Source: an uncultured Muribaculaceae bacterium
GTDB lineage: Bacteria > Bacteroidota > Bacteroidia > Bacteroidales > Muribaculaceae
DNA length: 64,000 nt
Reading direction: 5' to 3'
Assembly (NCBI GenBank): GCA_947628305.1
Contig: CANQZG010000002.1
Coordinates: 186,001 to 250,000 of the forward strand
Shown: piece by piece, positions 1-64,000 of the stretch
How the letters are laid out: every line of letters starts with the position of its first letter
Position numbering within the stretch: the first letter of the stretch is position 1
The notes under the pieces: model-generated
What the model saw: the letters and a program-made list of their open reading frames with translations, nothing else
Databases searched by the model: none
Told to the model about the DNA's origin: nothing
Program-made: the position numbers and the translations under genes

Positions 1-1314
1 ACAGTGTATCATCGCGTAGGCTGTCATGCGATTATGACGGTGTTTGAGAAATACACATATCCGACCCTGATAACGAACACAGGAGCCTCGATTAAAGGGC
101 GAGGTATGCACTGGCTCTTTCATGTCATCAAAGAAGATATGAGCCGAGTGCCAGAGTTCATGAAGTATTTCTATCAGTGTGATGTCTGCCACTACTACGA
201 CAACATCAGCCAAAGAATTATGAAGTGGCAGATCCGGCAATATACCTCTGACCCGATATTGCTGCCTCAACTTGATAATTTCGTGGAACTGCTGCCGGAG
301 GGCTTATCAAAGGGCCTCCGTTCTTCGCAATGCTTTGCCAATCTCCACCTCTCGGACATAGACCACAAAATGAGCGCGAGGGTAAGGAACTATGTCTTTA
401 CGGAGAATGGCATTGAAGAGTGCGTGCCGGTGGCTGTCGGGCAGGGTGAAATGACACTCAAGTGGCAAAAGGTACGCTTCCTGTATTACCGATACTGCGA
501 TGACATAGTAATATTCGCTCCCACGAAAAAAGAACTATGGCTGCTTCGGGATTATCTCGTGTCGTTGCTGGCCGAGAAAGGATTGCAAGTAAAGCCGAGT
601 GAGGCAGTACGCCCTTTGAGTGAGGGCAATGACTATCTCGGTTTCAAGAATTATGGCACTCATACCCTGATTAGGAAAAGGACAAAGCAAAAGTTTGCGA
701 GGGCGTTAGCGAGGGTGAAATCTCGTAAGCGCCGGCAGAAATTGATTGGCTCATTCTTTGGAATGGCGAGCCATGCAGACAGTCGGCATCTGCTAAAAAC
801 GCTTCTCGCTCCCAGTGAGTATAAACGATTAAAGTTCAAAGACAAGATGAAAGATTTCGGTGATTTCAAACTCAATCCTACCACCCTTGACGGCAAAAAG
901 AACTTCCGGGGGAATAAGATCAGCCCTCGTGAGTTAGACGGCAAAGGTTTCATCGTGGTAGATTTCGAGAGCGACGTAGTAGCCAGACGAGATAGGGAAG
1001 AATATCAGCGCAGGCTTCAGGACGCGAGTGTGAGGGGTGTTAATCCTGACCTCGTGGAGAAGCCCAAGACAAAGTATATCATTCAGATAATCTATCAGGG
1101 AGCCTTACGCAAAATGTGGACTGGCGACCGCGACCTGTGGAACATACTCGACCAGATAGCCGATGAGAACGGATTTCCGTTCTTTGCTGCTATTGAAATG
1201 GACTATTCCGGCCAATACCCCAAAGCCAATTTCGTATCAGCTTCTAAGTTCAACATCACGGCTCCCTCCGACAAAGAATTGGAAAGTATTCTCAATCGTT
1301 TCAACCTCAAATAA
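1..1314 (+). CDS. DGR-type reverse transcriptase, 5' end outside window
   Basis: RNA-directed DNA polymerase. The frame is open to base 1, so about 90 N-terminal residues are probably missing. Numbering from the GTG at base 4: SIKGRG (29-34) is the motif 2 region, the first catalytic Asp lies near D60, motif 4 reads GLRSSQCFAN (104-113) and motif 5 is YCDD (164-167). The SQ in motif 4, in place of the SP of group II intron and retron enzymes, is the hallmark of diversity-generating retroelement RTs. After the thumb-like part (about residue 270) there is an extra tail of about 160 residues that I do not recognise. The template repeat and accessory protein of a DGR normally lie upstream of the RT, here outside the window. 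RT call is certain; DGR subtype likely. Confidence 0.88.
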   Translation, partial: TVYHRVGCHAIMTVFEKYTYPTLITNTGASIKGRGMHWLFHVIKEDMSRVPEFMKYFYQCDVCHYYDNISQRIMKWQIRQYTSDPILLPQLDNFVELLPEGLSKGLRSSQCFANLHLSDIDHKMSARVRNYVFTENGIEECVPVAVGQGEMTLKWQKVRFLYYRYCDDIVIFAPTKKELWLLRDYLVSLLAEKGLQVKPSEAVRPLSEGNDYLGFKNYGTHTLIRKRTKQKFARALARVKSRKRRQKLIGSFFGMASHADSRHLLKTLLAPSEYKRLKFKDKMKDFGDFKLNPTTLDGKKNFRGNKISPRELDGKGFIVVDFESDVVARRDREEYQRRLQDASVRGVNPDLVEKPKTKYIIQIIYQGALRKMWTGDRDLWNILDQIADENGFPFFAAIEMDYSGQYPKANFVSASKFNITAPSDKELESILNRFNLK

Positions 1315-1321
1315 CAACATC

Positions 1322-1816
1322 ATGGAAAAAGTATATGGCGCCACTGGCCGACAGGACGGCCTCTATAAGATAGGCCGCAACAAGTGGGAACTTATCTTTG
1401 GCTTCGGCAAAGACAGTGAACAGGAACAGACTGGCTGGAACTACCGCCAACGCTTTTCATCGAAGCCCTCTCTCGATGAGATAAAGGCGATAATCACGGC
1501 ACAGATCGAGGCCGACTATGCAGAAAAACTCATGGCCGGGTTTGAATGGAACGGCAAGCGTGTCGAGTATTCCGAGGAGCGCAAGAGCGATTTTACCGGG
1601 CTTATCACCGGCTTGCAGGGAGGGCTGTTCCAACTGCCCCTGACAATGAACCTTAGCGATACAGCCCTCGTGTTGCATGAGTTTACATCTATCGAGGAAG
1701 TTGGTGAGGTGGCTGCCGGTATCTGCGCCCACAAAACGGCTGTTACCAATGCCAAGTGGCAAGAAAAATCATCTATAAACTGGGAGTCGGAGATATGGAA
1801 TGGTGCGCAACAGTAA
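1322..1816 (+). CDS. phage protein, DUF4376-like
   Basis: 164 residues, starting 8 bases after the reverse transcriptase stop and so probably cotranscribed. The segment [17 protein letters not shown] followed by [14 protein letters not shown] matches the pattern I remember for DUF4376-type proteins encoded near tail genes of Bacteroidales phages. No catalytic motif or membrane segment is visible. Its end overlaps the next gene by 61 bases. Function unknown; a tail-associated or DGR-associated role would be inference. Confidence 0.65.
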
Positions 1817-2265
1817 TTTCCGGCTTCATAATGGTAGTGTACCTGTTCTCATTTATCGGGAATAACGGTATTCCTACCTCGATAAGCGATACCTACTACC
1901 GCAATAACAAGCGGTGGCTATTCTCTGCTGTCCTGATAGTGGCCGCTTCTCTCGCTCTTGCTCCAATCCTGAACCACACGCCTGAAAGTTACAAGTTCCT
2001 CGGCTTCTTCATAGTGTCCGGGATATTCTTTGTCGCGGCGAGTCCGGCGTTCAAAGATGAGTTTGTCGGTAAGGTGCATTGTGGAGCTGCTATTGTTCTC
2101 GGAGTGGCCGCTGTCGTATGGATAGCCTTGACAATCGGTGTGCCGTGGCTCTCTTTGCTTGGTCTTGCTGTCGGGATATTCAACCTACGGAATTTTGTAT
2201 TTTGGATTGAGGTCGGCATACTCATAGACGTTTACCGATGTCTGTTTCATCTGCTCTCCACATAA
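1756..2265 (+). CDS. phage membrane protein, unknown function
   Basis: 169 residues with about four to five hydrophobic segments (about 17-35, 53-70, 80-95, 110-130, 133-165), so an inner-membrane protein. The ATG at 1756 gives an N-terminus [10 protein letters not shown]; a second in-frame ATG at 1795 would reduce the overlap with the preceding gene to 22 bases. Bacteroidales prophages often carry such a gene at the end of the structural block. I cannot assign a function. Confidence 0.6.
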
Positions 2266-2374
2266 GAAAATGCGCGTCGATGAAAACGGATTTTCAGAGA
2301 TTGAGTTTACCTCAATTCTCAATGCAAATATACTAAATAATAAGCATATCGCATAATTTGAGCGAAACAAAAAA

Positions 2375-2411
2375 GGCATGGAGGCCGTCGAAAAATCGAT
2401 GGCTCTCCGCC
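2375..2411 (-). terminator. imperfect hairpin, terminator-like on the minus strand
   Basis: GGCATGGAGGCCGTCGA and TCGATGGCTCTCCGCC can pair imperfectly around AAAA. On the minus strand the hairpin is followed by TTTTTTG, as in an intrinsic terminator. On the plus strand there is no U-run. The rest of the gap 2266-2500 is AT-rich and I see no gene in it. Confidence 0.35.
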
Positions 2412-2504
2412 TTGCGTTATCCTGTCTGCAACTAATAATTTGTGGATAGGATAATTTATTTTGATTTATTTTGAGGCTCCGGCCAAAACTTTTTCCCGAA
2501 AAAT

Positions 2505-2535
2505 TTTGTTGATAGTACTAAAATTAGTATCTTTG
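2505..2535 (+). promoter_or_regulatory. hicAB promoter with overlapping palindromic operator
   Basis: TTTG (2505-2508), a 19-base spacer and TATCTTTG (2528-2535) form a near-consensus Bacteroidota promoter 26 bases before hicA. An inverted repeat TACTAA-AA-TTAGTA (2516-2529) runs into the -7 box. It is the natural candidate operator for autorepression by the ribbon-helix-helix domain of HicB. Promoter seen directly; operator role inferred. Confidence 0.7.
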
Positions 2536-2560
2536 CATAACATTTCAAACCAACCTCTGA

Positions 2561-2812
2561 ATGAGTAAAAAAGAGAAACTAATTGCCCGGCTCCTTAGCC
2601 GACCAAAGGATTTCGACTATGATGAAGCCAAAGCACTCTTGCAGTACTTTGATTTCGTGGAAAGCCATAAAGGAAAGACATCAGGCTCACGAGTTGAGTT
2701 TGTCAGAGGTAACGATACGATATTGCTCCATAAACCTCACCCGTCTGGAGAATTGAAAAGTTACCAAGTAAAACAGTTAATAGATACGCTTAAAGAATTA
2801 AAACTACTCTGA
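2561..2812 (+). CDS. hicA: HicA family mRNA interferase toxin
   Basis: 83 residues, normal HicA size. HicA toxins cleave mRNA using a double-stranded RNA-binding fold with a conserved His. Here the family pattern GSRVEFVR followed by LLHKPHPSGELKSYQVKQLIDTL is complete, with the likely catalytic His in LLHKPHP. The gene has its own promoter and palindrome and is followed after one base by its antitoxin. It probably stabilises the prophage or acts in phage defence. Confidence 0.93.
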   Translation: MSKKEKLIARLLSRPKDFDYDEAKALLQYFDFVESHKGKTSGSRVEFVRGNDTILLHKPHPSGELKSYQVKQLIDTLKELKLL

Positions 2813-2813
2813 T

Positions 2814-3164
2814 ATGGGACAGCTTAAATACAAAGGTTACACCGGCTCGGTAGAGTTCAGCGACGAGGATAATTGCCTTTTCGGTAAGGTGCAGGGCCTC
2901 CACGGTACTCTTATCTCCTATGAGGGTACTACAATAGATGAGATTCGTGCAGATTTTGAGTCGGCCATTGATGAATACCTCGCAAGCTGCGAAAGCAGAG
3001 GCGTTGCTCCGGCGAAGCCTTATAGCGGAAAACTCGTACTCCGTATGCCCTCTGAACTGCATGGGAGAGTTGCTGCCGCAGCAATGGCCGCAGGTACTAC
3101 GATAAACGATTTCATCAATATGGCACTCTCCAACGAAATGGAGCATAACGCGGTAATCGGGTAA
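2814..3164 (+). CDS. hicB: HicB family antitoxin with C-terminal ribbon-helix-helix
   Basis: 116 residues. The N-terminal half (KYKGYTGSVEFSDEDNCLFGKVQGL, then YEGTTIDEIRADFESAIDEYL) is the partly degraded RNase H-like HicB fold that binds HicA. The C-terminal part (KLVLRMPSELHGRVAAAAMAAGTTINDFINMAL) is a ribbon-helix-helix DNA-binding domain expected to repress the hicAB promoter. It follows hicA by one base and ends before a strong terminator at 3192. Confidence 0.93.
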   Translation: MGQLKYKGYTGSVEFSDEDNCLFGKVQGLHGTLISYEGTTIDEIRADFESAIDEYLASCESRGVAPAKPYSGKLVLRMPSELHGRVAAAAMAAGTTINDFINMALSNEMEHNAVIG

Positions 3165-3191
3165 CAATCCCCTTGACCTCCAACCATACGG

Positions 3192-3228
3192 CAGACGCAC
3201 CAGAAACGGCGCGTCTGTTTTGTTTTTG
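3192..3228 (+). terminator. intrinsic terminator of hicAB
   Basis: CAGACGC (3192-3198) pairs with GCGTCTG (3211-3217), followed by TTTTGTTTTT. This is a classic Rho-independent terminator 28 bases after hicB. Confidence 0.85.
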
Positions 3229-3235
3229 GACTGGA

Positions 3236-3595
3236 TTATAAGCAGAGAGTGAAACGATCGAGACGTAATTCCGGCATAGCAATGTAAGGCGCGTATATGT
3301 CCTCCATGCACTCTATTTGAGATAGGCACCAGTGTTCTCGGTGCCACGCCTCCAGTTGCTCCCACTTGGGATTTTCTGCTTTATCCGGAGGCTCATATGC
3401 CCCGGCCATACAGTCGTCGATACTTGGAACTGGGATTGTGTCGAGTATGCTTGCGGCCTCCCTGTAAATGGCCAGCGTAGCGAAAGCGACCCAGTTGTTC
3501 ACCATGATTTTGTTGTCTGCCGATGCTGCGGCGAATAGGTCATCACAGACCTCCTGCGATATCCATTTCAGCATGGCGGCTTCATAGTCTTTCAT
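3236..3595 (-). CDS. leftward prophage orphan protein, unknown function
   Basis: 119 residues from the ATG at 3595 (MKDYEAAMLKWISQEV). The frame is open further upstream to 3655, but a hairpin at 3627-3649 lies in that extension. The protein is acidic, rich in Trp and Cys, with no visible membrane segment, and resembles no family I know. It is the only leftward gene between the window start and the integrase. A terminator-like hairpin sits just upstream on its own strand, so its expression may depend on read-through, or its promoter is the short stretch 3596-3626. Confidence 0.55.
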   Translation of the reverse strand: MKDYEAAMLKWISQEVCDDLFAAASADNKIMVNNWVAFATLAIYREAASILDTIPVPSIDDCMAGAYEPPDKAENPKWEQLEAWHREHWCLSQIECMEDIYAPYIAMPELRLDRFTLCL

Positions 3596-3626
3596 AATAA
3601 AAGTGCTTTGAGATGAGTAAAAAAAT

Positions 3627-3649
3627 GGCGACGGAAACGCCCCGTCGCC
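3627..3649 (-). terminator. hairpin with U-run on the minus strand
   Basis: Perfect 8-bp stem GGCGACGG / CCGTCGCC with a 7-base loop. On the minus strand it is followed by A and TTTTTTT. It would stop leftward transcripts coming out of the repeat array at 3691-3998, or act as an attenuator ahead of the leftward gene. Confidence 0.6.
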
Positions 3650-3690
3650 TGTCAATCATTACAACCCAAAGCCACAGCAAGAAAGCGATG

Positions 3691-3998
3691 TTGATACGCA
3701 AAATTGCCCTTGTGTTGACACGCAAAATATCGTTGTAATAAGTTTATTGTCAATTAGTTCTGCGTATCAATTTGCGTGTTGTTGATACGCAGATTTGATG
3801 TTGTGTTGATATGCAGATTTTATTGATACGCAAAAATCGGGGTTCTTTGATATGCAAAATCTCTCGTATGTTGACAAGCAGATTTTTCGCGTAACTCGTT
3901 GTCAAACAAGAATAACTGCATATCAATTTGCGTGTCAATGATATGCAGAATAACGTCAATGTTGATATGCAAATTGATACGCAAACTGATATGCAAAC
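3691..3998. repeat. iteron-like array of TTGATAYGCAAA, about 15 copies
   Basis: A 310 bp gene-free stretch made almost entirely of a degenerate 12-base unit TTGATAYGCARA. Direct copies start near 3691, 3715, 3782, 3806, 3823, 3847, 3871, 3938, 3962, 3974 and 3986; inverted copies lie near 3760, 3771, 3916 and 3927. Most start-to-start distances are 24 or 12 bases. Two stretches (about 3760-3794 and 3916-3948) are symmetrical modules: CTGCRTATCAA, TTTGCGTGT, then TGATAYGCAG. Such arrays serve as replication origins or partition sites in plasmids and phages. The last copies also read as the tetrapeptide repeat DMQI-DTQT-DMQT before a stop, so decayed coding sequence is an alternative. Confidence 0.8.
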
Positions 3999-4060
3999 CG
4001 AAATCACTCCTATTTAATAATATTAAGAAGAATAAGAATAAGAAAGAATACAAGTGTCCT

Positions 4061-4082
4061 AAAATCTCTTGACAGAGATTTT
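4061..4082. terminator. symmetrical hairpin after the repeat array
   Basis: Perfect 8-bp stem AAAATCTC / GAGATTTT with loop TTGACA. The stem ends in TTTT on both strands, so it could insulate the array from promoter P1 in either direction. Weak evidence for true terminator function. Confidence 0.4.
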
Positions 4083-4104
4083 GTAGAGGTAGTCATTATT
4101 GGAG

Positions 4105-4189
4105 AAAGTTGGTCTAAATTTTTTTTTAGTTGGGAGTGGTGATTTATGCCGTTAAAATTTGCACAAAAGATAATTTTTGATTAGTTTTG
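4105..4189 (+). promoter_or_regulatory. phage promoter P1
   Basis: TTTG (4158-4161), a 20-base spacer and TAGTTTTG (4182-4189). The spacer (ACAAAAGATAATTTTTGAT core) is almost identical to those of P2-P4. An AAAGTT box (4105-4110) lies 54 bases before the TTG, as in P2. P1 drives the 4244 gene; its leader resembles that of P4 and contains GCAAATAAGT at 4219. Confidence 0.82.
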
Positions 4190-4218
4190 CACTGTGAAAT
4201 CAAACTCACACCTCTAAG

Positions 4219-4228
4219 CAAATAAGTT
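4219..4228 (+). repeat. GCAAATAAGT leader motif, copy 1
   Basis: First of eight identical decamers, all 13-22 bases before a plus-strand start codon except the last. This one precedes the ATG at 4244 by 15 bases. A-rich leaders can replace Shine-Dalgarno sites in Bacteroidota, so a translation signal is the simplest reading. Confidence 0.7.
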
Positions 4229-4243
4229 CTAAAACGAAACAAG

Positions 4244-4462
4244 ATGAAAGAAAAGACAGCCCTGCTCATCATGGACGGCTTCCAAGTGGCTCTTGGAGCA
4301 ATAATGCTCGTCCTCGCAACATGGTGGATTGGATACCACCTATTCGCCGGACATTTCAATATCCCCGGCTTCGCAGTTGCAGCATTCGTGTGGTATATAG
4401 TGTATTCGCTCACCATGCTCTCAATCCGCGACTACAAGAAAACAAAGCATTCAAACATCTAA
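4244..4462 (+). CDS. small membrane protein, unknown
   Basis: 72 residues with two hydrophobic segments (about 14-34 and 42-60) and a basic C-terminus (RDYKKTKHSNI). First gene behind P1, 17 bases before the next gene. No family recognised. Confidence 0.6.
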   Translation: MKEKTALLIMDGFQVALGAIMLVLATWWIGYHLFAGHFNIPGFAVAAFVWYIVYSLTMLSIRDYKKTKHSNI

Positions 4463-4479
4463 CCTCAAACGGAACCGTT

Positions 4480-4965
4480 ATGGAAGAAACAACAACTTTG
4501 CAGAAATTTATCTCTGCACCTGTCCTCTCAAAAGAGGCACAAGCCAACGTAGCAGCAGACCTCGTGGCACAAGTAGTAAACGGAAATGTTGACCCTATCA
4601 CAGCCTTTGTTCAGATGAAGGCCGTCGGTGAGGTCGCCGAGCAATTCCTGAAGAATGCCGACATCGTGGCACTGACACAAGCTGCGGCCGCAGAGCGCGG
4701 CAAGGACGCCCAGTTCGGCGGTGCCAAAGTTGGTATCACCTACACAACCCGATACGACTACATGAGCAGCGGCGATGCCGAGTATGCAGAACTCATGCGG
4801 GCCAAAGAGGACATTGACACCAAAATCAAGGCCCGTCAGATGTTCCTCAAAAGTGTCACCGACACAATGGAGGTAGTAGACAGGGCCACCGGGGAAGTGG
4901 TAACAATCAACGCCCCGATCCCGACCAAATCCTCAACTCTCAGAGTCACCTTCGCCAAACAATAA
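4480..4965 (+). CDS. phage protein, unknown function
   Basis: 161 residues from the ATG at 4480 (MEETTTLQKFISAPVL); an open frame reaches further upstream, but inside the preceding gene. The protein is mostly helical and acidic, with a short central part TTRYDYMSSGDAEYAELMRAKEDIDTK. No signal peptide or membrane segment. Length and charge would suit a single-stranded DNA-associated or scaffold-type phage protein, but I see no diagnostic motif. Confidence 0.65.
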   Translation: MEETTTLQKFISAPVLSKEAQANVAADLVAQVVNGNVDPITAFVQMKAVGEVAEQFLKNADIVALTQAAAAERGKDAQFGGAKVGITYTTRYDYMSSGDAEYAELMRAKEDIDTKIKARQMFLKSVTDTMEVVDRATGEVVTINAPIPTKSSTLRVTFAKQ

Positions 4966-4988
4966 ATACCAAGCACAACCGATGGGGT

Positions 4989-5016
4989 AAGCGTTAGGCA
5001 ATCCGGCTTAACGCTT
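4989..5016. other. stable hairpin upstream of the dUTPase gene
   Basis: AAGCGTTA (4989-4996) pairs perfectly with TAACGCTT (5009-5016); GG and CC inside the loop can extend it. No U-run follows, so it is more likely an mRNA stabiliser or processing site between two cotranscribed genes than a terminator. Confidence 0.5.
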
Positions 5017-5045
5017 GCTTCTCGGAAACTCAACAAGGCTACCCA

Positions 5046-5819
5046 ATGACAAAAACGACTAAATCAGAAAAAGCTAAAATCCGCAAGAGAGAGTTTGAAA
5101 TAAAGCTCCTGTCTGAAAATGCGGTACTCCCGAAAAAGGCTGTGCGCGGTGCTATCGGCTATGACCTATGTCTGCCGAATGACTTTCGCGTACCGGCTCA
5201 CTCCAGAGTTGCAATACCGTTAGACCTCGCAATCAATCTCCCCGTTGGGATTGAGGCAAAGATAGAGCCTCGCAGTGGCTGCTCCCTCCGAGGTATTGAG
5301 GGCTACGGCACCCGAAAGGTCATCAAGCGCAAAATCCTCGGCATAATCCCTGTTACAGACACCAAGTCAGGCAAGATGTATTTCGATGCCGACGTATGCG
5401 TAAGCAAGATCGACCCGAACCACACGGATACAATCCATGTTATCATCATTAACCGCGATGAGTCATTCCTTATCAGGAAAGGCTCTCGTATCGCCCAGCT
5501 CACGTTTTACCAAACTATTGCTCCATTCTTCAAACAGGTAGAAGAACTGACCTGCGACAATCGCGGTGGCAGTCTGGGACATACTGGGACTGACAGACTG
5601 CGGGTAGTCCGTCGCGGCATTGCTGATGACGGTAATAGCAAACCTCTCGGAGTCGCTGATGCTCTCGAACCTCCGGCCAGTAGCACAAGTAAAGCGGCCG
5701 ATGTCAGTAATCCCGGAACCCAATCCCAATCCGTTCAGCCTGTTATTCCTGAACCTCCAGTCGTGGATAGCAGCATGGAGTCAGAAGTAGACCTCGCAGA
5801 CATAGGGGTACACGTCTAA
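5046..5819 (+). CDS. dut: dUTP diphosphatase (trimeric type) with insertion and C-terminal extension
   Basis: 257 residues against about 150 for the usual trimeric enzyme, which hydrolyses dUTP to dUMP and keeps uracil out of phage DNA. Motif 1 is AIGYDL (36-41), motif 2 PRSG (75-78), motif 4 RKGSRIAQL (144-152) and the P-loop-like motif 5 RGGSLGHTGT (173-182). Two oddities: between motifs 2 and 3 there are about 40 residues instead of about 20, and motif 3 reads SKIDPNHTD, keeping the Asp but lacking the usual IDxDY tyrosine. A proline- and serine-rich tail of about 70 residues follows motif 5. The gene ends before a strong terminator. Confidence 0.88.
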   Translation: MTKTTKSEKAKIRKREFEIKLLSENAVLPKKAVRGAIGYDLCLPNDFRVPAHSRVAIPLDLAINLPVGIEAKIEPRSGCSLRGIEGYGTRKVIKRKILGIIPVTDTKSGKMYFDADVCVSKIDPNHTDTIHVIIINRDESFLIRKGSRIAQLTFYQTIAPFFKQVEELTCDNRGGSLGHTGTDRLRVVRRGIADDGNSKPLGVADALEPPASSTSKAADVSNPGTQSQSVQPVIPEPPVVDSSMESEVDLADIGVHV

Positions 5820-5843
5820 CCACATAAGTTTCGTTTTAGGTTT

Positions 5844-5893
5844 GTAACCGACCGGGCGGCTGAATAAATGCGTTCAGCAGTTTGGCCGGTTAC
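5844..5893 (+). terminator. long hairpin terminator after dut
   Basis: GTAACCG (5844-5850) pairs with CGGTTAC (5887-5893), and inside it GCTGAA pairs with TTCAGC. TTTATTAT follows. Separates the P1 operon from the lysis cassette. Confidence 0.75.
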
Positions 5894-5920
5894 TTTATTA
5901 TCAAGGTGGCGTGTTCTTTA

Positions 5921-5928
5921 TAACTTTG
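5921..5928 (+). promoter_or_regulatory. -7 element of the lysis cassette promoter
   Basis: TAACTTTG matches TAnnTTTG; no convincing TTTG lies at the -33 spacing. It sits 28 bases before the ATG at 5956 and inside the longer open frame, which is why the later start is preferred for the holin-like gene. Confidence 0.5.
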
Positions 5929-5955
5929 CTTCAAACTAATAGACACATCGACACC

Positions 5956-6435
5956 ATGATAGAGATAATCTCGACTGACATTATACCGGTGCAAAAGCTA
6001 ATGCTTTTTCTGGGAATTTTCCTCGGAATAAGCCTTTTAGTTATTGCTGCAATAATGCTTGACCTTTGGGACGGCGTTAGTACAGCAAAGAAACTCCATA
6101 AGAAAGTCCACTCTCACAAACTGCGAGTAACGGTACAGAAGATGTCGGAGTATTGGCGCTTCATCGTTATCGGCTTTTTGGTGGACTGCATAGGCTTCCT
6201 GTTCTCGTTTTACGTTCTGCCGTTCATGGTAATGCTATTCGGCATCGGGCTAATCGTAGTGGAGATAAAATCCATGTTTGAACACGCCAAACGTAGGAAG
6301 AGTCAGACCGCACAACTCCCCGATATATGGCAGGCAATATGCGATGCCGCAAGTGAAAAGGAGGCACAGCAGATATTCCAGAAGATTGCAAGCCTCTTGG
6401 AGGATAAGAAGATTGAAGAAAGCAAAACCGTATAA
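5956..6435 (+). CDS. holin-like phage membrane protein
   Basis: 159 residues from the ATG at 5956. It has an N-terminal hydrophobic segment (about 12-34) and a pair of hydrophobic segments in the middle (about 70-110), then a charged helical tail. Size, topology and place directly before an endolysin fit a holin that permeabilises the inner membrane at lysis. Transcription probably starts at the -7 box at 5921. Two bases separate it from the endolysin. Holin role rests on context and topology. Confidence 0.7.
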   Translation: MIEIISTDIIPVQKLMLFLGIFLGISLLVIAAIMLDLWDGVSTAKKLHKKVHSHKLRVTVQKMSEYWRFIVIGFLVDCIGFLFSFYVLPFMVMLFGIGLIVVEIKSMFEHAKRRKSQTAQLPDIWQAICDAASEKEAQQIFQKIASLLEDKKIEESKTV

Positions 6436-6437
6436 TC

Positions 6438-7076
6438 ATGGCAAAAGTAGAGAACATCGTACCATTCATTCTGTATTACGAGGCCGGCGGCGCCAAAAGT
6501 TGCTTCAAGACAGTAACAGTCGACGGGAAAAAGAAGCGTGTTTATGACCCCTCCCTGCTCCCATTTGAAAAGCAGTTTGAGGAATGCCGTAAAACTGGCC
6601 TCGCCAACGACCCTGACGATCGAGGCGGTCTTACCATGTGTGGCGTTACTTACGCTACCTATGCTATGTATTGCAACCGCAAGCACATCAAGGCCACAGA
6701 GTCTGGGTTAAAGAACTTATCGTATGCCGTATGGCTTGACATTCTCAAAACGCTCTTTTGGGATAGGTGGAAAGCAGACCAGATAGAAAATCAGGCTCTC
6801 GCCAATATCCTTGTTGACTGGGTTTGGGCGAGTGGCGTTAACGGCATCAAGCGTCCCCAGCGGATACTCGGCGTGTCGGTCGACGGCATTGTAGGCCCCA
6901 AAACACTTGCCGCTGTCAATAGTTCAGATTCGCAGAAACTTTTTGCTGAACTCCATGCTGACAGACTCAAGCATTTCAAGGAGATAGTAAACCGTGTCCC
7001 CTCTCAAAGAAAATTCCTGAAAGGGTGGAACCGTCGAGTCAATGGCATAGCCTACGAAGGCTTCATTTATGCGTGA
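6438..7076 (+). CDS. GH108 endolysin with peptidoglycan-binding domain
   Basis: 212 residues. The N-terminus contains the glycosyl hydrolase 108 (ZliS-type lysozyme) pattern: the likely catalytic Glu in YYEAGG (E15) and NDPDDRGGLTMCGVTY (57-72). An insertion KTVTVDGKKKRVYDP separates the two halves. The C-terminal half (ILGVSVDGIVGPKTLAAVN and on) is a predicted peptidoglycan-binding domain of the family usually fused to GH108. It cleaves the glycan strands after holin action; there is no signal peptide. Overlaps the next mini-gene by 8 bases. Confidence 0.9.
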   Translation: MAKVENIVPFILYYEAGGAKSCFKTVTVDGKKKRVYDPSLLPFEKQFEECRKTGLANDPDDRGGLTMCGVTYATYAMYCNRKHIKATESGLKNLSYAVWLDILKTLFWDRWKADQIENQALANILVDWVWASGVNGIKRPQRILGVSVDGIVGPKTLAAVNSSDSQKLFAELHADRLKHFKEIVNRVPSQRKFLKGWNRRVNGIAYEGFIYA

Positions 7077-7173
7077 TTATGAATACCGACAACTGAAAGC
7101 AGTAGCCGAGAACATTGCCGGATTTATCCTCGGCCTTCTCGTGTGCTACATCATAGACCTACTGACACAATGA
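7069..7173 (+). CDS. 34-residue membrane mini-protein in the lysis cassette
   Basis: MRDYEYRQLKAVAENIAGF then a hydrophobic segment ending DLLTQ. Starts inside the endolysin stop region and overlaps the next gene start (ATGA-type, 4 bases). One membrane helix, N-terminus charged. Its place suggests an accessory holin, antiholin or inner-membrane spanin component; no homology can be judged at this size. Confidence 0.55.
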   Translation: MRDYEYRQLKAVAENIAGFILGLLVCYIIDLLTQ

Positions 7174-7709
7174 AGAAATTATCGTATGTAATAGTGGCTC
7201 TCATTCTCTGCGCAGCCTCTTTTTTCGTCGGCCGAAGCTGCCAGTCCGGGAGTGTCATTCCGAGTTCAGATCAGGTGGTAGTTGACAGCATCACCTCTGA
7301 AACTACGCTCCCGGACTTGGCGCCGGCCATTCGTGATAGTGTGGTGGTACGCTATAAGTATGAGATTGTTCCTGTATCTCCACCTCCCGAAAGTACCGAC
7401 AGTACGTCCTCCGTTACGCTGCCTCAACCTGAAACACTTACCATAGTGGAGCGCGGTGACTCTGCCGAGGTGATTATCCCCATTACCCAAAAGGTTTACG
7501 AAACGGAAGATTACAGAGCATATATCAGTGGCTACCGGGCCACTATGGACAGTATTTTCATAAGACAGCAGACTACTACAATTCGTATCCGTGAACCCAC
7601 CAAGTCCAAGAGGTTCAGTATCGGCTTACAAGTTGGATATGGAATGACGCCGAAAGGATTTCAGCCGTATGCCGGCATAGGTATCTCCGTTAACTTGTGG
7701 TCATTTTGA
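7170..7709 (+). CDS. spanin-like envelope protein (DUF6808-like)
   Basis: 179 residues from the ATG at 7170. N-terminal membrane anchor (about 5-24, with C18 and C28 nearby), a Pro/Ser/Thr-rich periplasmic stretch (about 65-100), a predicted helical part, and a C-terminus rich in beta-barrel-like residues (IGLQVGYGMTPKGFQPYAG). I remember this architecture as DUF6808 at the end of lysis cassettes in Bacteroidales phages. The likely role is fusing inner and outer membrane at lysis. It ends at a terminator. Confidence 0.65.
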   Translation: MKKLSYVIVALILCAASFFVGRSCQSGSVIPSSDQVVVDSITSETTLPDLAPAIRDSVVVRYKYEIVPVSPPPESTDSTSSVTLPQPETLTIVERGDSAEVIIPITQKVYETEDYRAYISGYRATMDSIFIRQQTTTIRIREPTKSKRFSIGLQVGYGMTPKGFQPYAGIGISVNLWSF

Positions 7710-7731
7710 AAATCGAAAAGTGAGGAATATT

Positions 7732-7766
7732 GAGCGATAGTGTCAACTTGGCGTTATCGCTCTTTT
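7732..7766 (+). terminator. terminator of the lysis cassette
   Basis: GAGCGATA (7732-7739) pairs perfectly with TATCGCTC (7755-7762), followed by TTTT and A. 22 bases after the spanin-like gene. Confidence 0.82.
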
Positions 7767-7780
7767 AGTATATGTGAGTA

Positions 7781-7865
7781 AAAGTTAAAAATCAGATTTG
7801 CAAGTATTTAAGACTAAAATAATCATTCAAAAACTTGTGTAAAAGATAACTTTTGATTAGTTTTG
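7781..7865 (+). promoter_or_regulatory. phage promoter P2
   Basis: TTG (7835-7837), 20-base spacer, TAGTTTTG (7858-7865). Upstream AAAGTTAAAAATCAGATTTG starts at 7781, 54 bases before the TTG. Drives the 7895-9155 genes. Spacer and upstream box are shared with P3 and P4. Confidence 0.85.
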
Positions 7866-7894
7866 CATTATCAAAATAAAACATAAACAATAAT

Positions 7895-8047
7895 ATGGAC
7901 GCAATTAAAAATACCCTCTCAACTCTTTCAACTGAAAACCTGAACGCCCAGTTGGAAATGGCTAAAATGATGTTCGCCTCTAACCCCTGCGAATATACAA
8001 ATACATTCCTCTCGCTCGTGGTTGCGGAGATTGCCAAACGTAAATAA
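7895..8047 (+). CDS. 50-residue phage protein, unknown
   Basis: MDAIKNTLSTLSTENLNAQLEM and on, ending AEIAKRK. Directly behind P2 with a 30-base A-rich leader, 9 bases before the next gene. Helical, no membrane segment. Placement supports a real gene; function unknown. Confidence 0.6.
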   Translation: MDAIKNTLSTLSTENLNAQLEMAKMMFASNPCEYTNTFLSLVVAEIAKRK

Positions 8048-8056
8048 ACCTCTCAC

Positions 8057-8329
8057 ATGAGCGACCGAATAGCAAAATTGACCTCTGACCTCAACCGGAT
8101 ACTGAACTCCGGGAATTACCGAGTGGAGATAGATACGGAGGATATGGTGTTAAGGTTTAAGAAAACCCTTATCAAACGCACCAAGAATACAGCCAAATGG
8201 CTTTCGCTCCAGATTAAGACCCAGCAGGACATTGGACGCTTCCTCTCACCGTCAGTCAGGATTGTTGAGGTAAGGTGGTATAAAGACGTCCAGCACCTCA
8301 AGACACTCAAGGCTCTCCCTCTCAACTAA
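8057..8329 (+). CDS. small basic phage protein, unknown
   Basis: 90 residues, Lys/Arg-rich (RFKKTLIKRTKNTAKW), predicted alpha/beta. Second gene of the P2 operon. Basic charge would suit nucleic acid binding, but there is no recognisable fold. Confidence 0.6.
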   Translation: MSDRIAKLTSDLNRILNSGNYRVEIDTEDMVLRFKKTLIKRTKNTAKWLSLQIKTQQDIGRFLSPSVRIVEVRWYKDVQHLKTLKALPLN

Positions 8330-8338
8330 ACAGATAAG

Positions 8339-8348
8339 CAAATAAGTT
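8339..8348 (+). repeat. GCAAATAAGT leader motif, copy 2
   Basis: Identical decamer 16 bases before the ATG at 8365. Confidence 0.7.
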
Positions 8349-8364
8349 TTTAAGAAATACGAAG

Positions 8365-8706
8365 ATGAGTAAGCACTTACATGAAATGGTAATAGCTTCC
8401 GAAATAAAAAGAATGCTCGGAGGCAAAATTCCGGAAGCAAAGTTCTCTCTTGAACTTTGGACTGAAGAAGATGAGAAAATAGGCGCGACTTTAATGCTCA
8501 CTAAAATACCCGGTCGAGTGTGCGCCACTCTAATGGCCGAGGACGGCTCCGGTGTTGGCCGGACATTCCAACTCACAGACACGTCGACGTTATACGCTAT
8601 ATGGTCGCCTCTCTTTGACTGGATAGGTCATAAGTTGAAAGCCTACAACTGGTTCTTCATCGAGTCCCCTGAATACGCCAACCGACCTATCCCAGTAATG
8701 GTATGA
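8365..8706 (+). CDS. phage protein, unknown function
   Basis: 113 residues, starting MSKHLHEMVIASEIKRMLGGK. Mixed alpha/beta, no membrane segment. Preceded by the GCAAATAAGT motif and overlapping the RadC-like gene by 4 bases (ATGA type), so translation is probably coupled. No family recognised. Confidence 0.6.
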   Translation: MSKHLHEMVIASEIKRMLGGKIPEAKFSLELWTEEDEKIGATLMLTKIPGRVCATLMAEDGSGVGRTFQLTDTSTLYAIWSPLFDWIGHKLKAYNWFFIESPEYANRPIPVMV

Positions 8707-9155
8707 CAGAGAACGCAAGGGCAACAGAGTTTACTCTGAAAGCCACCACCAACGAGGTGCCGGTTGTCAAAATCTTATGTTCTGCTGATGCGGAAAAGTT
8801 TGCTCGACAGTTCTACCATGATGACATAGCCATCTACGAGAGCGCGTTTATAATTCTGCTCAATCAAGGGAACATGACAATCGGTTGGGCGAAGATTGCG
8901 CAGGGTGGAGTATCGGCAACGATTGTCGATGTTCGACTGGTTGCCAAGTATGCGATCGACGCATTAGCTTCGAGTGTGATTTTTGTTCATAATCACCCCT
9001 CCGGCCAACTCCGGCCCTCCATTCAAGATGATAGCCTGACTCGGAAAATGGCCGAAGGTCTTGCCCTGCTTGACATCAAGCTCCATGACAGCCTGATAAT
9101 CGGGCCACAACACGGCTTCTATTCATTCAGGGACGAGGGTAGAATGAAAAGTTAA
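8703..9155 (+). CDS. RadC-like JAB/JAMM domain protein
   Basis: 150 residues, the length of the free-standing RadC-type domain common on mobile elements. The metal site is complete: E46 in YESAFIILLN and H96-N-H98 followed by S106 and D109 (HxHx7SxxD). The helix-hairpin-helix part of chromosomal RadC is absent. JAMM domains are zinc hydrolases; in mobile elements this family has been linked to DNA repair or anti-defence roles, with no settled substrate. Last gene of the P2 operon. Confidence 0.9.
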   Translation: MTENARATEFTLKATTNEVPVVKILCSADAEKFARQFYHDDIAIYESAFIILLNQGNMTIGWAKIAQGGVSATIVDVRLVAKYAIDALASSVIFVHNHPSGQLRPSIQDDSLTRKMAEGLALLDIKLHDSLIIGPQHGFYSFRDEGRMKS

Positions 9156-9233
9156 AAATCACGAAATCAAGGTGTTAGGCGTGAAAATACCCACTGAAAA
9201 ACTTGCACAAAAGATAATTTTTGATTAGTTTTG
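9148..9233 (+). promoter_or_regulatory. phage promoter P3
   Basis: TTG (9203-9205), 20-base spacer, TAGTTTTG (9226-9233); upstream AAAGTTAAAAATCACGAAAT starts at 9148, 55 bases before the TTG and overlapping the end of the RadC-like gene. Drives the 9266-11977 block. Confidence 0.85.
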
Positions 9234-9265
9234 TACTATCAAAAACAAACAATAACACCTCAAAG

Positions 9266-9664
9266 ATGAGAAAAGTAATTAAAAAACAGGACATTCGTAA
9301 CATGGTCAAAATCTTCAACCTCTCGGACGATGAAAAGTGGGAGCTGGAAGATATGGCAAACGACATCAACTCCGAAAAGGGGGAGATTGCTCGTGATGTT
9401 CAAGCCACACTCCTGTATGGCACACGCATCAAGGCTCGCAATGATGCAATGAACTCAATGCTCATCTATTTTGCCGAAAAGATACAGCAGAAGATAGGTT
9501 GGAAGCTCGACCAGATTACTTGGGAAATGGAGAAACTGCTCAAAGTAGGTAGTTATCAGGTTCGCCAATGGTTCTTCTCCATGCACTTTGAGCCTCGCTT
9601 CAATAGTTTCGTTTCCATATCAGACACCTTTGGCCTGAATTACTTGGAAATCAGTTATAAGTAA
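9266..9664 (+). CDS. phage protein, possible DNA-binding, unknown
   Basis: 132 residues from the ATG at 9266 (MRKVIKKQDIRNMVKIFN). An upstream in-frame start would lie in the promoter P3 region. Almost fully helical. Its C-terminal part (LLKVGSYQVRQWFFSMHFEPRFNSFVSISDTFGLNYLEI) has the layout of a lambda-type helix-turn-helix ending in a start-of-transcript regulator. First gene behind P3, so it may be a regulator. Low certainty. Confidence 0.55.
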   Translation: MRKVIKKQDIRNMVKIFNLSDDEKWELEDMANDINSEKGEIARDVQATLLYGTRIKARNDAMNSMLIYFAEKIQQKIGWKLDQITWEMEKLLKVGSYQVRQWFFSMHFEPRFNSFVSISDTFGLNYLEISYK

Positions 9665-9673
9665 GATAATCAC

Positions 9674-9701
9674 GGAGAGGGCAGAAATGCCTGTCCTCTC
9701 C
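9674..9701. other. intercistronic hairpin
   Basis: GGAGAGGGCAG and CTGTCCTCTCC pair with one mismatch around a 6-base loop. No U-run follows. It may limit read-through or protect mRNA ends inside the P3 operon. Confidence 0.45.
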
Positions 9702-9712
9702 ACAACAAATAA

Positions 9713-9722
9713 GCAAATAAGT
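9713..9722 (+). repeat. GCAAATAAGT leader motif, copy 3
   Basis: Identical decamer 13 bases before the ATG at 9736. Confidence 0.7.
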
Positions 9723-9735
9723 AAACTCCTGAAAT

Positions 9736-10143
9736 ATGACAGTAAATGACGCAATGCTCGCAGTAGCACAGAACCTCGCCCAAAAATACGGATACATCGA
9801 GGTTGAGTCCCCGGCCACTCATAATGCCCTCAACGATAAGTTTTGGGGAAATGTGGCCATAGGTATGGCCGCAAGAAAAAGCGGTCAAGTGGTCGACATA
9901 AAGACTTGCCGCTACATAATCCCCACCTTTGAGGAAGAAAAGGCGGGCGGCTGCAACGGCAATCCTCGAATACACATAGATATGTTTTGGGGCAAACCTC
10001 GCCTAAATATCAGCCTCCCGGATAAGACCTTTGCCTGTCTGACATACGAGGCCGGCGCGTTAAGCGAGGCACAGGCATTCGGTCCTGCCGGATTGGAACT
10101 GGCCGCAGAGGTCAAGAAGCAGATCGACTCTCTGCTTGATTAA
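9736..10143 (+). CDS. phage protein, unknown function
   Basis: 135 residues starting MTVNDAMLAVAQNLAQKYGY. An N-terminal helix is followed by a beta-rich centre (VDIKTCRYIIPTFEEE, RIHIDMFWGKPRLNISLPD) and a C-terminal helix. Single domain, no membrane segment, not recognised. Flanked by GCAAATAAGT motifs on both sides. Confidence 0.6.
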   Translation: MTVNDAMLAVAQNLAQKYGYIEVESPATHNALNDKFWGNVAIGMAARKSGQVVDIKTCRYIIPTFEEEKAGGCNGNPRIHIDMFWGKPRLNISLPDKTFACLTYEAGALSEAQAFGPAGLELAAEVKKQIDSLLD

Positions 10144-10153
10144 GCAAATAAGT
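10144..10153 (+). repeat. GCAAATAAGT leader motif, copy 4
   Basis: Identical decamer 16 bases before the ATG at 10170. It begins at the stop codon of the preceding gene (TAAGCAAATAAGT). Confidence 0.7.
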
Positions 10154-10169
10154 ATAACCTGAAACGAAT

Positions 10170-11339
10170 ATGGAAGCAACAACTTTATCCTTACGGAATT
10201 GCCACCGGGCAATCACGGTGCGCCTGAAAGCGGCGCCTGAAAAAGGAGAATGGAAATGGTCGTGGCACGGCAAGTCCGAGCATAGCGGCTTCTTCTCTGA
10301 AACATTCTATAACATCGCAACAAACATCGCCACCGGCGAAAGTGTAGAGGTCAAAGATATAGACCTCACGCTCCAAGAATGGGAAGCAGTGAAGTGGGCG
10401 TATGACATGAACCTTGAAAGTCTATACGAGCAAGGAGTCAGGGCTTTCTCCGGCACCAGCCATGTACCCGAACAGCGCTCCATGCAGTATATTCGCATGT
10501 ACGAAACGCTGCTCCTTTCTGACCTTGAAAAAATCCCGGAGGCAGAACGTGAGGCATACTACGACAAGTTCAAGAACTGGGTCTGCATCTTGTTCTCCAA
10601 GCAGTCAAGCATTCTTAGCCCGATGATAACCGGCCCAGCTCGCTTCAACAATCGACGGAATACATCTGCCAACAACGCCTACGATAAGGCTGTTGAGGAT
10701 TTCAACAAGTGGCGTGGGAATTATGCCAAAGGTGTTCTCCGTCGTATCGAGGCTGCAAAGACTCCTGAACAACGAGCCGCTGAAGAATGGGAGAATTTCA
10801 GAAAAGAACTCCTGCCTACCATGACCTCAATCGTGGACATCGACGAGGGCCGCGCCCGTGGCTATAACCGCGCCCTGTTCGTATCAAGTCTATACGGCAA
10901 GATAGAGCGAAAAGCCCACAATGGGCAGTCGGCGTTGGTGGTGGCTGCTCTTGACTATATCAAAGAATACAGCTCCAGACTCCGTAAACCCATATTCACT
11001 CCCCGGCACAAAGTCTGGGAACTGGCTGAAACCTGCAAATGGAGAGAGGCAGTAAGGAAGAAAAACGCTGAACGCGAGAGTGCTGAATTTCCTGTCGAGG
11101 GCTGTACTATTGTGGTGAACTATGCCGAAAACCGACTCCAGATTGTCTACGACGAGAAGCCGTCGGCCGCCGTCAGGGATAGTCTGAAAAAGTGTGCTTT
11201 CCGCTGGGCGCCCTCCGAGGGTGCATGGCAACGTCAACTGACCACCTCCGCAATCTCGGCAGCAGTTCATGTGTTATTTGGCTCTGATGACTCGGAGGCA
11301 AAAAAGGAGTTAAGTAACAAGTTATACCAAGCACTATGA
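10170..11339 (+). CDS. large early phage protein with polyvalent-protein-type C-terminal module
   Basis: 389 residues, the second longest gene of the rightward prophage block after the reverse transcriptase. The centre is helical and charged. The C-terminus (GCTIVVNYAENRLQIVYDEK, then LKKCAFRWAPSEGAWQRQLT) matches a module I remember from plasmid and phage polyvalent and anti-restriction proteins of Bacteroidales, typically reading GFRWSP.xxAWQRQLT. The rest is unassigned. Proteins of this type often enter the cell with the DNA or act early. Overlaps the next gene by 4 bases. Confidence 0.6.
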   Translation: MEATTLSLRNCHRAITVRLKAAPEKGEWKWSWHGKSEHSGFFSETFYNIATNIATGESVEVKDIDLTLQEWEAVKWAYDMNLESLYEQGVRAFSGTSHVPEQRSMQYIRMYETLLLSDLEKIPEAEREAYYDKFKNWVCILFSKQSSILSPMITGPARFNNRRNTSANNAYDKAVEDFNKWRGNYAKGVLRRIEAAKTPEQRAAEEWENFRKELLPTMTSIVDIDEGRARGYNRALFVSSLYGKIERKAHNGQSALVVAALDYIKEYSSRLRKPIFTPRHKVWELAETCKWREAVRKKNAERESAEFPVEGCTIVVNYAENRLQIVYDEKPSAAVRDSLKKCAFRWAPSEGAWQRQLTTSAISAAVHVLFGSDDSEAKKELSNKLYQAL

Positions 11340-11524
11340 TAACAGTAGAATACGAGGGTATGTATATTTCCGACAAGGAGTATATAGCAATCCTGACACA
11401 CAAGAATTATCCCGGTCATAGACGCAAAGTGCGCCTGATGCTCCCCGGCTATCAATACATACCCACTATCAAGAAGATAGCAAGTGAGCGTGGCTTCTGC
11501 TTAACCATAATCGAAGAACGATAA
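11336..11524 (+). CDS. small basic phage protein, unknown
   Basis: 62 residues, Tyr- and Lys-rich, starting MITVEYEGMYISDKEYIAILTHKN. ATGA overlap with the gene before suggests translational coupling. Two alpha/beta elements, no known family. Confidence 0.55.
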   Translation: MITVEYEGMYISDKEYIAILTHKNYPGHRRKVRLMLPGYQYIPTIKKIASERGFCLTIIEER

Positions 11525-11527
11525 GGC

Positions 11528-11977
11528 ATGAAATACGTAATCGACCCCACAGAGTTATTCGATGGCTCGGTAGTAACGAGCATGGCCGACGGTGTGCATT
11601 GCACATATACCGGTCAAACAATCGAGCAACTGCGAGAAACGCATAACAATCCCTGCCTCCAAATAGTAGGGGCAGAAAGTATTCGCCAACTCTATCTCCA
11701 ATACGAGGAACGTCTGCACAACGGCCCGGTGGAAGAAATCGACCGCGACACCTATTATGATAGTTACGATTGTCTGCCGCCGGCGAGGAACATGAACAAT
11801 ATGTTCTTCGTCGGCGAGCCGTATTACGGCAATATCTTTCCATTCTGCTTTACAGCCGAGGGAAGATATTTCAGGTGCCGCAAGAACATCAAGACTCCAC
11901 GGGAGCAACTGGAGAAAGAGATTGCTGAATACATGACAACCCTCAAGCAGCAGGAGCAAGACGGCGTGTCACTCTAA
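11528..11977 (+). CDS. phage protein, possibly DUF1419-like
   Basis: 149 residues. The central YDCLPPARN followed by FFVGEPYYGNIFPFCFTAEGRYF resembles the MxxVLPPxRW...E.xxGN pattern of small mobile-element proteins annotated DUF1419 or similar. Helical, charged C-terminus. Last gene of the P3 block, 6 bases before the P4 upstream box. Family assignment weak. Confidence 0.5.
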   Translation: MKYVIDPTELFDGSVVTSMADGVHCTYTGQTIEQLRETHNNPCLQIVGAESIRQLYLQYEERLHNGPVEEIDRDTYYDSYDCLPPARNMNNMFFVGEPYYGNIFPFCFTAEGRYFRCRKNIKTPREQLEKEIAEYMTTLKQQEQDGVSL

Positions 11978-11983
11978 GCCTCA

Positions 11984-12057
11984 AAAGTTAAAAATACGAT
12001 TTGAGGAAAAATAATTACTGCAAAACTTGTATAAAAGATAATTTTTGTGTAGTTTTG
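11984..12057 (+). promoter_or_regulatory. phage promoter P4
   Basis: TTG (12027-12029), 20-base spacer, TAGTTTTG (12050-12057); upstream AAAGTTAAAAATACGATTTG starts at 11984, only 43 bases before the TTG, eleven less than in P1 and P2. The leader (CATTGTGGAAATCAAACCAC and on) is nearly that of P1. It drives the gene with the candidate variable region. Confidence 0.85.
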
Positions 12058-12085
12058 CATTGTGGAAATCAAACCACACCTATAA

Positions 12086-12095
12086 GCAAATAAGT
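12086..12095 (+). repeat. GCAAATAAGT leader motif, copy 5
   Basis: Identical decamer 22 bases before the ATG at 12118, in the P4 leader. Confidence 0.7.
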
Positions 12096-12117
12096 TCAAC
12101 ATATTAACCGAAGCAAG

Positions 12118-12732
12118 ATGAAAATCGAATTTTCAGATGAACAGCTTGTGGCTCTATACCGCACTGGTGGTGATGAAGCCCGAAAAGCAATCAAGGAGGC
12201 TCTCGGCGATGAGTTCTCCGAAAAACTCCCTGTAACCTTACGAGTACAGACATTTAACGATGCTGAACGAGAACTCGGCGATGACCACCCGGCGGTCAAG
12301 GCATGGCGCTCTCTCAAGTATGGCTATGCTGTATCTGACACAGACCCAGAAACGGCCGACATCATGGCATACGCCACTCTGCGCGTAATCACCGAAGCCC
12401 TCAACGAGGGGTGGAAGCCCCAGTTTACAGAGGGAGAGCGTCGCTGGTACGCTTGGTATGATTTCCTCACCAAAGAAGAGGTAGAGAAAATGTCCGATGA
12501 AGAGAAAAGGGAGTGCCGTGTCGTTGGCCGTGCGTTCAACAATGCGTTTGCGAATGGCGGCCTCGTTTACTCGAACGCGAACTACGTTTCTACGAACTCG
12601 TACGCGGACTACGGCTCTCGGCTCGCCTTCAAGAATGAGGAATTGGCAGAATATGCCGCCAAGCAGTTTGGCGACATCTACGCTGATTTCTGCTTCATTC
12701 CCAAAGCAGCCTGCAAGAATGAAAAAGACTGA
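12118..12732 (+). CDS. candidate DGR target protein
   Basis: 204 residues. N-terminal part acidic and helical, then NEGWKPQFTEGERRWYAWYDFLTKEEVEKMSDEEK, a segment of about 30 residues made almost only of A, N, Y, S, T, D, G, F, V and L (139-165), and a conserved-looking tail GSRLAFKNEELAEYAAKQFGDIYADF. I remember Bacteroidales phage proteins with the same frame (RV.GG.A ... GSRLCFK.EELAEYAGKQF) and a variable centre. The centre here uses NCG and NAY codons, as a variable region of a diversity-generating retroelement would. First gene behind P4. The ligand or function of the variable surface is unknown. Confidence 0.75.
   Translation: MKIEFSDEQLVALYRTGGDEARKAIKEALGDEFSEKLPVTLRVQTFNDAERELGDDHPAVKAWRSLKYGYAVSDTDPETADIMAYATLRVITEALNEGWKPQFTEGERRWYAWYDFLTKEEVEKMSDEEKRECRVVGRAFNNAFANGGLVYSNANYVSTNSYADYGSRLAFKNEELAEYAAKQFGDIYADFCFIPKAACKNEKD
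12532..12627 (+). other. candidate DGR variable region (VR) with GC-rich 3' end
   Basis: 32 codons, residues 139-170. Eight are NCG (five GCG, two TCG, one ACG) and eleven are AAC, AAT, TAC or GAC; in the other 173 codons of the gene NCG occurs only three times. Such codons arise when adenines of ACG and AAY codons in a template are replaced at random. The 3' end GGCTCTCGGCTCGCC (12613-12627) is GC-rich like an initiation-of-mutagenic-homology site. No matching template repeat was found in the window; it may lie left of base 1, next to the reverse transcriptase. Confidence 0.6.
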
Positions 12733-12850
12733 ACGAAATCCTGAAATCCTCGGAAAGGTAAAGGGCCAGTTGGCTCTTTACCGGACTGAGAGATACGGCG
12801 GCAATGCTGTACTGGAAACAGTTGCAACGAATAAGTCAATCATCATCTAA
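12719..12850 (+). CDS. 43-residue phage protein, unknown
   Basis: MKKTERNPEILGKVKGQLAL and on, ending TNKSIII. Overlaps the end of the candidate DGR target by 14 bases and lies 11 bases before the sigma-like gene. Basic. Too short for a family call. Confidence 0.5.
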   Translation: MKKTERNPEILGKVKGQLALYRTERYGGNAVLETVATNKSIII

Positions 12851-12861
12851 AGCCGACCGCT

Positions 12862-13368
12862 ATGCCTAAACGAAACCTCAATGAGAAAATGGCCTTTGAT
12901 AAGTGGTTTGTAATGAACTACTCCCGGCTCAAAGAGAAAATCGGTCTGGTGAGCATTTTCGATGATGACGCATTTCACGACGCATACCTGACACTTGCGA
13001 CATCAAAAGACCTGCCGCCGGTAGCCGAAGATTATAGCAAAATCTTCTTGACAACATACAGGCAAGCATCGCGCAGAGCCTTGAACGAGAGCTACACAAT
13101 TTGCCACCCGGACGAGTTATTCTTTACCCTGCTTCCTGACATCGAAGAAGAAAAGGAGGAAAAAGACCTTACGAGTCTGGTAAAAAATATCGGCAAATTC
13201 ATTCTCAACACTTTCACATCGACCCAGCAGACGGTCTTCCAGATGAGAGTGCAAGGCTTCTCGATAAGAGATACTGCCGACTCCCTCAATCTGAATGACC
13301 GGCAAGTCAGGGAGAATATGGACGACGTGATATGTAGAACCCGCAAGCAGTTCGCTTTCGCAATATAA
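12862..13368 (+). CDS. probable phage RNA polymerase sigma factor (ECF-like)
   Basis: 168 residues. The N-terminal half has the layout of region 2 (DDDAFHDAYLTLA, about 35-47, and FLTTYRQASRRALNE). The C-terminal part (STQQTVFQMRVQGFSIRDTADSLNLNDRQVRENMDDVICRTRKQF, about 118-164) is a region 4 helix-turn-helix. An acidic linker (DIEEEKEEKDL) joins them. It would recruit host RNA polymerase to phage promoters. P1-P5, with their unusually uniform spacer, or late promoters outside the window are possible targets. Sigma-like fold fairly clear; targets inferred. Confidence 0.72.
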   Translation: MPKRNLNEKMAFDKWFVMNYSRLKEKIGLVSIFDDDAFHDAYLTLATSKDLPPVAEDYSKIFLTTYRQASRRALNESYTICHPDELFFTLLPDIEEEKEEKDLTSLVKNIGKFILNTFTSTQQTVFQMRVQGFSIRDTADSLNLNDRQVRENMDDVICRTRKQFAFAI

Positions 13369-13375
13369 TCGGATT

Positions 13376-13777
13376 ATGGCTCTCAAAATGTTCACCAAAG
13401 GCAAAAGAGTTAACGGCAAACCTACGCAGTGGCTCGTGAACGCAAACAGGAACGTCGGAGTGTTCTTCCTGAATAATCTGATAATCGATGACCTCAAGCT
13501 GGTTAAAGGCATGAAAGGTATGTTGGCCTGTGATGATGCAACGAATGAGTGGTACGTCACATTCGGAAATGACCTACCCGGCTTCTCGTTGCGAGTCCTT
13601 AGCAACCATGACTACAAAACAAGATTATGCTTCTCAGGCAAGGCCGCAGTAATCTCTATCCTGAATGACATCAAAGCTGAACGAGCAGCGACTTTCGTAA
13701 TCAGCCAGCGGCCTAAAATAATGGACGGCCTCAAATGGTATCGAATAATGACTAAACGCCCCCAAAGAATAAACTGA
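13376..13777 (+). CDS. phage protein, unknown function
   Basis: 133 residues starting MALKMFTKGKRVNGKPTQWLVN. Beta-rich N-terminal half, helical C-terminus. Overlaps the next gene by one base. Lys-rich; not recognised. Confidence 0.6.
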   Translation: MALKMFTKGKRVNGKPTQWLVNANRNVGVFFLNNLIIDDLKLVKGMKGMLACDDATNEWYVTFGNDLPGFSLRVLSNHDYKTRLCFSGKAAVISILNDIKAERAATFVISQRPKIMDGLKWYRIMTKRPQRIN

Positions 13778-14241
13778 TGGAAAATAGACAATACCTCTCA
13801 ATAAGGCAGACTCAACGTCTGCAAGACGCAAAGATAGATTTGTCAGAAGCGAGTGCCAGATGGATGAAGATCGACGGAGAACAGCCGCAGGTAGTCAGCA
13901 AGGAGTTTGCTGAGTTCTTCTTCCTCAAAGAAACTGTCGAGGAAAACACGGTAGCTCCGGCCCTCTCGCTCTCTGACCTACTGGAAACAGTTTTGCCGGC
14001 GAGTATCAAAACGTGGAACAATCTCCTGTATCTTCTCACGCTGCAAGAGGCCATGACAAAGGACGGCAGACGCTTCCGCGCCGCGTATTCCCTGAATACA
14101 ATATCTGCCTACGAAGAGGGAGTACCGATGCACCTGCATACAACCGGTGACCATGACAATGCGCTCGATGCGGCATACGAACTGATTATGTCGCTTATCG
14201 CAGAGAATAAAGACCTTTTCAATCTGATTGCCCATGAATAA
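13777..14241 (+). CDS. phage protein, unknown function
   Basis: 154 residues, mostly helical (LSIRQTQRLQDAKIDLSEAS; LTLQEAMTKDGRRFRAAY). Packed between overlapping neighbours (1 and 8 bases). No motif found. In layout it resembles phage proteins that give a fixed summary of small acidic helical domains, but no function can be given. Confidence 0.58.
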   Translation: MENRQYLSIRQTQRLQDAKIDLSEASARWMKIDGEQPQVVSKEFAEFFFLKETVEENTVAPALSLSDLLETVLPASIKTWNNLLYLLTLQEAMTKDGRRFRAAYSLNTISAYEEGVPMHLHTTGDHDNALDAAYELIMSLIAENKDLFNLIAHE

Positions 14242-14779
14242 GGACAAAGACCTCGAAAGTATCAAGAGCAAGATACTCAAACTCCATGCTCTTGCGGAGT
14301 CCGGCAACACCCATGAGGCTATGAACGCTCGTGCGATGCTGGAGAAATGGCTTCTGCAATACGGCCTCTCGCTTGATGAAATTCTCGAAGAGAAGAACGA
14401 GCCTCGTTGGTATGAGTTTAAGGCTCGTAGCAGTTGGGAGAAAAAATTGCTGTTCCAATGCTATTTCATGGTGAAGAACGTAGGCAAGGTTAGTTATAGA
14501 GGCAGATCTGTAATTATTTCCTTTGAACTGACCCCCTACGAGTTTGCAGAAATGACAAACTTCTATGAGTGGCACAGAAAACAGCTCGGCAAGGAACTGA
14601 AAGAAATGCAGAAGAACTTTGTCGACGCTTATGTCTATAAGCACAACATCACCTCAACAGTCGGCAGTGAACGAGAACCAGAGTCATTAACGCCTGAAGA
14701 ATTAAATCGGCTGAAGAATGTCCTGCTACTGGTGAGAACGGTTGAAGATACCCACTACCAAAAACTACTGGAACAATGA
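14234..14779 (+). CDS. DUF2786-domain phage protein
   Basis: 181 residues from the ATG at 14234. The N-terminus KILKLHALAESGNTHEAMNARAMLEKWLLQYGLSLDEI is the DUF2786 helical repeat (usually KIRKLLALAES.NEHEA..A). The C-terminal part (FQCYFMVKNVGKVSYRGRS, then YEFAEMTNFYEWHRKQL) fits the domain that usually follows it in phage proteins. Role unknown; the family is common in phages and prophages. Overlaps both neighbours, so it belongs to the P4 operon. Confidence 0.78.
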   Translation: MNKDKDLESIKSKILKLHALAESGNTHEAMNARAMLEKWLLQYGLSLDEILEEKNEPRWYEFKARSSWEKKLLFQCYFMVKNVGKVSYRGRSVIISFELTPYEFAEMTNFYEWHRKQLGKELKEMQKNFVDAYVYKHNITSTVGSEREPESLTPEELNRLKNVLLLVRTVEDTHYQKLLEQ

Positions 14780-15015
14780 AAAAGATATTATCAGTAATAG
14801 CCGTGTGCTTGGCTCTGACCTCTTGTAAGGAGCAGCCATATACACATGAGGACTGGCAGAACGAGAAAGACAGAGAGGCTGCTTCTCGCATCACAAAGTT
14901 CAATTACGAGGGACATTCGTATCTCCTGTATCAGTACCATATCGGCGCTCAATGGGGAGTCGCCGGCATTTGCCATGATGAGAATTGCGAGTGCAAGAAA
15001 GGAGGCCAGCAATGA
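14776..15015 (+). CDS. small phage lipoprotein
   Basis: 79 residues. Signal peptide MKKILSVIAVCLALTSC with lipobox LTSC and mature Cys17, then a polar domain with three further Cys near the C-terminus (ICHDENCECKK). Overlaps both neighbours by 4 bases. Prophage lipoproteins can act in superinfection exclusion; that is only a possibility here. Confidence 0.7.
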   Translation: MKKILSVIAVCLALTSCKEQPYTHEDWQNEKDREAASRITKFNYEGHSYLLYQYHIGAQWGVAGICHDENCECKKGGQQ

Positions 15016-15404
15016 GAGAGATACTTTTCCGTGGCAAACGCCTCGGTACTGGAGAATGGATTTATGGCTCGTTGCTCCAAGAAAAAATTAACGGAGCAAC
15101 GTGCGAGTGCATCATTGTAGACCTCGTCTATGCCCGTGACAGGAGGCAGATTGTAGTAAATACCGGCGGTCAGTACACTGGCCTACAAGATAAGAGAGGT
15201 GCCAAAATATTCGAGGGAGATATAATCCGCTTGGATTTTGACACTCGCTCCACAACTGAAATCGTAGAGTTCAGGAACGGACGGTTTGTTACTGTCGACC
15301 CCTTGAAACCTTTCCGCGATGAAGCACTTGTAGTTTTCGTAAAGAACGCTACGATTATAGGAAATATTCACGATAATCCTGAACTATGCCAACTCCCACG
15401 ATAG
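15012..15404 (+). CDS. YopX family protein
   Basis: 130 residues from the ATG at 15012. Start MREILFRGKRLGTGEWIYGSLL, then QYTGLQDKRGAKIFEGDIIRLD and a C-terminal IIGNIHDNPEL are the YopX family signature, complete and of normal length. YopX proteins are widespread in phages, with an SH3-like barrel and no established function. Overlaps the next gene by 19 bases. Confidence 0.92.
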   Translation: MREILFRGKRLGTGEWIYGSLLQEKINGATCECIIVDLVYARDRRQIVVNTGGQYTGLQDKRGAKIFEGDIIRLDFDTRSTTEIVEFRNGRFVTVDPLKPFRDEALVVFVKNATIIGNIHDNPELCQLPR

Positions 15405-15808
15405 ACTCATTCGTAACCTATGAACAGGCCAAAAGCCTAAAGGAGTTAGGGTATAACGAAAAAGGATACTTTTTCTACTCCCTGAATTTCTGCGATGACG
15501 GCACCCCAGTTGTAGTTCATAAGGGATTTGCAATCCCACCTACGAATGAGGAAATGGACGATATAGGTATGGAGAATCATATCTCTGCTCCGACTCACTC
15601 ACAAGCCGCCAAGTGGCTAAGAGGCCGGAAGATGTCAGTTGAGGTTGAGTACAACGTCGGTAAAAACGACTGGTACTGCCGTGTGCGTGATATGCACGAA
15701 GGCTATAACCTCTACTACAAATTCGGGCATAAGACCTACGAAGAAGCGTTTTCGGACGCTATATCAAACGCAATCAAAATCATAACTCAAAACTTGCATA
15801 TAAGATAA
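15386..15808 (+). CDS. phage protein with APTHSQAAKWLR motif
   Basis: 140 residues. I remember the block YFFYSLNF, then ISAPTHSQAAKWLRGRK and a C-terminal YEEAFSDAISNAIK from many Bacteroidales phage proteins annotated only as hypothetical. Globular, no membrane segment. Shares one base with the next gene. Confidence 0.65.
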   Translation: MPTPTIDSFVTYEQAKSLKELGYNEKGYFFYSLNFCDDGTPVVVHKGFAIPPTNEEMDDIGMENHISAPTHSQAAKWLRGRKMSVEVEYNVGKNDWYCRVRDMHEGYNLYYKFGHKTYEEAFSDAISNAIKIITQNLHIR

Positions 15809-15984
15809 TGAAGAAATTTAAGCCTATCGACTGCCTGTCTATGGCATACGGCATCGCATTTATGGCCGTAATCGTATTGGCCTCCGCTAAATGCTGGAAC
15901 ACGCTAATAATGATGGCTGCCGTAATGGTCTGCGTCTGGCTCGCCATAATCCAAAGAGGAATGAAAGGAGGCGAAAATGGGTGA
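15808..15984 (+). CDS. 58-residue membrane protein
   Basis: MKKFKPIDCLSMAYGIAFMA and on. Two hydrophobic segments (about 12-27 and 31-47) and a basic end QRGMKGG. The start overlaps the stop of the gene before, the end overlaps the next gene by 8 bases. Confidence 0.6.
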   Translation: MKKFKPIDCLSMAYGIAFMAVIVLASAKCWNTLIMMAAVMVCVWLAIIQRGMKGGENG

Positions 15985-16324
15985 GTGTGCTGATATGCTG
16001 CTCGACGGCACTCTTGACTGCATCACCGGCGAGTATATAGGTGAGCCGTCCGGTTATCCTCGAACCCTGACCTCTCCGCGACAAATCGGGAAGAAACAGC
16101 GCCCCCAGTATTCGGAGGCTCGCAATGACATTCACAGTCTGGGCGGCTGCTATGGACTCCGGGGTGCAGAACTCTGTCATGTAGTTGGAGTTTTCCTCCA
16201 GATGAAAGGTGTAAAGCCACTCCCGAAAATGAACACTCAATATCGGATTGTCAGAGGACAATATCGAACCGAGTTTATCCAGTATCTCAAATCTCTCAAA
16301 AGGAATGGCGCGCCCGGTCAGTAA
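15977..16324 (+). CDS. Cys-containing phage protein, unknown
   Basis: 115 residues starting MGECADMLLDGTLDCITGEYIGEP. The spacing of the first cysteines and Met-Leu-Asp-Gly resembles short phage proteins I have seen in Bacteroidales, without function. The next gene starts inside it, in another frame, 20 bases before its stop. Confidence 0.55.
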   Translation: MGECADMLLDGTLDCITGEYIGEPSGYPRTLTSPRQIGKKQRPQYSEARNDIHSLGGCYGLRGAELCHVVGVFLQMKGVKPLPKMNTQYRIVRGQYRTEFIQYLKSLKRNGAPGQ

Positions 16325-16523
16325 TGGACTCTTTGAGGTCAACGGAGCAAAGTCAGATGAGAATGGTTTCGGTTGTATGAAACTGATTGAATTTCTCACA
16401 AAGGACGGAATTACCGACTGGGACGAGTGGCATTATCGACACAATCAGGCATCACGGGGAGAGTGCCACTATTCAGACAGTTGCCCCATATATGCCAAAA
16501 CAGCAAATAAGTTTTTATCCTAA
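16305..16523 (+). CDS. small phage protein, unknown
   Basis: 72 residues from the ATG at 16305 (MARPVSNGLFEVNGAK). An open frame extends further upstream, but inside the preceding gene. C-terminal half is Cys/His-rich (HYRHNQASRGECHYSDSC), which could bind metal. Overlaps the preceding gene by 20 bases. Confidence 0.5.
   Translation: MARPVSNGLFEVNGAKSDENGFGCMKLIEFLTKDGITDWDEWHYRHNQASRGECHYSDSCPIYAKTANKFLS
16503..16512 (+). repeat. GCAAATAAGT leader motif, copy 6
   Basis: Identical decamer 13 bases before the ATG at 16526. Here it is inside the end of the preceding gene and encodes its residues ANKF, so the leader signal and coding sequence share bases. Confidence 0.7.
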
Positions 16524-16525
16524 AT

Positions 16526-16783
16526 ATGACTGGATTTTCAAATGAACATTTCACTGGCGGAGTTTTTCTCGCAACACGAAACCCAATGTGGCTTGCCGAT
16601 ACTTTTGTATGGGGAAAGGGATACTATATAAAATATACAAGTATCGGGAAAGTGGAAGAAGTTTCAAATATGAATATCACAGAGCGTACTCATTTCAAAC
16701 TGCAATATGTTAGACCTGCAAGCGACCTTGAAATACTTGCGATACGTCAAGCTGTTGCAGATAAGTACAATGAGGAAATATGA
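16526..16783 (+). CDS. phage protein, unknown function
   Basis: 85 residues starting MTGFSNEHFTGGVFLATRNPMW. N-terminal beta-rich half, C-terminal helix (DLEILAIRQAVADKYNEEI). Flanked on both sides by GCAAATAAGT. Not recognised. Confidence 0.55.
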   Translation: MTGFSNEHFTGGVFLATRNPMWLADTFVWGKGYYIKYTSIGKVEEVSNMNITERTHFKLQYVRPASDLEILAIRQAVADKYNEEI

Positions 16784-16785
16784 CA

Positions 16786-16795
16786 GCAAATAAGT
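16786..16795 (+). repeat. GCAAATAAGT leader motif, copy 7
   Basis: Identical decamer 22 bases before the ATG at 16818. Confidence 0.7.
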
Positions 16796-16817
16796 TTTTA
16801 CCGACAACAAAGGACAA

Positions 16818-16997
16818 ATGAAGAAAACTCTCAAACTGACGCTATTGGCGTTCACGCTTCTCTGCTCTGCTTGTTCAACATCAAAGCAGTTGCAGACCAC
16901 AAAGAAGGACACGGTGCAATACCGGCTTCCGGCCTGCCACCAAACAATCCACCAGCAAATGCTCGATCAGCAGAAACGATATAACAATCCCCTCTGA
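16818..16997 (+). CDS. 59-residue lipoprotein
   Basis: Signal peptide MKKTLKLTLLAFTLLCSAC with lipobox CSAC and mature Cys19, then a short polar part rich in Gln. Two bases before the radical SAM gene. Function unknown. Confidence 0.62.
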   Translation: MKKTLKLTLLAFTLLCSACSTSKQLQTTKKDTVQYRLPACHQTIHQQMLDQQKRYNNPL

Positions 16998-16999
16998 CT

Positions 17000-18142
17000 A
17001 TGGCAACGTATAAAGATTGGACGCAAGGCGATGAACAGTGCTTCACGTCAGAAGTAGGCATCAGTCCTCGTGGAGAATATTACAACTATGTAATAGTAAA
17101 AGGCGGCAAGATTGTCGGATTTGGCGAAGAGCAGGGCAACTATGCCGGCGGCATATACGCTTCTCCTGAATTTAGTACCGAATGCTTTAAGCACGAGAAA
17201 GAACGACTCAAAACTCAATATCCTGAACTCTATGAGAAGATAAAGGATATTCCGTTGGCAAAGATATATAAGCCAGCGAACAAGGCAATATACCGGCCTA
17301 AAGGCAAAGCCGGAGAGTATGCGGCGTGGGCGTGTAATTTTTACACCGGTTGCTCCAATGACTGCCAATATTGCTACTGCAAGCGCGGAGTATTGAGTCA
17401 TGTATGGTCGACGACTCCTCGACTTAAAAAGTGCTTCAAAGATGCAGATGACGCGATAGAGACATTCCGTAAAGAGTTGGATTACTACATCGCAAATAGT
17501 AGTATTCAAAACAGAGGGCTATTCTTCAGTTTTACGACTGACCCCCTCCTTGATGAAACTGGAGGCTTAACCGTGGAGGCGGCCGAATACGCCATACGAA
17601 AACGAGTTCCTGTTCAAATCCTGACAAAGCGAGCAGACGGCGCTCTGCGGTTTGTAGAATGTCTTTCTCAAATGTTTGGAGGTATCCGGCCATTTCATAA
17701 GATAGCAATAGGCTTCACACTGACCGGCTTTGATGAACTGGAAACAAATGCCAGCCTCACGGAGTCAAGAATACACGCTATGCGAACAATCCATGCCCTC
17801 GGTCTGCGGACATTCGCAAGTATAGAGCCTATGCTTGACCTCACAATGACCGAGGATATTGTAAATTGTACCCTCGGCTTCTGCGACCTCTACAAAATAG
17901 GACTATTGAGTGGAGGCAAGCAGCCAATCGACCCCAAGAACCTGTTCTCGTTCATTCCTAACATTACTAATAAAATCGGTAATGCCGGAGCAAAGGTTTA
18001 CTGGAAGAAAAGTGTGTCAGAATTGCTCGACGGTGCTGTATATTCACACCCGGCGGCAGTAGATGATGGCTATGACATATTCAGTATCAATAGGCAATGG
18101 CCGCATAACAGACAGCAACCCTTTAACCCATTTATGCTATGA
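17000..18142 (+). CDS. radical SAM protein, SPL/Gp37-Gp68-like
   Basis: 380 residues. Cluster motif C118-x3-C122-x2-C125 (TGCSNDCQYCYC) binds the 4Fe-4S cluster that cleaves S-adenosylmethionine to a radical. The following FSFTTDPLL, VQILTKRADGALR and IGFTLTGFDELET resemble spore photoproduct lyase-type and phage Gp37/Gp68 radical SAM proteins. Substrate unknown; DNA repair or modification is plausible for a phage. The next gene overlaps it by 4 bases and encodes a second cysteine-cluster protein, which suggests a functional pair. Confidence 0.82.
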   Translation: MATYKDWTQGDEQCFTSEVGISPRGEYYNYVIVKGGKIVGFGEEQGNYAGGIYASPEFSTECFKHEKERLKTQYPELYEKIKDIPLAKIYKPANKAIYRPKGKAGEYAAWACNFYTGCSNDCQYCYCKRGVLSHVWSTTPRLKKCFKDADDAIETFRKELDYYIANSSIQNRGLFFSFTTDPLLDETGGLTVEAAEYAIRKRVPVQILTKRADGALRFVECLSQMFGGIRPFHKIAIGFTLTGFDELETNASLTESRIHAMRTIHALGLRTFASIEPMLDLTMTEDIVNCTLGFCDLYKIGLLSGGKQPIDPKNLFSFIPNITNKIGNAGAKVYWKKSVSELLDGAVYSHPAAVDDGYDIFSINRQWPHNRQQPFNPFML

Positions 18143-18564
18143 GCCATCTCGGAATACCGACTTTCAGATATATCATGCAACGTAGCGGGCGAAAGCCGAC
18201 AGCGTGTAGTTGCGACCGTTGCAAATCTCAATGCCATACTCCATGCCTCGGCACCCCAGAGGACATCGAGAAACTTATCGACGCTGGCTATCGTGATAGA
18301 CTTGCTCCGACGTCATGGCTCGCCGGTATGCTTATGGGAGTAATCAACAGACCCATAGAAATGGTGCAGCCCAAAGTAGAGAATGGCTGGTGTACGTTCT
18401 ATCACGACGGGTTGTGCGAACTCCATGACAAAGGACTGAAACCGACAGAGGGGCGCCTTAGTCATCACTCAATCAGTGTTGATAATTTCAATCCGAAGAA
18501 AAGCCTCGCGTGGCTCGTGGCCAAAGAATGGCTCCCTCTCCAAAACGAACTGATACGAAAATGA
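18139..18564 (+). CDS. YkgJ-type cysteine cluster protein
   Basis: 141 residues. C23, C25, C28, C32 and C36 (ACSCDRCKSQCHTPC) plus WCTFYHDGLCELH form the pattern of the YkgJ zinc/iron chelating cluster. These small proteins sit beside oxidoreductases or radical SAM enzymes. ATGA overlap with the radical SAM gene supports a shared role, perhaps cluster supply or electron transfer. Overlaps the next gene by 4 bases. Confidence 0.75.
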   Translation: MSHLGIPTFRYIMQRSGRKPTACSCDRCKSQCHTPCLGTPEDIEKLIDAGYRDRLAPTSWLAGMLMGVINRPIEMVQPKVENGWCTFYHDGLCELHDKGLKPTEGRLSHHSISVDNFNPKKSLAWLVAKEWLPLQNELIRK

Positions 18565-18776
18565 TTATTTTATCGATACTCGGAGTAATTACGTTGTGTC
18601 TATTCATTTACACTGTTAGATGCAAGGAAAGAACTCGCAAAGAGTCAAATATCATTCTTGACAATCCCGAACCTAAGATAGAATATGATTATAGTGTCGA
18701 CTTTGACGAGGGGGATAATATAACCCCGTTTAGACTTACTAATCAAGGTTTAGAAGATTATGCAGATAACTGGTAA
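18561..18776 (+). CDS. small membrane-anchored protein
   Basis: 71 residues from the ATG at 18561. One N-terminal hydrophobic segment (IILSILGVITLCLFIYTV), then an acidic tail (YDYSVDFDEGDNITPF). Overlaps the next gene by 17 bases. Unknown. Confidence 0.55.
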   Translation: MIILSILGVITLCLFIYTVRCKERTRKESNIILDNPEPKIEYDYSVDFDEGDNITPFRLTNQGLEDYADNW

Positions 18777-19492
18777 AGTTCATTGCCTGTTTGAACAATC
18801 AGGCACTTTCAAAAACGAGTTCAAGAAACTCGGATTTGAGGCTTTTGATTATGACATTCAAAATAATTTTGGCGAAACAGACTATGTTATAGACTTATTT
18901 GCCGAGATTGATAATGCGTATCTGGGGGGGGGTAAGTATCTTTGATACAATGAGTTGCGAAGATTTGATAATAGCATTCTACCCTTGCATATACTTTAGC
19001 TGTATGAGCCAAATGAGTATGTCATGGACTGCAAAGAACTATCGTAATCTATCGGGCCGTCAAGCTACTGAAAAGATATTAGAACGCGCCCATAATAGAG
19101 AAATATTTTTTGCACGGCTCGTAAAGATGCTGCAAGTTGTGAGAGAACGTGGACTAAGGCTAATACTCGAAAACCCTTATAGTTTGCAGACATTCCTTAA
19201 AAGCGGTTTTGTTCAGCCTCCTTCAATAGTAGATACCGATAGAACAAGGCGAGGAGATTACTTTGTTAAGCCAACCGCGTATTGGTTTATAAATTGCGAA
19301 CCCACTCATGGCTTTACTCCGACTACGCCCAAATTTAGAAAAAATATCATGTCGGCAAATCCAAGTAAAGAAGCTGGGTTATGTAGTGAAGAAAGGTCTA
19401 TGATTTCTTCTGAATACGCGAAAAATTTCATTTGCGACTTCGTGTTAGGCATGGAGCAGCCGTCAACTCAAAAAACATTATTCGATTTATAA
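18760..19492 (+). pseudogene. C5-methyltransferase-like gene, frameshifted at a G9 tract
   Basis: Read as given, the ORF from 18760 stops at 18945 after YLGGGKYL; the following frame continues from the G-run to 19492. With eight Gs the two join (YLGGVSIFDTMSCEDL) to about 243 residues. The joined protein has features of DNA cytosine-5 methyltransferases: an N-terminal FEQSGTFKNEFKKLG (motif I-like), PCIYFS (motif IV, normally PCQxFS) and LENPY (motif VI, ENV/ENP). It would methylate phage or host DNA. Either a slipped, phase-variable gene now off, or a sequencing error. It overlaps the gene before by 17 bases. Confidence 0.72.
18924..18932 (+). repeat. G9 homopolymer at the frameshift
   Basis: Nine consecutive Gs, the only such run in the prophage part. 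Length 8 would restore the reading frame, 9 breaks it. Tracts of this length slip during replication and are classic switches for methyltransferase genes. Confidence 0.85.
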
Positions 19493-19566
19493 GAGAGTAT
19501 ATAAAGCAAACGACATAAATTACAAACAAAGCCTTGGGCGGCTTAGTAAAACCCACCAGTAACAAC

Positions 19567-20283
19567 ATGAAAAAGTACATCGGTACTAAACAGGTTATGG
19601 CTGCTCCCATGACCTATGGACAGGCCCACAAAGAAGGACTTATCCGTGAAAACGCTTATGTCGAAGAATACGACGAGCGCCCCGGTTATCTCGTAGAATA
19701 CGCAGATGGCTACAAATCATGGTCGCCGGCAGACGTATTTGAGGCAGCCTACAAGGTCGCCGAAACGCCTCTTGACCGAGTGAACATCGAAATCGCAGAT
19801 GTCATGTCACGCGCAAACAAACTCGGCGATTTCATCTACAATCGCAATGAAGGCAAGGACTTTCAAGCTATGCCTCTCGGTACTCGAGCATTCCTCGTGG
19901 CACAGCATCAGACGATGGGCGCATATCTGACCCTGCTGTGCCTGCGTCAGTCCTGCATGGAAGGAGGCGAAGAATGCCGTCCGTGGGGTCTGTCCTTTGA
20001 GCAAGTGCTTCCTATGATACGCGAGGGCTATGCCGTGCGCCGCGAAATCTGGGGAGAGAACGGCAAAATGGTGTTCAAGCAAGTGCCGGCCCATATCACG
20101 GCTGACATTATCCCAAAAATGCAGTCGCTCCCAGATGAGGCCAAGCGTCTCGTGTTGGCCGCTGGCGATCACATAGACTATGTTTCGCAGTGCCTCATAT
20201 TCGACCCCGGAAGCAGCACTGCAAATTCGTGGTGTCCGTCAGTAGATGACCTCTTCGCTCACGACTGGCAACTCGTATTCTGA
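19567..20283 (+). CDS. three-domain anti-defence candidate: KYIGTK domain, Acb2/Tad1-like hairpin, Tad2 (DUF2829)
   Basis: 238 residues. Residues 1-62 (MKKYIGTKQVMAAPM, YLVEYADGYKSWSP) are a domain common in Bacteroidales phages. Residues 66-130 (DRVNIEIADVMSRANKLGDFI, LVAQHQTMGAYLTLLCLR) match the two-helix pattern ERV..E...L..KL..FI......LL..Q..AM..Y that I know from Acb2 and Tad1. Residues 142-238 (LSFEQVLPMIREGYAVRRE, WCPSVDDLFAHDWQLV) match DUF2829, the Tad2 domain. Acb2, Tad1 and Tad2 bind cyclic nucleotide or gcADPR signals and so block CBASS or Thoeris. This protein may be a combined sponge; motif matches only, activity unproven. Confidence 0.78.
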   Translation: MKKYIGTKQVMAAPMTYGQAHKEGLIRENAYVEEYDERPGYLVEYADGYKSWSPADVFEAAYKVAETPLDRVNIEIADVMSRANKLGDFIYNRNEGKDFQAMPLGTRAFLVAQHQTMGAYLTLLCLRQSCMEGGEECRPWGLSFEQVLPMIREGYAVRREIWGENGKMVFKQVPAHITADIIPKMQSLPDEAKRLVLAAGDHIDYVSQCLIFDPGSSTANSWCPSVDDLFAHDWQLVF

Positions 20284-20344
20284 CATTCAGAGGTGGAGGC
20301 ATGGCTATACTCTGTGCTTCCACCTCATCGTAAAAACGCAGTTT

Positions 20345-20749
20345 ATGGAAATACTTGATTTAGTTCTCAAACGCAAGTGGTATGACATGATAAAGGCTTT
20401 GGAAAAGCCGGAAGAATACCGAGACACATACTTTTGGAGTGCAAGGCTCCTGAATGTCGACAGAGAGGGTTTTGGCTACTTTCACAAAGCCTGTCATGGC
20501 GATTTTGAGGATTTGGGTAATAAATGTAATGACTCGCTCAAAGAGTTTACCCAGTTGCTCAAACAGGCAATCGAGGAGGGATACTTTGAATATCGGCATT
20601 ACGACGCTGTGCGCTTCCACCGTGGCTATACCAACATCACAATGCTTTTCGAGTTTAAGGGCGTAAGCATAGGCACCGGCAATCCTCTCTGGGGCGCAGA
20701 ACCCGGCAAAGAGTATTTCGTAATCAAGTTAGGTAACAGGATACAATGA
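20345..20749 (+). CDS. ASCH-like domain protein
   Basis: 134 residues from the ATG at 20345. LVLKRKWYDMIKALEKPEEYRDTYFWSARL followed by AVRFHRGYTNITMLFEFKGVSIGTG and FVIKLGNRIQ is the layout of ASCH-type proteins (usually LTLKKQWFDMI.SGEKKEEYRE). ASCH domains resemble PUA and bind RNA or modified nucleobases. Overlaps the next gene by 4 bases. Confidence 0.75.
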   Translation: MEILDLVLKRKWYDMIKALEKPEEYRDTYFWSARLLNVDREGFGYFHKACHGDFEDLGNKCNDSLKEFTQLLKQAIEEGYFEYRHYDAVRFHRGYTNITMLFEFKGVSIGTGNPLWGAEPGKEYFVIKLGNRIQ

Positions 20750-21174
20750 GAGTTACAAGATTTTGCTCGCTCAACGAGTATCATAAGTTTATATCAGGGG
20801 AAACTCTGATTAACAACACCAACCATTATAACGGAGGCAAAGGCGGTTCTATCTCTATTGGCTTTTGCTTTACAAAAGATGAACCCCATACAGCATGGAG
20901 ATACCTCAAGGGCATAGTATATCCTGAAATCTGCATGGTACTCGATATCGACAACTCTCTACTTACTCCGTCGTTTGGCAAGTATGCCGATTATTCTAAT
21001 GGTCAGAACGGCACTCACGCCTGCCTCAAGATAGAGTATTGCCTAACTCAATACTCCAATAAAACGGCAAAACTCGTTCAGACCTTGACGCAGGAAAAGT
21101 TTGTTACAAGTCCTGAAGAATTACTCGCTATTCGACTATTGATGTTGACAAACTATGAAATAGGAAAAGAATAA
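20746..21174 (+). CDS. phage protein, possible ADP-ribosyl-type fold, unknown
   Basis: 142 residues starting MRVTRFCSLNEYHKFISGETL, then NNTNHYNGGKGGSISIGFCF. I know this pattern from hypothetical Bacteroidales phage proteins. The short N-terminal block and the S-x-GFCF strand recall ADP-ribosyltransferase-like folds, but no catalytic triad can be named. ATGA overlap with the ASCH-like gene. Confidence 0.55.
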   Translation: MRVTRFCSLNEYHKFISGETLINNTNHYNGGKGGSISIGFCFTKDEPHTAWRYLKGIVYPEICMVLDIDNSLLTPSFGKYADYSNGQNGTHACLKIEYCLTQYSNKTAKLVQTLTQEKFVTSPEELLAIRLLMLTNYEIGKE

Positions 21175-21178
21175 AGTC

Positions 21179-21400
21179 ATGGAAGAACCTAAGAAAAATC
21201 CAGTCCTCGGAATGAGGTGCGCCAAATGTGGTGCTGTCTATATGGCACAGGCTCTCGCATATCCCATATCTCCAGACGTAGCGGAAATGATAGCAGAGTA
21301 TGTTCGGAAAGGTGATGAACCTTTCATCTCTTACGAGGGAGTACGGCTCGGTCAATGCACCTGTGATGATGAAACCGCTGAACCTGAAACGGAGGGCTAA
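21179..21400 (+). CDS. small zinc-ribbon-like protein
   Basis: 73 residues. CxxC at MRCAKCGAVY and CTCD near the C-terminus can form a zinc ribbon. Acidic end. The next gene starts inside it in another frame (35-base overlap). Confidence 0.6.
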   Translation: MEEPKKNPVLGMRCAKCGAVYMAQALAYPISPDVAEMIAEYVRKGDEPFISYEGVRLGQCTCDDETAEPETEG

Positions 21401-21551
21401 TCTGCTCTACCGGCTACGAAAGCACGGTATCATAGCCGATACTAAACAGAGAGTAATCTTTATTCCCTATGGAGAGTCACCGTGGAAATTTCCTCAGGTA
21501 GGTCGACTTTGCAGGGAGTTTTATTTCAACATTCAATACATCATAACGTAA
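21366..21551 (+). CDS. small basic protein, unknown
   Basis: 61 residues from ATG 21366 (or 21369): MMKPLNLKRRANLLYRLRKHG. Strongly basic N-terminus. Overlaps both neighbours (35 bases and 1 base). The pattern of overlaps supports a real gene; function unknown. Confidence 0.5.
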   Translation: MMKPLNLKRRANLLYRLRKHGIIADTKQRVIFIPYGESPWKFPQVGRLCREFYFNIQYIIT

Positions 21552-21889
21552 TGAAGAATACCCCAAAACACATGAACAGCGAGGACGTGGCGGTGCTGGC
21601 TTTCTACCACTTGCGCGGTACTCGCAATCTAAGCAATCGAAATGTAGACTGCTTCATAGAGGGCTATAAGGCTTGCAATGACCCTCTCGTGCATGACTTT
21701 GCCAAGTTCCTTGAACGAGAAGGCAACTACTATCTGAAAGAGTATGCCAATCGTCGCAGAGAGTCCTGCGGCTATTCCGGTCAACCTCTGACACGCAAGC
21801 ATACTGAAGAATTTGTCGCTGCGGAGCAACTTGGAACACTCCTGTTGAAAGCGGCCAAGTTAATCCGTGAATACAAAATCCTGAACTGA
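21551..21889 (+). CDS. phage protein, unknown function
   Basis: 112 residues from the ATG at 21551 (MKNTPKHMNSEDVAVLAFYH). Mostly helical with HDFAKFLEREGNYYLKEYANRRRESCGYSG in the centre. No known family. Confidence 0.58.
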   Translation: MKNTPKHMNSEDVAVLAFYHLRGTRNLSNRNVDCFIEGYKACNDPLVHDFAKFLEREGNYYLKEYANRRRESCGYSGQPLTRKHTEEFVAAEQLGTLLLKAAKLIREYKILN

Positions 21890-21894
21890 CCGCC

Positions 21895-22140
21895 ATGCAG
21901 TATCTCCAGCCATACGTTTATCAGGTTATCAGAGAGGTAATCGAACAACGGAAAAAAGATAAGAAGGCGCCGTATGTGGCGATCAGGAATGATGTTCACA
22001 GCAAAATTATCTCTGACATCATGGAAACCATAGGAGAATTGGAGTCTGCCGGTCTGGTAGCCCATAGCCACAATGTCAACGGGATAGAGTTATACCGCGA
22101 TGTGGCCGAAGATGATAATTCCACACTCCAAAACTTGTAA
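21895..22140 (+). CDS. small winged-helix-like protein
   Basis: 81 residues. A helical N-terminus and IISDIMETIGELESAGLVAHSHNVNGIELYRD read like a small winged helix with recognition helix and wing. Last gene before P5; could be a local regulator. Low certainty. Confidence 0.5.
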   Translation: MQYLQPYVYQVIREVIEQRKKDKKAPYVAIRNDVHSKIISDIMETIGELESAGLVAHSHNVNGIELYRDVAEDDNSTLQNL

Positions 22141-22157
22141 ATACGATAACTATAATA

Positions 22158-22232
22158 AAAGTTAATATCAAGCTAAGTTGCAGATTTTCAAGTATTTATA
22201 TTTGTGTATATGATAATTATTTGTTAGTTTTG
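22158..22232 (+). promoter_or_regulatory. phage promoter P5
   Basis: TTTG (22201-22204), 20-base spacer, TAGTTTTG (22225-22232); upstream AAAGTTAATATCAAGC starts at 22158, 44 bases before the TTG as in P4. The leader ACTATCAAAATAAAACATAA resembles that of P2. Drives 22266-23813. Confidence 0.82.
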
Positions 22233-22265
22233 TACTATCAAAATAAAACATAACATCAACAGAAT

Positions 22266-22499
22266 ATGGCACAAACTACACTTTCAATCTCAATCAAAGA
22301 AGCTCGAAAAGCATATTGGGCATTGATGGATAACGTAGAACTCTATTCAAAAATTCAACAGGATAGTTCCGACGTTTATTATCTCCCTGAATACGACGAG
22401 AATGACCCTGAAGAATGCGACAACAACGAGCAACTAATAGCAGACATCGACTGTCAACTCTGCGCAGCCGGCGTATCAGAATTTGAATTTATTGACTAA
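22266..22499 (+). CDS. small acidic phage protein
   Basis: 77 residues, very acidic centre (YLPEYDENDPEECDNNEQ). First gene behind P5. The charge would suit DNA mimicry, but composition alone cannot prove it. Confidence 0.6.
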   Translation: MAQTTLSISIKEARKAYWALMDNVELYSKIQQDSSDVYYLPEYDENDPEECDNNEQLIADIDCQLCAAGVSEFEFID

Positions 22500-22503
22500 T
22501 AAT

Positions 22504-22743
22504 ATGGCACAATCAGTCAAAAACAATCCAGTTAAGGCGAAAGCCCGAGTCAAGGTCTTTACTGAAATGGGTAAATGGTGCTTGGCAGAAATTCGAGGAC
22601 TCAAGGAAGGCAAAGTTATTTCCGGCATATACAATCCTATCAATAAAGCATTTGATTTCAAGTGGAAAGGCGAAGATGCAATGTTGTGGATTGGCGAGAA
22701 TGCAGAATTGGTAGAAATTCAAAAACCTGTATCGAACAAATGA
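22504..22743 (+). CDS. small basic phage protein
   Basis: 79 residues from the ATG at 22504 (MAQSVKNNPVKAKARVKVFT). Beta-rich with GKVISGIYNPINKAFDFKWKGE. Overlaps the next gene by 4 bases. Unknown. Confidence 0.58.
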   Translation: MAQSVKNNPVKAKARVKVFTEMGKWCLAEIRGLKEGKVISGIYNPINKAFDFKWKGEDAMLWIGENAELVEIQKPVSNK

Positions 22744-22997
22744 AAAAGACAATCTATATCATAATCCAAGACTGCTCCGATGATTATGACCGCAGTGTGG
22801 AGGTAAAACCTTACGGCTCGTTTGATGAGGCCAGAGCAGAGTTCAAAACTCTTACTGACGATCGGCGAGTCGATGCAACTAAATTGGGTTGGAAAATCGT
22901 CGAAGATACTCCAAATTGTTTTTCAGCATACGAGGACGGTTGCGAGTGTATCAATCATTGCCACATAATATTTCAGAGTTCAGAAATCAATATCTAA
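22740..22997 (+). CDS. small phage protein, unknown
   Basis: 85 residues from the ATG at 22740 (MKKTIYIIIQDCSDDYDRS). Alpha/beta; Cys cluster CECINHC near the C-terminus. Four bases before the next gene. Confidence 0.58.
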   Translation: MKKTIYIIIQDCSDDYDRSVEVKPYGSFDEARAEFKTLTDDRRVDATKLGWKIVEDTPNCFSAYEDGCECINHCHIIFQSSEINI

Positions 22998-23000
22998 GAT

Positions 23001-23813
23001 ATGTTACCAAAAACGAAACAAGAGCCGGAAATGAAAAAGTTCTACTCGCCGGAGTATGGCTTTCTCCATGCCTGTAAAAAGGACGGCTTCCTGTGGTATA
23101 ATCTGACTGACCTTTGTCAGACGCTCTCGATGCTGTTGAGAGAGGCAGAGGCTCTTGTCAAAACTACCAGAGGACAAATCAGAGAGTTTAATGTCCGGCG
23201 ACAAAAAATTACCTCCTGTAATCGCTACATAGATCAGGACGGCCTGTTGACCCTCCTAATCGAATGTCGGAAAAATCAGGCAAACGGATACCACAAATGG
23301 ATAGACGATGTGGTAACACATTCTCTGAACAATCCGTCGGACTCGCAGGAGTTGGAAGAAATTCCAGTTGACAGCGAAATGACCTCTTACGAGGTGCGAC
23401 TGGCGTATATCGACCAATACCGCAAGAAGCAGAGAACAGGAAAGTCAAAGTCGGCATCTGCACGGTCGGCCCAGATGCGACCCTCACTCTTTCCACAAGG
23501 CAGGGTGCGACGTGAGGACGTGCAGCAGGTAGGCTCTCCGGCACAATTACAATCTCAATCCTCTAAACCATTCGTGCCGGCCGATGGCCACATGACGGTC
23601 GAGGATTTCTTCAGGAAAGAAATGGCTTATCCTGAATTTATCTTTCATTTGGACGGTGCGCTCAAATCAGCCCGTCAGTATATCAGAACCCTTTCCAAGA
23701 AGCAACAGAAGATTGCACAGCAACACATAAACGTACTGACAGTGTTCCGGGGAATGTTGAAAGGGAACGCTGAAAATCTCCAATATCAACCAAGCGAGGC
23801 AGCTTGCTTATAA
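23001..23813 (+). CDS. phage antirepressor-like or BRO-N-like protein
   Basis: 270 residues. The N-terminal half (GFLWYNLTDLCQTLSMLLREAEALV, RYIDQDGLLTLLIECRKNQANGYHKWIDDVV) has the layout of the BRO-N/KilA-N type antirepressor domain, a wing-like DNA-binding fold. A long Ser- and Gln-rich linker follows, then a helical C-terminus. The ATG at 23031 (MKKFYSPEYGF) is an alternative start. Last rightward gene, before a terminator that faces the integrase. Role as lysis-lysogeny switch is inferred. Confidence 0.55.
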   Translation: MLPKTKQEPEMKKFYSPEYGFLHACKKDGFLWYNLTDLCQTLSMLLREAEALVKTTRGQIREFNVRRQKITSCNRYIDQDGLLTLLIECRKNQANGYHKWIDDVVTHSLNNPSDSQELEEIPVDSEMTSYEVRLAYIDQYRKKQRTGKSKSASARSAQMRPSLFPQGRVRREDVQQVGSPAQLQSQSSKPFVPADGHMTVEDFFRKEMAYPEFIFHLDGALKSARQYIRTLSKKQQKIAQQHINVLTVFRGMLKGNAENLQYQPSEAACL

Positions 23814-23823
23814 GCAAATAAGT
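23814..23823 (+). repeat. GCAAATAAGT leader motif, copy 8
   Basis: Identical decamer directly after the stop of the last rightward gene. The ATG at 23831 opens only 56 codons that overlap the integrase end, so no real gene follows; this copy may mark a lost gene. Confidence 0.6.
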
Positions 23824-23847
23824 TTTAAGAATGTGCATGACACATTC

Positions 23848-23874
23848 AGGCGTACCTCTAAGAGTGGTGCGCCT
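23848..23874. terminator. terminator between rightward genes and integrase
   Basis: AGGCGTACC (23848-23856) pairs with GGTGCGCCT (23866-23874), one G-T pair, loop TCTAAGAGT, then TTTCC. Lies between convergent genes and could serve both. Confidence 0.65.
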
Positions 23875-23889
23875 TTCCTCCAGCAAGAC

Positions 23890-25110
23890 TCACGCTTCAA
23901 GTTCAGAAATTAACTGCTCCATACTTTTGTCAGAGGCCACGGCATCGAAAACTCTCCGTATAGCTTTGTCGGCCATTCTCTTGTTGACTCTGACATAAAA
24001 CGACAAGGCCCTGTTAGATGGTAACGGCGAGTCGCCGATGCAGTATTCAATTACCGAGTCCTTTATCATAAGTTCATTGGCAATCTGCGAGAATGTCTTA
24101 CGAGCTGAATAGAATATCAGTTTTTCAAACCCGATTTTCTTCCTTAGTTTTATCAGGTGGTCTGCATTTATATGTTGGATTGAGCGTTCGGTAGTAAAGT
24201 TATTGAATTTCAATTTACCCTCGGAGGTCAGGTATTTGTCGAGAATGGCTCTCGCCTCCGGCTGTATGGTGAACTCTGTTGTGTCGTTAGCATCGCGTCG
24301 TTTGAAAGTCTTTTGTCTGATGAAACTCACGGAGTCTTTCGTTAGGTCGAGCCGCAGAATGTCAGCCAAGTTCATGCCGCATAAATAGAAACTCAACATA
24401 AAGAGGTCGCGGGCATAAATCTCCCACTTGTCTGTAAGCTCCATGTCGCGCATTTGGCGTAGTTGGTCAAGAGATAGAGCAATATCCCTGCGAGCCGATT
24501 TGACGGTCTTGTAGTCCAAAAAGGGATACACTTTATACTTGACATATCCATGTCGTATAGCATACTTGACCAATCGCTTCAACGACTCCATGCGCATCCC
24601 GACTGTGGTCTGCGAATATCCTAACTTTTCCAAAAACTTATGATAGGCAACCACGTTGTCATGGGTCAAGGTACAGAGAACGAAATCTTTTCCGGCGTAT
24701 TCAATGAACCGATTTATTCCTTGCTTGAACCCGGCCACAGTTGATTTAGACCAAGCGTGCTCTCGATTGGCAAGCATATCCTCCGAAATTTGCTCGACGG
24801 TCTTTAATCCTGTGTTCTGTTCTTGCCGCTTGGTGAGCATATTGACCAGTTGGGCGCAAGTGTAGTAGTCGATGTCCTCCAATTCATCACACGCCTTATA
24901 AAAGTCATTCATGCGTGTACGGAGTTGGAGATTGATGTATTGAGCATTCGGCACTCCTACCACGTTACCGTTTTTCAGGTTCTTTGGACTGGGAACAGTG
25001 AAGCGAGTAGGAATGTAGCGAGTCTGAGAGTTATGGCTGACGGCAATCCTCAATTTGTGGGAGCCGTCGGCCAGCACTTTTAGTGGTAATATGACTATTC
25101 TGATATTCAT
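23890..25110 (-). CDS. int: tyrosine-type site-specific integrase
   Basis: 406 residues from the ATG at 25110 (MNIRIVILPLKVLADGSHKLRIAVSH), the usual start of Bacteroidales integrases; the frame is open further upstream. N-terminal arm-binding part, SAM-like core-binding part (about 95-185), C-terminal catalytic part. The Arg of box 1 is replaced (GMNLADILRL), as in several Bacteroidales families; box 2 reads SARKTFSQIA and the nucleophile is the Tyr in SFYVRV. It integrates and, with an excisionase, excises the prophage. Sits at the prophage edge next to mutL. Confidence 0.9.
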   Translation of the reverse strand: MNIRIVILPLKVLADGSHKLRIAVSHNSQTRYIPTRFTVPSPKNLKNGNVVGVPNAQYINLQLRTRMNDFYKACDELEDIDYYTCAQLVNMLTKRQEQNTGLKTVEQISEDMLANREHAWSKSTVAGFKQGINRFIEYAGKDFVLCTLTHDNVVAYHKFLEKLGYSQTTVGMRMESLKRLVKYAIRHGYVKYKVYPFLDYKTVKSARRDIALSLDQLRQMRDMELTDKWEIYARDLFMLSFYLCGMNLADILRLDLTKDSVSFIRQKTFKRRDANDTTEFTIQPEARAILDKYLTSEGKLKFNNFTTERSIQHINADHLIKLRKKIGFEKLIFYSARKTFSQIANELMIKDSVIEYCIGDSPLPSNRALSFYVRVNKRMADKAIRRVFDAVASDKSMEQLISELEA

Positions 25111-25114
25111 TATT

Positions 25115-25172
25115 CCGACAATAAAACGACAATAATCAGCCGTCGGTTTAGTGTCGGACAACAATCTGACAA
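25115..25172. repeat. paired GACAA repeats beside the integrase, candidate arm sites
   Basis: GACAA occurs at 25117, 25128, 25157 and 25168: two pairs with 11-base spacing, 40 bases apart. Located directly upstream of the integrase start, where arm-type integrase or Xis sites are expected. The attachment core cannot be fixed because the left end is not in the window. The rest of 25173-25292 holds nothing I can name. Confidence 0.45.
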
Positions 25173-25292
25173 CCGAAAACCCTCCAGATGTAGGGGTGAT
25201 TTTTGCCTATTACTCTGAATGTCAATATAGTTAGTTGAAATTAAGCCAGTTGCGGAGGCTAACGTAGATACTCGTAGAGTACATCCATTGAA

Positions 25293-27188
25293 TCAGACTT
25301 TTAGCAGAGACGAAAGTTGTTCATCGGTGATGATTGCGGTGACGGGTTTGCCGTCAGGTGTATAATGGGGTGACGATGAGCGCAGGAGTTCGCCGAGAAG
25401 ATGCTCTGCCTCGGCATCGGTCATGTCGCGGCCGGCACGTGTGGCCGCTGAACGGGCCATGGAGAGAGTCACGCTTTCATATACCTTGTCCTCGATTTCA
25501 TCGCCTGTCTCGGTAACGGTTTCAATCATGGCCGTGAGGGTTTCGGTAGGATTGATTCCGTTAAGTTCGGCCGGCATTCCGTTGACACTCCAGGTATTAT
25601 CGCCGAGATAGGCGATGTCAAATCCGAGAGAGCCGATGGTTGTAGCTATCGATGCCAGGACAGCATTCTGTGCCGGGGACAGTTCTATGGTCTCCGGGAA
25701 AAGCACGCGTTGGGTGCTGAAACGGTGATTGCAAGCCATCTCATAGTAGCGGTCATAAAGTACCCGGACACCGGCGCGGTATCGGTCCACAATCATCAAT
25801 CCCTCGCGGGCCGGGGAGAGTATATACCGTTTTTTGAGTTGCATTATGCCGGATACGTTATCTGACGGTGTGTCAATCAACCCCGGCACTTCATTTATAT
25901 TGAGTGCGCTCTCGACAACAGGTATGTCATCGGTATCGCCGGGTACTGAATTATTGTGTTGACGTTCACCGGTGAAATTGGAATACAGTCGTTCCCAATC
26001 GGTAATCATCGAGTTTAATGCGCTCTGACGATAGGTTGATGGGGTGTTGTGGCGAGAATTGTCATGTCCCGGGGTGGGTGTGTCGAAAGGGTTGTATCCG
26101 GCTTCAAGTTCGATGCTGTGCTCTCCGTTGGCGTTAGGGGCGAAGGCGGGAATGTCGGGGGTGTCGTCAGTGTCAAAATCGATTCCGGGCACTGCGTTGT
26201 ACCGTCCGAGTGACTCACGTATTGCCGCGACGATGATTTGCCATATAGCTTGTTCGTCCTCAAATTTGATTTCATGTTTTGTCGGATGGATGTTGACATC
26301 TATTGATGCCGGGTCTACCTCGAAATTGATGAAATAATTCGGCTGGAGTTCCGGGCCGATGAGGTTTTCATAACAAGTCATGACGGCCTTGTGGAAATAG
26401 GGGTGACGCATGTTGCGCCCGTTTACAAAGAAATATTGCAACGGGTTGCGCTTACGGGCGTTTTCAGGCAGTCCGATGAACCCTGAAATCTTTACGATTG
26501 AAGTGTCGGTGGTTATCTCGATGAGCTGTCGGTCAAGTTGTTTCCCGAATAGGTCGGTTATGCGGTTCTTTAGGCTGCCTTTGCGCAATTGTTGGAGTGT
26601 GACATCGTTGTGTATCAGCGTGAACTCCACCCCGGTGTTGACGAGCGCGAGACGTTCAAATTCGCGGACGATATTGTTTAGTTCGACCGTATCTTTTTTC
26701 AGGAATTTGCGACGTGCAGGGACGTTGAAGAAAAGGTTTTTCACCATGAGATTAGTCCCCGGGACGGTGGCCTCGGGTGTCTGTTCGATGACTCTCGACC
26801 CCTCAATCAGGATTCGTGTGCCGATTTTTTCATCACGTGGCATCGTGCGCATATCGATTTGTGCGATTGCGGCAATCGAGGCAAGCGCCTCCCCGCGGAA
26901 TCCCATGGTGTGAAGGGCGAACAGGTCGGATGCCGCCGAAATCTTGGATGTCGCATGTCGTTCAAATGCAAGCGCGGCATCGGTGTCTGACATCCCACGG
27001 CCGTTGTCAACGACCTGAATCAAGGTGCGACCGGCGTCCTTCAATATGATTTTGACGGAGTCTGCACCCGCGTCAATCGAATTTTCGACAAGTTCCTTGA
27101 TGACTGACGCGGGGCGTTGTATTACTTCTCCCGCCGCTATCTGGTTTGCCACCGAATCGGGCAAAAGTTTAATGACATCAGCTGACAT
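25293..27188 (-). CDS. mutL: DNA mismatch repair protein MutL
   Basis: 631 residues. N-terminal GHKL ATPase: ENSIDAGAD (35-43), DNGRGM (61-66), GFRGEAL (96-102); then a variable linker (about 340-430) and a C-terminal dimerisation domain. Links MutS mismatch recognition to strand removal. The nearest chromosomal gene to the prophage; its 3' end is 183 bases from the integrase. Last gene of the leftward block; 22 bases from the OstA-like gene. Confidence 0.97.
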   Translation of the reverse strand: MSADVIKLLPDSVANQIAAGEVIQRPASVIKELVENSIDAGADSVKIILKDAGRTLIQVVDNGRGMSDTDAALAFERHATSKISAASDLFALHTMGFRGEALASIAAIAQIDMRTMPRDEKIGTRILIEGSRVIEQTPEATVPGTNLMVKNLFFNVPARRKFLKKDTVELNNIVREFERLALVNTGVEFTLIHNDVTLQQLRKGSLKNRITDLFGKQLDRQLIEITTDTSIVKISGFIGLPENARKRNPLQYFFVNGRNMRHPYFHKAVMTCYENLIGPELQPNYFINFEVDPASIDVNIHPTKHEIKFEDEQAIWQIIVAAIRESLGRYNAVPGIDFDTDDTPDIPAFAPNANGEHSIELEAGYNPFDTPTPGHDNSRHNTPSTYRQSALNSMITDWERLYSNFTGERQHNNSVPGDTDDIPVVESALNINEVPGLIDTPSDNVSGIMQLKKRYILSPAREGLMIVDRYRAGVRVLYDRYYEMACNHRFSTQRVLFPETIELSPAQNAVLASIATTIGSLGFDIAYLGDNTWSVNGMPAELNGINPTETLTAMIETVTETGDEIEDKVYESVTLSMARSAATRAGRDMTDAEAEHLLGELLRSSSPHYTPDGKPVTAIITDEQLSSLLKV

Positions 27189-27210
27189 AGTGATACGTTG
27201 TTATATACAG

Positions 27211-28866
27211 TTATTCCCCTTGTAGCAAGGTGTCCATCTCGGGCGGATAATCAAATATCTCATCGGGCGAGAGGGGACGCAGTTTGTCATACCATCGGAA
27301 CTTAGGCAGAAAATAGCTTGAACGTTTCGCAAGGTAGAGTGGTGTGACATTTCCGCTCGTCTCGGGCCACAGATGTATTTTTTTTACCTGATTGTTGTCG
27401 AAAGTGGCGTTCAGTGTCGAGCTCTCGGTATAGGAATACTTGTTATAGGTCGAGTCATTCTCCATGGGGAATTGTATGACCTGGACATTTCCCTCGGCAT
27501 AAAGACGTGTTATGGTGGTGTCGTTTATCCATACCTTCATGTCTTTTCCCGCGAGTTGGTTGAAGCAGTCCTCGTCGATGTGCTCGGCTACCATACCCAT
27601 GTTGGGAAGCCGTGCCCAGTCGACGGTCGAGTCGTTGAGGTGTACATGGATGACATTCCCGGTTATCTGTCGCAGTCCGCTCCACACCACCGGATGACGG
27701 AACATCTTCAGCAGCGAGTCGCTCTCGGTCACGCTCATCGAGTCACACAGTCCTTGGATGTCGACGCGGTAGAAACGCACGCGCCGGTAACAGTTGGTGA
27801 CACGTGTGGAGTCAGGGAGATAATAGGCGTTGATTGTGTCTCCGTGCATGTACAGCGTGTCCTTGCGGGAATATTCCATAGCCACGGCATCGCCGGTCAC
27901 AAACGCGCTGTCGGCGATTTCGTTGTAAAAACCATAATCGCCCAGCAATGTGGACTGCCGTGCCGAGTCGGTCAGCACCATGTTGCCGAACGCCTCTCCG
28001 AAACCTTTGTTACGGTCATAGAACAGTGTGTCGCCGGTGAGAGTGTTTCCACGTCGGGTGATTACAGTCGAGCGGGAAAACAGTCTTGCCTCGCCTGAGC
28101 CGGTGTTATAGTTTCCCGATGATGACAGTATTTCGCCGTCACGGTTGATTATGCGGGTGTCGCACAGCAGACGGGCGATGTGGGTGAATGTGTTGTACTG
28201 CAACGAATCGGTGTACATTCTCAATGTGTCGTTGGGACGCAGGGACTGCAACTTGACATCGTCATAGAAGAATGCGTCCTTGGACGACGGATAATAGTAT
28301 CCCTCGATTGATGTCAGGCGGTTTTCGCGGTCGGTCAGTACGCCGCCATATTGATAATATCCCACATTGCGGGTGAGGTCATAGTCAAATTGGTCGGTCT
28401 CGAGTTTTACGTCTCGGTTTATCATGCGCACCTTTTTCCCGGCGTTGGCAAACAGTTTGGCAATCTCGCTCATGCCGTTGTAGTTTAGTTCGTCGGCGTA
28501 GACAAAGAGTGTGTCGCCCTGTTCCATCCTGACGTTTGAAAAGGCGTCGAGCGAGTTGGTGCTTTCGTAGAAATAGGCACTGTCGCAATACATGAACATA
28601 TCGTTCTTGCGAAACACGACGTTACCCGACAACACTTGGTAATCACGAGAACGGCTCTCATCGAGTTCAAGGATGTCGGCATGTTCGAGGAATACTTTCC
28701 CCGGCTCATGACGGTCGGCTGTCGGGATGACCGGCTTGAACTGCGGGGCATTTGACGACCGGGCCGGAGCCTGTGCGAGTATAACCGGCAGGGCGAGCAA
28801 CGTTACACACGCTATCGCCACCAATCCGCGGTAATTGCGACTGATGAAATTCCGTGAATGGGGCAT
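27211..28866 (-). CDS. OstA-like (LptA/LptD N-terminal) envelope protein
   Basis: 551 residues with an N-terminal signal (GLVAIACVTLLALPVILAQ). The rest is a long run of beta strands of the OstA type (for example DYQVLSGNVVFRKNDMFMYCDSAYFYE and DQFDYDLTRNVGYYQYGGVL). In Bacteroidota this family is thought to take part in lipopolysaccharide transport. Between a SurA-like isomerase (upstream) and mutL, as in related genomes. Confidence 0.88.
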   Translation of the reverse strand: MPHSRNFISRNYRGLVAIACVTLLALPVILAQAPARSSNAPQFKPVIPTADRHEPGKVFLEHADILELDESRSRDYQVLSGNVVFRKNDMFMYCDSAYFYESTNSLDAFSNVRMEQGDTLFVYADELNYNGMSEIAKLFANAGKKVRMINRDVKLETDQFDYDLTRNVGYYQYGGVLTDRENRLTSIEGYYYPSSKDAFFYDDVKLQSLRPNDTLRMYTDSLQYNTFTHIARLLCDTRIINRDGEILSSSGNYNTGSGEARLFSRSTVITRRGNTLTGDTLFYDRNKGFGEAFGNMVLTDSARQSTLLGDYGFYNEIADSAFVTGDAVAMEYSRKDTLYMHGDTINAYYLPDSTRVTNCYRRVRFYRVDIQGLCDSMSVTESDSLLKMFRHPVVWSGLRQITGNVIHVHLNDSTVDWARLPNMGMVAEHIDEDCFNQLAGKDMKVWINDTTITRLYAEGNVQVIQFPMENDSTYNKYSYTESSTLNATFDNNQVKKIHLWPETSGNVTPLYLAKRSSYFLPKFRWYDKLRPLSPDEIFDYPPEMDTLLQGE

Positions 28867-28869
28867 TTT

Positions 28870-29139
28870 AGAGTATGTTTGGATTTAACAGACAGAAATT
28901 TTTATGCGGAGTCTTGAGAGGATTTTGGCCATGCAGCCGAGGGAGTGATGCGGGCATCTTGACCGAGGCAAAGGGACAAAAGCATCCAAGAGACCGTATA
29001 CGGGACTCCTTGACGGCATCTTCCGGCCATTTCCGTTTCTCTCGCTCGTCATGTATCTCGATACACTCCTCACTCGGAGACCCGGAACTGTCTCGAAACC
29101 TGCCTATAAAAATTCGACTGTTAAATTCAAACATACTCT
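28870..29139. mobile_element. 270 bp palindrome-ended repeat, copy A
   Basis: Left end AGAGTATGTTTGGATTTAAC, right end its near-perfect inverse (TTAAATTCAAACATACTCT). Internal sequence is shared with copies B and C (for example GCAGCCGAGGGAGTGATGCG, CATCTTCCGGCCATTTCC). No transposase; open frames inside are not conserved between copies. Fills the gap between the OstA-like gene and the surA-like gene completely, up to the TAA of the latter. MITE-like or structured intergenic repeat. Confidence 0.85.
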
Positions 29140-30509
29140 TATTCCTCTGACGATTTTTCCTTTATCCAGCCTTTATATTGGAAGTCGCAGTTGCGCCATC
29201 CGTCCTCGATGCGTACGTATGTATCTTTGATTTTCTTTTCAATCCAATTCTGTAGAATCTTGGAGCGAGCCGAGTTCTCATACATGTCCTTGATGAGTTG
29301 ATAGTCGTCCGACATGTTGGCGCGATGACCCTCGACGCGTTCGGTCAACTTGACAATCGCGACTATGTCGCGGTTGCTCTTGGGGTCTTTCATGATGAAC
29401 GCATTGGATATTTCACCGGGTTGGAGCTTGTTAACCTCCTTGGCCACTTCTTGTGGAAGCTGTGACATCTCAAAACGGGTGGTGCCGTTGGCATCGTTCA
29501 CCATTATACCGCGGTTGTTTTTGGTATCCTTGTCCTGCGACAGATAGGGGACGGCCTCCTCAAAAGTGAATTTCTTCTCGTTCACGATGTCATTGCGGAG
29601 CGAGTCGAGCCTGTGGATGGCATCGGAGAGGTCTTTGTCGCTCACACGCGGGTTTAGAAGAATGTGACGCACGTTGATGCGGTCGCCGCGTTTCTCGATA
29701 AGCTGGATTATATGGTAGCCAAATTCGGTCTCGACTATCTTTGACACTTTCTTGGGGTCGTTCAGGTTGAATGCGACAGCGGCAAACTCGGGTACGAGTT
29801 GCCCGCGCCCCATGAATCCAAGTTCGCCGCCACGTCCTGCGCTGCCGGGGTCTTGGGAATGGAGTATAGCCAAAGTGGAAAAGTCACTCTCACCTTTTTG
29901 TACGCGTTCGGAATAGTCTCGGAGACGCGCTTTTACGTCCTCGATTTCAGAACGGGGTATAACCGGTTGTAATGTCAAAATCTGCACTCCTACCTGCAAG
30001 GGGACGAACGGGATGCTGTCCTGTGCAAGTGACGAGTAGTAGCGACGCACCTCCGACGGTGTCGCCTTTACATCCTTGGTCAGGTCTCGTTGCACCATTT
30101 GGATTCTCTGACGGTTACGCGCCATGTCGAGGAGCTGTTCACGCATCTCGGGCAGTGACTTGTGGAAATACTGTTCCACCTTTTCCTTTGAACCGAGGTT
30201 GGCGATATAATAGTTGATTTGCGCCTCGACACTCTGTTGCACCATGCTTTCCTGTACCTCGACCGTGTCAAGTTCGGCCTGGTGAAGAAACAGTTTCTCA
30301 ACCGCCATCTGCTCGGGAATCACACAATATGGGTCGCCCTTGACAGGTGTGTTGTCATATTTCATCTGCTGATAGGTCTCCTCGATTTCGCTTTTCCATA
30401 TCGGTTGGTCACCGATGACCCATGCGACCTCCTCGGCGATATTGTTCTGTGCGATGGCATATACCGCTGCGCCGACGGCGGCAATTGAGAGTATTTTTCT
30501 TATTTTCAC
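29139..30509 (-). CDS. SurA-like periplasmic peptidyl-prolyl isomerase
   Basis: 456 residues: signal peptide (MKIRKILSIAAVGAAVYAIA), a SurA N-terminal-type helical domain (about 25-170), then a parvulin rotamase domain (about 175-275: ILTLQPVI, GSAGRGGELGFMGRGQLVPEFAAVAF, FGYHIIQLIEKRG) and a second, less conserved one. A chaperone for outer membrane protein folding. Follows a second isomerase gene. Confidence 0.9.
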   Translation of the reverse strand: MKIRKILSIAAVGAAVYAIAQNNIAEEVAWVIGDQPIWKSEIEETYQQMKYDNTPVKGDPYCVIPEQMAVEKLFLHQAELDTVEVQESMVQQSVEAQINYYIANLGSKEKVEQYFHKSLPEMREQLLDMARNRQRIQMVQRDLTKDVKATPSEVRRYYSSLAQDSIPFVPLQVGVQILTLQPVIPRSEIEDVKARLRDYSERVQKGESDFSTLAILHSQDPGSAGRGGELGFMGRGQLVPEFAAVAFNLNDPKKVSKIVETEFGYHIIQLIEKRGDRINVRHILLNPRVSDKDLSDAIHRLDSLRNDIVNEKKFTFEEAVPYLSQDKDTKNNRGIMVNDANGTTRFEMSQLPQEVAKEVNKLQPGEISNAFIMKDPKSNRDIVAIVKLTERVEGHRANMSDDYQLIKDMYENSARSKILQNWIEKKIKDTYVRIEDGWRNCDFQYKGWIKEKSSEE

Positions 30510-30602
30510 TGTATCTCTGTTTAAAGATTAGGAGTGCTAAGGTGTCCATATACACGCTCTGACGCGGGATGTCGCGTCAGAGTGCCGTTATTGACACGCT
30601 TT

Positions 30603-30872
30603 AGAGTCTGTCTTGATTTAACAGTCGAATTTTTATAGGCAGGTTTCGAGACAGTTCCGCGTCTCCGAGCGAGGAGTGTATCGAGATACATGACGAACGA
30701 GAGACGTGGAAATGGCCGGAAGATGCCGTCAAGGAGTCCATCGTGCGGTCTCTTGGACGCTTTTGACCCTTTGCCTCGGTCACGATGCTCGCATCGCTCC
30801 CTCGGCTGCATGTCCAAAATCATCCCAAGACTCCGCATAAAAATTTCTGACTGTTAAATCAAGACAGACTCT
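30603..30872. mobile_element. 270 bp palindrome-ended repeat, copy B (inverted)
   Basis: Opposite orientation to copies A and C. Ends: AGAGTCTGTCTTGATTTAAC and its perfect inverse (GTTAAATCAAGACAGACTCT). The outer sequence differs from that of copy A, yet both ends of this copy changed together. Lies between the two isomerase genes. Remaining bases of 30510-30944 show nothing else. Confidence 0.85.
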
Positions 30873-30944
30873 TAGACGGTGTCAAAGTTACGAAAAATAG
30901 CTTAAAGCGTATATATCAGCCGATGAAAAATCGACAGGGTGCAG

Positions 30945-32885
30945 TCATTTCACCATTTTACGCACTTTTTCATTTATCTTAACCGGGTATTTTGATTTCA
31001 ATTCTTTAACCCATTCTTTTTCGAGATATGCCTGATAGTCGGTGCTGACCGCGCCTTTGACATCAAGAGCCTCTTCTGGTGCGTTGATAATGCGACCTTT
31101 ATAGCCGAAGTGGGTGTTCCATCGGGATTTATCCTTGGACGGCTTTTCACCACCGAAAGCGATATTGTCTATAATCGGGTTGTCGCCTTTACCGACGACT
31201 ACGCGCTCGACCTTTACTTCGCGACCAAAATTGCGGCGCAATTCAATGTTGAGCGAGTCTGGCGATATTTGGTGTGAGTCGAGGTACTTGCGGGCGACAT
31301 CGCCTATCGAGTCGTTTACTGCAAATATGACATATCCTTTGTAATGAGGCTTGTCCCAGGTGTATCGGCCACGGTTGGCTTCAAAATATTGTTCCAGGCC
31401 ATCCTTGTCCTTGGTCGAACGTTCCCATACGTTGCGGTTGCTGATGTCGAACAACAGGATGCCGTCACGGTATTCGTTCACAAGATTTCGGTATTCTTCG
31501 TTGTCCTGTAACAGGCGTTCACGGGCCTCCTCGATGGTAGCGCGGTCGAGGGCGTTGCCGACAAGGCGCTTGAAGGCTTCCATTGATTTGTCAAGGTCGC
31601 CTTTGGTCGGTATGTCTTGTAGGTGCCCTTTCAGGACATCGGCCACCGTCAAGGTGCGTTTACCCACGGTTGCGACTTTTATAGCGCTGCCTGCGAGTGA
31701 TGCGACACACGCCGAGTCGCATCCTCCGTGTTGCCTCATGAATTTATCGACCTGTTGTAACCCTTTGGGTAATATGTTTGCCTTGTATTGCGCCTTGAAT
31801 TGTTCAAGGCGGGCATTGGTCGGCATCTCGGCACGCTCATCCTGGCTTATCGCGCGTTTGATGAGGGGAGTGGTTTCCTCTAATGTGCCTACGTCGCGGT
31901 GCCCCAGACGTTTGATGATATGGTATCCGAAGCGACTTTCGAACGGGGCGGACACTTCACCGTCTTTAAGTTCGAACGCCACTTTCTCAAATTCAGGAAC
32001 CATGCGCCCCGCTCCGAACCACCCAAGGTCGCCACCGCGGGATTTTGAACCGTCTTCGCTCTCTTTACGGGCGGTTTCGGTGAAATCGCCCCCGGCTTTC
32101 AATACATTGTATATTGAATCGATTGCGGCCTTTTTTGATTCTTTTTCATCATTCGATAAATCACGTGTGAGTTTCAGGATGTGTGCCGCGTGCACCTCCC
32201 CTGCGTCGGGGCGTTCACCCTCAACGCGCACTATGTGGAAACAATTGAACGGGACATCTTCAAACACTTCTGATACCTTGCCTACCGGGGTGTTGAACGA
32301 TGCCTTCTCAAAACTGTAAGGATAGGCATTGGCGACGATGAAGCCAAGGTTGCCGCCATTAGTCTCGGCTGAACGGTCGGTTGAATATTTACGTGCCATT
32401 TCGGCGAAGTCCGCGCCGTTGAGGATGGCGGTGCGTATGCTGTCAAGCCGTGTTCGGGCGGACTCTTTTTCCTGGGGGGTATTACCCATCGATAGCATGA
32501 TGTGGCTGACGTTGACATTGCGTTTCATGCGTCCGTAGGCTTCCTCGATAAGTCGCTGTTCAACCGTATTGTCGCGCATGTAAGGTTCGGCCAGTTCACG
32601 GGTGTATCCGCTAAGTTCTTTACGGAACGCTGCCGTGGTATCGATTCCGGCTGCCTCGGCGTCGGCCACTTTTAGCTTGTAAGTGACGAACATGTCAAGG
32701 TATTCGTCAACCGTCTGTGGCTGTTGCTGCTGTTTATTGTTCTTCTGATAGATATACAGGAATTCGCTTAGCGGGACTTCCTTCTTGTTGACTGTCATCA
32801 ATATCGGGTCTTTGGCTGAAATGTAAAGAGACCCGGCAAGAATTGCCGCTGAGGCGAGCATCGGGAAAAAGAAACGCTTTTTCAT
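30945..32885 (-). CDS. PpiC/PpiD-type peptidyl-prolyl isomerase
   Basis: 646 residues with an N-terminal signal (FFPMLASAAILAGSLYISA). Two parvulin domains are visible: about 120-225 (VSHIMLSMG, NGGNLGFIVANAYPYSFEKASF) and about 230-330 (AAHILKL, SRGGDLGWFGAGRMVPEFEKVAF, FGYHIIKRLGHRD). The C-terminal 300 residues are a separate helical and mixed domain. Periplasmic foldase for outer membrane proteins; likely first gene of the block. Confidence 0.9.
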   Translation of the reverse strand: MKKRFFFPMLASAAILAGSLYISAKDPILMTVNKKEVPLSEFLYIYQKNNKQQQQPQTVDEYLDMFVTYKLKVADAEAAGIDTTAAFRKELSGYTRELAEPYMRDNTVEQRLIEEAYGRMKRNVNVSHIMLSMGNTPQEKESARTRLDSIRTAILNGADFAEMARKYSTDRSAETNGGNLGFIVANAYPYSFEKASFNTPVGKVSEVFEDVPFNCFHIVRVEGERPDAGEVHAAHILKLTRDLSNDEKESKKAAIDSIYNVLKAGGDFTETARKESEDGSKSRGGDLGWFGAGRMVPEFEKVAFELKDGEVSAPFESRFGYHIIKRLGHRDVGTLEETTPLIKRAISQDERAEMPTNARLEQFKAQYKANILPKGLQQVDKFMRQHGGCDSACVASLAGSAIKVATVGKRTLTVADVLKGHLQDIPTKGDLDKSMEAFKRLVGNALDRATIEEARERLLQDNEEYRNLVNEYRDGILLFDISNRNVWERSTKDKDGLEQYFEANRGRYTWDKPHYKGYVIFAVNDSIGDVARKYLDSHQISPDSLNIELRRNFGREVKVERVVVGKGDNPIIDNIAFGGEKPSKDKSRWNTHFGYKGRIINAPEEALDVKGAVSTDYQAYLEKEWVKELKSKYPVKINEKVRKMVK

Positions 32886-32934
32886 TATGACTGGTTCGAT
32901 ATGTTGAATCTGAAAATAATCTGAAAATTAAAAC

Positions 32935-32968
32935 GAGGGTATGATGCACATTATTGCATAATACCCTC
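32935..32968. terminator. bidirectional hairpin after the META gene
   Basis: GAGGGTAT (32935-32942) pairs perfectly with ATACCCTC (32961-32968); inside, ATGC pairs with GCAT-like bases. T-rich on both sides (TGTTTTATT on plus, GTTTTAATTTT on minus). Terminates the META gene on the minus strand. Confidence 0.75.
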
Positions 32969-32994
32969 TGTTTTATTGAAAAATGACTACGGTG

Positions 32995-33873
32995 TTATTT
33001 TTGCTTTAATTCCATGCGCTTCATCACTATTATGGTTTTTCCTGCGGCGTCACGCATGTATGCGGTGTCATTGTCAGGCCCCGGGACGCAGCTTTCCACC
33101 TGCTCGAGGGCCAGAAGGAATGACTGTTCGATGGCGATGTCGGGGCATGTCATACGGGTTGTGTACATATTGGTGAAGCCGATGCCGTTCTCGCGGTCCA
33201 TGTTAAGTTCGACCGAGCCGTTGAGGACATTGCAGCCTGCGTTCCCGTGAATCTTGAGTTCCGATAGGTCGATGACAATCTGTGTCTCGGCTGTGCTTTT
33301 GAGGTCCACCCCTTGGATTTGTGTTACTTTCCATGCACCGTTCAGGAAGTTGAGGTTATGCTTGCGTAGTGTCATCAATGTCGCTCCCGCATTGTCTTTT
33401 AGATACAGGAAATACTCATTGTTGAGCTTCTCGATTGAAAACGCTGTGGTGGCATCAAGCGCCGTGGTGATAGGTATTTCGTATTTGGCGTCGGCACAAT
33501 ATTTCATTGTTGAAATATAGTCTCCTTTTTTGGTAAGTTTATTGCCGTTGATGCCGAAAGTACCGTTGATGAAATTGCAGCCGTTGTTGGCGTAGAAATT
33601 GACAGTGCCCGGGGCGACATCGGCTGTGTCGAAACCGACGTAGGGGCGTTCTTCATCGCCACTGACGGTCACGGCTGTACCGCCGACGTCGATGACACTC
33701 CATTGCCCGGCCAAGGTGATGGCGGCTTTCTGCGGAGTCATCGTTGTTGTGTTTGTCGTTGGCTGTGTCGTGGCTGTCATCGTGGATTTATTGCTTTTCG
33801 TTAACAGATTGCACCCGCCCAGAACCAGCGAGGAAGCCAATATTGTCACTGTTATAAATTTTGTTTTCATCAT
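32995..33873 (-). CDS. lipoprotein with two META (HslJ-like) domains
   Basis: 292 residues. Lipoprotein signal ending LVLGGC, a Thr-rich linker, and two META domains: about 53-170 (LAGQWSVIDVGG, NNGCNFINGTFGINGNKL) and about 178-285 (LNGAWKVTQIQG, NAGCNVLNGSVEL, MTCPDIAIEQSFLLALEQV). META/HslJ proteins are envelope proteins linked to stress or heat resistance. Own terminator downstream; divergent to chromate transport genes. Confidence 0.88.
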   Translation of the reverse strand: MMKTKFITVTILASSLVLGGCNLLTKSNKSTMTATTQPTTNTTTMTPQKAAITLAGQWSVIDVGGTAVTVSGDEERPYVGFDTADVAPGTVNFYANNGCNFINGTFGINGNKLTKKGDYISTMKYCADAKYEIPITTALDATTAFSIEKLNNEYFLYLKDNAGATLMTLRKHNLNFLNGAWKVTQIQGVDLKSTAETQIVIDLSELKIHGNAGCNVLNGSVELNMDRENGIGFTNMYTTRMTCPDIAIEQSFLLALEQVESCVPGPDNDTAYMRDAAGKTIIVMKRMELKQK

Positions 33874-33949
33874 ATTTTGTTTGTGGTTATGTTATATTAA
33901 TAATGATTCTGCGACTGCAAATGTTCAATCGGCAGCGGAGTGGGATTAA

Positions 33950-33981
33950 TTTGCAAAGTTAGTGATTATGCCGTAATTTTG
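33950..33981 (+). promoter_or_regulatory. promoter of the chromate transporter genes
   Basis: TTTG (33950-33953), 20-base spacer, TAATTTTG (33974-33981), only 13 bases before the ATG at 33995, so the transcript is nearly leaderless. On the minus strand TAACTTTG (plus 33954-33961) could be the -7 box of the META gene, overlapping this promoter. Confidence 0.7.
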
Positions 33982-33994
33982 CAGCCGTTTTGTT

Positions 33995-34585
33995 ATGAAA
34001 AATATATTTGTCAAACTATTCGTGACATTCTTCAAGATAGGTGCGTTCACCTTCGGTGGGGGATGGGCCATGATTTCGATTATCGAGAGGGAGATTGTCG
34101 ATAAATATGGCTGGATTAAGCGCGAGGAGTTCCTTGACCTGCTTGCTGTGTCCCAGGCTCTCCCGGGCGTTCTCGCTGTCAATATCTCGGTGGCGGTGGG
34201 GGATAAGTTGCGTGGACGGCGCGGTAGTGTCTGTGCCGCGTTGGGGACGATTCTGCCCTCGTTTCTGATAATACTTGCGATTGCGGTTTTCCTCACCCCG
34301 GAGGCTATCAAGAATAATGAGACACTTTCGGCCATATTCAAGGGTATACGTCCCGCAGTCGTCGCCCTGATTGTCGCTCCGGTTCTGTCATCGGCAAAGG
34401 TGTCTCATCTGAACTGGAAGACCGGGACTGTCGCGGCCATAGTCGCGTTGCTTGTGTGGTCCAAGTTGCCAGTGGTGAGCAACCCGATTATCTATATTGT
34501 GTTAGGTGCGGTCATCGGGTGGTGGTCGTTTCGACGGAATAATGACATTGACAAGAGCTACGGGAAGGAGGACAAACGTTCATGA
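33995..34585 (+). CDS. chromate transporter, N-terminal-type half
   Basis: 196 residues. GAFTFGGGWAMISIIEREIVDKYGWI and QALPGVLAVNISVAVGD are the CHR family signature. One half-length (short-chain) CHR subunit with about five to six membrane segments. Short CHR proteins come as pairs that together act in chromate efflux; the second half overlaps it by 4 bases. Confidence 0.92.
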   Translation: MKNIFVKLFVTFFKIGAFTFGGGWAMISIIEREIVDKYGWIKREEFLDLLAVSQALPGVLAVNISVAVGDKLRGRRGSVCAALGTILPSFLIILAIAVFLTPEAIKNNETLSAIFKGIRPAVVALIVAPVLSSAKVSHLNWKTGTVAAIVALLVWSKLPVVSNPIIYIVLGAVIGWWSFRRNNDIDKSYGKEDKRS

Positions 34586-35151
34586 TATATCTACGGTTGA
34601 TATGGGCCTATCTTAAGATAGGATTGTTCGGGTTCGGTGGCGGATATGCCATGCTCGCACTGATTGAAAATGAAATTGTCGGGCCGGGATGGATTTCCGA
34701 GTCGATGTTCACCGATATTGTGGCGATATCACAGATGACCCCCGGACCGATAGGAATCAACTCGGCCACATACATAGGATATGTAGTGCCCGGTGTTTCA
34801 TCGCCGGCCTTGTCATCGCCGGTGTGGGGTGTGCTCGGTTCCATTCTATGTACACTTGTTGTTATTGTCCCCTCGTTTCTTCTTGTAACATATACGAGCC
34901 ATCTCATCCATCGTCATCGTGAGAGCGCGGTAATCAAGGGTGGGTTCGCAGGGTTGCGGCCTGTCGTTGTCGGCTTGATTGCATCGGCGGCGTTGCTGTT
35001 GATGAACGGGGCCAATTTTGGTACGACCGTGCCTGAAATCGTTATCTCTATTATAATATGTGTCACGGCTTTCGGCATAGTGTTTTTCACGAAGATTCAT
35101 CCGATACTTGTCATTGTCCTTTCAGGCATCGCCGGGTATTTTATCTTTTAA
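34582..35151 (+). CDS. chromate transporter, C-terminal-type half
   Basis: 189 residues. GLFGFGGGYAMLALIENEIVGPGWI and QMTPGPIGINSATYIGYVV are again the CHR signature. ATGA overlap with the first half; the two probably form a heterodimer in the inner membrane. Confidence 0.92.
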   Translation: MIYLRLIWAYLKIGLFGFGGGYAMLALIENEIVGPGWISESMFTDIVAISQMTPGPIGINSATYIGYVVPGVSSPALSSPVWGVLGSILCTLVVIVPSFLLVTYTSHLIHRHRESAVIKGGFAGLRPVVVGLIASAALLLMNGANFGTTVPEIVISIIICVTAFGIVFFTKIHPILVIVLSGIAGYFIF

Positions 35152-35169
35152 ACTCAACACTATCTAATC

Positions 35170-36456
35170 ATGACCTATCAAGACGCGATTGATTTTCTAT
35201 TCAATTCATTCCCTGTGTTCCAGAACAAAGGTGCTGGGGCTTATAAGCCCGGACTTGATACCACGCGGGCCCTTTCAAGGGCGTTCGGTGACCCCCATCG
35301 GTGTTTTAAGTCGATACATGTCGGAGGAACAAACGGGAAAGGGTCGACTGCCCACACTCTTGCGGCCATACTTCAGTCGGCCGGTTACAGAGTGGGTTTG
35401 TTCACGTCGCCCCATCTTGTCGATTTCAGGGAGCGTATAAGGGTTGACGGGGAGATGATTCCGGAGGAGGAGGTCATCGGTTTCGTCAGGCGTTATCGTT
35501 CCATTGCAACCGGTATGTCTCCTTCATTCTTTGAACTGACAACGATTATGGCTTTCGATTATTTTGCGAAAAAACATGTCGATGTCGCGGTTGTTGAGGT
35601 CGGGCTTGGAGGATGCCTTGACAGCACTAACATTATCATGCCGGAGTTGTCGGTAATCACCAATATATCGTATGACCACACGGCTTTGCTCGGGAACACG
35701 CTTGAGGCCATCGCCGGGGAGAAAGCCGGAATCATCAAGCCGGGAGTTCCCGTTGTAGTCGGGGAGTCGCAAGGCGGGGTCAGGGAGGTTTTTAGGCATC
35801 GTGCCGAGGAAACGGGTTCGCCGGTCGTCTACGCCGATGACCGACCTTTGGAGTTTTCGATTGCCACCGATGGGATGATGGTATATGAATCTACTCCTTT
35901 TGGAAAGGTGACAGGCGAACTTTCGGGTGATTGCCAACCTAAAAATGCCGCAACGGTGATGGCGGCTGTGCTGTGTATGCGTGACAGGGGATGGGATATC
36001 CCCGACAGTGCGGTGGCCGATGGATTTGCATGCGTGATATCGCTCACCGGGTTGAAGGGCCGTTGGATGACACTGGCGGAGTCGCCGCGAGTTATATGCG
36101 ACACCGGTCACAATGAGGGTGGATGGCGTTACATCGCCTCACGCCTTGGTCGTATCGCCGGCGTGAAGCACCTTGTAATCGGTTTTGTCTCGGATAAAGA
36201 TGTGTCGGCGATATTGGGTCTCATCTCAGGGATAAGGGATAAACGTCTGTATTTCACATCTCCGTCGGTTGAACGGGGCATGGATGTCAATGAACTTGCT
36301 TCACGTGCGTCTGATATGGGTCTTAGGGGTGAATGTTTCTCAAATGTGGATGATGCGTTGGTGGCGGCAATGGAGGCAAGTTCAAAAGACGACACTGTAT
36401 TTGTAGGTGGTAGTACTTTTGTGGTCGCCGACTTACTGAAAAACTGTGTGTTGTGA
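35170..36456 (+). CDS. folC: folylpolyglutamate/dihydrofolate synthase
   Basis: 428 residues, usual length. P-loop VGGTNGKGSTAH (about 51-62), GLFTSPHLVDFRERI (about 76-90), VVEVGLGGCLDSTNI (about 140-154), ISYDHTALLGNTLEAIAGEKAGIIK (about 165-190). Adds glutamate to folates and, in the bifunctional form, to dihydropteroate. 18 bases after the chromate genes. Two other folate genes (folK-like, 5-FTHF cyclo-ligase) are in the window but not adjacent. Confidence 0.95.
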   Translation: MTYQDAIDFLFNSFPVFQNKGAGAYKPGLDTTRALSRAFGDPHRCFKSIHVGGTNGKGSTAHTLAAILQSAGYRVGLFTSPHLVDFRERIRVDGEMIPEEEVIGFVRRYRSIATGMSPSFFELTTIMAFDYFAKKHVDVAVVEVGLGGCLDSTNIIMPELSVITNISYDHTALLGNTLEAIAGEKAGIIKPGVPVVVGESQGGVREVFRHRAEETGSPVVYADDRPLEFSIATDGMMVYESTPFGKVTGELSGDCQPKNAATVMAAVLCMRDRGWDIPDSAVADGFACVISLTGLKGRWMTLAESPRVICDTGHNEGGWRYIASRLGRIAGVKHLVIGFVSDKDVSAILGLISGIRDKRLYFTSPSVERGMDVNELASRASDMGLRGECFSNVDDALVAAMEASSKDDTVFVGGSTFVVADLLKNCVL

Positions 36457-36479
36457 TAGGTCATTATTATTTGAAGCGT

Positions 36480-36511
36480 TTTGTAAAGTTAAATATTTTT
36501 CACTATTTTTG
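36480..36511 (+). promoter_or_regulatory. promoter of the undecaprenyl-phosphate transferase gene
   Basis: TTTG (36480-36483), 20-base spacer, TATTTTTG (36504-36511), 40 bases before the ATG at 36551. Confidence 0.75.
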
Positions 36512-36550
36512 CCAAATTAATAGAAATCTACGATAATAGGAAGCCTATTT

Positions 36551-37672
36551 ATGGAGTTTTGGTTGAATTGTTGCATTGTATTTGCGCTGAGCGTGTTTCT
36601 TGCAGGAATTTTGATTCCTCAGATACTTTTAGTCGCTTTCCGTAAAAAATTATTTGATGTTCCTGATGAGCGGAAGATACATCAGGGCATTGTTCCGCGT
36701 CTGGGAGGGATAGCTTTTACGCCGGTCATTATATTTACCCTGTCGTTTGTCCTCGGGTTGAACTGTCTCGCCGGCGACAGCCTGTTGCTGTCGCTTATGG
36801 GACGGCATGCCGTCCCCATAAGCATGGGTCTATGCGCATTGCTCATGCTTTACCTTGTCGGGATGGCCGATGACCTTATCGGAGTGCGCTACCGTGCTAA
36901 GTTCGTGATACAATTATGTTGCGCCCTTTTGCTTGTAGCGGGGGGGCTGTGGGTGGACGATTTCTGTGGTTTCTTAGGCCTTGGCGTGGTTTCTCCATGG
37001 TTCGGTGTGCCTGTGACTCTGTTGTGCGTGGTGTTTGTGGTCAACGCAATCAATCTGATAGATGGTGTCGATGGCCTTGCATCCGGCCTGTCGATGGCTG
37101 CATTTATCATTTATGGCGCGAGTTTCATTGTTTTGCGGTATTACTTCTATGCGTTGCTTTGCTTTGCCGCGTTAGGTGTGTTATTGCCGTTTTTCTATTA
37201 TAATGTATTCGGGAACGCCGATAAAGGTCGAAAAATCTTTATGGGGGACACGGGGTCGTTGACGATAGGTCTTTTATTGGTGTTTACTTCGTTGAAACTG
37301 CAACAGGCGGCTGACATTGTTGGCTCTCCGTTCCCCAATGCGATGGTTATAGCGTTGTCTCCCCTTATAATACCATGTTTTGATGTCGTGAGGGTCTTTG
37401 TCCATCGTCTGCGCTATCACAGCAATCCGTTTTTGCCAGACAAGTCTCATATTCATCATAAACTGCTTAATTTCGGAATGTCACATCGTCTTGTAATGGT
37501 GACAATAGTGACTGTATCCGTTATTTTCAGCGCGGGCAATATATACCTGTCCCACTATCTCAATGTCAATCTGCTGTTGTTTATCGATATCGCTGCATGG
37601 ACTCTGTTGAATGTGTTGATTTCTCACCTTGTACATCGTCGTCGCATCGCATTGGGACTTGACCCCCGTTGA
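36551..37672 (+). CDS. undecaprenyl-phosphate sugar-1-phosphate transferase (WecA/TagO-type)
   Basis: 373 residues with about ten to eleven membrane segments. Family motifs: DERKIHQGIVPRLGGIA (about 37-53), MADDLIGVRYRAKFVIQ (about 104-120), NAINLIDGVDGLASG (about 164-178), FMGDTGSLTIG (about 230-240), and HIHHKLL (about 300). It transfers a GlcNAc-type sugar phosphate to the lipid carrier and so starts a surface polysaccharide. Substrate not decided by sequence alone. Confidence 0.92.
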   Translation: MEFWLNCCIVFALSVFLAGILIPQILLVAFRKKLFDVPDERKIHQGIVPRLGGIAFTPVIIFTLSFVLGLNCLAGDSLLLSLMGRHAVPISMGLCALLMLYLVGMADDLIGVRYRAKFVIQLCCALLLVAGGLWVDDFCGFLGLGVVSPWFGVPVTLLCVVFVVNAINLIDGVDGLASGLSMAAFIIYGASFIVLRYYFYALLCFAALGVLLPFFYYNVFGNADKGRKIFMGDTGSLTIGLLLVFTSLKLQQAADIVGSPFPNAMVIALSPLIIPCFDVVRVFVHRLRYHSNPFLPDKSHIHHKLLNFGMSHRLVMVTIVTVSVIFSAGNIYLSHYLNVNLLLFIDIAAWTLLNVLISHLVHRRRIALGLDPR

Positions 37673-37686
37673 TGGCCTACCGGGAT

Positions 37687-38991
37687 TCAACGGTAATTGA
37701 TGACGTTGATGTCGCCTGACAGTTTGTATTTCTTACCGTCGGCACCGGTTGCCGTTATCACATAGAAATATACACCTGCCGGGACAACTTTGCCCCCGAC
37801 CTTGCCGTCCCAGCCTTGTGACGGGTCTGTGAGCCTGGCAAGTTCCTTGCCCCATCTGTTAAATACGTGGCAGTCAAAGTCGATGATAGACTGGTAGCTG
37901 ACTTTCCATTCGTCATTAACACCCTCGCTTGCGCCGGGGGAGAATGCGTTGGGGCATTCAAGGGAACTGCGGCCAATCTGCACGGTATAGGCCTCGCTTG
38001 AATATTCACATGTCCCTTGGTCGTTGGCGCACACAAAACGGACGTATATCTCACCTTCGTCACGGAATGTATAGGTCACGTCAAGTTCGTTGAATCGGAG
38101 CGATATGTCGTTGAACTCGGGGTCACGTGAGAACTGCCATTCAGTGAACACCGCAGCGTCAGTCACCGAGGCGTTGAAGTCGACGGTCGCCGGGGCGGAG
38201 CCACCCAAGCCACTTTCGTTTTCAGGCTTTTTTTCATTGGAGGATACGCGCTGTTCCTGTTGGGCCGAAGTCACGGCGTTTACAGCCGTAGCTTTGAGAG
38301 TGGGCGAAGATAACACGATTTCCTCACCCCATGCCTTGAGAAAGCGGTCGCCCGAAAGTTCAAACGCGGTGTCGCAATACGGCGCGGGAACATGTATGGT
38401 GCTTTCGAGGGAGTTGAACTGACGTACCACGTCCTCTTGGACGAATGAACCTGTTGATTCACTGTAGGTCAGTGTCTTATAGGCGATTTCAATGTCTCGC
38501 CCCAGTTCCATCTGACGTCCGTTTATGGTGTAATAGTTGATGCGTGGGGCTGTCCCGTTGAATATCAGTGCGCTCATGTCGCACTCCTGTTCGGGTGACG
38601 GGGTGATGGCATCGGCTCTCATGCGGTGGGCGGCATAATTGACGACCCAGACATAATGGTGTGATGACCCTTCTTCAATTATGTATCCCATATCTCCTTC
38701 CAGCCTCGGCAGTGTCCATTCATTACCGTTGTGGATGATGCCTGTAACTTCTTGGGCATATCCGCCTCCGAGGTTACTGAAACGATACCATTTGACAGTG
38801 GATGATGTTGATGATGTGTATGTTGCGGAACAACCGTCGGTGTTATACACCACAAAAACCTTGTCAAGGCCGGTTGATTGTGCCGGATTCTCTGTTATGA
38901 CCTCCTTGGTGCTCCCGGTAATGGTTACCGATGCAATTGACTGGAGGTTTAACGCAGTTATGACATATATCAGGATGGATAGACGTTTCAT
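37687..38991 (-). CDS. secreted protein with gliding-motility type C-terminal domain
   Basis: 434 residues. Signal peptide (MKRLSILIYVITALNLQSIAS), a central Ig-like part, and a C-terminus CHVFNRWGKELARL, GWDGKVGGKVVPAGVYFYVI, YKLSGDINVINYR, the CHU_C or type B sorting domain of the type IX secretion system. Likely secreted and attached at the surface. Target unknown. Convergent with the gene before. Confidence 0.85.
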   Translation of the reverse strand: MKRLSILIYVITALNLQSIASVTITGSTKEVITENPAQSTGLDKVFVVYNTDGCSATYTSSTSSTVKWYRFSNLGGGYAQEVTGIIHNGNEWTLPRLEGDMGYIIEEGSSHHYVWVVNYAAHRMRADAITPSPEQECDMSALIFNGTAPRINYYTINGRQMELGRDIEIAYKTLTYSESTGSFVQEDVVRQFNSLESTIHVPAPYCDTAFELSGDRFLKAWGEEIVLSSPTLKATAVNAVTSAQQEQRVSSNEKKPENESGLGGSAPATVDFNASVTDAAVFTEWQFSRDPEFNDISLRFNELDVTYTFRDEGEIYVRFVCANDQGTCEYSSEAYTVQIGRSSLECPNAFSPGASEGVNDEWKVSYQSIIDFDCHVFNRWGKELARLTDPSQGWDGKVGGKVVPAGVYFYVITATGADGKKYKLSGDINVINYR

Positions 38992-39058
38992 TATGTGACA
39001 TCAGTTTAATAACCCCTAAACTATAACCTTTAAACTCTAAACTCTAAACTATACTGCC

Positions 39059-39946
39059 TTAATCAAGAAACCGAGACGTGAGACCTGAATAGGCTTCTAT
39101 GCGTCGGTCGCGTAGGAACGGCCACCAGCGTCTTACATTTTCACTGCGGTCAAGGTCAATCTCGACGATGGCTTCGGTCTCGGTATCGTCAGGCGCACGA
39201 AACAGGAACTCACCTTGGGGGCCCGCGACGAAACTATTGCCCCAGAACTGGATACCGTTGGTCGCGCCTGATGGGTCGGGTTCGTGTCCCACGCGGTTGA
39301 CGGCAACCACAGGAAGTCCGTTGGCTATCGCATGCCCGCGTTGAACGGTGACCCAGGCATCGCGTTGACGTTGCTTCTCGTCCTCAATGTCGGTTGATTC
39401 CCATCCTATGGCGGTGGGATATATGAGGAGTTCTGCTCCTGCGAGTGCCATCAGGCGAGCCGCTTCGGGATACCATTGGTCCCAGCACACCAGGACGCCG
39501 AGACGCCCCAATGATGTGTCGATGGGTTGAAAACCGATGTCCCCCGGGGTGAAATAGAATTTCTCATAATAGGCGGGGTCGTCGGGGATGTGCATCTTGC
39601 GGTAACGTCCGGCGATTGAGCCGTCTTTGTCAAAGACAACCGCCGTGTTGTGGTATAGGCCGGGGGCGCGGCGTTCAAACATTGATGTCACGATGACCGT
39701 CCCCGTATCGGATGCGAGTCGGCTGTAAAATTCGGTGACATCTGACGGTATGGGATACGCGAGACCGCACAGGTCGACATTCTCGGTCTGACAGAAATAC
39801 AGGCTGTCGTGAAGTTCTTGGTTGACTATCAGTTGTGCACCGTTGGCGGCGAGACATCGGACCTTGTCGGCGATGCGTCGGCGGTTGTCGTTGATGTCGG
39901 CGGTGTTGTGTTGCTGTATTATGGCGGTTTTTACTATACGGGTCAT
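39059..39946 (-). CDS. aguB: N-carbamoylputrescine amidase
   Basis: 295 residues, nitrilase fold. Catalytic Glu in NQELHDS, Lys in YRKMHIPDDPAYYEKFYF, Cys in VLVCWDQWYPEAARLMAL. Converts N-carbamoylputrescine to putrescine. It shares its first base with the aguA stop, so the two steps of agmatine use are translated together. Upstream of 39059 the short gap has repeats of CTAAACT. Confidence 0.95.
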   Translation of the reverse strand: MTRIVKTAIIQQHNTADINDNRRRIADKVRCLAANGAQLIVNQELHDSLYFCQTENVDLCGLAYPIPSDVTEFYSRLASDTGTVIVTSMFERRAPGLYHNTAVVFDKDGSIAGRYRKMHIPDDPAYYEKFYFTPGDIGFQPIDTSLGRLGVLVCWDQWYPEAARLMALAGAELLIYPTAIGWESTDIEDEKQRQRDAWVTVQRGHAIANGLPVVAVNRVGHEPDPSGATNGIQFWGNSFVAGPQGEFLFRAPDDTETEAIVEIDLDRSENVRRWWPFLRDRRIEAYSGLTSRFLD

Positions 39947-40992
39947 TATAAGTAACTTTTCAATGAATCGCGGTGCAGTTGCATCGTCGCGCAGTGCAGC
40001 GAGCCATGTTGCTTTATCAAGGCACGGCAGTCCACGGTTTTCACCGAATGTTCGGGGAATGCGATTTTGACAATCTGTGACGCGAGGAAATCTTTTTTAG
40101 GTTGATTGTAGGTCGGCAATATGATGGAACGTGGGGTGACGAGATAGTTGGCGTAGGTAGCCGGTAGGCGGTCGCCGTTTTCATCATACACAGGGTCGGG
40201 TATCGGCAATTCGACGAGGTTGAACGGTTGTCCGTCAAGTGTGCGGAACTCGCGTAGTTGCGAGGCCATCGCGGTCAATGGTGCGTAATGTGGGTCATCC
40301 CGGTCGTCGGGTGCGCCGGTGTACAGTATCGTGTCGCATGGCGCGAGCCTGGCGAGGGTGTCGATGTGACCGTCGGTGTCATCCCCTTGGAGTGAGCCAT
40401 GTTCGAGCCATAGAAGTCGTTTTAGTCCGAAGCATTGTGCCAGGTACTCCTCGATTTCGTGGCGTCCCATCGGCTGATTGCGGTTAGGGGCGAGCAGACA
40501 GCCTGCGGTGGTCAGCATCACCCCGTTGCCGTCGCTCTCTATCGAGCCGCCTTCAAGGACAAAGTCCAGGCGGTTCTCCCGTGGCGATGACAATACCCCC
40601 GATGAGCATAACCGTGATGTGGCCCGGTTGTCATGACATGCGGCGAATTTTAACCCCCATCCATTGAACTGGAAATCGCATATAGTGGCTTCCCCGGCAA
40701 TTTCAACTGTTATAGGCCCGTAATCACGTGTCCATGTGTCATTGGTTGGCGTTTTTACATGGAAAATGCGTTCAGGCGATATGCCGTCAAGACGAGCCGA
40801 TGGTATGGATGGGTCAGGCGACAGGATAACCACCGATAGCTCGGTTGTTATAGCTTTCACGATTTCGACATAGCAACGCTCTACCTCGTCGAGCATTCCG
40901 GCCCAATCGGTGTCGGCATGAGGCCACGCGAGCATTATCGCCCCTGTGGAGTTCTCCCACTCGGCGGGTAGACGCCGGTCATTCATCGTCAT
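39946..40992 (-). CDS. aguA: agmatine deiminase
   Basis: 348 residues from the ATG at 40992 (or 346 from 40986): MTMNDRRLPAEWENSTGAIMLAWPH. PAD-like fold; motifs DYGPITVE, FQFNGWG, LEGGSIESDG, HIDTLARL and the terminal GSLHCATMQLH with the catalytic Cys. Converts agmatine to N-carbamoylputrescine. A longer open frame upstream lies inside the preceding small gene; the ATG chosen overlaps its stop. Confidence 0.95.
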   Translation of the reverse strand: MTMNDRRLPAEWENSTGAIMLAWPHADTDWAGMLDEVERCYVEIVKAITTELSVVILSPDPSIPSARLDGISPERIFHVKTPTNDTWTRDYGPITVEIAGEATICDFQFNGWGLKFAACHDNRATSRLCSSGVLSSPRENRLDFVLEGGSIESDGNGVMLTTAGCLLAPNRNQPMGRHEIEEYLAQCFGLKRLLWLEHGSLQGDDTDGHIDTLARLAPCDTILYTGAPDDRDDPHYAPLTAMASQLREFRTLDGQPFNLVELPIPDPVYDENGDRLPATYANYLVTPRSIILPTYNQPKKDFLASQIVKIAFPEHSVKTVDCRALIKQHGSLHCATMQLHRDSLKSYL

Positions 40993-41215
40993 AGTCGTTG
41001 AGTGAATCCCATACTGAATTTTGTGAGTCGATGTATTCCTCACAATAGTCCAGGAAGCCGTTTTTCTCACTGCTGCCTACGTCATGACACCAGTCCCGGT
41101 AACTGGCACGCAATTCCGGGTCTTCATGGATGAGTTTTTTTAATTCGGCGTCGGCGATGTCAACGCTATGGTATTGACGCAGAAGTTCGTTAAAAAAATC
41201 TGTGATGTCGTTCAT
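40979..41215 (-). CDS. small acidic conserved-type protein
   Basis: 78 residues (MNDITDFFNELLRQYHSVDI and on), acidic, helical. It precedes aguA and overlaps its start. I recall similar short proteins beside Bacteroidales genes, without function. The gap 41216-41427 holds a tandem repeat ATTCATGTTT-AGAATCTA and the promoter of the next gene. Confidence 0.6.
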   Translation of the reverse strand: MNDITDFFNELLRQYHSVDIADAELKKLIHEDPELRASYRDWCHDVGSSEKNGFLDYCEEYIDSQNSVWDSLNDYDDE

Positions 41216-41373
41216 GTTTTAGAATCTAATTCATGTTTCAGAATCTATATGTTCCCAAAAGTAACACATTAAGGCTACCGAGCCAAATATTTTGAGCAAT
41301 TTTAGGATATGGGACTTTAACCTACACCTTAATTAAGATATATTCATATTTCATACACCGTTCCGTGAAAAAT

Positions 41374-41404
41374 TTTGTCGCTTGTGGATTTTTGCGTAAG
41401 TTTG
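41374..41404 (+). promoter_or_regulatory. promoter of the PASTA-rluD unit
   Basis: TTTG (41374-41377), 19-base spacer, TAAGTTTG (41397-41404), 23 bases before the ATG at 41428. Confidence 0.75.
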
Positions 41405-41427
41405 CACTTGCAAAACAAGCGATTGAC

Positions 41428-42057
41428 ATGAATAATCAACATTCACCCAAAAGGAGGAGTCGTTTCATTGTGATATCCCTGAACCTGTTGGCGATGGTCG
41501 CGATATTCTGTGGCCTTGTATGGCTCGCGATGGTGTGGCTTGACGTGTGGACCGGCCATGGAGAGGAGGAGATAGTCCCCGATGTGAAGGGCGTTCAGTT
41601 TGATGTTGCTGTTGAGCGTCTTAACGATGCCGGGTTAAAGGTCGAGTTGAGCGATTCGGTCTATGTTAACGATGTTGCGCCAGGCACGGTCGTCGAGCAG
41701 AATCCCAAAGTTAATGCAAAGGTTAAACCGGGACGTGTAGTTTATCTGACAATCAACGCGTTTTCGCCAAAGATGGTCACGGTGCCACGCCTGACAGACA
41801 TATCAGTGCGTCAGGCTCGCTCGATACTTGAGGGACTTGGCATAAAGAAAGTCAACGAGGTGAAAATCATCTCTGATTATGAGAACCTTGTGCTTGGCGT
41901 GAAGTATAACGGGGTGCGTCTTGCCCCCGGAGCACGTGTCCCGGTGACAGCGACTATTACACTTGAGGTGGGCGAGGGATTGCCTGACGAAGTAATGGAG
42001 GATGACACTGTCGCGTCGTCACAGCTACCGGCGATTGAACATCTTGACTTGAATTGA
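41428..42057 (+). CDS. membrane-anchored PASTA domain protein
   Basis: 209 residues from the ATG at 41428. Basic N-terminus, one membrane helix (about 12-38), then two PASTA-like domains: VPDVKGVQFDVAVERLNDAGL and VPRLTDISVRQARSILEGLGI. PASTA domains bind peptidoglycan fragments. Here without the kinase part. Overlaps or abuts the RluD-type gene (TTG 42054 or GTG 42063), a pairing I recall from other Bacteroidota. Confidence 0.88.
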   Translation: MNNQHSPKRRSRFIVISLNLLAMVAIFCGLVWLAMVWLDVWTGHGEEEIVPDVKGVQFDVAVERLNDAGLKVELSDSVYVNDVAPGTVVEQNPKVNAKVKPGRVVYLTINAFSPKMVTVPRLTDISVRQARSILEGLGIKKVNEVKIISDYENLVLGVKYNGVRLAPGARVPVTATITLEVGEGLPDEVMEDDTVASSQLPAIEHLDLN

Positions 42058-42062
42058 CGGCT

Positions 42063-43136
42063 GTGGAGGATAATAGTCTTATAGAGGAGAGTCCGTATAT
42101 TGACGATGCGATTGACGATGCCCGTGTCGAGATTGACGGCCGGGAGATGTATGAGCATTTTCGGTTTGTAGCCGACAAGGGGCAGCAACTTCTGCGTGTT
42201 GACAAGTTCCTTGTATTGCGTCTCGAGAAATCGTCGAGAAACCGTGTGCAGCAGGCCGCCGAGGCTGGTTGTGTGATTGTCAATGGGCGTGCTGTCAAGT
42301 CCAACTACCGTGTGAAACCGCTCGATGTTGTGTCGGTCGTTATGGACAGGCCTCGTTATGAGCTTGAAATTATCCCCGAGGATATTCCGTTGGACATAGT
42401 CTATGAAGATTCGGAGTTGCTTGTGGTGAACAAGCCGGCCGGTCTTGTGGTGCATCCCGGCCACGGGAATTATTCAGGGACGCTTGTCAATGCACTCGCA
42501 TGGCATTTCAAGGATAATCCCGACTATGATGTTGACGACCCCCGCATGGGATTGGTGCACCGCATTGACAAGGATACTTCTGGACTGTTGGTGGTGGCAA
42601 AGACGCCAGATGCCAAGACAATGCTTGGGCGTCAGTTTTTTGACAAGACGACTAAGCGTGAGTATGTCGCAGTTGTGTGGGGACTTCCCGACCCGGCTTG
42701 CGGGACTGTGGAGGGAAATATCGGGCGCAGCCTGAAGGACAGGCTCCAGATGACGGTGTTCCCTGACGGAGACATGGGGAAGCACGCTGTCACACATTAT
42801 GAGACAATTGAAGCGTTAGGCCCAGTGAGTGTTGTGAAGTGCCGTCTTGAGACGGGGCGTACACACCAAATCAGGGTGCACATGCGTCATATAGGGCACC
42901 CGCTTTTTAATGATGCGCGGTATGGCGGCGATAAGATATTGCGTGGTAACCGTTCGTCATCCTATACACGGTTTGTCGAGAACTGTTTCGCACAGTGTCC
43001 GCGTCAGGCCCTTCATGCCCGTACACTCGGCTTTGTTCATCCGTCAACCGGCGAGGAGATGTTTTTCACCGCGCCTGTCCCTGGTGACATGAGTGCCATG
43101 ATTGAACGGTGGCGCGCCTACAGTGAGACAAAATAG
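42063..43136 (+). CDS. rluD: RluD family 23S rRNA pseudouridine synthase
   Basis: About 357 residues from the GTG at 42063 (the TTG at 42054 overlaps the PASTA stop and is possible). S4 RNA-binding domain (about 40-95: LRVDKFLVLRLEKSSRNRVQQAAEAG), then the RluA-type catalytic core with the Asp in VHRIDKDTSGLLVV, and RTHQIRVHMRHIGHPLFND. Isomerises uridines in helix 69 of 23S rRNA if truly RluD. Confidence 0.93.
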   Translation: MEDNSLIEESPYIDDAIDDARVEIDGREMYEHFRFVADKGQQLLRVDKFLVLRLEKSSRNRVQQAAEAGCVIVNGRAVKSNYRVKPLDVVSVVMDRPRYELEIIPEDIPLDIVYEDSELLVVNKPAGLVVHPGHGNYSGTLVNALAWHFKDNPDYDVDDPRMGLVHRIDKDTSGLLVVAKTPDAKTMLGRQFFDKTTKREYVAVVWGLPDPACGTVEGNIGRSLKDRLQMTVFPDGDMGKHAVTHYETIEALGPVSVVKCRLETGRTHQIRVHMRHIGHPLFNDARYGGDKILRGNRSSSYTRFVENCFAQCPRQALHARTLGFVHPSTGEEMFFTAPVPGDMSAMIERWRAYSETK

Positions 43137-43155
43137 TTTTATTGGACAGTGATTA

Positions 43156-43185
43156 TTGGTGTATTGAGAAAAATTTGTAATTTTG
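43156..43185 (+). promoter_or_regulatory. promoter of the acyltransferase gene
   Basis: TTG (43156-43158), 19-base spacer, TAATTTTG (43178-43185), 60 bases before the ATG at 43246. Confidence 0.65.
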
Positions 43186-43245
43186 CGTAGACACGTTTTG
43201 AACGAATTTTGATTACTCCTCTTTATTTATTTCATATAGAAACGG

Positions 43246-44418
43246 ATGGACCAAGAATATATTGATTTCAGAGATATCGCGCCATTTGACGATAGCGAGT
43301 TCCATGAAAAAATGTCTCTGTTGGTTAAAGAACCCGGATTTGAGCACGCGGTGTGTTATGTGATGCCCGATGTGGATTACCAAGGTTTTGTCGCAGGCTT
43401 GCTCGACGTTAAAGACAAATGGCAGTTCCAGCATGATGTGATGTGGCCTTTCCTGGAGATGCTTGCAAAAAAGACGACTTCAGGGATAGACATGTCCGGT
43501 GCGGGACTTCTTGAGGAAGGCGTTCACTACACGTTCATCACCAATCACCGGGACATTGTGCTTGATGCCTCGTTTCTCAACCTGATGATGTTGCGTAACA
43601 ATCTGCCGACATCGGAGGTGGCGATTGGAAACAATCTCCTGATATTTGACTGGATAACTGACCTTGTGAAACTGAACAAGAGTTTCATCGTGAAACGTAA
43701 CCTGGAAATTAAGCAGGCTCTTTCGGCGGCGCAGCATCTTTCGGCCTACATTCATTACGCCGTCGGCAAGAAGGGCGAGAGTGTATGGATTGCACAGCGT
43801 GAGGGGCGTGCCAAGGATTCCAACGATGTCACACAGGATTCGCTTATAAAGATGCTTGCATTGGCAGGTGGAGAGTGTGTTATCGGTAATCTGAAGCAAA
43901 TCAATCTTTGCCCTGTGTCGATTTCATACGAATACGACCCTAACGATTATCTGAAAGCACGTGAGTTCCTGCTCAAACGCAACGACCCTGAATTCAAGAA
44001 GTCGCAACGTGATGACCTGTTCAGCATGGAGACCGGCCTTTTGCAGTTCAAGGGACATGTGCACTTTGATGTCGGCGGATGCATCAACCGGGAGCTTGAT
44101 TCGATAGACCCCGGATTGGAAAAGGCTGAAGCCATCAGGACTGTGTGTGAAATCATTGACCGCAAAATACACAGTGGTTACAAGATATATCCGATAAATT
44201 ATATCGCCCACGACAAGTTGCACGGTGTAGATGAATACAGGCATTTTTATACCGATGATGATGAGTCGGCGTTTGAGGCCTATCTTGACCGTCAGCTTGA
44301 CAAGGTGAGAGGGGAGATTGATTTTCAGCCTACAGCCGATGACTTGGGATATATGAGGGAGATGATGTACAGGATGTATGCCAATCCGTTAAAAAATAAG
44401 AGATTGGCGGGTGCTTGA
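43246..44418 (+). CDS. 1-acyl-glycerol-3-phosphate acyltransferase-like protein
   Basis: 390 residues. The acyltransferase motif NHRDIVLD (H-x4-D, about 104-111), then IAQREGRAKDSND (about 186-198). No membrane segment at the N-terminus. Long Bacteroidota form of the family, thought to acylate lysophosphatidate or another glycerol lipid. Substrate not certain. Confidence 0.82.
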   Translation: MDQEYIDFRDIAPFDDSEFHEKMSLLVKEPGFEHAVCYVMPDVDYQGFVAGLLDVKDKWQFQHDVMWPFLEMLAKKTTSGIDMSGAGLLEEGVHYTFITNHRDIVLDASFLNLMMLRNNLPTSEVAIGNNLLIFDWITDLVKLNKSFIVKRNLEIKQALSAAQHLSAYIHYAVGKKGESVWIAQREGRAKDSNDVTQDSLIKMLALAGGECVIGNLKQINLCPVSISYEYDPNDYLKAREFLLKRNDPEFKKSQRDDLFSMETGLLQFKGHVHFDVGGCINRELDSIDPGLEKAEAIRTVCEIIDRKIHSGYKIYPINYIAHDKLHGVDEYRHFYTDDDESAFEAYLDRQLDKVRGEIDFQPTADDLGYMREMMYRMYANPLKNKRLAGA

Positions 44419-44463
44419 CCCTCTCCCGATGAACAAATATACATCCATGATTGTCTGTAAAAC

Positions 44464-45663
44464 ATGAGACTCCCGTTTCTGATAATAACGATATTGATAA
44501 CGTTAGGGGCAATTGTCGACCTGTATATATGGAGGGCTTTGAAGAAACGGTTTCTTTCAAGGATTCCGGCACGTGTACAATTGGTTACGGCTTTGTTGTT
44601 CGGGGTTATGTTGATTGTGACTGTATGTCTCCCACGCCGTTCAGGAAGTGACTCCACATTACTTGTCATCATGTGGTTGCTGTACGGTTATCTGACCGTA
44701 TATCTTCCCAAATGTATATTTGTGGTTATAGACCTTATCGCATATTTGCCGAGGCTGTGGGGCGGACGGCGTGCCGGCTGGCTGTCGGTGGCGGGTGCCG
44801 CCATCGGTGGTGTGGTTTTCATCGTGATGTGGTGGGGCGCGCTTTTTAACCGCTACAATATTCAGGAAAGGGGGATTGATGTCTATATCGATGAACTTCC
44901 GGCATCATTTGATGGATACCGCATCGTTCAGTTGAGCGACCTGCATGTCGGTACGTTCGGCACTGATACAACTTTCGTGTCCCGGTTGGTGAACCGTGTC
45001 AACGGCCTGTGTCCTGATGTCATAGTCTTTACAGGCGATATCGTTAACCGACGTAGCGACGAACTTCCACCGTTTGTAGGGACGCTCGGGTGTCTTGCAG
45101 CTGCTGACGGGGTATATTCCATCCTTGGGAATCATGACTATGGTGACTATTCAACGTGGGAATCACTACAGGCCAAGAATACCGATTGTGAGTCTCTGCA
45201 TGAAATGGAACGTTCCATGGGGTGGAACCTGATGCTCAACAGCCATGATTACTTGCGGCGCGGCAATGACTCAATCGCCTTGGTCGGGGTCGAGAATGTC
45301 GGAGACCCGCCGTTTCACACCTACGGCTCATTGAAGAAGGCCTATCCTGATGTGTCAGATAATATATGTAAGATACTTTTATCCCATAATCCCGCCCACT
45401 GGGTCAACGATATACGTGACAATGATTCATGCAATATCGCGTTAACCCTATCGGGACACACCCACGCCATGCAAATCGAGGTCGCCGGACTGTCCCCCGC
45501 GGCGTGGCGGTATCCCACCTGGGGCGGCCTTTACAGCGACGACAGCGGAAAGAGGTCGCTGTATGTCAACATCGGTGCCGGGACTGTGGGGCTTCCTATG
45601 CGCATAGGAGCGACACCTGAAATAACCGTAATCACGTTACATAAAACGAAAGATGGCAAATGA
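44464..45663 (+). CDS. membrane metallophosphoesterase
   Basis: 399 residues: four N-terminal membrane segments (about 1-135), then a calcineurin-like domain with the metal motifs QLSDLHVGTFG (D-x-H), FTGDIVNRR (GD), ILGNHDYGDY (GNHD), LLSHNPAH and LSGHTHAMQIE. Family of the YkuE/YaeI type; lipid headgroup phosphoesterase is one known role. Overlaps tex by 11 bases. Confidence 0.92.
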   Translation: MRLPFLIITILITLGAIVDLYIWRALKKRFLSRIPARVQLVTALLFGVMLIVTVCLPRRSGSDSTLLVIMWLLYGYLTVYLPKCIFVVIDLIAYLPRLWGGRRAGWLSVAGAAIGGVVFIVMWWGALFNRYNIQERGIDVYIDELPASFDGYRIVQLSDLHVGTFGTDTTFVSRLVNRVNGLCPDVIVFTGDIVNRRSDELPPFVGTLGCLAAADGVYSILGNHDYGDYSTWESLQAKNTDCESLHEMERSMGWNLMLNSHDYLRRGNDSIALVGVENVGDPPFHTYGSLKKAYPDVSDNICKILLSHNPAHWVNDIRDNDSCNIALTLSGHTHAMQIEVAGLSPAAWRYPTWGGLYSDDSGKRSLYVNIGAGTVGLPMRIGATPEITVITLHKTKDGK

Positions 45664-47791
45664 CAAAGCGGCGATTATCGCCCGGGAATACAATGTATTG
45701 CGAAAGCACGTCAATGCAGTTATAAAACTTCTTGAAGACGGGGCCACTATCCCGTTCATCGCCCGATACCGTAAGGAGGCCACCAACTCAATGGACGAGG
45801 TGATGATTGAGAATATACGTCAGCGCAGCAAATATTTTGACGAACTGGCTGAACGAAAGGAGCACATCATCTCGGTAATCAAGGAGCAGAAGGCTCTTAC
45901 CCCCGAGCTTGCCGAACGCATTGCCGACACACTTGACGCGACATTGCTGGAAGATATATACATGCCGTTCAAGCCACGGCGTCGCACGAGGGCGACTATG
46001 GCTCGTGAAAATGGCCTTGAACCTCTTGCGCGTATGATAATGGCGCAGAATAATGATGACCCCGGTCGTTCGGCTTCTAAATTCCTGTCGGAGGCTGTGC
46101 CAACCATCGATGATGCGGTTGACGGGGCGGCGGATATAATCGCCGAATGGGTTAGCGAGAGCGAGAAAGCGCGCAACCTTGTCCGTTCTCGGTTTAACCG
46201 TAGTGCTGTCATCTCATCCAAAGTGATTAAAGGGAAAGAGGAGGATGGCAGGAATTATCAGAATTATTTCGACTTTTCGACACCGTTGCGCACGTGTTCA
46301 TCCCATCGTTACCTGGCGATGCGCCGTGGAGAGGAGGAAAAGATTTTGAAGGTCGAGATTTCGATTGACGATGACGAGATGATTGACCGTTTGTGCCGTA
46401 TGTTTGTGCGCTCGACGGCGACCCCGGCGTGCGCCGACATAGTGCGCAGGGCGGTGAAGGACGGTTATCGGCGGCTTTTGCGTCCATCGATAGAAAATGA
46501 GGTGGCTTCGGCTGTCAAGGATAAGAGCGATGCGGCGGCAATCGCTATCTTTGCCGACAATCTGCGTCAATTGCTGATGTCGCCCCCCCTTGGGCGTAAA
46601 CGTGTCCTGGCGATAGACCCGGGATTCCGCACCGGTTGTAAGGTCGTGTGTCTTGACGAGCACGGCGCGTTGCTCTGCCATGAGATAATATATCCGTGTG
46701 CGCCCCATAATGATTTCTATGGCTCGGCCGATGTAATATGCGGGATGGTCGAGCAATTCTCAATCGGTGCGATTGCGATTGGAAACGGGACTGCCGGACG
46801 CGAGACCGAGCGTTTTATAAATCAGTTGGTGTTGCCGAGAAAGTGTGAGGTATTCATGGTGAACGAGGATGGGGCGAGCGTATATTCCGCTTCGGAGGCC
46901 GCACGCTCCGAGTTCCCCGATGAAGATGTGACGGTGCGTGGGACGGTCTCGATAGGCCGTCGCCTTATAGACCCGCTTGCCGAGCTTGTCAAGATTGACC
47001 CCAAGTCGATAGGAGTGGGGCAATATCAGCATGATGTCAACCAGTCGAAACTAAAGGAGGCTCTCGATTACACTGTGTCGAGCTGCGTGAACGCGGTGGG
47101 TGTGAATGTTAACACCGCGTCACGGGAGTTGTTGAGCTATGTGTCGGGAATCGGGCCGGCTCTTGCATCCAATATCGTTGAGTACCGTGATGCCAACGGA
47201 GGTTTCACCGCGCGTCAGCAGTTGCTTGCGGTGTCACGTATGGGTGAAAAGGCGTTCCAGCAGAGTGCAGGTTTTCTACGTATCCCGGGTGCGGAGTCTC
47301 CGCTTGATAATACAGGGGTGCATCCCGAACGTTACGGCCTTGTCGAGACTATTGCCGCAGACCTCGGCGTGTCGGTCGACTCAATGGTCGGTAACAAGCG
47401 TCTGTTGGCGTCGATTGACCTTGAACGTTATGTGTCAAAGGAGGTGGGGATGCCCACGCTTAACGATATTGTCGCCGAACTTGAAAAACCGGGGCGTGAC
47501 CCGCGTGAACAGGCCGAGGCGGTGGAATTTGATGAGAATGTCCGCACGATTGACGACCTGCACATCGGGCAGGAACTGAACGGAAAGGTCAATAACCTGA
47601 CTTCATTCGGGGTATTTGTCGACATAGGCCTGAAAGAGAACGGGTTGGTGCATATTTCGCAGTTGACCGACCGTTTTATAACCAATGCCGCCGATGTTGT
47701 CAGTGTCGGTCAGCCGGTAAAGGTACGGGTGATTGATGTCGATGTCCCGCGTCGGCGTATTGCCCTGACAATGAAAAATGTCCCGCAATGA
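45653..47791 (+). CDS. tex: Tex-like S1 RNA-binding transcription factor
   Basis: 712 residues. N-terminal Tex domain (TIPFIARYRKEATNSMDE), YqgF-like RNase fold (ILAIDPGFRTGCKV-like, about 319-330), helix-hairpin-helix (about 480-550) and a C-terminal S1 domain (about 640-710: GQELNGKVNNLTSFGVFVDIGLKENGLVHIS). Standard domain order and length. Supports transcription and RNA handling. Followed by a 4-base overlap with the folK-like gene. Confidence 0.95.
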   Translation: MANDKAAIIAREYNVLRKHVNAVIKLLEDGATIPFIARYRKEATNSMDEVMIENIRQRSKYFDELAERKEHIISVIKEQKALTPELAERIADTLDATLLEDIYMPFKPRRRTRATMARENGLEPLARMIMAQNNDDPGRSASKFLSEAVPTIDDAVDGAADIIAEWVSESEKARNLVRSRFNRSAVISSKVIKGKEEDGRNYQNYFDFSTPLRTCSSHRYLAMRRGEEEKILKVEISIDDDEMIDRLCRMFVRSTATPACADIVRRAVKDGYRRLLRPSIENEVASAVKDKSDAAAIAIFADNLRQLLMSPPLGRKRVLAIDPGFRTGCKVVCLDEHGALLCHEIIYPCAPHNDFYGSADVICGMVEQFSIGAIAIGNGTAGRETERFINQLVLPRKCEVFMVNEDGASVYSASEAARSEFPDEDVTVRGTVSIGRRLIDPLAELVKIDPKSIGVGQYQHDVNQSKLKEALDYTVSSCVNAVGVNVNTASRELLSYVSGIGPALASNIVEYRDANGGFTARQQLLAVSRMGEKAFQQSAGFLRIPGAESPLDNTGVHPERYGLVETIAADLGVSVDSMVGNKRLLASIDLERYVSKEVGMPTLNDIVAELEKPGRDPREQAEAVEFDENVRTIDDLHIGQELNGKVNNLTSFGVFVDIGLKENGLVHISQLTDRFITNAADVVSVGQPVKVRVIDVDVPRRRIALTMKNVPQ

Positions 47792-48189
47792 AACAGGCTG
47801 TTATAAGTATAGGGAGCAATGCCGAAGACCGTGGTTTCAGGGTGCAGCAGGCCATTGAGTTTCTGATGGGGCATTTTACCGGGGTGTCGGTTTCGGATGT
47901 GTATGGGACGGAGGCTTGGAATCAACCCGGTGCACCAGGGTATTTCAATGCTGTGTTTGTTGGACGGACGACCGCCGATGAGAACAGCGTTATCGCGTTA
48001 TTGAAAGGATATGAGCAGGAACAAGGGCGTACCATGACAGCTGAAGCGAACGGGATTGTCACGATAGACCTTGACCTTGTTATGTGGGACGGCCGCATAT
48101 TGCGGGGAAATGATTTTGAACGTCCCTATTTTAATGTCGGATACCGGCAGTTACTCGCCGATGGGGCGTTTGAGTCGTTCGAGCCGTAA
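47788..48189 (+). CDS. folK: 6-hydroxymethyl-dihydropterin pyrophosphokinase-like protein (FolK)
   Basis: 133 residues, slightly short for FolK (about 150-160). GSNAEDRG near the N-terminus, GYFNAVFVGRTT, LLKGYEQEQGR and TIDLDLVMWDGRIL match the HPPK pattern (N-A-V; DLDLL). Makes the pterin diphosphate for folate. The end reads into the convergent comEC gene over 39 bases. Shortened C-terminus; activity not certain. Confidence 0.8.
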   Translation: MKQAVISIGSNAEDRGFRVQQAIEFLMGHFTGVSVSDVYGTEAWNQPGAPGYFNAVFVGRTTADENSVIALLKGYEQEQGRTMTAEANGIVTIDLDLVMWDGRILRGNDFERPYFNVGYRQLLADGAFESFEP

Positions 48190-50211
48190 CCTGAAAGGGG
48201 TGTCCCGTAATGTACGGTAGGGAATACCGGCTTCTTTGAGTGAGTTTACATATCGGTTATGTCTCCTGTGGTCGAGGTCGGATGACAGAAGTACTGTATC
48301 GGGTCTTAATGATTCGTATGCACGCATGATTTCTCCCCTGAATCCTCGACATATAACGGCGTAATTGATGAGTGTTGAATCAGATGCCATCCTGTTTGCA
48401 ATAGAGTCATTTGACACAAACAGGAATTTAAGGCCGTTGAAGTATAGGGTGGCATTGTCTCGTTGGATTATGTTGGAATGATACCTCACGGGCAGTTCCT
48501 TTATCGAGTGTATACCGCGACGGCCGGTATAATCTTTAAGCATGTCGGTGTCATATACTTGTTTATGTGTTGATGTGGCAAAAGTCCATAGTGTGTCACG
48601 TTCCTTGATTATCGCCTCGGTTACTCCATATCTTCCCGAAATGAACATCTCGGAGTCATAGACCACAGGTTGTGCAATCGCGATGGAAAGAACGAGGGTC
48701 GCCATGAGCATTGCCGATGCCGTGATGTAGACGCGCTGTCGTTTCGCCACGGCAAGCCATCCCGTGAAGGCAGTGGCGATGTACAGTAACGTGGACGGCC
48801 AGGGCAAATAAATATTATCGATTGACGCACCGGGTAATGAAGTGATGAATCCCATGATTCCGATGATTGCATCATAGATGCTGTCACATGCGGCGCATAA
48901 CAGTGTCATGGAAAATCCCAAGGCCTGACCGATGATGACTATTATGCCACCCCCGATTAAGAACGGGAGCAACAGGGTCGTCACCGCGTTGGACAATAGA
49001 AAATAGACCGGGAAGACATGGAAATAGAATGCGGCCACGAATCCACTGCCGATAATTGCCGCGATGCTCGCCGAGAGATAGCCTCCTGCGAGGCGACTTA
49101 CTCTTTTACGGGAATTGCGCCATGGGTTGAGATTTGTCGCAAAGAGCAAAATCGAGCCTACCGACAGGAATGAAAGTTGAAACCCGATGTCGAACAGTGC
49201 CTGCGGGTCTGCGACGAGAATTATTATCGATGCGGCACACAGGGAATTGAGTGGCGTTGATTTATGCTGGATAATACGTCCGATAAGAAACAGCGAGGCC
49301 ATTATGACGGCACGTGTGACTGATGCTGACATGCCGGTGGCTAATGCGAAAAGCCACAGTAGCGCAATGGTGATGGCTCGCATTGTCCTGCGATGTCGTG
49401 TGACATATAACGGGAAAAGCATCAGGGTGATGACTGTTGATATTATGGCGACATGAAGGCCACTTAAAGCGAGGATGTGGGCCGTACCCGCTTGGGAGAA
49501 CAGAGACCGAGATAATAACGATATGTCGGAATCGTCACCGGTTACTATCGCATTTAGGAAATATTTGGTGTCGTTTGATAATCGTGATTCATATATCAGG
49601 TCGGTTATATTTTCGCTGAAACGCGTGAACGGGGATAATGCGGTCTCATGGTGTCCGATGACTGATATATCGTTTTCCGACACGACAGCTTTCATCACAA
49701 GTCCCTTGGCTCGTAACATGGCATTGATATCGGGGATGTCAGGTAGGTCGGGAGGGGATGTTGTCGTCTTGGCTGTGGCCGGGAATGTTATATCGTGGCC
49801 CGGTATAAAGGCATCGCTTGCGGCCGGGATTAAGACCAGGGCCGGGAATGACGGTACGCGGGATTGCCCTATAGAGTCTATTCTGACGGTTAATTGTTGC
49901 CATCCGTTGCCTTTCACCGGGGATACGGCGGTGACAGTGCCTTGGAAACGATGTGTCTCGTCATTGAAAATGTCAGTAGGCGGTAAGGTCGGTTGTGACA
50001 GGCGCGCGATGAAATATCCGGCAAGCATTACTATCCCTGCAGTGGCTATGACTGAACGACGTACCGCCATCCCTGCGGTGACGATTGCCAAAGGAAGTGC
50101 GAGAAACCATGGCGACAGGATGAAAGTGGCGGCCACGATACCTGCCATTAACATTATCGCGGGCGTCAGTAACGGAATGTGGGGAAGATGACGCTTTTGA
50201 GGGGTGTACAT
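48151..50211 (-). CDS. ComEC/Rec2-type DNA channel protein
   Basis: 686 residues. Many membrane segments: N-terminal DUF4131-type part (about 1-190), competence domain with IVTGDDSDISLLSRSLFSQAGTAHILALSGLHVAIIS (about 225-265). The C-terminal part keeps only a short domain; the metallo-beta-lactamase motifs HxHxDH of many ComEC proteins are not visible. Carries DNA across the inner membrane in transformable species. Shares 39 bases with folK. Confidence 0.88.
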   Translation of the reverse strand: MYTPQKRHLPHIPLLTPAIMLMAGIVAATFILSPWFLALPLAIVTAGMAVRRSVIATAGIVMLAGYFIARLSQPTLPPTDIFNDETHRFQGTVTAVSPVKGNGWQQLTVRIDSIGQSRVPSFPALVLIPAASDAFIPGHDITFPATAKTTTSPPDLPDIPDINAMLRAKGLVMKAVVSENDISVIGHHETALSPFTRFSENITDLIYESRLSNDTKYFLNAIVTGDDSDISLLSRSLFSQAGTAHILALSGLHVAIISTVITLMLFPLYVTRHRRTMRAITIALLWLFALATGMSASVTRAVIMASLFLIGRIIQHKSTPLNSLCAASIIILVADPQALFDIGFQLSFLSVGSILLFATNLNPWRNSRKRVSRLAGGYLSASIAAIIGSGFVAAFYFHVFPVYFLLSNAVTTLLLPFLIGGGIIVIIGQALGFSMTLLCAACDSIYDAIIGIMGFITSLPGASIDNIYLPWPSTLLYIATAFTGWLAVAKRQRVYITASAMLMATLVLSIAIAQPVVYDSEMFISGRYGVTEAIIKERDTLWTFATSTHKQVYDTDMLKDYTGRRGIHSIKELPVRYHSNIIQRDNATLYFNGLKFLFVSNDSIANRMASDSTLINYAVICRGFRGEIMRAYESLRPDTVLLSSDLDHRRHNRYVNSLKEAGIPYRTLRDTPFRLRLERLKRPIGE

Positions 50212-50223
50212 CGGTACCGCCCG

Positions 50224-50985
50224 TTAGGAATTCCATATATTCCACGCCGCGAATGCCTGCAAAAGAAGCATCTCGAGACCGTTCTTGGTCTCTGCCCCTT
50301 GAGTGGAGGCCCGTTTCAGGAATAGTGTCATGTCGGGGTTATACAACAGGTCGTAGCATAGATGGGACGGTGTCAGGCATTCGTATGGTATATCGGGGGC
50401 TTCGTCCACATGAGGGTACATACCCAGGGGGGTCGTGTTTACTATGACGAGGTGGCTTTCCATTATTTCCGGAGTCAGGTCGGCGTAGGTTATCACTCCC
50501 TCGCGAGGGGTGCGTGAGACGGCCTGTGTCTCTATGCCGAGATTTTTGAGACCTTGGATGACGGCACGGGCCGCCCCCCCGGTTCCCAACACGAGTGCGT
50601 GCCGCATCTTCGGGGTCAATAGTGGCTCGATTGAATCGGTGAATCCGATAATGTCGCTGTTGTACCCTTTGAGTTTGAAGTCGTTGTCGCGTGTGCCACG
50701 TATGATTTTTATGACATTCACCGCACCTATTTTTTCGGCGTCCGGGTCGATTTCATCAAGATAGGGGATTACTTGTTGTTTGTATGGTATGGTGACATTT
50801 AGTCCCGCCAAGTCGGGGTGCTCGGCAAGTATCTCCATGAGGTCGCCTATGTCGGGTATCTCAAAGTTAATGTAGGATGAGTCGATTCCCTCTGCCTCAA
50901 ACTTCTGGTTGAAGTAATTTTGTGAGAACGAGTGCCCGAGCGGATAGCCTATGAGACCGAACAAACGACGATTATTTGATGCCAT
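50224..50985 (-). CDS. aroE: shikimate dehydrogenase
   Basis: 253 residues. FGLIGYPLGHSFSQNYFNQKF (about 9-29), GLNVTIPYKQQVIPYLDEID (about 60-79), NSDIIGFTDSI, VLGTGGAARAVIQGLKNLG (NADP site, about 128-146), TTPLGMYP. Reduces 3-dehydroshikimate. Ends 13 bases before the comEC start. Confidence 0.95.
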   Translation of the reverse strand: MASNNRRLFGLIGYPLGHSFSQNYFNQKFEAEGIDSSYINFEIPDIGDLMEILAEHPDLAGLNVTIPYKQQVIPYLDEIDPDAEKIGAVNVIKIIRGTRDNDFKLKGYNSDIIGFTDSIEPLLTPKMRHALVLGTGGAARAVIQGLKNLGIETQAVSRTPREGVITYADLTPEIMESHLVIVNTTPLGMYPHVDEAPDIPYECLTPSHLCYDLLYNPDMTLFLKRASTQGAETKNGLEMLLLQAFAAWNIWNS

Positions 50986-51069
50986 ACTCTTAAAAAATCT
51001 ATATGATGCTTAATCGATGCAAATTTAATGAAGAAATGTTGACGATACAAGTGATATGGAGACAAAATA

Positions 51070-51100
51070 TTGTAGATAATTTATTGTTTGGGTAATTTTG
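51070..51100 (+). promoter_or_regulatory. promoter of the 51120 gene
   Basis: TTG (51070-51072), 20-base spacer, TAATTTTG (51093-51100), 20 bases before the ATG at 51120. Confidence 0.68.
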
Positions 51101-51119
51101 TGGTTAAATTTTTCATGAA

Positions 51120-51659
51120 ATGAAATTCAGGCCTGTTCTTTTCGTTGTAATGGTGTTTGCCACCATGTTCGTGGGCGGTATGTGGGTTGTGTTATATCAT
51201 GACACGATGGTTCAATGGTGGGTTCCGGTAGGTGTCGGTGCTTTCCTCGGGGTGTTGTCATGGCCGTTGACACGACGTGTATGGCCACGGGTGACGGGGA
51301 CATGCAGGGGCATTATAAATTACCCATGCAATCTGCTGTTGGTGGGCGTTGTTACGTCGGCATTGTTCCTCGGTATCAATTACTGGGGGGCGTCGCCATC
51401 TTCCGCCGAGACCATAGAGACAACGGTCTACGGGAAATATCGTAAGCAACATACACGTTACCGCAGGTTAAACCGTCGCACTCGTGTGGCCGACGGATAT
51501 TGGTATTCCTACAGGATTGTCATCGGACTTCCCGACGGACGGGAAAAGGAGATTGAGGTGCCGTTGTCGGAATATAACCATATCAAGACCGGGTCAAGGC
51601 ATGAATTGACAGTACAACAGGGTGCTTTTGGCTTTAATGTAATCAAGGATTTCAAATAG
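51120..51659 (+). CDS. membrane protein, unknown function
   Basis: 179 residues: three hydrophobic segments (about 4-24, 32-48, 62-86), then a soluble part with YGKYRKQHTRYRRLNRRTRV and YSYRIVIGLPDGREKEIEVP. A membrane-anchored small beta domain. No known family. Single-gene unit with own promoter and terminator. Confidence 0.65.
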   Translation: MKFRPVLFVVMVFATMFVGGMWVVLYHDTMVQWWVPVGVGAFLGVLSWPLTRRVWPRVTGTCRGIINYPCNLLLVGVVTSALFLGINYWGASPSSAETIETTVYGKYRKQHTRYRRLNRRTRVADGYWYSYRIVIGLPDGREKEIEVPLSEYNHIKTGSRHELTVQQGAFGFNVIKDFK

Positions 51660-51689
51660 GAAACGGGACGCATCAATGCGTCCCGTTTC
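51660..51689. terminator. strong bidirectional terminator
   Basis: GAAACGGGACGCAT and ATGCGTCCCGTTTC form a perfect 14-bp stem around CA, between convergent genes. T-runs on both sides of the stem come from the stem itself (GTTTC). Confidence 0.85.
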
Positions 51690-51712
51690 ATTGTGTCTAT
51701 ATGGTGGGTGGA

Positions 51713-52513
51713 TTATTTTGCCTCCGGGAGTGTTATGCCGTCATCCGTTGCGCGTTTTTCCATGCGCTTGATGCGTGCATCAATGTCGGGATGGGTCGAG
51801 AAAAGCTGATTGATTTTGTTGTTGCCTTTTGACCCGGCTTCCTCTTGAAGCGATTTCAGCTTGCGAAATGAAAGTGCCATCGCCCCGGGATTTTTACCCG
51901 CCTTCTTTAGGAATTCGTAGCCGTAGTCATCGGCGGCGCGTTCCTGTTTTTGGGAATAGTTGGCTGTTACAAGGGCCTGTCCAAGGTCTCCGAGTTGTGA
52001 GTCAGTGAGTGCGGCGACCTTGCCGTTGGATGCGGAGAGACCGTCCTTTAACGCCGATGTCAGCAATGCCGTGCGGAATCCTTTCTTGGAGTCTTTGTGG
52101 GCGACATGACCTATTTCATGTCCTATGACCCCTAAAAGTTCATCGTCTGACATGATGTCCATCAGCGATGAGAAGACGCGGACACTGCCGTCGGCACATG
52201 CGAAGGCGTTGACATCGACCACGTCATACACCTTGAAATTCAAAGGAATCCCCTCGACCGATGTCAGTCCTTGTGTCAGTTTCTCCAGACGTTTGGTATA
52301 GGGACTGTTGGCATCGGTGACAGGGTTGTGCTTGTCCATCCAGTCGATGTACTCCTTGACGTAAGCGGCCATTTGCTCGTCGGTCAGTGTCACAGCTTTG
52401 GCGGTGTTGGCAAGAGCACCGGCTGCCTTTTTAAGGTTGAATTGAGCCATTACAGGGGTGACAGAAAACAGACATGTCACCAGGACTAAAATTTTTGCAA
52501 ATTTAATGTTCAT
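51713..52513 (-). CDS. M48 family metalloprotease
   Basis: 266 residues. Signal peptide (ILVLVTCLFSVTPVMAQ), zinc motif HEIGHVAHKDS (about 132-142), third ligand region ERAADDYGYEFL (about 190-201) and TQFSTHPDIDARI-type end. Periplasmic quality-control protease of the BepA/LoiP-like group. No TPR part. Confidence 0.93.
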   Translation of the reverse strand: MNIKFAKILVLVTCLFSVTPVMAQFNLKKAAGALANTAKAVTLTDEQMAAYVKEYIDWMDKHNPVTDANSPYTKRLEKLTQGLTSVEGIPLNFKVYDVVDVNAFACADGSVRVFSSLMDIMSDDELLGVIGHEIGHVAHKDSKKGFRTALLTSALKDGLSASNGKVAALTDSQLGDLGQALVTANYSQKQERAADDYGYEFLKKAGKNPGAMALSFRKLKSLQEEAGSKGNNKINQLFSTHPDIDARIKRMEKRATDDGITLPEAK

Positions 52514-52555
52514 GAATTCTATTACTTTTATGGTTGATTAATGATTACTAATGTG

Positions 52556-53113
52556 TCAAATGCCGCAGTCGGAGATATAGCCGTTCATCATGGCGTAGAC
52601 GGCGAGTCCCGACGTACTTTTGATTCCGAGTTTCGCGGTTATGTTCTTTCGGTGGGAGAGGACTGTATGGATGCTTATGTTCAGTATGTCGGCGATTTCC
52701 TTGTTTATATGCCCGCGTGCGACAAGTCGCAGCACTTCGATTTCGCGTTGCGACAGTTCGCCGCGGTTGTCGCTCGCCACGTTTTCTTTCAGTTCTGATA
52801 TTATACGGTCAAGGGTCTCGATAATGGATTCTATGTCAATCGTGGGGTCAATGGCGGGAAGTGAATCGTTTGCGGCGGATGAGATTACGACTGTGCGTTT
52901 GCGGCGTGGCGTAAAAAAGTCGCACGCCGCGGTGAATATCTCGGGTGTGACAAAAATCAATGCCTGTTCCGATGGATTGTTAGATTCAGTTGTACGTCCG
53001 GGCATGGTATCGCACATATTCACCTGTAGGCCGAAGTTGGTGTGGAGGATGTGTTTCAACCCCGCACTTCTAAGCCTGTCGCGGTCATATATGATTGCTT
53101 CGGGGATGGTCAT
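52556..53113 (-). CDS. LuxR-type regulator with degenerate receiver part
   Basis: 185 residues. C-terminal helix-turn-helix LSQREIEVLRLVARGHINKEIADILNISIHTVLSHRKNI (about 118-156) is standard. The N-terminal 100 residues have alpha/beta layout like a receiver, but no clear Asp-Asp / Asp / Lys set. It overlaps the DUF542 gene by 4 bases, a pair seen in Bacteroidota where the first protein may sense and the second regulates. Confidence 0.9.
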   Translation of the reverse strand: MTIPEAIIYDRDRLRSAGLKHILHTNFGLQVNMCDTMPGRTTESNNPSEQALIFVTPEIFTAACDFFTPRRKRTVVISSAANDSLPAIDPTIDIESIIETLDRIISELKENVASDNRGELSQREIEVLRLVARGHINKEIADILNISIHTVLSHRKNITAKLGIKSTSGLAVYAMMNGYISDCGI

Positions 53114-53766
53114 TGGTCATTCCTCTTATATTGACCCAATAGGATGCGGTCGCGTATTCGGTTGTTTTTCCTGATATCGTTCTCGAGGGTTATGATTGCA
53201 ACAATCACCGCGTAGGCGAGGTTTAGGTCATAATTCCCTGTTAGGTGGATGATGAACATGTTCTTGAGGTCGGTGAGCATCTCGGCTACCGGGGATTGGG
53301 AGAAAAGTCCGGTGTCATCGATTTCCTTGCCTTCCAACAGGGTGGGGAACAATTGTTGTGCGTCCTGCTCGATATTCACAAGAAGCTGTTTTTTCACGCT
53401 TTCAAAAAAGCGTCTCATCAACGACAGGTTGCTGTTGTCGCTTGATGTGTGTAACAGTGCGTCAAAGTGTCGTTCTATGTTGGGTATCTGGAATCGGGTA
53501 TAATAATTGTGGGTCTTTGTCAGATAGTCCACGATAGTCGATACCTGGACGCTTTTCAATGCCTGTTCGGGGAAATACTCGTCATCGGAGTATGTGTTTA
53601 TTATCGATAAAAGGAAATCGGGGTCGAGCCTGTGACTGTCGCTCGTCTCGCGCAAGGTCATGTCGCCGGTCCCGAGTGTTATGCCGAAACGGTTCAGCAC
53701 CGGGATTATGGAAGGCTCTTTGATTACTATTTCGCTTAGTCTTACGTCTGGATTGAAATGTGGCAT
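53110..53766 (-). CDS. DUF542-type hemerythrin-like protein
   Basis: 218 residues. The N-terminal part (VRLSEIVIKEPSIIPVLNRFGITLGTGDMTL) resembles the DUF542 domain of iron-sulfur repair proteins (ScdA/YtfE), without the usual Cys. The rest is a helical bundle with scattered His and Glu (NIERHFDALLHTSSD, IHLTGNYDLNLAYAVIVAI) that may bind a di-iron centre. Probably a redox or nitric oxide-responsive partner of the LuxR-type regulator. Confidence 0.72.
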   Translation of the reverse strand: MPHFNPDVRLSEIVIKEPSIIPVLNRFGITLGTGDMTLRETSDSHRLDPDFLLSIINTYSDDEYFPEQALKSVQVSTIVDYLTKTHNYYTRFQIPNIERHFDALLHTSSDNSNLSLMRRFFESVKKQLLVNIEQDAQQLFPTLLEGKEIDDTGLFSQSPVAEMLTDLKNMFIIHLTGNYDLNLAYAVIVAIITLENDIRKNNRIRDRILLGQYKRNDQ

Positions 53767-53780
53767 GAATGATGGTTTTA

Positions 53781-54088
53781 AGAGTATGTTGAGATTTAAC
53801 AGTTAGAAATTTTTATGCGGAGTCTTGAGATGATTTTGTTCATGCAGCCGAGGGAGTGATGCGGGCATCATGACCGAGGCAAAGGGATAAAAGCATCCAA
53901 GAGACCGCAGATATGACTCCTTGACAGCATCTTCCGGCCATTTCCGTGTCTCTCGCTCGTCATGTATCTCGATACAACCACGCAAGTGCTCGCGTGTGGG
54001 CTTGACCCACCGCACTCCTCGCTCGGAGACTCGGAACTGCCTCGAAATCTGCCTATAAAAATTCGACTGTTAAAACTCAACATACTCT
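53781..54088. mobile_element. 308 bp palindrome-ended repeat, copy C
   Basis: Ends AGAGTATGTTGAGATTTAAC and inverse TTAAAACTCAACATACTCT. Same orientation as copy A, but with about 38 extra bases containing a small hairpin (CCACGC / GCGTGTGG). Outer sequence again differs from copies A and B, in both ends together. Fills the gap between the DUF542 gene and the 5-FTHF cyclo-ligase gene. Confidence 0.85.
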
Positions 54089-54109
54089 AAATGTCGTGGA
54101 CCGGGAGCG

Positions 54110-54670
54110 TCATTGTCGTCGCTGTCCCGGTGTGACGATATAATGATTTTCGGTTATTACGATGTCAACGGCGATGTCATGGGGCGCGGTGTCGATGTCA
54201 TCGACGAGCTGGAAATCATATCCCACGCCTATCTTTGTTGCATCGGAATCGGCGAGCAGCCTGTCATAATAGCCTTTGCCGCGACCGACGCGGTTTCCTT
54301 TGCGGTCGTATGCCACCCCGGGGACTACAATAAGTTCGATTTTCGATACCGGGGTGATGTCATCGCCCTGCGGCTCCTCGATGTGAAATGAGCCGAGCCT
54401 GAGCGATGAACGGTCGTATGGTAGTATGTCAAGGCCGACACCGTTGACACGTGGCAGATAAAACTTCTTGCTCTTGTGCCATTTATCGATAAATTGTCGC
54501 GTGGACAGTTCATCGGGGAGAGAATGGTACATCAATATGTGCTCGGCGAGCAGGAACGCCGCTGATTGTTCGAGAAGCGAGAATACTCTTTCGGCAGCCG
54601 ATTGCCGTTCATTATCTGACAGCAGGGTCTTGCGTGCCCTGATTTTTCGTCTTATCTCATCCTTGTTCAT
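54110..54670 (-). CDS. 5-formyltetrahydrofolate cyclo-ligase
   Basis: 186 residues from the ATG at 54670 (MNKDEIRRKIRARKTLLSD); the ATG at 54697 is an alternative. A longer open frame lies inside the preceding protease gene. PGVAYDRKGNRVGRGKGYYDRLL is the family signature. Converts 5-formyl-THF to methenyl-THF. Overlap or contact with the protease gene suggests cotranscription. Confidence 0.93.
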   Translation of the reverse strand: MNKDEIRRKIRARKTLLSDNERQSAAERVFSLLEQSAAFLLAEHILMYHSLPDELSTRQFIDKWHKSKKFYLPRVNGVGLDILPYDRSSLRLGSFHIEEPQGDDITPVSKIELIVVPGVAYDRKGNRVGRGKGYYDRLLADSDATKIGVGYDFQLVDDIDTAPHDIAVDIVITENHYIVTPGQRRQ

Positions 54671-54680
54671 CGCTGATACT

Positions 54681-56330
54681 TTATTTTGAAACTCCATCTC
54701 GTTTGCCGTCGGGGAGTAGCGGGAATCCCGCATGTCCTGCCTTGAATTCCTTGAGGGCCTGTTGGACGGCGTTATCGGTGGTGTTATATACCTCGTAGAA
54801 TGCCGGAGTGGATAAGGCGTCACGGCAAATCAAGGCTTTCAGTTGATTAACAATCAGCTTTTGTGAAATGTTTATGTAGTACCATCGCGCCGGTATCTTG
54901 TTGCGGGCGGCGAAGTCAGCGAATGATTGAATCAAAGCATCGTCTGACGGCATCCTGCGCAATACATCGGCGACAGTGCGACATCCCGATAGCGCGACAC
55001 GGTTGTTGTCACAGTATTCAAAGGCGAATTTCTGCAACAGTCCCGCGTTCGCTATATTTATGTAATAGGACGATACCCCGGTGGTGTCGTTGGGGATGAA
55101 TACATCAGGTATTATGCCGCCTCCTCCATAAACGGTGCGTCCCGCCATGGTCGAAAACGCGAGCGAGCGGTCGATTTTGATGCTGTCTGCATTATACAGT
55201 TCGCCATGGGAATATCGGTCGAGCAGTTCATTGTTGTAATCGGTCGAGCCTCCGGGTCGGTATATCTTCTGAATGCATCGTCCCGACGGGGTGTAATACC
55301 GTGCTACCGTGAGACGTATCGCGCTACTGTCAGGCAGCATGGTCTGTTGTTGCACAAGACCTTTGCCGAAAGAGCGACGTCCGAGAATCAATCCGCGGTC
55401 GTTGTCCTGTATCGCACCGGCGAAAATTTCGCTCGCGCTCGCCGAATATTCGTCAATCAGAACAATCAGTTCATCCTCCTGGAACGACCCGCGTCCGTCA
55501 CTGCCGGTTACGGAGTTGCCTTCCTCGGTGCGTCCGCGAGTAGCCACGATAAGCCTTTCAGCGGGGAGGAATTCATTGGCCATCAGTATGGCCGGCTCCA
55601 TAAATCCGCCACCATTCCCGCGCAGGTCCACGATGAATCTCTTGGCGCCTTTAGATTTTAGTTCGACCATTGATGTCAGGAACTCGCTATAAGTGTTGCG
55701 ACCAAACTTGTTGACTTTGATGTATCCTACTGAAGGTTCGATGATATAGGCGGCATCGATTGATGTCACCGGGATGTCGCCGCGCACCACCTCGTAGGGA
55801 AGTATCGAGGCCGATGTCGAGCGTTTGATTCCGAGTTTGACAAGCGAGCCTTTCTCGCCGCGCAGGTTTTTCATTACCTTCTCGTTGCTCCAGTTGCGTC
55901 CTGATGCGACCGAGTCGTTGATTGTAACGATACGGTCGCCGGGAAGCAGTCCGACTTTCTCTGACGGCCCTCCTGACAGCACTTCGAGCACGGTGATGCT
56001 GTCATTGAGCATCGTGAATGTGATGCCGATACCGCTGAAAGAGCCTTCAAGTTCATCGTTGACACTCTGTAGGTCGGCGGCTGGGATGTATGTCGAGTGT
56101 GGGTCAAGGTTGGCGAGGAGCTGGGGGTAGGTCATCTCGAGGAGACTGTCGATGTTGACTTCATCGACATACTCGTTGCCAATCAGTTCAATGACCGACG
56201 ATAGTTTGTCATTACCGTTGTTACGGGAGGTCAAGGAGGTGAATATACGGGCACTCCACATTCCCGCGATAAATGTGAGTGCGATGATGACGGGAAACCA
56301 GGTGGAGAGTTTCTTGAGACGGGGGTTCAT
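54681..56330 (-). CDS. C-terminal processing peptidase (CtpA-like, S41)
   Basis: 549 residues from the ATG at 56330 (MNPRLKKLSTWFPVIIALTF). Membrane anchor, N-terminal helical part, PDZ domain (about 75-160: GIGITFTMLNDSITVLEV, GDRIVTINDS), catalytic part with Ser in IDEYSASASEIFAG and Lys in RRSFGKGLVQQ. Periplasmic protease that trims C-termini. The longer frame to 56399 overlaps the dCMP deaminase gene. Confidence 0.94.
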   Translation of the reverse strand: MNPRLKKLSTWFPVIIALTFIAGMWSARIFTSLTSRNNGNDKLSSVIELIGNEYVDEVNIDSLLEMTYPQLLANLDPHSTYIPAADLQSVNDELEGSFSGIGITFTMLNDSITVLEVLSGGPSEKVGLLPGDRIVTINDSVASGRNWSNEKVMKNLRGEKGSLVKLGIKRSTSASILPYEVVRGDIPVTSIDAAYIIEPSVGYIKVNKFGRNTYSEFLTSMVELKSKGAKRFIVDLRGNGGGFMEPAILMANEFLPAERLIVATRGRTEEGNSVTGSDGRGSFQEDELIVLIDEYSASASEIFAGAIQDNDRGLILGRRSFGKGLVQQQTMLPDSSAIRLTVARYYTPSGRCIQKIYRPGGSTDYNNELLDRYSHGELYNADSIKIDRSLAFSTMAGRTVYGGGGIIPDVFIPNDTTGVSSYYINIANAGLLQKFAFEYCDNNRVALSGCRTVADVLRRMPSDDALIQSFADFAARNKIPARWYYINISQKLIVNQLKALICRDALSTPAFYEVYNTTDNAVQQALKEFKAGHAGFPLLPDGKRDGVSK

Positions 56331-56370
56331 AATGATGATAGTATGCTTGAATACAGTGAAAAGAGGACTG

Positions 56371-56805
56371 TCATGAATCGATGTCCTCGATGTGTACACA
56401 CTCGATTCCGGCGCGACGCAGGAGGTCGATGCCGTCAGAGATTCGGTAGAACTCGTTGAAGACGACGCGCGTTATCCCCGATTGTATGATGAGTTTGGCG
56501 CAGTCAAGGCATGGGGATGCTGTGATATATAATGTCGAGCCGTCGCTGCTGTTGTTGCTCCTGGCCACCTTGGTTATGGCATTGGCTTCGGCATGCAGAA
56601 CGTATGGCTTGGTGATTCCGGCTTCATCCTCACACACGTTTTCAAATCCGGCCGGCGTTCCGTTGAAGCCGTCCGATATTATCATTCGGTCCTTTACAAG
56701 AATCGCGCCTACCTGCCGTCGCTTGCAGTAGGAGTTTTCGGCCCAGATGCGAGCCATGCGAAGATAGCGTTTGTCTAACAGTTCTTGTTTGTCAGTCTGT
56801 TCCAT
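56371..56805 (-). CDS. dCMP deaminase family protein (ComEB-like)
   Basis: 144 residues. Zinc motifs HAEANAI (about 73-79) and PCLDCAKLI (about 102-110). Deaminates dCMP to dUMP for thymidylate synthesis. Two tandem promoters upstream. Starts the leftward unit with the CtpA-type protease. Confidence 0.93.
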   Translation of the reverse strand: MEQTDKQELLDKRYLRMARIWAENSYCKRRQVGAILVKDRMIISDGFNGTPAGFENVCEDEAGITKPYVLHAEANAITKVARSNNSSDGSTLYITASPCLDCAKLIIQSGITRVVFNEFYRISDGIDLLRRAGIECVHIEDIDS

Positions 56806-56835
56806 AGTAGATTTTGTCGTTCAAAATGCGACTCA

Positions 56836-56941
56836 CAAAGATACGAATAAGTCGAATACAAAACCAAACTTGTTTGAGTTTTGTTGAGCGAGAGTATCTT
56901 CGGCGTAGCCAAAGATACGAATAAGTCGAGGGTAAAGCAAA
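56836..56941 (-). promoter_or_regulatory. tandem promoters of the dCMP deaminase gene
   Basis: On the minus strand, TATCTTTG occurs twice (plus 56836-56843 and 56910-56917), each preceded by CGACTTATTCG and by TTTG at 21 and 20 bases (plus 56865-56868 and 56938-56941). The two share 19 identical bases, so one looks like a duplicate of the other. The remainder of 56942-57129 is AT-rich with nothing else visible. Confidence 0.72.
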
Positions 56942-57129
56942 ATATTTTAGCTTTGCCCCATTATGGCATAATGTAAGATTGTAACAATATTGAAATTGTA
57001 ACAACTATGTAACATTGGGTTTGTCTTGTAATTGTTTTATAATTAATTACTTATTAATATTGAAAGTGCAAATGTGAATAATGTTTGTGAAAATAGATGT
57101 TAAATAGTAAAATATTGAGTCTTATTTGT

Positions 57130-57137
57130 TATATTTG
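57130..57137 (+). promoter_or_regulatory. -7 element before the sigma-like gene
   Basis: TATATTTG, 26 bases before the ATG at 57164. No clear TTTG at the -33 position, as expected for a regulated promoter. Confidence 0.5.
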
Positions 57138-57163
57138 TGAAAAAGGTTACAATAAAAGAGATT

Positions 57164-57667
57164 ATGACTGGCAAATTACTTGAAAAACGCTTGGATGAAA
57201 TACAAGGCAACATGTTGGATTTTGCCCTCATGTTGACAGCTGATGCCGGTGTGGCCGATAGACTTGTGAAAGAATCGGTATCACGGGTGTTGGAATCGGG
57301 ATATTGCAGCGATGACCGTGGTGTTCGTTTCAAGAGCCGTGTTTACGTTATCATGCGGGAGGTCTTTGACGAAAAATATGGTTGTCAAGACCGGGATGAT
57401 ATTAAGGACGCCACAGGTTCACTCTATCAGGTGGAGACCATCGACGAGTCGGAGGAATTGATAGAACACTCTCTTTCGTCCGGTGAGGTCGGCGATATAA
57501 TCGCCTCTCTATCCCCCGATGTCAGGGAATCATACGTGCTTCATATCACGGGATGCCGTCGGCGTGAGATTGCAAGAAGGCTGCAGATGCCCTATATACG
57601 TGTTGTGCGGTGTATCTTTATCGGTCGCACGGCCGTGCGGAAATATCTTGAAGGTCGATGTGGTTGA
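57164..57667 (+). CDS. divergent ECF sigma factor-like regulator
   Basis: 167 residues from the ATG at 57164 (MTGKLLEKRLDEIQGNMLDFALMLTADAGVA). An earlier ATG would lie across the -7 box. N-terminal part resembles sigma region 2 (MLDFALMLTADAGVADRLVKESVSRVL); the C-terminal part (IASLSPDVRESYVLHITGCRRREIARRLQMPYIRVVRCIFIGRTAVRKYL) resembles region 4. Substitution of typical residues makes it uncertain whether it still binds RNA polymerase. Confidence 0.7.
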   Translation: MTGKLLEKRLDEIQGNMLDFALMLTADAGVADRLVKESVSRVLESGYCSDDRGVRFKSRVYVIMREVFDEKYGCQDRDDIKDATGSLYQVETIDESEELIEHSLSSGEVGDIIASLSPDVRESYVLHITGCRRREIARRLQMPYIRVVRCIFIGRTAVRKYLEGRCG

Positions 57668-57675
57668 ACGGTAGA

Positions 57676-59043
57676 TTATTCAGGTAATTCAGGATGGGGG
57701 CGATGCTCATCGTCTTTGACAAGCCGACGGTCGATTATTTTAGACGCCTTGGCACCGAGTGATTTCATCTTTTCGGCTCGCCCGATAAGGTTTCCTGTGC
57801 CTTCCGACAGTTTTTTCATCGCTGCCGAATGGGCATCCACCGCCTGTGACAATGCCTTTTCTATTCGTTGCATGTCATCGAGGAATCCGACGAGTTTGTC
57901 ATACATGCGTCCGGCGGTCTCGGCGATTTCAATCGCGTTACGGGTCTGCCTGTCATGATTCCACAGTTGGGCGACTATTCGCAATGCCGAGATGAGATGA
58001 GTCGGGGAGATGATTAACACCCGTTTGTCGTAGGCTTCCTGCCATAGGTTGTCATCAAGACGCATTGCTGCGATATAGGCCGGTTCATTGGGGATGAACA
58101 TCATGACGAAGTCGGTCTTGTTGTCTCCGACATAATCCTGATAGCTTTTGCGACGGAGTTCCTCGATATGGTTTCTCACCGAGGCCACGTGCCGTTGTCC
58201 TTCGGTCTGGCGTTCCTCATCGGTCTCGGCCTTGGTGTACCGCACGAATGCCGAAAGCGAAACCTTTGAATCAATCACCATGCACCGTCCGTCGGGATAG
58301 TTTATGACGACATCGGGGCGCAACAGCGAACCGTCATCGTTGCGCAGTGCCCGTCCCGATTCATCGGTGGTTTGCTGCACTGTGTAATGTACGCCTTCGC
58401 GCAGTCCGCTTTTGTCAAGTATAGTCTGTAATACAAGCTCTCCCCAGTCACCCTGTACCTTGGAATTGCCACGCAGGGCCTCGGTCAGCTCCTTGGCCTC
58501 GCGTCCTATCGATTGGTTGGCGTCAATCAGTTCCTTTATGCGTTCTGACAACGAAAATCGTTCGCGGGCCTCGGCCGAATAGGTCTCCTCCACTTTTTTC
58601 TTGAATGTCGCGATGTCATTCTTGAGCGGGGCGAGAATTTCATCAAGGCGCGTCTCGTGTTCTTGCTTGAAACGGCGGGAGTTGTTAAGCAATATCTCGT
58701 TGGCGAGATTGCGGAACCGTTCTTCCTCGACGCGGTCACGCTCGGCCTTCTCGGCATCAAGTAGCCGCAGACGTTCCTCGGCACGGGCGAGGTTCTCACG
58801 GAGTGAGGAGTTTGTATCCTCTGATTGACGTAACCGTTCGGCTGTCTCGCGTGCATGACGCTCGGCCTCCTCGGCACGCCGAGTAGTGTCGTTGATTCTT
58901 AGGTCGGCTTCGTTTAACTGCCGTGCCGAATCGTTCGCTCGGCTATCAAGTTCGGCGATTCGGCGTAAAGAAGATGCCGATTGCCATATATTCACGACAA
59001 TCAGGGCGACAATTATCGCCGTGAGTATTATGATGGTCGTCAT
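57676..59043 (-). CDS. rmuC: DNA recombination protein RmuC homologue
   Basis: 455 residues: N-terminal membrane anchor (IIILTAIIVALIVVNIW), long coiled coil (about 25-180), RmuC nuclease-like core with GDWGELVLQTILDKSGLREGVHYTVQ and DVVINYPDGRCMVIDSKVSLSAF (about 190-330). Limits inversions and recombination in other bacteria. Confidence 0.95.
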   Translation of the reverse strand: MTTIIILTAIIVALIVVNIWQSASSLRRIAELDSRANDSARQLNEADLRINDTTRRAEEAERHARETAERLRQSEDTNSSLRENLARAEERLRLLDAEKAERDRVEEERFRNLANEILLNNSRRFKQEHETRLDEILAPLKNDIATFKKKVEETYSAEARERFSLSERIKELIDANQSIGREAKELTEALRGNSKVQGDWGELVLQTILDKSGLREGVHYTVQQTTDESGRALRNDDGSLLRPDVVINYPDGRCMVIDSKVSLSAFVRYTKAETDEERQTEGQRHVASVRNHIEELRRKSYQDYVGDNKTDFVMMFIPNEPAYIAAMRLDDNLWQEAYDKRVLIISPTHLISALRIVAQLWNHDRQTRNAIEIAETAGRMYDKLVGFLDDMQRIEKALSQAVDAHSAAMKKLSEGTGNLIGRAEKMKSLGAKASKIIDRRLVKDDEHRPHPELPE

Positions 59044-59052
59044 CGCCTGAAG

Positions 59053-59427
59053 TTATCGGGCTGCGATGACCTCGATTTCGACGAGCACTTGCTTGGGAAG
59101 TTCGCGGACGGCGACCGCCGAACGTGCCGGGTAGGGCTGTGTGAACTCACGTCCATAGACCTCGTTCATCGGGACGAACAGGCTCATATCGGCGAGGAAC
59201 ACAGTCGTCTTTACCACATTGTCGATTGACAGGCCGGCCTCGGCGAGGATGGCTTTGACATTGGCGATTGATTGGGCGGTCTGTGCCTCGATGCCTTCAG
59301 GTATTTCCCCTGTCGCTGGGTTAACGGGAATCTGTCCTGAACAGTACACTATTGAACCGAGGTCTATTGCCTGGCTGTAAGGGCCGATGGCGGCGGGCGC
59401 GTTGGTTGTCGCGATTACTTTCTTCAT
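59053..59427 (-). CDS. ridA: RidA family enamine/imine deaminase
   Basis: 124 residues, usual length: TTNAPAAIGPYSQAIDLGSIVYCSGQIPVNP, ending RSAVAVRELPKQVLVEIEVIA with the catalytic Arg in PARSAVAV. Removes reactive imine intermediates. 9 bases before the rmuC gene. Confidence 0.95.
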   Translation of the reverse strand: MKKVIATTNAPAAIGPYSQAIDLGSIVYCSGQIPVNPATGEIPEGIEAQTAQSIANVKAILAEAGLSIDNVVKTTVFLADMSLFVPMNEVYGREFTQPYPARSAVAVRELPKQVLVEIEVIAAR

Positions 59428-59525
59428 TGTATTTAGTGTTTGAGAAATCTGTATAACATCTACGTTGCAAAATTAGGTTTTATTCCCCGAATTTCAAAAT
59501 GAAGTTTTCACGTAGGACACAATAA

Positions 59526-60941
59526 TCAAGCCGGAGTCACGATTCCATCGTCGGGGAGGATGCGGAGTTTGCCGATGGTGATGTCGCTTGCGGTGGAGAT
59601 GAGTGCGCGGTCAAGAGCCTCCATGAGCGAATTGACGCCGGGGAAAGATGTGTCGAATCCGGGGATGAATCCTGAATCGCCGTGTGTCTCGATGCGTGAA
59701 AGTATCTCTCCCGCAGGGGTATCGGAGTATTCGCCTGTCGGTTGGACGGCTCTCTCGGCGACATCGTCGAGACTGTCGCTGACGCGTTGGATAAGTCCGT
59801 TGGCGATAAGACGGTTGACGGTCTCGTCGACAAGACGTGGTGGCAGCTTGTAATGTGCGGCGATTCCATCAGGGGTGAGGGCCGGTTTGCGTTTCTCGAA
59901 CCGTTGCACGATAATGGCGAATATGCCGAGTGTCACCCGACGGCGATAGTCGCCTGATATATTGTCAATCTGTTTCTCGAAACTGAACCTGAATATATTC
60001 TGTGACGAGTAGCAGATGACGGCCCCCGTGAGGGTTATGAGCCATACAAGCTGCAACCATATAAGGAACAGTGGGAGAAATGAGAAGCTGCCGTAAATCG
60101 CGTTGTATTTTGACACATACATCTGTCCCGAGACAAACAGCCATTGGACGACCTGAAAGCCGACCGCAGCAAGCAATCCAGCGATTAACGCATTGAGAAT
60201 CTTGACTTTGGCATTGGGAATTAATAGATACACGCCGGAAAAGAACAACCATGAGAACACCCATGACACGAGGTCCAGGAGGAATGACATGACGGGGGTG
60301 AACACTACCTCGGGGAGGATTTTCTGCATGGCCGATGACATCATGATGTTTATACCGGATGAGCATATCATCAGGACGGGCAGTACAAGGCATATCGCGA
60401 GGTAGTCGGTCAATTTTCGCCATATAGTGCGGTCGGATGTGACATTCCATATATTGTTGAACATACTCTCGACATTGCCGAGTAGAGAGATGAGGGTCCA
60501 CAGCAAGAATACGATGCCTACGCCTACAAATAAACCCTCCGACGACTGTGCGAGATAGCTGTCAACATAGTTTGAAGCCACCTCGAGTATTCTCTGTTGT
60601 GACGACAGGGTATTGAACAACTGCGACTTGATTAGGTTCTGAAATCCGAATCCCCGCGCAATGGCGAACAGCAACGCCAGTGCCGGGACAAGGGCGAGGA
60701 TAGTTTGATAGGTCATCGCGGCCGCTTTGTTCTGCAAATCGGAACTCATGAAAGAGCGCGCCGATAGGTTCAAGGTTTTCACCACATCGATTTTCCATGA
60801 TTTGCGCGGGTCGGTCCACACTCCCGCCGAGACATAGTTCCACACGGCCATTGTCTTGTCGATGATTCGACTTATAAATGATGGCTTTGACGTGTTTCCT
60901 TCAGGATGCTGTATATTAGTCATATTGGTCCTATTAGTCAT
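59526..60941 (-). CDS. YihY/BrkB family membrane protein
   Basis: 471 residues. About six membrane segments (about 70-330), then a soluble C-terminal part with a winged-helix-like section (GIAAHYKLPPRLVDETVNRLIANGLI). Once annotated as RNase BN; true role unknown. The N-terminus MTNRTNMTNIQ comes from a tandem repeat of an 18-base unit, which gives two possible starts (60941, 60923). Confidence 0.88.
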   Translation of the reverse strand: MTNRTNMTNIQHPEGNTSKPSFISRIIDKTMAVWNYVSAGVWTDPRKSWKIDVVKTLNLSARSFMSSDLQNKAAAMTYQTILALVPALALLFAIARGFGFQNLIKSQLFNTLSSQQRILEVASNYVDSYLAQSSEGLFVGVGIVFLLWTLISLLGNVESMFNNIWNVTSDRTIWRKLTDYLAICLVLPVLMICSSGINIMMSSAMQKILPEVVFTPVMSFLLDLVSWVFSWLFFSGVYLLIPNAKVKILNALIAGLLAAVGFQVVQWLFVSGQMYVSKYNAIYGSFSFLPLFLIWLQLVWLITLTGAVICYSSQNIFRFSFEKQIDNISGDYRRRVTLGIFAIIVQRFEKRKPALTPDGIAAHYKLPPRLVDETVNRLIANGLIQRVSDSLDDVAERAVQPTGEYSDTPAGEILSRIETHGDSGFIPGFDTSFPGVNSLMEALDRALISTASDITIGKLRILPDDGIVTPA

Positions 60942-60972
60942 ATTGGTTATAAGACAAAGTCAAATATACGAA

Positions 60973-61000
60973 GAAATCCCGAGTATGCGCCCGGGATTTC
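60973..61000. terminator. terminator of the ompA-like gene
   Basis: GAAATCCCG and CGGGATTTC form a perfect 9-bp stem; it lies after the OmpA-like gene on the minus strand. U-run weak on that strand (TTCTTCG), stronger A/T on plus. Confidence 0.6.
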
Positions 61001-61043
61001 CTGAAATTTTATTTTGAATATAATCGGTTATAATTCGTTGTAA

Positions 61044-62249
61044 TTATTCAGGCTGAGCGAATATCACAATACGGTTCCAGTTGTTCTGTTCGTATATCTG
61101 GGTGTCGCTTCCTTCGCCGACCACTGACAGACGTTCGGGGTTGATTCCGTAGCTGTTGACGAGGATGTCGGCTACGGTCTGTGCACGGCGTTGTGACAGT
61201 TCTTTGTTGTATTCGGCTGTGCCGGTGTCTTCATCAGCATATCCCTTGACAACAACCTGAACGTCGGGGTTGGCTTTCATCCATTCGGCCACGTTGTAGA
61301 CGTTGACCATTTCTTCATCGGAGACAACAGCCGAGTTGATTTTGAACCTGACGGCTGAAAGCATCGGGGCCTGAACGACAACTGTCTCTGACTCAACAAC
61401 CTCGGGACAGGGAAGCTGGGCCTCGGCTGCGGCGAGGGCGGCTGTGGATGTGGCGAGTGCTCCGCGAAGGTCGTTCACCTGACTGTTGAGCTGGTTGATA
61501 TAGGACAGATATTCACAGGGGTTGTAGGCCTTGAAACCGTTACCGCCGATGTGGAATGTGAATCCTCCGATAGCCGAGATGTTCATGTCAATGGGGTTGC
61601 CGTAAGCGTAATTGTCGAAATTGTCACCGTGGAACTGAGCGCGACCTTCAGCGAAGAAATCGACATACTGGCTCAGACGGAATCGGAGCTGGATACCTGC
61701 CGACACGGGGAGCGTCCACTGATTGCTCTTTACCTTGTCGTGGCGGTTCATGATGTTGGATGCCGGGGCCTTGTAGTCCCAGGTGTAACTTCCTCCCACG
61801 CCTATGAACGGGACAATTGAGAATACACGGTCAAATTTCACCCCGCCGAGCGAGTTGAACATATCCCACATGATGTCGAGGTTGGCATTAGCTGTCTTAG
61901 CCTTGCTGTACACTCCGTTGTCCCAGTGAATTGCGCCGTAGTTGAAACCGAGACGCCATCCGAAATAAGGAGAGAACCATTTGCCGAATCCCACATTGTA
62001 GGTGGCAGTGATGTGGTGGTGTTTGTCTCCGTCCTTTAGATAGTTCTCGACAAACGGTGACTGAATGCCCGCGCCTATCTGAATGAACCAGTTGTCACGC
62101 GCACGTGCCGAATAATTAGTCTTGCATTCGACTGTCTGCTCCGTGATGACGGTCTCGTCAACGATTACAGCAGTCTCCTGGGCCTTGGCCTCGTCAGCCA
62201 TCCACAGCATCCCGCTGCAGGCGGCAATCAGTAGTAAATTAGTTCTCAT
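61044..62249 (-). CDS. OmpA family outer membrane protein
   Basis: 401 residues: signal peptide (MRTNLLLIAACSGMLWMADEAKA), eight-strand-type barrel (about 50-240, many aromatic residues), short helical hinge (LNSQVNDLRGALATSTAALAAAEAQ), OmpA C-terminal domain (about 290-395: VVVKGYADEDTGTAEYNKELSQRRAQTVADILV, LSVVGEGSD). Anchors the outer membrane to peptidoglycan. The gap 62250-62432 contains no clear promoter on the minus strand. Confidence 0.94.
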   Translation of the reverse strand: MRTNLLLIAACSGMLWMADEAKAQETAVIVDETVITEQTVECKTNYSARARDNWFIQIGAGIQSPFVENYLKDGDKHHHITATYNVGFGKWFSPYFGWRLGFNYGAIHWDNGVYSKAKTANANLDIMWDMFNSLGGVKFDRVFSIVPFIGVGGSYTWDYKAPASNIMNRHDKVKSNQWTLPVSAGIQLRFRLSQYVDFFAEGRAQFHGDNFDNYAYGNPIDMNISAIGGFTFHIGGNGFKAYNPCEYLSYINQLNSQVNDLRGALATSTAALAAAEAQLPCPEVVESETVVVQAPMLSAVRFKINSAVVSDEEMVNVYNVAEWMKANPDVQVVVKGYADEDTGTAEYNKELSQRRAQTVADILVNSYGINPERLSVVGEGSDTQIYEQNNWNRIVIFAQPE

Positions 62250-62393
62250 CTCTCTTAAATATTTAGTTGTTTTGTCGTTGTTTTAAACAGCTTTTAAATC
62301 TGAATAGACTTATTTACGCTTTTATAACATTCCGTCGATAGTCTTTGTTCGGATTGTGGCGGGTAAATATCTCGGTTTTCCATGAAATTGTAT

Positions 62394-62401
62394 TAAATTT
62401 G
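62394..62401 (+). promoter_or_regulatory. -7 element before dxr
   Basis: TAAATTTG, 31 bases before the GTG start of dxr. The -33 region has no TTTG at the right spacing. Confidence 0.5.
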
Positions 62402-62432
62402 CAACTTAAATTAGAAATTTATTACAAACACA

Positions 62433-63626
62433 GTGAATCAACCCAAGAGGATTGCGGTGCTTGGTTCGACAGGTTCGATAGGCACCCAGACACTTGACAT
62501 AATATCGGAATACCCGGACCGGTTCAAGGCGCAGGTTCTTGTCGGCGGTCACAATGTCGCGACGCTTGCTGAACAGGCGTTGCGTTATAGACCCGCGCTG
62601 GTGATTATCGCTGATGAGTCACGTTACAGCGAGTTGTGTGACGTCCTTGCCGGAACCGGTATAGAGGTAGCGGCCGGGGCATCGGCGATAGCTGATGCGA
62701 TGGGACGCGATGACGTGGACACGGTCGTCACGGCCACGGTGGGGTATAGTGGTCTTGAACCGACACTCCGTGCGATTGCCGCCGGGAAGGAGATTGCATT
62801 GGCCAACAAGGAGACGTTGGTTGTGGCCGGGGAATTGGTTACTTCGCTACTTGCGGAGAGCCGTTCTACGCTTCTTCCGGTTGACTCGGAACATTCAGCC
62901 ATATATCAATGTCTTGTCGGGGAGACCCCTGAATCGGTCGATAAATTGATAATAACGGCATCTGGAGGGCCGTTTCGTAATATGCCCATGGAGCGGCTGA
63001 AACATGTGACTGTCGCTGACGCGCTTCATCATCCTAATTGGTCGATGGGGGCTAAGATTACAATCGATTCGGCCACAATGCTCAACAAGGCGTTTGAAAT
63101 CATCGAGGCACGATGGCTTTTCGGTATAGATAGTTCGCGCATTGAAGCTGTGGTTCATCCGCAGTCGATAGTCCATTCTATGGTGCAGTTCCGCGATGGC
63201 GCGGTCAAAGCACAGTTAGGAATCCCTGATATGCATCTTCCGATACGTTATGCGCTCGGTGACGCGACACGTCTTGACACAGCGGAGCGTAAACTGACAC
63301 TGACCGACTATGCGTCATTAACGTTTGAGAAACCTGATACCAAGAGATTTCCGTGTCTGACATTGGCCTACCATGCGTTGGACAAGGGTGGAAATACGGC
63401 GTGTATCATCAATGCCGCCAATGAAATCGCCGTTTCGGCGTTTCTTGACGGGCGTATCGCATTCACCGACATCTATGACCTCATCACCGACACGCTTGGA
63501 CGCGTATCTTACATTGCATCGCCGACATACGATGATTATGTGGCGACAAACACTGAATCCCGGGCGGTTGCGTCAGAAATGGTTGAGAATATTACAGCAA
63601 ATCAAAAAATAATCTGCAATTTATAA
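62433..63626 (+). CDS. dxr: 1-deoxy-D-xylulose 5-phosphate reductoisomerase
   Basis: 397 residues from a GTG start (VNQPKRIAVLGSTGSIGTQTLDII). NADPH site GSTGSIGTQ, ALANKETLV (about 121-129), PVDSEHSAIYQCL (metal and substrate site, about 149-161), ASGGPFR, HPNWSMGAKITIDSATMLNKAFEIIEA. Commits carbon to MEP isoprenoid synthesis. Next to rseP with no gap, a common neighbour. Confidence 0.96.
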   Translation: MNQPKRIAVLGSTGSIGTQTLDIISEYPDRFKAQVLVGGHNVATLAEQALRYRPALVIIADESRYSELCDVLAGTGIEVAAGASAIADAMGRDDVDTVVTATVGYSGLEPTLRAIAAGKEIALANKETLVVAGELVTSLLAESRSTLLPVDSEHSAIYQCLVGETPESVDKLIITASGGPFRNMPMERLKHVTVADALHHPNWSMGAKITIDSATMLNKAFEIIEARWLFGIDSSRIEAVVHPQSIVHSMVQFRDGAVKAQLGIPDMHLPIRYALGDATRLDTAERKLTLTDYASLTFEKPDTKRFPCLTLAYHALDKGGNTACIINAANEIAVSAFLDGRIAFTDIYDLITDTLGRVSYIASPTYDDYVATNTESRAVASEMVENITANQKIICNL

Positions 63627-64000
63627 ATGGAAGTATTCCTGATGAAAGCGGCCCAACTGGTGGCCGCACTCGCGTTTCTTGTAATCATACATGAATTCGG
63701 GCATTACATAATCGCCCGGATGTTCGGCATAAAGGTCGAGAAATTCTATCTGTTCTTCAACCCGTGGTTCTCACTCGTGAAATGGAAACCTAAAAAAGGA
63801 AACCCTAAACTCGATAAAAACGGGAACGAGAAGGCGTCGTGGCGTGATACTGAATACGGCATAGGCTGGCTACCGCTTGGCGGATATGTTAAAATTGCCG
63901 GGATGATTGATGAGTCGATGGACAAGGAACAGATGGCGCAGCCTGAACAACCATGGGAGTTCCGCGCCAAGCCGGCATATCAACGGTTGCTTGTGATGCT
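63627..64000 (+). CDS. rseP: RseP-type site-2 protease, 3' end outside window
   Basis: 124 residues visible. Start MEVFLMKAAQLVAALAFLVI, then the zinc motif HEFGHYIIAR (HExxH). GWLPLGGYVKIAGMIDES is the family's second signature. Intramembrane protease that releases regulators such as anti-sigma factors. Begins directly at the dxr stop, so likely cotranscribed. Cut by the window end. Confidence 0.95.
   Translation, partial: MEVFLMKAAQLVAALAFLVIIHEFGHYIIARMFGIKVEKFYLFFNPWFSLVKWKPKKGNPKLDKNGNEKASWRDTEYGIGWLPLGGYVKIAGMIDESMDKEQMAQPEQPWEFRAKPAYQRLLVM

Follow-up and report, generated by a model that had tools for sequence, protein, structure and literature searches.

A probable remote second target of a prophage DGR and its recurring family in Bacteroidales phages

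Genes and features at the locus

The DNA analysed, called the window, is a stretch of 64,000 nucleotides that corresponds to C2:186001-250000, where C2 is the contig that carries it. The prophage genes within it, from a gut-type bacterium, follow in the order lysis genes, RadC, a 204-aa gene (the target), a sigma-like gene, a Tad2-like gene, Bro-N and an integrase. The features discussed below are collected in Table 1.

The reverse transcriptase (RT) at the left edge has the motif GxxxSQ in the form GLRSSQ, together with YCDD. It matches the profile phrog_1423 (E=5e-57), and Pfam RVT_1 only under its cut-off (24.4 vs 29.6). Its identity to annotated phage RTs is 33-37%, including those of the Hankyphage type (33-34%). 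No Avd was seen beside the RT, the gene behind it being DUF4376-like, although not all neighbours were scanned.

The promoter-like element before the target is of a Bacteroidales type and is repeated. Further copies of TTG-N20-TAGTTTTG at 4154, 7830, 9198 and 22202 precede several phage gene blocks. The Tad2-like gene belongs to the same rightward block as the target and lies 7 kb downstream of it. An Rfam search of window positions 1-26000 found nothing.

The host part of the window contains intergenic repeats at 28855-29139, 30600-30874 and 53766-54090, which share 211 bases at 90% and have the ends GCATAAAAATTT...GACTGTTAAATC. On contig C19 of the same genome, a second prophage encodes a diversity-generating retroelement (DGR) of its own, with a family member of the 204-aa gene as its remote target 39 kb away.

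Table 1. Positions of the features discussed (plain numbers refer to the window, prefixed ones to the named contig)
Feature	Position	Strand	Remark
Tail protein gene, 2724 aa	C2:177105-185279		left of window; holds VR1
VR1	C2:185110-185226		left of window; end of the tail protein gene
Template repeat (TR)	C2:185388-185508		left of window; between end of the tail protein gene and RT start
RT gene, 3' part in window	1-1314	+	537 aa; start at C2:185701, 300 bases left of window
Promoter-like repeated phage element	12022-12097	+	TTG-N20-TAGTTTTG at 12027-12057; directly upstream of target gene
DGR target gene, 204 aa	12118-12732	+	phrog_11581 family; VR2 encodes residues ~132-172
VR2, remote variable repeat	12513-12633	+	121 bases; ~13 kb from TR
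GC-rich IMH-like 3' end of VR2	12612-12627	+	CGGCTCTCGGCTCGCC; identical in VR1, unlike TR (IMH* ...CTCACATTC)
Next gene after target	12862-13368	+	weak sigma-70 region 4-like match
Tad2-like (PF11195) gene	19534-20283	+	45.8 bits, cut-off 25
Tyrosine integrase	23890-25164	-	marks right part of prophage; adjoins host mutL
Second DGR system, same genome	G000:C19:10244-10519 and 49634-49979		
Tad2-like/target fusion	L157:5534-6433		also L273-L278

Template and variable repeats

Searching the genome's DNA with the suspect segment of the target gene brought up two extra copies, at C2:185388-185508 (91%) and C2:185110-185226 (86%), both on the same contig and 0.5-0.9 kb left of the window. The segment in the window and the first of these copies share 110 of their 121 bases; the 11 mismatches are without exception on adenines of that copy (P = 7e-8). 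The copy in the tail protein gene likewise differs from it at adenines only (13 of 13). Because both differ from C2:185388-185508 in this way alone, that copy is identified as the template repeat (TR), the end of the tail gene as a first variable repeat (VR1) and the segment in the 204-aa gene as a second (VR2). The distance from TR to VR2 is 13.0 kb.

At the 3' end, VR1 and VR2 have GCTCGCCTTC in common, while TR reads GCTCACATTC. The two 3'-most adenine differences (ACA in TR, GCC in the variable repeats) are the same in VR1 and VR2. They therefore look like a fixed difference between IMH and IMH*, which leaves nine diversified sites in VR2.

In the VR2 frame, the 27 TR adenines before IMH* occupy codon position 1 fourteen times, position 2 thirteen times and position 3 never, and no combination of adenine replacements yields a stop codon. 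Up to 15 residues can change, giving a computed total of about 8e15 reachable proteins. Hairpins are present downstream of VR1 and VR2 in the window prophage. They are not conserved in relatives, as judged by eye, and are thus not claimed as a DGR element.

The original prediction, made from the sequence alone, had placed a variable region at 12532-12627, which is right except that the true repeat is slightly longer (12513-12633). The enrichment in NCG and NAY codons on which it rested is real: the 32 codons from 12532 include 8 NCG and 11 NAY, against 3 and 27 in the other 172 sense codons, and a codon window as rich in the two appeared in 3 of 20,000 codon shuffles. Its GC-rich segment at an IMH-like position (12612-12627, CGGCTCTCGGCTCGCC) is also confirmed. 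So are its RT with GxxxSQ at 1-1314, which the template adjoins, and its distance of about 11 kb between RT and target (11.2 kb from the RT end to VR2). The template of about 100 bases that it expected left of the window exists as a copy of about 120 bases, differing from the gene at adenines alone.

It is thus very likely (probability about 0.9) that 12513-12633 is a second, remote variable repeat of the phage DGR and that the 204-aa gene is its remote second target. This figure covers the remote-target claim and not the function. That the target has been diversified is near certain. Current activity in the window prophage is not shown, no reads or sister strains of it having been compared.

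The only close relative of the window phage found in IMG/VR is one truncated contig (3300035325_000087) without the target gene. At positions 67-187 of this contig (L080), a VR-like sequence with adenine changes and the GCC end stands in the template slot, between the template flanks. Assembly collapse is one possible cause, and overwriting of the template by a variable repeat is another.

Template-target pairing in related phages

Relatives were gathered from host genomes, annotated phages and viral contigs. In each, the repeat copy nearest the RT was taken as TR, a rule that is blind to adenines. The 34 phages or prophages compared, taken from 31 records, have 454 mismatches in all, 434 of them at the 895 TR adenines and 20 at the 2859 remaining bases. 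The adenines change to G in 201 cases, to T in 168 and to C in 65. Each VR2 fits its own TR best, or ties for best, when only non-A template bases are compared, and an RT lies beside the template in every system. Not all 34 systems are independent, some having near-identical templates (for instance G265 and G038:C8).

The pairing also appears in long viral contigs that were picked solely for the target gene, 14 of 15 of which hold a matching pair of TR and VR1, 12-75 kb from the target and on either strand. Over all cases, the family recurs as a second target at distances of 4-75 kb, again on either strand. No adenine-restricted copy was found in the examined flanks of 80 target loci. A survey restricted to the surroundings of either the target or the RT would therefore fail to connect the two.

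Pairing could not be established everywhere. Ten further host genomes carry the gene, and in eight of these, some of them fragmentary and one nearly complete, a matching template is absent. For a homologue from Lentimicrobiaceae (L028), only a non-cognate template was found, with 12 of 26 mismatches at A. At G224:C55:44708-44857, a target gene has a variable-looking end and no matching template, though the same contig has a DGR at 9 kb.

Variation between near-identical phages

An example of diversification at the level of populations is provided by six LoVEphage-type genomes with an identical template. A search of IMG/VR for the LoVEphage target gave no match. Within their VR2, 23 of 24 template-A sites are variable, compared with none of 84 other sites (Fisher 1.3e-22). 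Strain differences limited to template adenines, which had been predicted for the window prophage, are thus met in relatives and were not tested in the prophage itself. All 13 variable codons inside VR2 are nonsynonymous and none synonymous. Outside VR2, the same gene has 5 nonsynonymous and 11 synonymous variable codons, so that this part is under purifying change in LoVEphage-type genomes.

These comparisons show that templates and targets pair, that the changes are specific to adenines, that the system is conserved across phages and that it varies between near-identical ones. The gene is a conserved, intact and selectively diversified target.

The target protein and its setting

The target belongs to phrog_11581, a family of unknown function, which it matches over its full length (E=7e-45, residues 2-197). 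The same family is matched by all 62 aligned relatives. Searches of Pfam, NCBIfam and PADLOC gave no family for the target. The gene lies outside the tail module, and no homology to tail proteins was found beyond the VR; the sole tail-family match spans residues 132-172.

A structure model based on the 62-row alignment has a confident helical N-terminal part, with VR residues 136-163 below pLDDT 50. PDB searches by fold and by sequence gave no meaningful match. The C-type-lectin fold expected for the VR is therefore unconfirmed. Single-sequence fold prediction was unusable (pLDDT 37). The N-terminal part varies among family members, being helical in the window target, of a short 'VFDQ-GII' type in some and different again in others.

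The family is present in 36 of 397 genomes of the host's bacterial family. Among further genomes, it occurs in 12 of 392 sampled from the rest of the order and in none of 295 from the rest of the phylum. In the samples examined, targets of the phrog_11581 type are confined to the host's order.

The neighbourhood of the gene in relatives is that of DNA metabolism, the target usually lying within a replication/recombination operon. The LoVEphage target follows exonuclease VIII, RecT, HU, a Holliday resolvase and a methyltransferase in an operon behind the repressor, and it is encoded on the other strand from the tail genes. In 77 loci, the genes that recur nearby share the strand of the target and encode a Lin1244-type protein, RecT, a YqaJ nuclease, a beta-lactamase-fold protein, helicase/primase and Toprim/DnaB-like proteins and a methylase. 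A repressor-like gene, named from its sequence without a Pfam match, stands on the opposite strand in 13 of the 77. Signal peptide, lipobox and membrane segment are absent in nearly all of 66 proteins of the target family.

From the neighbours in relatives it can be inferred that the target is made early. It is likewise inferred that it stays in the cytoplasm, where its variable face would bind a variable host partner. The original prediction of a protein other than a tail fibre held as far as it was tested, the gene being outside the tail module and secretion signals being missing from nearly all its relatives. That the protein is early, as was also predicted, rests on inference from those neighbours, and its probably intracellular nature is likewise inferred.

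Fusion with a Tad2-like domain

In seven viral contigs from different samples, one of them partial, a Tad2-like domain (PF11195, 31.2 bits, cut-off 25) is fused in frame to the target core, where it takes the place of the N-terminal part. The fused VR is paired with a template on two contigs that carry one, with 18 of 18 and 14 of 15 mismatches at A and 14-15 kb between the repeats, so the fusion too is a diversified target. No template was found on a third long contig with the fusion. In the window target itself, no PF11195 domain was found; only the fused lineage has it. The window prophage encodes a separate copy.

Known Tad2, an anti-Thoeris protein, is a fixed signal sponge (PMC12043709) and, unlike the fusion, is not known to have a hypervariable domain. 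PF11195 is a broad family, and the activity of the Tad2-like domain is untested here. The literature searched held no paper tying a DGR to Thoeris counter-defence.

Mechanism and possible function

In the proposed mechanism, the RT would copy the RNA of the adjoining template repeat, misreading adenines. The mutated cDNA would then replace the matching ends of two genes, that of the neighbouring tail protein and that of the 204-aa non-structural protein 13 kb off. An intracellular target would use its variable face for binding a variable host partner, and the protein is accordingly inferred, not shown, to be an intracellular hypervariable binding protein.

Its most likely function is counter-defence, that is, neutralising host immune proteins or their signals. 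This inference has no assay behind it and stands as much chance of being wrong as of being right. It is favoured because of the Tad2-like fusion, the methylase neighbours and the separate Tad2-like gene of the window prophage. It is limited by the breadth of PF11195 and by the fact that only 2 of 77 loci have a Tad2-like domain within 5 kb of the target, one of these being the fusion. A bolder reading, against which the odds lean slightly, is that Bacteroidales phages carry a dedicated early cytoplasmic family whose binding face is continuously randomised by the tail's own retroelement. Such a family would be an antibody-like counter-immune repertoire against variable host defences, coupled in one lineage to an anti-Thoeris-type sponge domain.

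Alternative explanations

Ordinary repeat divergence is ruled out by the adenine restriction. Duplication or gene conversion between the repeats, without any DGR, could be imagined, since repeats this long could recombine, but 34 systems with changes restricted to adenines, in all of which an RT adjoins the template, practically exclude it. It is also very unlikely that VR2 of the window prophage is a fossil, once diversified by its DGR and now abandoned. Room for a fossil is left by the lack of strain-level data for this prophage and by some relatives that have VR-like ends without a matching template. However, the 110 unchanged bases match the template exactly, without a single non-adenine change, where an abandoned copy would drift, and homologous systems differ between near-identical phages.

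Other alternatives accept the DGR and concern what the target does. The target could be a virion, injected or surface protein, in effect a second adhesin. The well-studied phage DGR targets are all receptor-binding proteins, and Bacuni phages have two adhesin-like targets of the DUF1566 type (PMC8143477). This is nevertheless unlikely, given that nearly all 66 proteins lack a signal peptide, lipobox or membrane segment, that the gene sits among replication and recombination genes (and, in LoVEphage, does not share a strand with the tail genes), and that the window target matches a tail family in its VR alone. A possibility that remains is an intracellular protein serving lysogeny or competition between phages, such as superinfection exclusion or recognition of repressors and antirepressors. 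Repressor-like genes, inferred from sequence, lie nearby in 13 loci, and many carriers are temperate. Against this, the Tad2-like fusion and the methylase neighbours favour counter-defence, and no neighbour points specifically to superinfection control.

Relation to known systems

The window system resembles the DGRs of BPP-1 and Hankyphage in its RT, adjoining TR, VR in a tail protein and adenine-specific change. For those, only a structural target is described, whereas the window has a second, non-structural one 13 kb off.

Second, distant targets have been described case by case in Quimbyvirus, Bacuni phages and gut prophages, so the kind is already known. In Quimbyvirus, methyltransferases and a tRNA ligase surround a second DGR target that is non-structural (Benler 2021, PMC8008677). 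As in LoVEphage (PMC8525569), there are two VRs: a tail-associated gene contains the first, and the second belongs to a remote non-structural gene with methyltransferase and tRNA ligase genes nearby. Their distant target is on the opposite strand, while the window target is on the strand of the RT. Phage, host and tail protein are also different, and a target family common to many phages was not reported there. The LoVEphage gene tested is very likely the published ORF84/ORF80 target, an inference drawn from the alignment of both papers to the same B. dorei prophage (CP011531.1).

A 2025 paper in Nature described four inducible prophage species in which another VR lies away from the RT, close to DNA methyltransferase genes (PMC12629997). 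No protein family, structure or breadth was found in the text of that paper, and its phages were not matched one to one with those studied here. Bacuni phages have two DGR targets, one far from the RT (Hedzet 2021, PMC8143477). In Bacuni_F1, the remote target (L271, 22548-23222) is part of the replication module and neighbours a C5-methyltransferase gene. It differs in being of the DUF1566/Lcl_C type, unrelated to the phrog_11581 family by profile comparison, and in the presence of Avd. Possibly, an unrelated remote target in a replication module near methyltransferases reflects convergence.

Not found described in the literature searched are this locus, the single recurring target family, its breadth, its setting in replication operons and the Tad2-like fusion. 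The method of one DGR survey, by its own statement, cannot see remote targets (Roux 2021, PMC8144416).

Significance

Phage DGRs are understood as tools for receptor switching. In the system described here, a single template feeds two proteins that do different work: the first is at the tail tip, and the second, by all genomic signs, acts inside the cell. DGR surveys confined to the vicinity of the RT may miss a whole class of targets. Because a single family recurs as the second target, its function becomes testable in cultured, inducible phages (LoVEphage, BI-TP1, PV4-TP1 and BT-TP2). That the target is hit alike in more than 30 related phages points to a fast-changing weapon against host defences.

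Follow-up and report, generated by a model that had tools for sequence, protein, structure and literature searches.

A phage-type protein of an uncultured Muribaculaceae bacterium joins a Tad2-family domain to a PF21825 hairpin and a modular N-terminal domain

Does one protein of an uncultured Muribaculaceae bacterium join two sponges for host immune signals, an Acb2/Tad1-type hairpin and a Tad2 domain? The question is raised by an open reading frame at positions 19567..20283 (forward strand) of the window, the whole stretch of 64,000 nucleotides that was analysed. It encodes 238 amino acids plus the stop codon from an ATG at 19567. An alternative upstream TTG start at 19534 stands in the open reading frame list of the window; it is unlikely to be used, because MKKYIGTK forms the N-terminus at the ATG in all 24 proteins of alignment A1. 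This alignment consists of the window protein and 23 of the distinct three-domain proteins; duplicates were left out, as were L028, truncated by the end of its contig, and L030 with its HNH insertion. Alignments A2, A3 and A4 are chosen selections rather than all available loci.

The reading frame is genuine and did not arise by chance, since both PF11195 and PF21825 are matched in 24/24 A1 proteins (Pfam, E<=1) and dN/dS between the window gene and that of L131, its nearest relative, is about 0.09 overall. The values for the separate domains are 0.04 (N-terminal), 0.06 (hairpin) and 0.13 (Tad2), and all three are under purifying selection. A Pfam scan of the protein gave two families above their cut-offs, PF21825 and PF11195, and none for residues 1-66. 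The AlphaFold2 model built with alignment A1 (pLDDT 86.6, pTM 0.70 for the 238-residue protein) contains a small beta-rich N-terminal domain, then a hairpin whose helices span residues 68-91 and 104-131, and finally the C-terminal domain. The fusion of an N-terminal domain, a PF21825 hairpin and a Tad2 domain in one protein is real, and the single fused protein of the original prediction is borne out by this one reading frame with its three domains.

The C-terminal domain had been predicted as Tad2 (DUF2829) at residues 142-238, and this assignment stands: residues 143-237 (19993..20277, forward strand) match PF11195 with E=8.6e-12 and 45.9 bits against a curated cut-off of 25, and the best PF11195 match among the A1 members, 24/24 of which match at E<=1, reaches 2.8e-19. 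Among solved proteins, the nearest by sequence are SptTad2 (8wjd, 2.3e-9), HgmTad2/AcrIIA7 (8kbi, 1.5e-6), AcrIIA7 (9kzr, 5.3e-6) and ModTad2 (0.0018); the matches to 8kbi and 9kzr mean that homology to AcrIIA7 is present. In the fold search with the predicted model, the ten best matches are without exception Tad2/AcrIIA7 entries, with Z from 12.5 down to 10.6. SptTad2 with cGG stands first (Z 12.5, 100 residues aligned, rmsd 2.7), and the match that follows these ten is to a hairpin (Z 8.6). Judged by profile and predicted structure, the C-terminal domain is a member of the Tad2 family with the Tad2 fold.

The likeness to SptTad2 (8wjd) and HgmTad2/AcrIIA7 (8kbi, 8kbj, 8kbk, 9kzr) extends over the whole domain and includes the long insertion. 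This insertion, at about residues 172-204 (20080..20178, forward strand), aligns through those of SptTad2 and HgmTad2, and its family conservation is 0.82. Identity to these proteins over the domain is about 23-27%; whereas most of the solved Tad2 proteins matched here consist of a single domain of about 90-104 residues, the window copy is the C-terminal third of a 238-residue protein with two further domains. A second difference lies in the loop at residues 161-167 (20047..20067, forward strand), which reads IWGENGK in place of the GWNGKGL pattern typical of relatives. At positions 161, 163, 164, 165 and 167, 20 to 22 of the 23 relatives differ from the window residue; the change is common to the window protein and L131, and is absent from L132. 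The sequence of this loop suggests that the ligand or activity of the window Tad2 domain may differ from that of its relatives.

The middle of the protein had been predicted as an Acb2/Tad1-type hairpin at residues 66-130. Instead, residues 67-127 (19765..19947, forward strand) match PF21825 (crAss001_48 related) with E=3.1e-8 and 33.8 bits against a curated cut-off of 24.8, and this family is matched in 24/24 members of A1 and 24/24 of A2 (E<=1). PF24729 (Acb2_Tad1_hairpin) is matched in no member of A2 or A1 (24 each, E<=1). The PF24729 model is present in the library and works, because T4 Acb2 (Vs.4), run as a control against the same library, matches it at 7.1e-20. A profile search for both predicted domains of the window protein recovered Tad2 (PF11195) and did not list the Acb2/Tad1 family PF24729 at E<=10. 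Comparison with hhalign of 21 hairpins to 15 T4-like Acb2 proteins gave a probability of 0.15%, and the N-terminal domain plus hairpin gave 0.04%; the hairpins compared to the single DenB.1 sequence as a control gave 97.4%. In phage T4 both families exist as separate genes, DenB.1 (PF21825) and Vs.4/Acb2 (PF24729). In an 8-sequence alignment that spans T4 DenB.1, proteins of Acinetobacter, Rhizobium and Bacteroides phages and the window protein, ten hairpin positions are invariant, and the invariant residues include R71, E75, Q113, Y120 and R127.

By these comparisons, the hairpin belongs to PF21825, a phage family distinct from Acb2/Tad1, and its identity as Acb2/Tad1 was rejected. The Acb2/Tad1 half of the original prediction is unsupported because of this membership, and the idea of a "double sponge" finds no support from the hairpin half. 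Acb2 (T4 Vs.4, PaP2 p26) and Tad1, the proteins of PF24729, are like the window hairpin in being small phage proteins with a helical hairpin; the window hairpin differs from Acb2 in its Pfam family, in lacking the conserved Acb2 stretches of alignment A4 and in giving no profile-profile match. A tempting misreading is corrected here: a helical hairpin beside Tad2 is not thereby an Acb2. With the PF21825 family, including T4 DenB.1, the window hairpin shares the invariant R/E/Q/Y/R set; it differs from stand-alone DenB.1 (64 amino acids) in forming the middle of a fusion, and the window copy has a four-residue insertion after residue 90. T4 DenB.1 (NC_000866.4 167743-167937; L121:2244-2438, reverse strand) is annotated as hypothetical, and its gene adjoins denB, near ndd and stp. 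A search of open-licence literature found no tested function for PF21825.

That the hairpin is nevertheless an Acb2/Tad1-type sponge, so that two independent sponges would bind cyclic oligonucleotides and gcADPR, is very improbable. Its one attraction is the order of elements, a beta-rich N-terminal domain followed by a two-helix hairpin, which is also the order given for Tad1 in a review (PMC12043709). The Pfam assignment, the separate presence of both families in T4 and the hhalign probabilities all point the other way. So does, as weak evidence, the absence of Acb2 and Tad1 from the 50 matches listed in each of two fold searches with residues 1-133, all of them helical hairpins of a general kind with Z no higher than 8.7. 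Neither protein is among the listed matches of the fold search with the predicted model, which excludes nothing. The N-terminal domain and hairpin together were also rejected as a whole Tad1, given that PF24729 returned no score and no Tad1 stood among the fold matches listed, a rejection drawn from the family model and the fold searches rather than from Tad1 sequences. An hmmsearch of these two domains against the PDB returned only weak coiled-coil-like matches. For the hairpin alone, the best PDB matches were two duplicated interferon-gamma chains (0.00045 and 0.00047), a likeness read as chance, as no single stretch scores better than E 2.3. Within the phylum, PF24729 was found in 0/296 genomes, a count that does not demonstrate absence, as no control genome matched; the T4 record did match.

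The remaining domain, residues 1-66 (19567..19764, forward strand), carries the pattern KYIGTK...GY.V.Y.DGY.SWSP..F and matches no Pfam family. It was considered as a second, degenerate Tad2 and rejected, with an hhalign probability of about 1% and only a short SW.P..D.F stretch in common. Its distribution was followed by a census with HMMs of the three domains (N; H, the PF21825-type hairpin; T, Tad2) on the open reading frames of the collected loci; L046 yielded no protein. The HMMs were built from loci that are also counted in the viral census, so that its counts lean towards a match, and duplicate proteins are counted: among 80 viral loci there were 31 N-H-T, 21 N-H, 16 N-T, 11 N and 4 T reading frames, and one each of T-T, N-H-T-T and N-T-T. 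The 41 genome loci gave 14 N-H-T, 12 N-H, 6 N, 4 N-T, 3 T, 3 N-N and 1 T-T. Two N-only reading frames checked against Pfam (L067, L163) contain PF13876 (Phage_gp49_66) after the N domain, and one protein of Rhizobium phage RHph_X3_15 (L126:1177-1932) combines Phage_gp49_66, a KYIGTK-type N domain and PF21825 in one chain in another order.

The N domain is a swappable module, paired with Tad2, PF21825 or gp49_66. The original prediction of a third, N-terminal domain holds as far as a separate domain is concerned; its supposed restriction to Bacteroidales does not, because relatives occur in Acinetobacter, Rhizobium and Pseudomonas phages, where fetched records contain N together with a PF21825-type hairpin, and also in clostridial genomes and others within the set of 41 genome loci. 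Only the full N-H-T order is restricted to Bacteroidales, judged by the titles of these 41 genome loci and of six fetched phage records. The 14 N-H-T genome loci have titles of Muribaculaceae, Prevotella or Prevotellaceae, Paraprevotella, Leyella and Palleniella, all of which we take to be Bacteroidales, and the only phage of the six with this order is Bacteroides phage BS-TP1. Its protein gp86 (XPO95219.1, 'DUF2829 domain-containing protein') has the N domain, PF21825-type hairpin and Tad2 in the same order at 45% identity to the window protein; it belongs to a different phage and retains the canonical GWNGKG loop. Bacteroidales phages and prophages repeatedly carry the N-H-T order, and the long-insertion Tad2 domain here is the C-terminal part of such a recurring three-domain protein. 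One open-licence literature library was searched for this architecture, and no earlier description was found in it.

Phage collections were rich in relatives, with 37 INPHARED records and 80 of 107 IMG/VR stretches kept. A search of 61 related genomes gave matches only in the genome of the window itself and in one other (34% identity, Tad2 part only). The scan of species genomes yielded the 41 loci, the nearest being those of uncultured Muribaculaceae L131 (86%) and L132 (67%); the L131 protein is identical in length to the window protein and identical at 204/238 residues. Mean conservation across A1 is 0.80 for Tad2, 0.67 for the N domain and 0.50 for the hairpin. Against L131 the Tad2 domain shows the weakest constraint among the three, yet it is the most conserved across the wider family; the hairpin is the least conserved in A1.

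The genes around the reading frame form a phage-like block, with a dUTPase, a GH108-type endolysin, RadC and a primase-like reading frame, next to which lie YopX, a weak radical-SAM/DUF5131 reading frame, a weak Bro-N reading frame and then an integrase (23890-25164, reverse strand). The reading frame beyond the integrase (25293-27188, reverse strand) is presumably a MutL-type repair protein. Judged from the reading frames named here rather than from capsid or terminase genes, a prophage or related integrated element is the best interpretation of the block. No tRNA was found in the 64,000-nucleotide window. At its left edge (1-1314) lies a further member of the phage-like block, a reverse-transcriptase-like reading frame (phrog_1423), which may be part of a diversity-generating retroelement; a search of window positions 1-6500 for direct repeats of at least 50 bases found none.

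What would such a protein do for its prophage? It is fairly probable that it is a prophage-encoded counter-defence sponge of the Tad2 class with two accessory modules. This reading builds on the observed three-domain architecture, Tad2 membership and fold, long insertion and purifying selection; oligomerisation, ligands and blocking are its predicted part. The Tad2 domain would oligomerise like the solved Tad2 proteins and keep host immune signals from their effectors. Its core pocket would hold an ADP-ribose-type signal (gcADPR or His-ADPR), and a second pocket, formed by the long insertion, would probably take up a cyclic dinucleotide; Thoeris or CBASS would be blocked as a result. The PF21825 hairpin and the KYIGTK domain would be separate accessory modules shuffled by phages, whose most likely roles are oligomerisation, positioning or binding of a further partner. 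Counted for the Tad2-class reading were the PF11195 match, the SptTad2 and HgmTad2 matches, the conserved insertion, the separate gcADPR and cyclic-dinucleotide pockets that a review gives Tad2, purifying selection on all domains and the phage-type neighbourhood with its integrase; counted against it were the changed GWNGKG loop, the Tad2 dN/dS of 0.13 against L131 and the lack of a match for the window protein in PADLOC, whose library covers defence systems and not anti-defence ones.

The reported ligands of Tad2 bear on how many defences such a protein could meet. Tad2 binds gcADPR in one pocket pair and, independently, cyclic dinucleotides via the insertion, and does not bind cyclic trinucleotides, according to the review (PMC12043709). 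In further papers, Myroides Tad2 is reported to bind His-ADPR (PMC13299392), SptTad2 to have a slight effect on Panoptes defence (PMC12657218) and SPO1 Tad2 not to bind 3'3'-cGAMP (PMC11722364), so that CBASS is not covered by every Tad2. One Tad2 domain could hence in principle cope with Thoeris signals as well as with some of those of CBASS, and a second sponge would not be needed. The window protein may block both Thoeris and CBASS in this way, through its Tad2 domain alone, whose long insertion resembles those of SptTad2 and HgmTad2; the changed loop at 161-167 counts against this for the window copy.

Two other readings concern different parts of the protein. It is unlikely that the Tad2-like domain acts on CRISPR-Cas9 in the manner of AcrIIA7, or that it has lost signal binding and performs another job. 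AcrIIA7 carries DUF2829, as stated in PMC6739104, HgmTad2 was deposited as 'Inhibitor of Type II CRISPR-Cas system', and in the GWNGKG loop the window copy differs from its family; the AcrIIA7/HgmTad2 protein was solved with 1',2'-cADPR and with cGG, which favours nucleotide binding, and the changed loop is kept in L131 in a domain with a dN/dS of 0.13. A somewhat less improbable reading is that the hairpin and N domain also serve counter-defence but are directed at another target, in which case at least two host systems would be blocked, one of them not nucleotide-based. The fusion of the N domain to Tad2, PF21825 or gp49_66 in different phages, the Rhizobium phage protein joining three of these domains, the polar residues R71, E75, Q113, Y120 and R127, which do not vary between T4 and Bacteroides phages, and the position of T4 denB.1 in the region of ndd, denB and stp are consistent with it. 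This evidence is one of association, however, and shuffled phage modules need no common purpose; nor did the literature search provide a tested PF21825 function. In its wider form, held with equal reserve, the KYIGTK domain, PF21825, Phage_gp49_66 and Tad2 might constitute a swappable phage counter-defence kit, in which PF21825, including DenB.1, would represent a novel family of inhibitors or nucleotide-binding proteins with its own conserved R/E/Q/Y/R site, and the window protein might be multi-target by a non-Acb2 route. Through their association with the N module, PF21825 and gp49_66 become testable counter-defence candidates.

Several relatives have unusual contexts. A contig titled Candidatus Gastranaerophilales (L145) contains a Tad2 match with 51% identity to the window Tad2 domain, which reflects either mis-binning or wide transfer. 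In L001 (reading frame from 5415) and L133 (reading frame from 4415), a short frame about 0.7 kb downstream of the three-domain gene contains two stretches matched by the Tad2 HMM, and is possibly a neighbouring Tad2-like gene. In L030 (3291-4553), a three-domain relative, an in-frame insertion with HNH_3 and AP2 domains lies inside the Tad2 part, and by its domains it looks like a homing endonuclease within a counter-defence gene.
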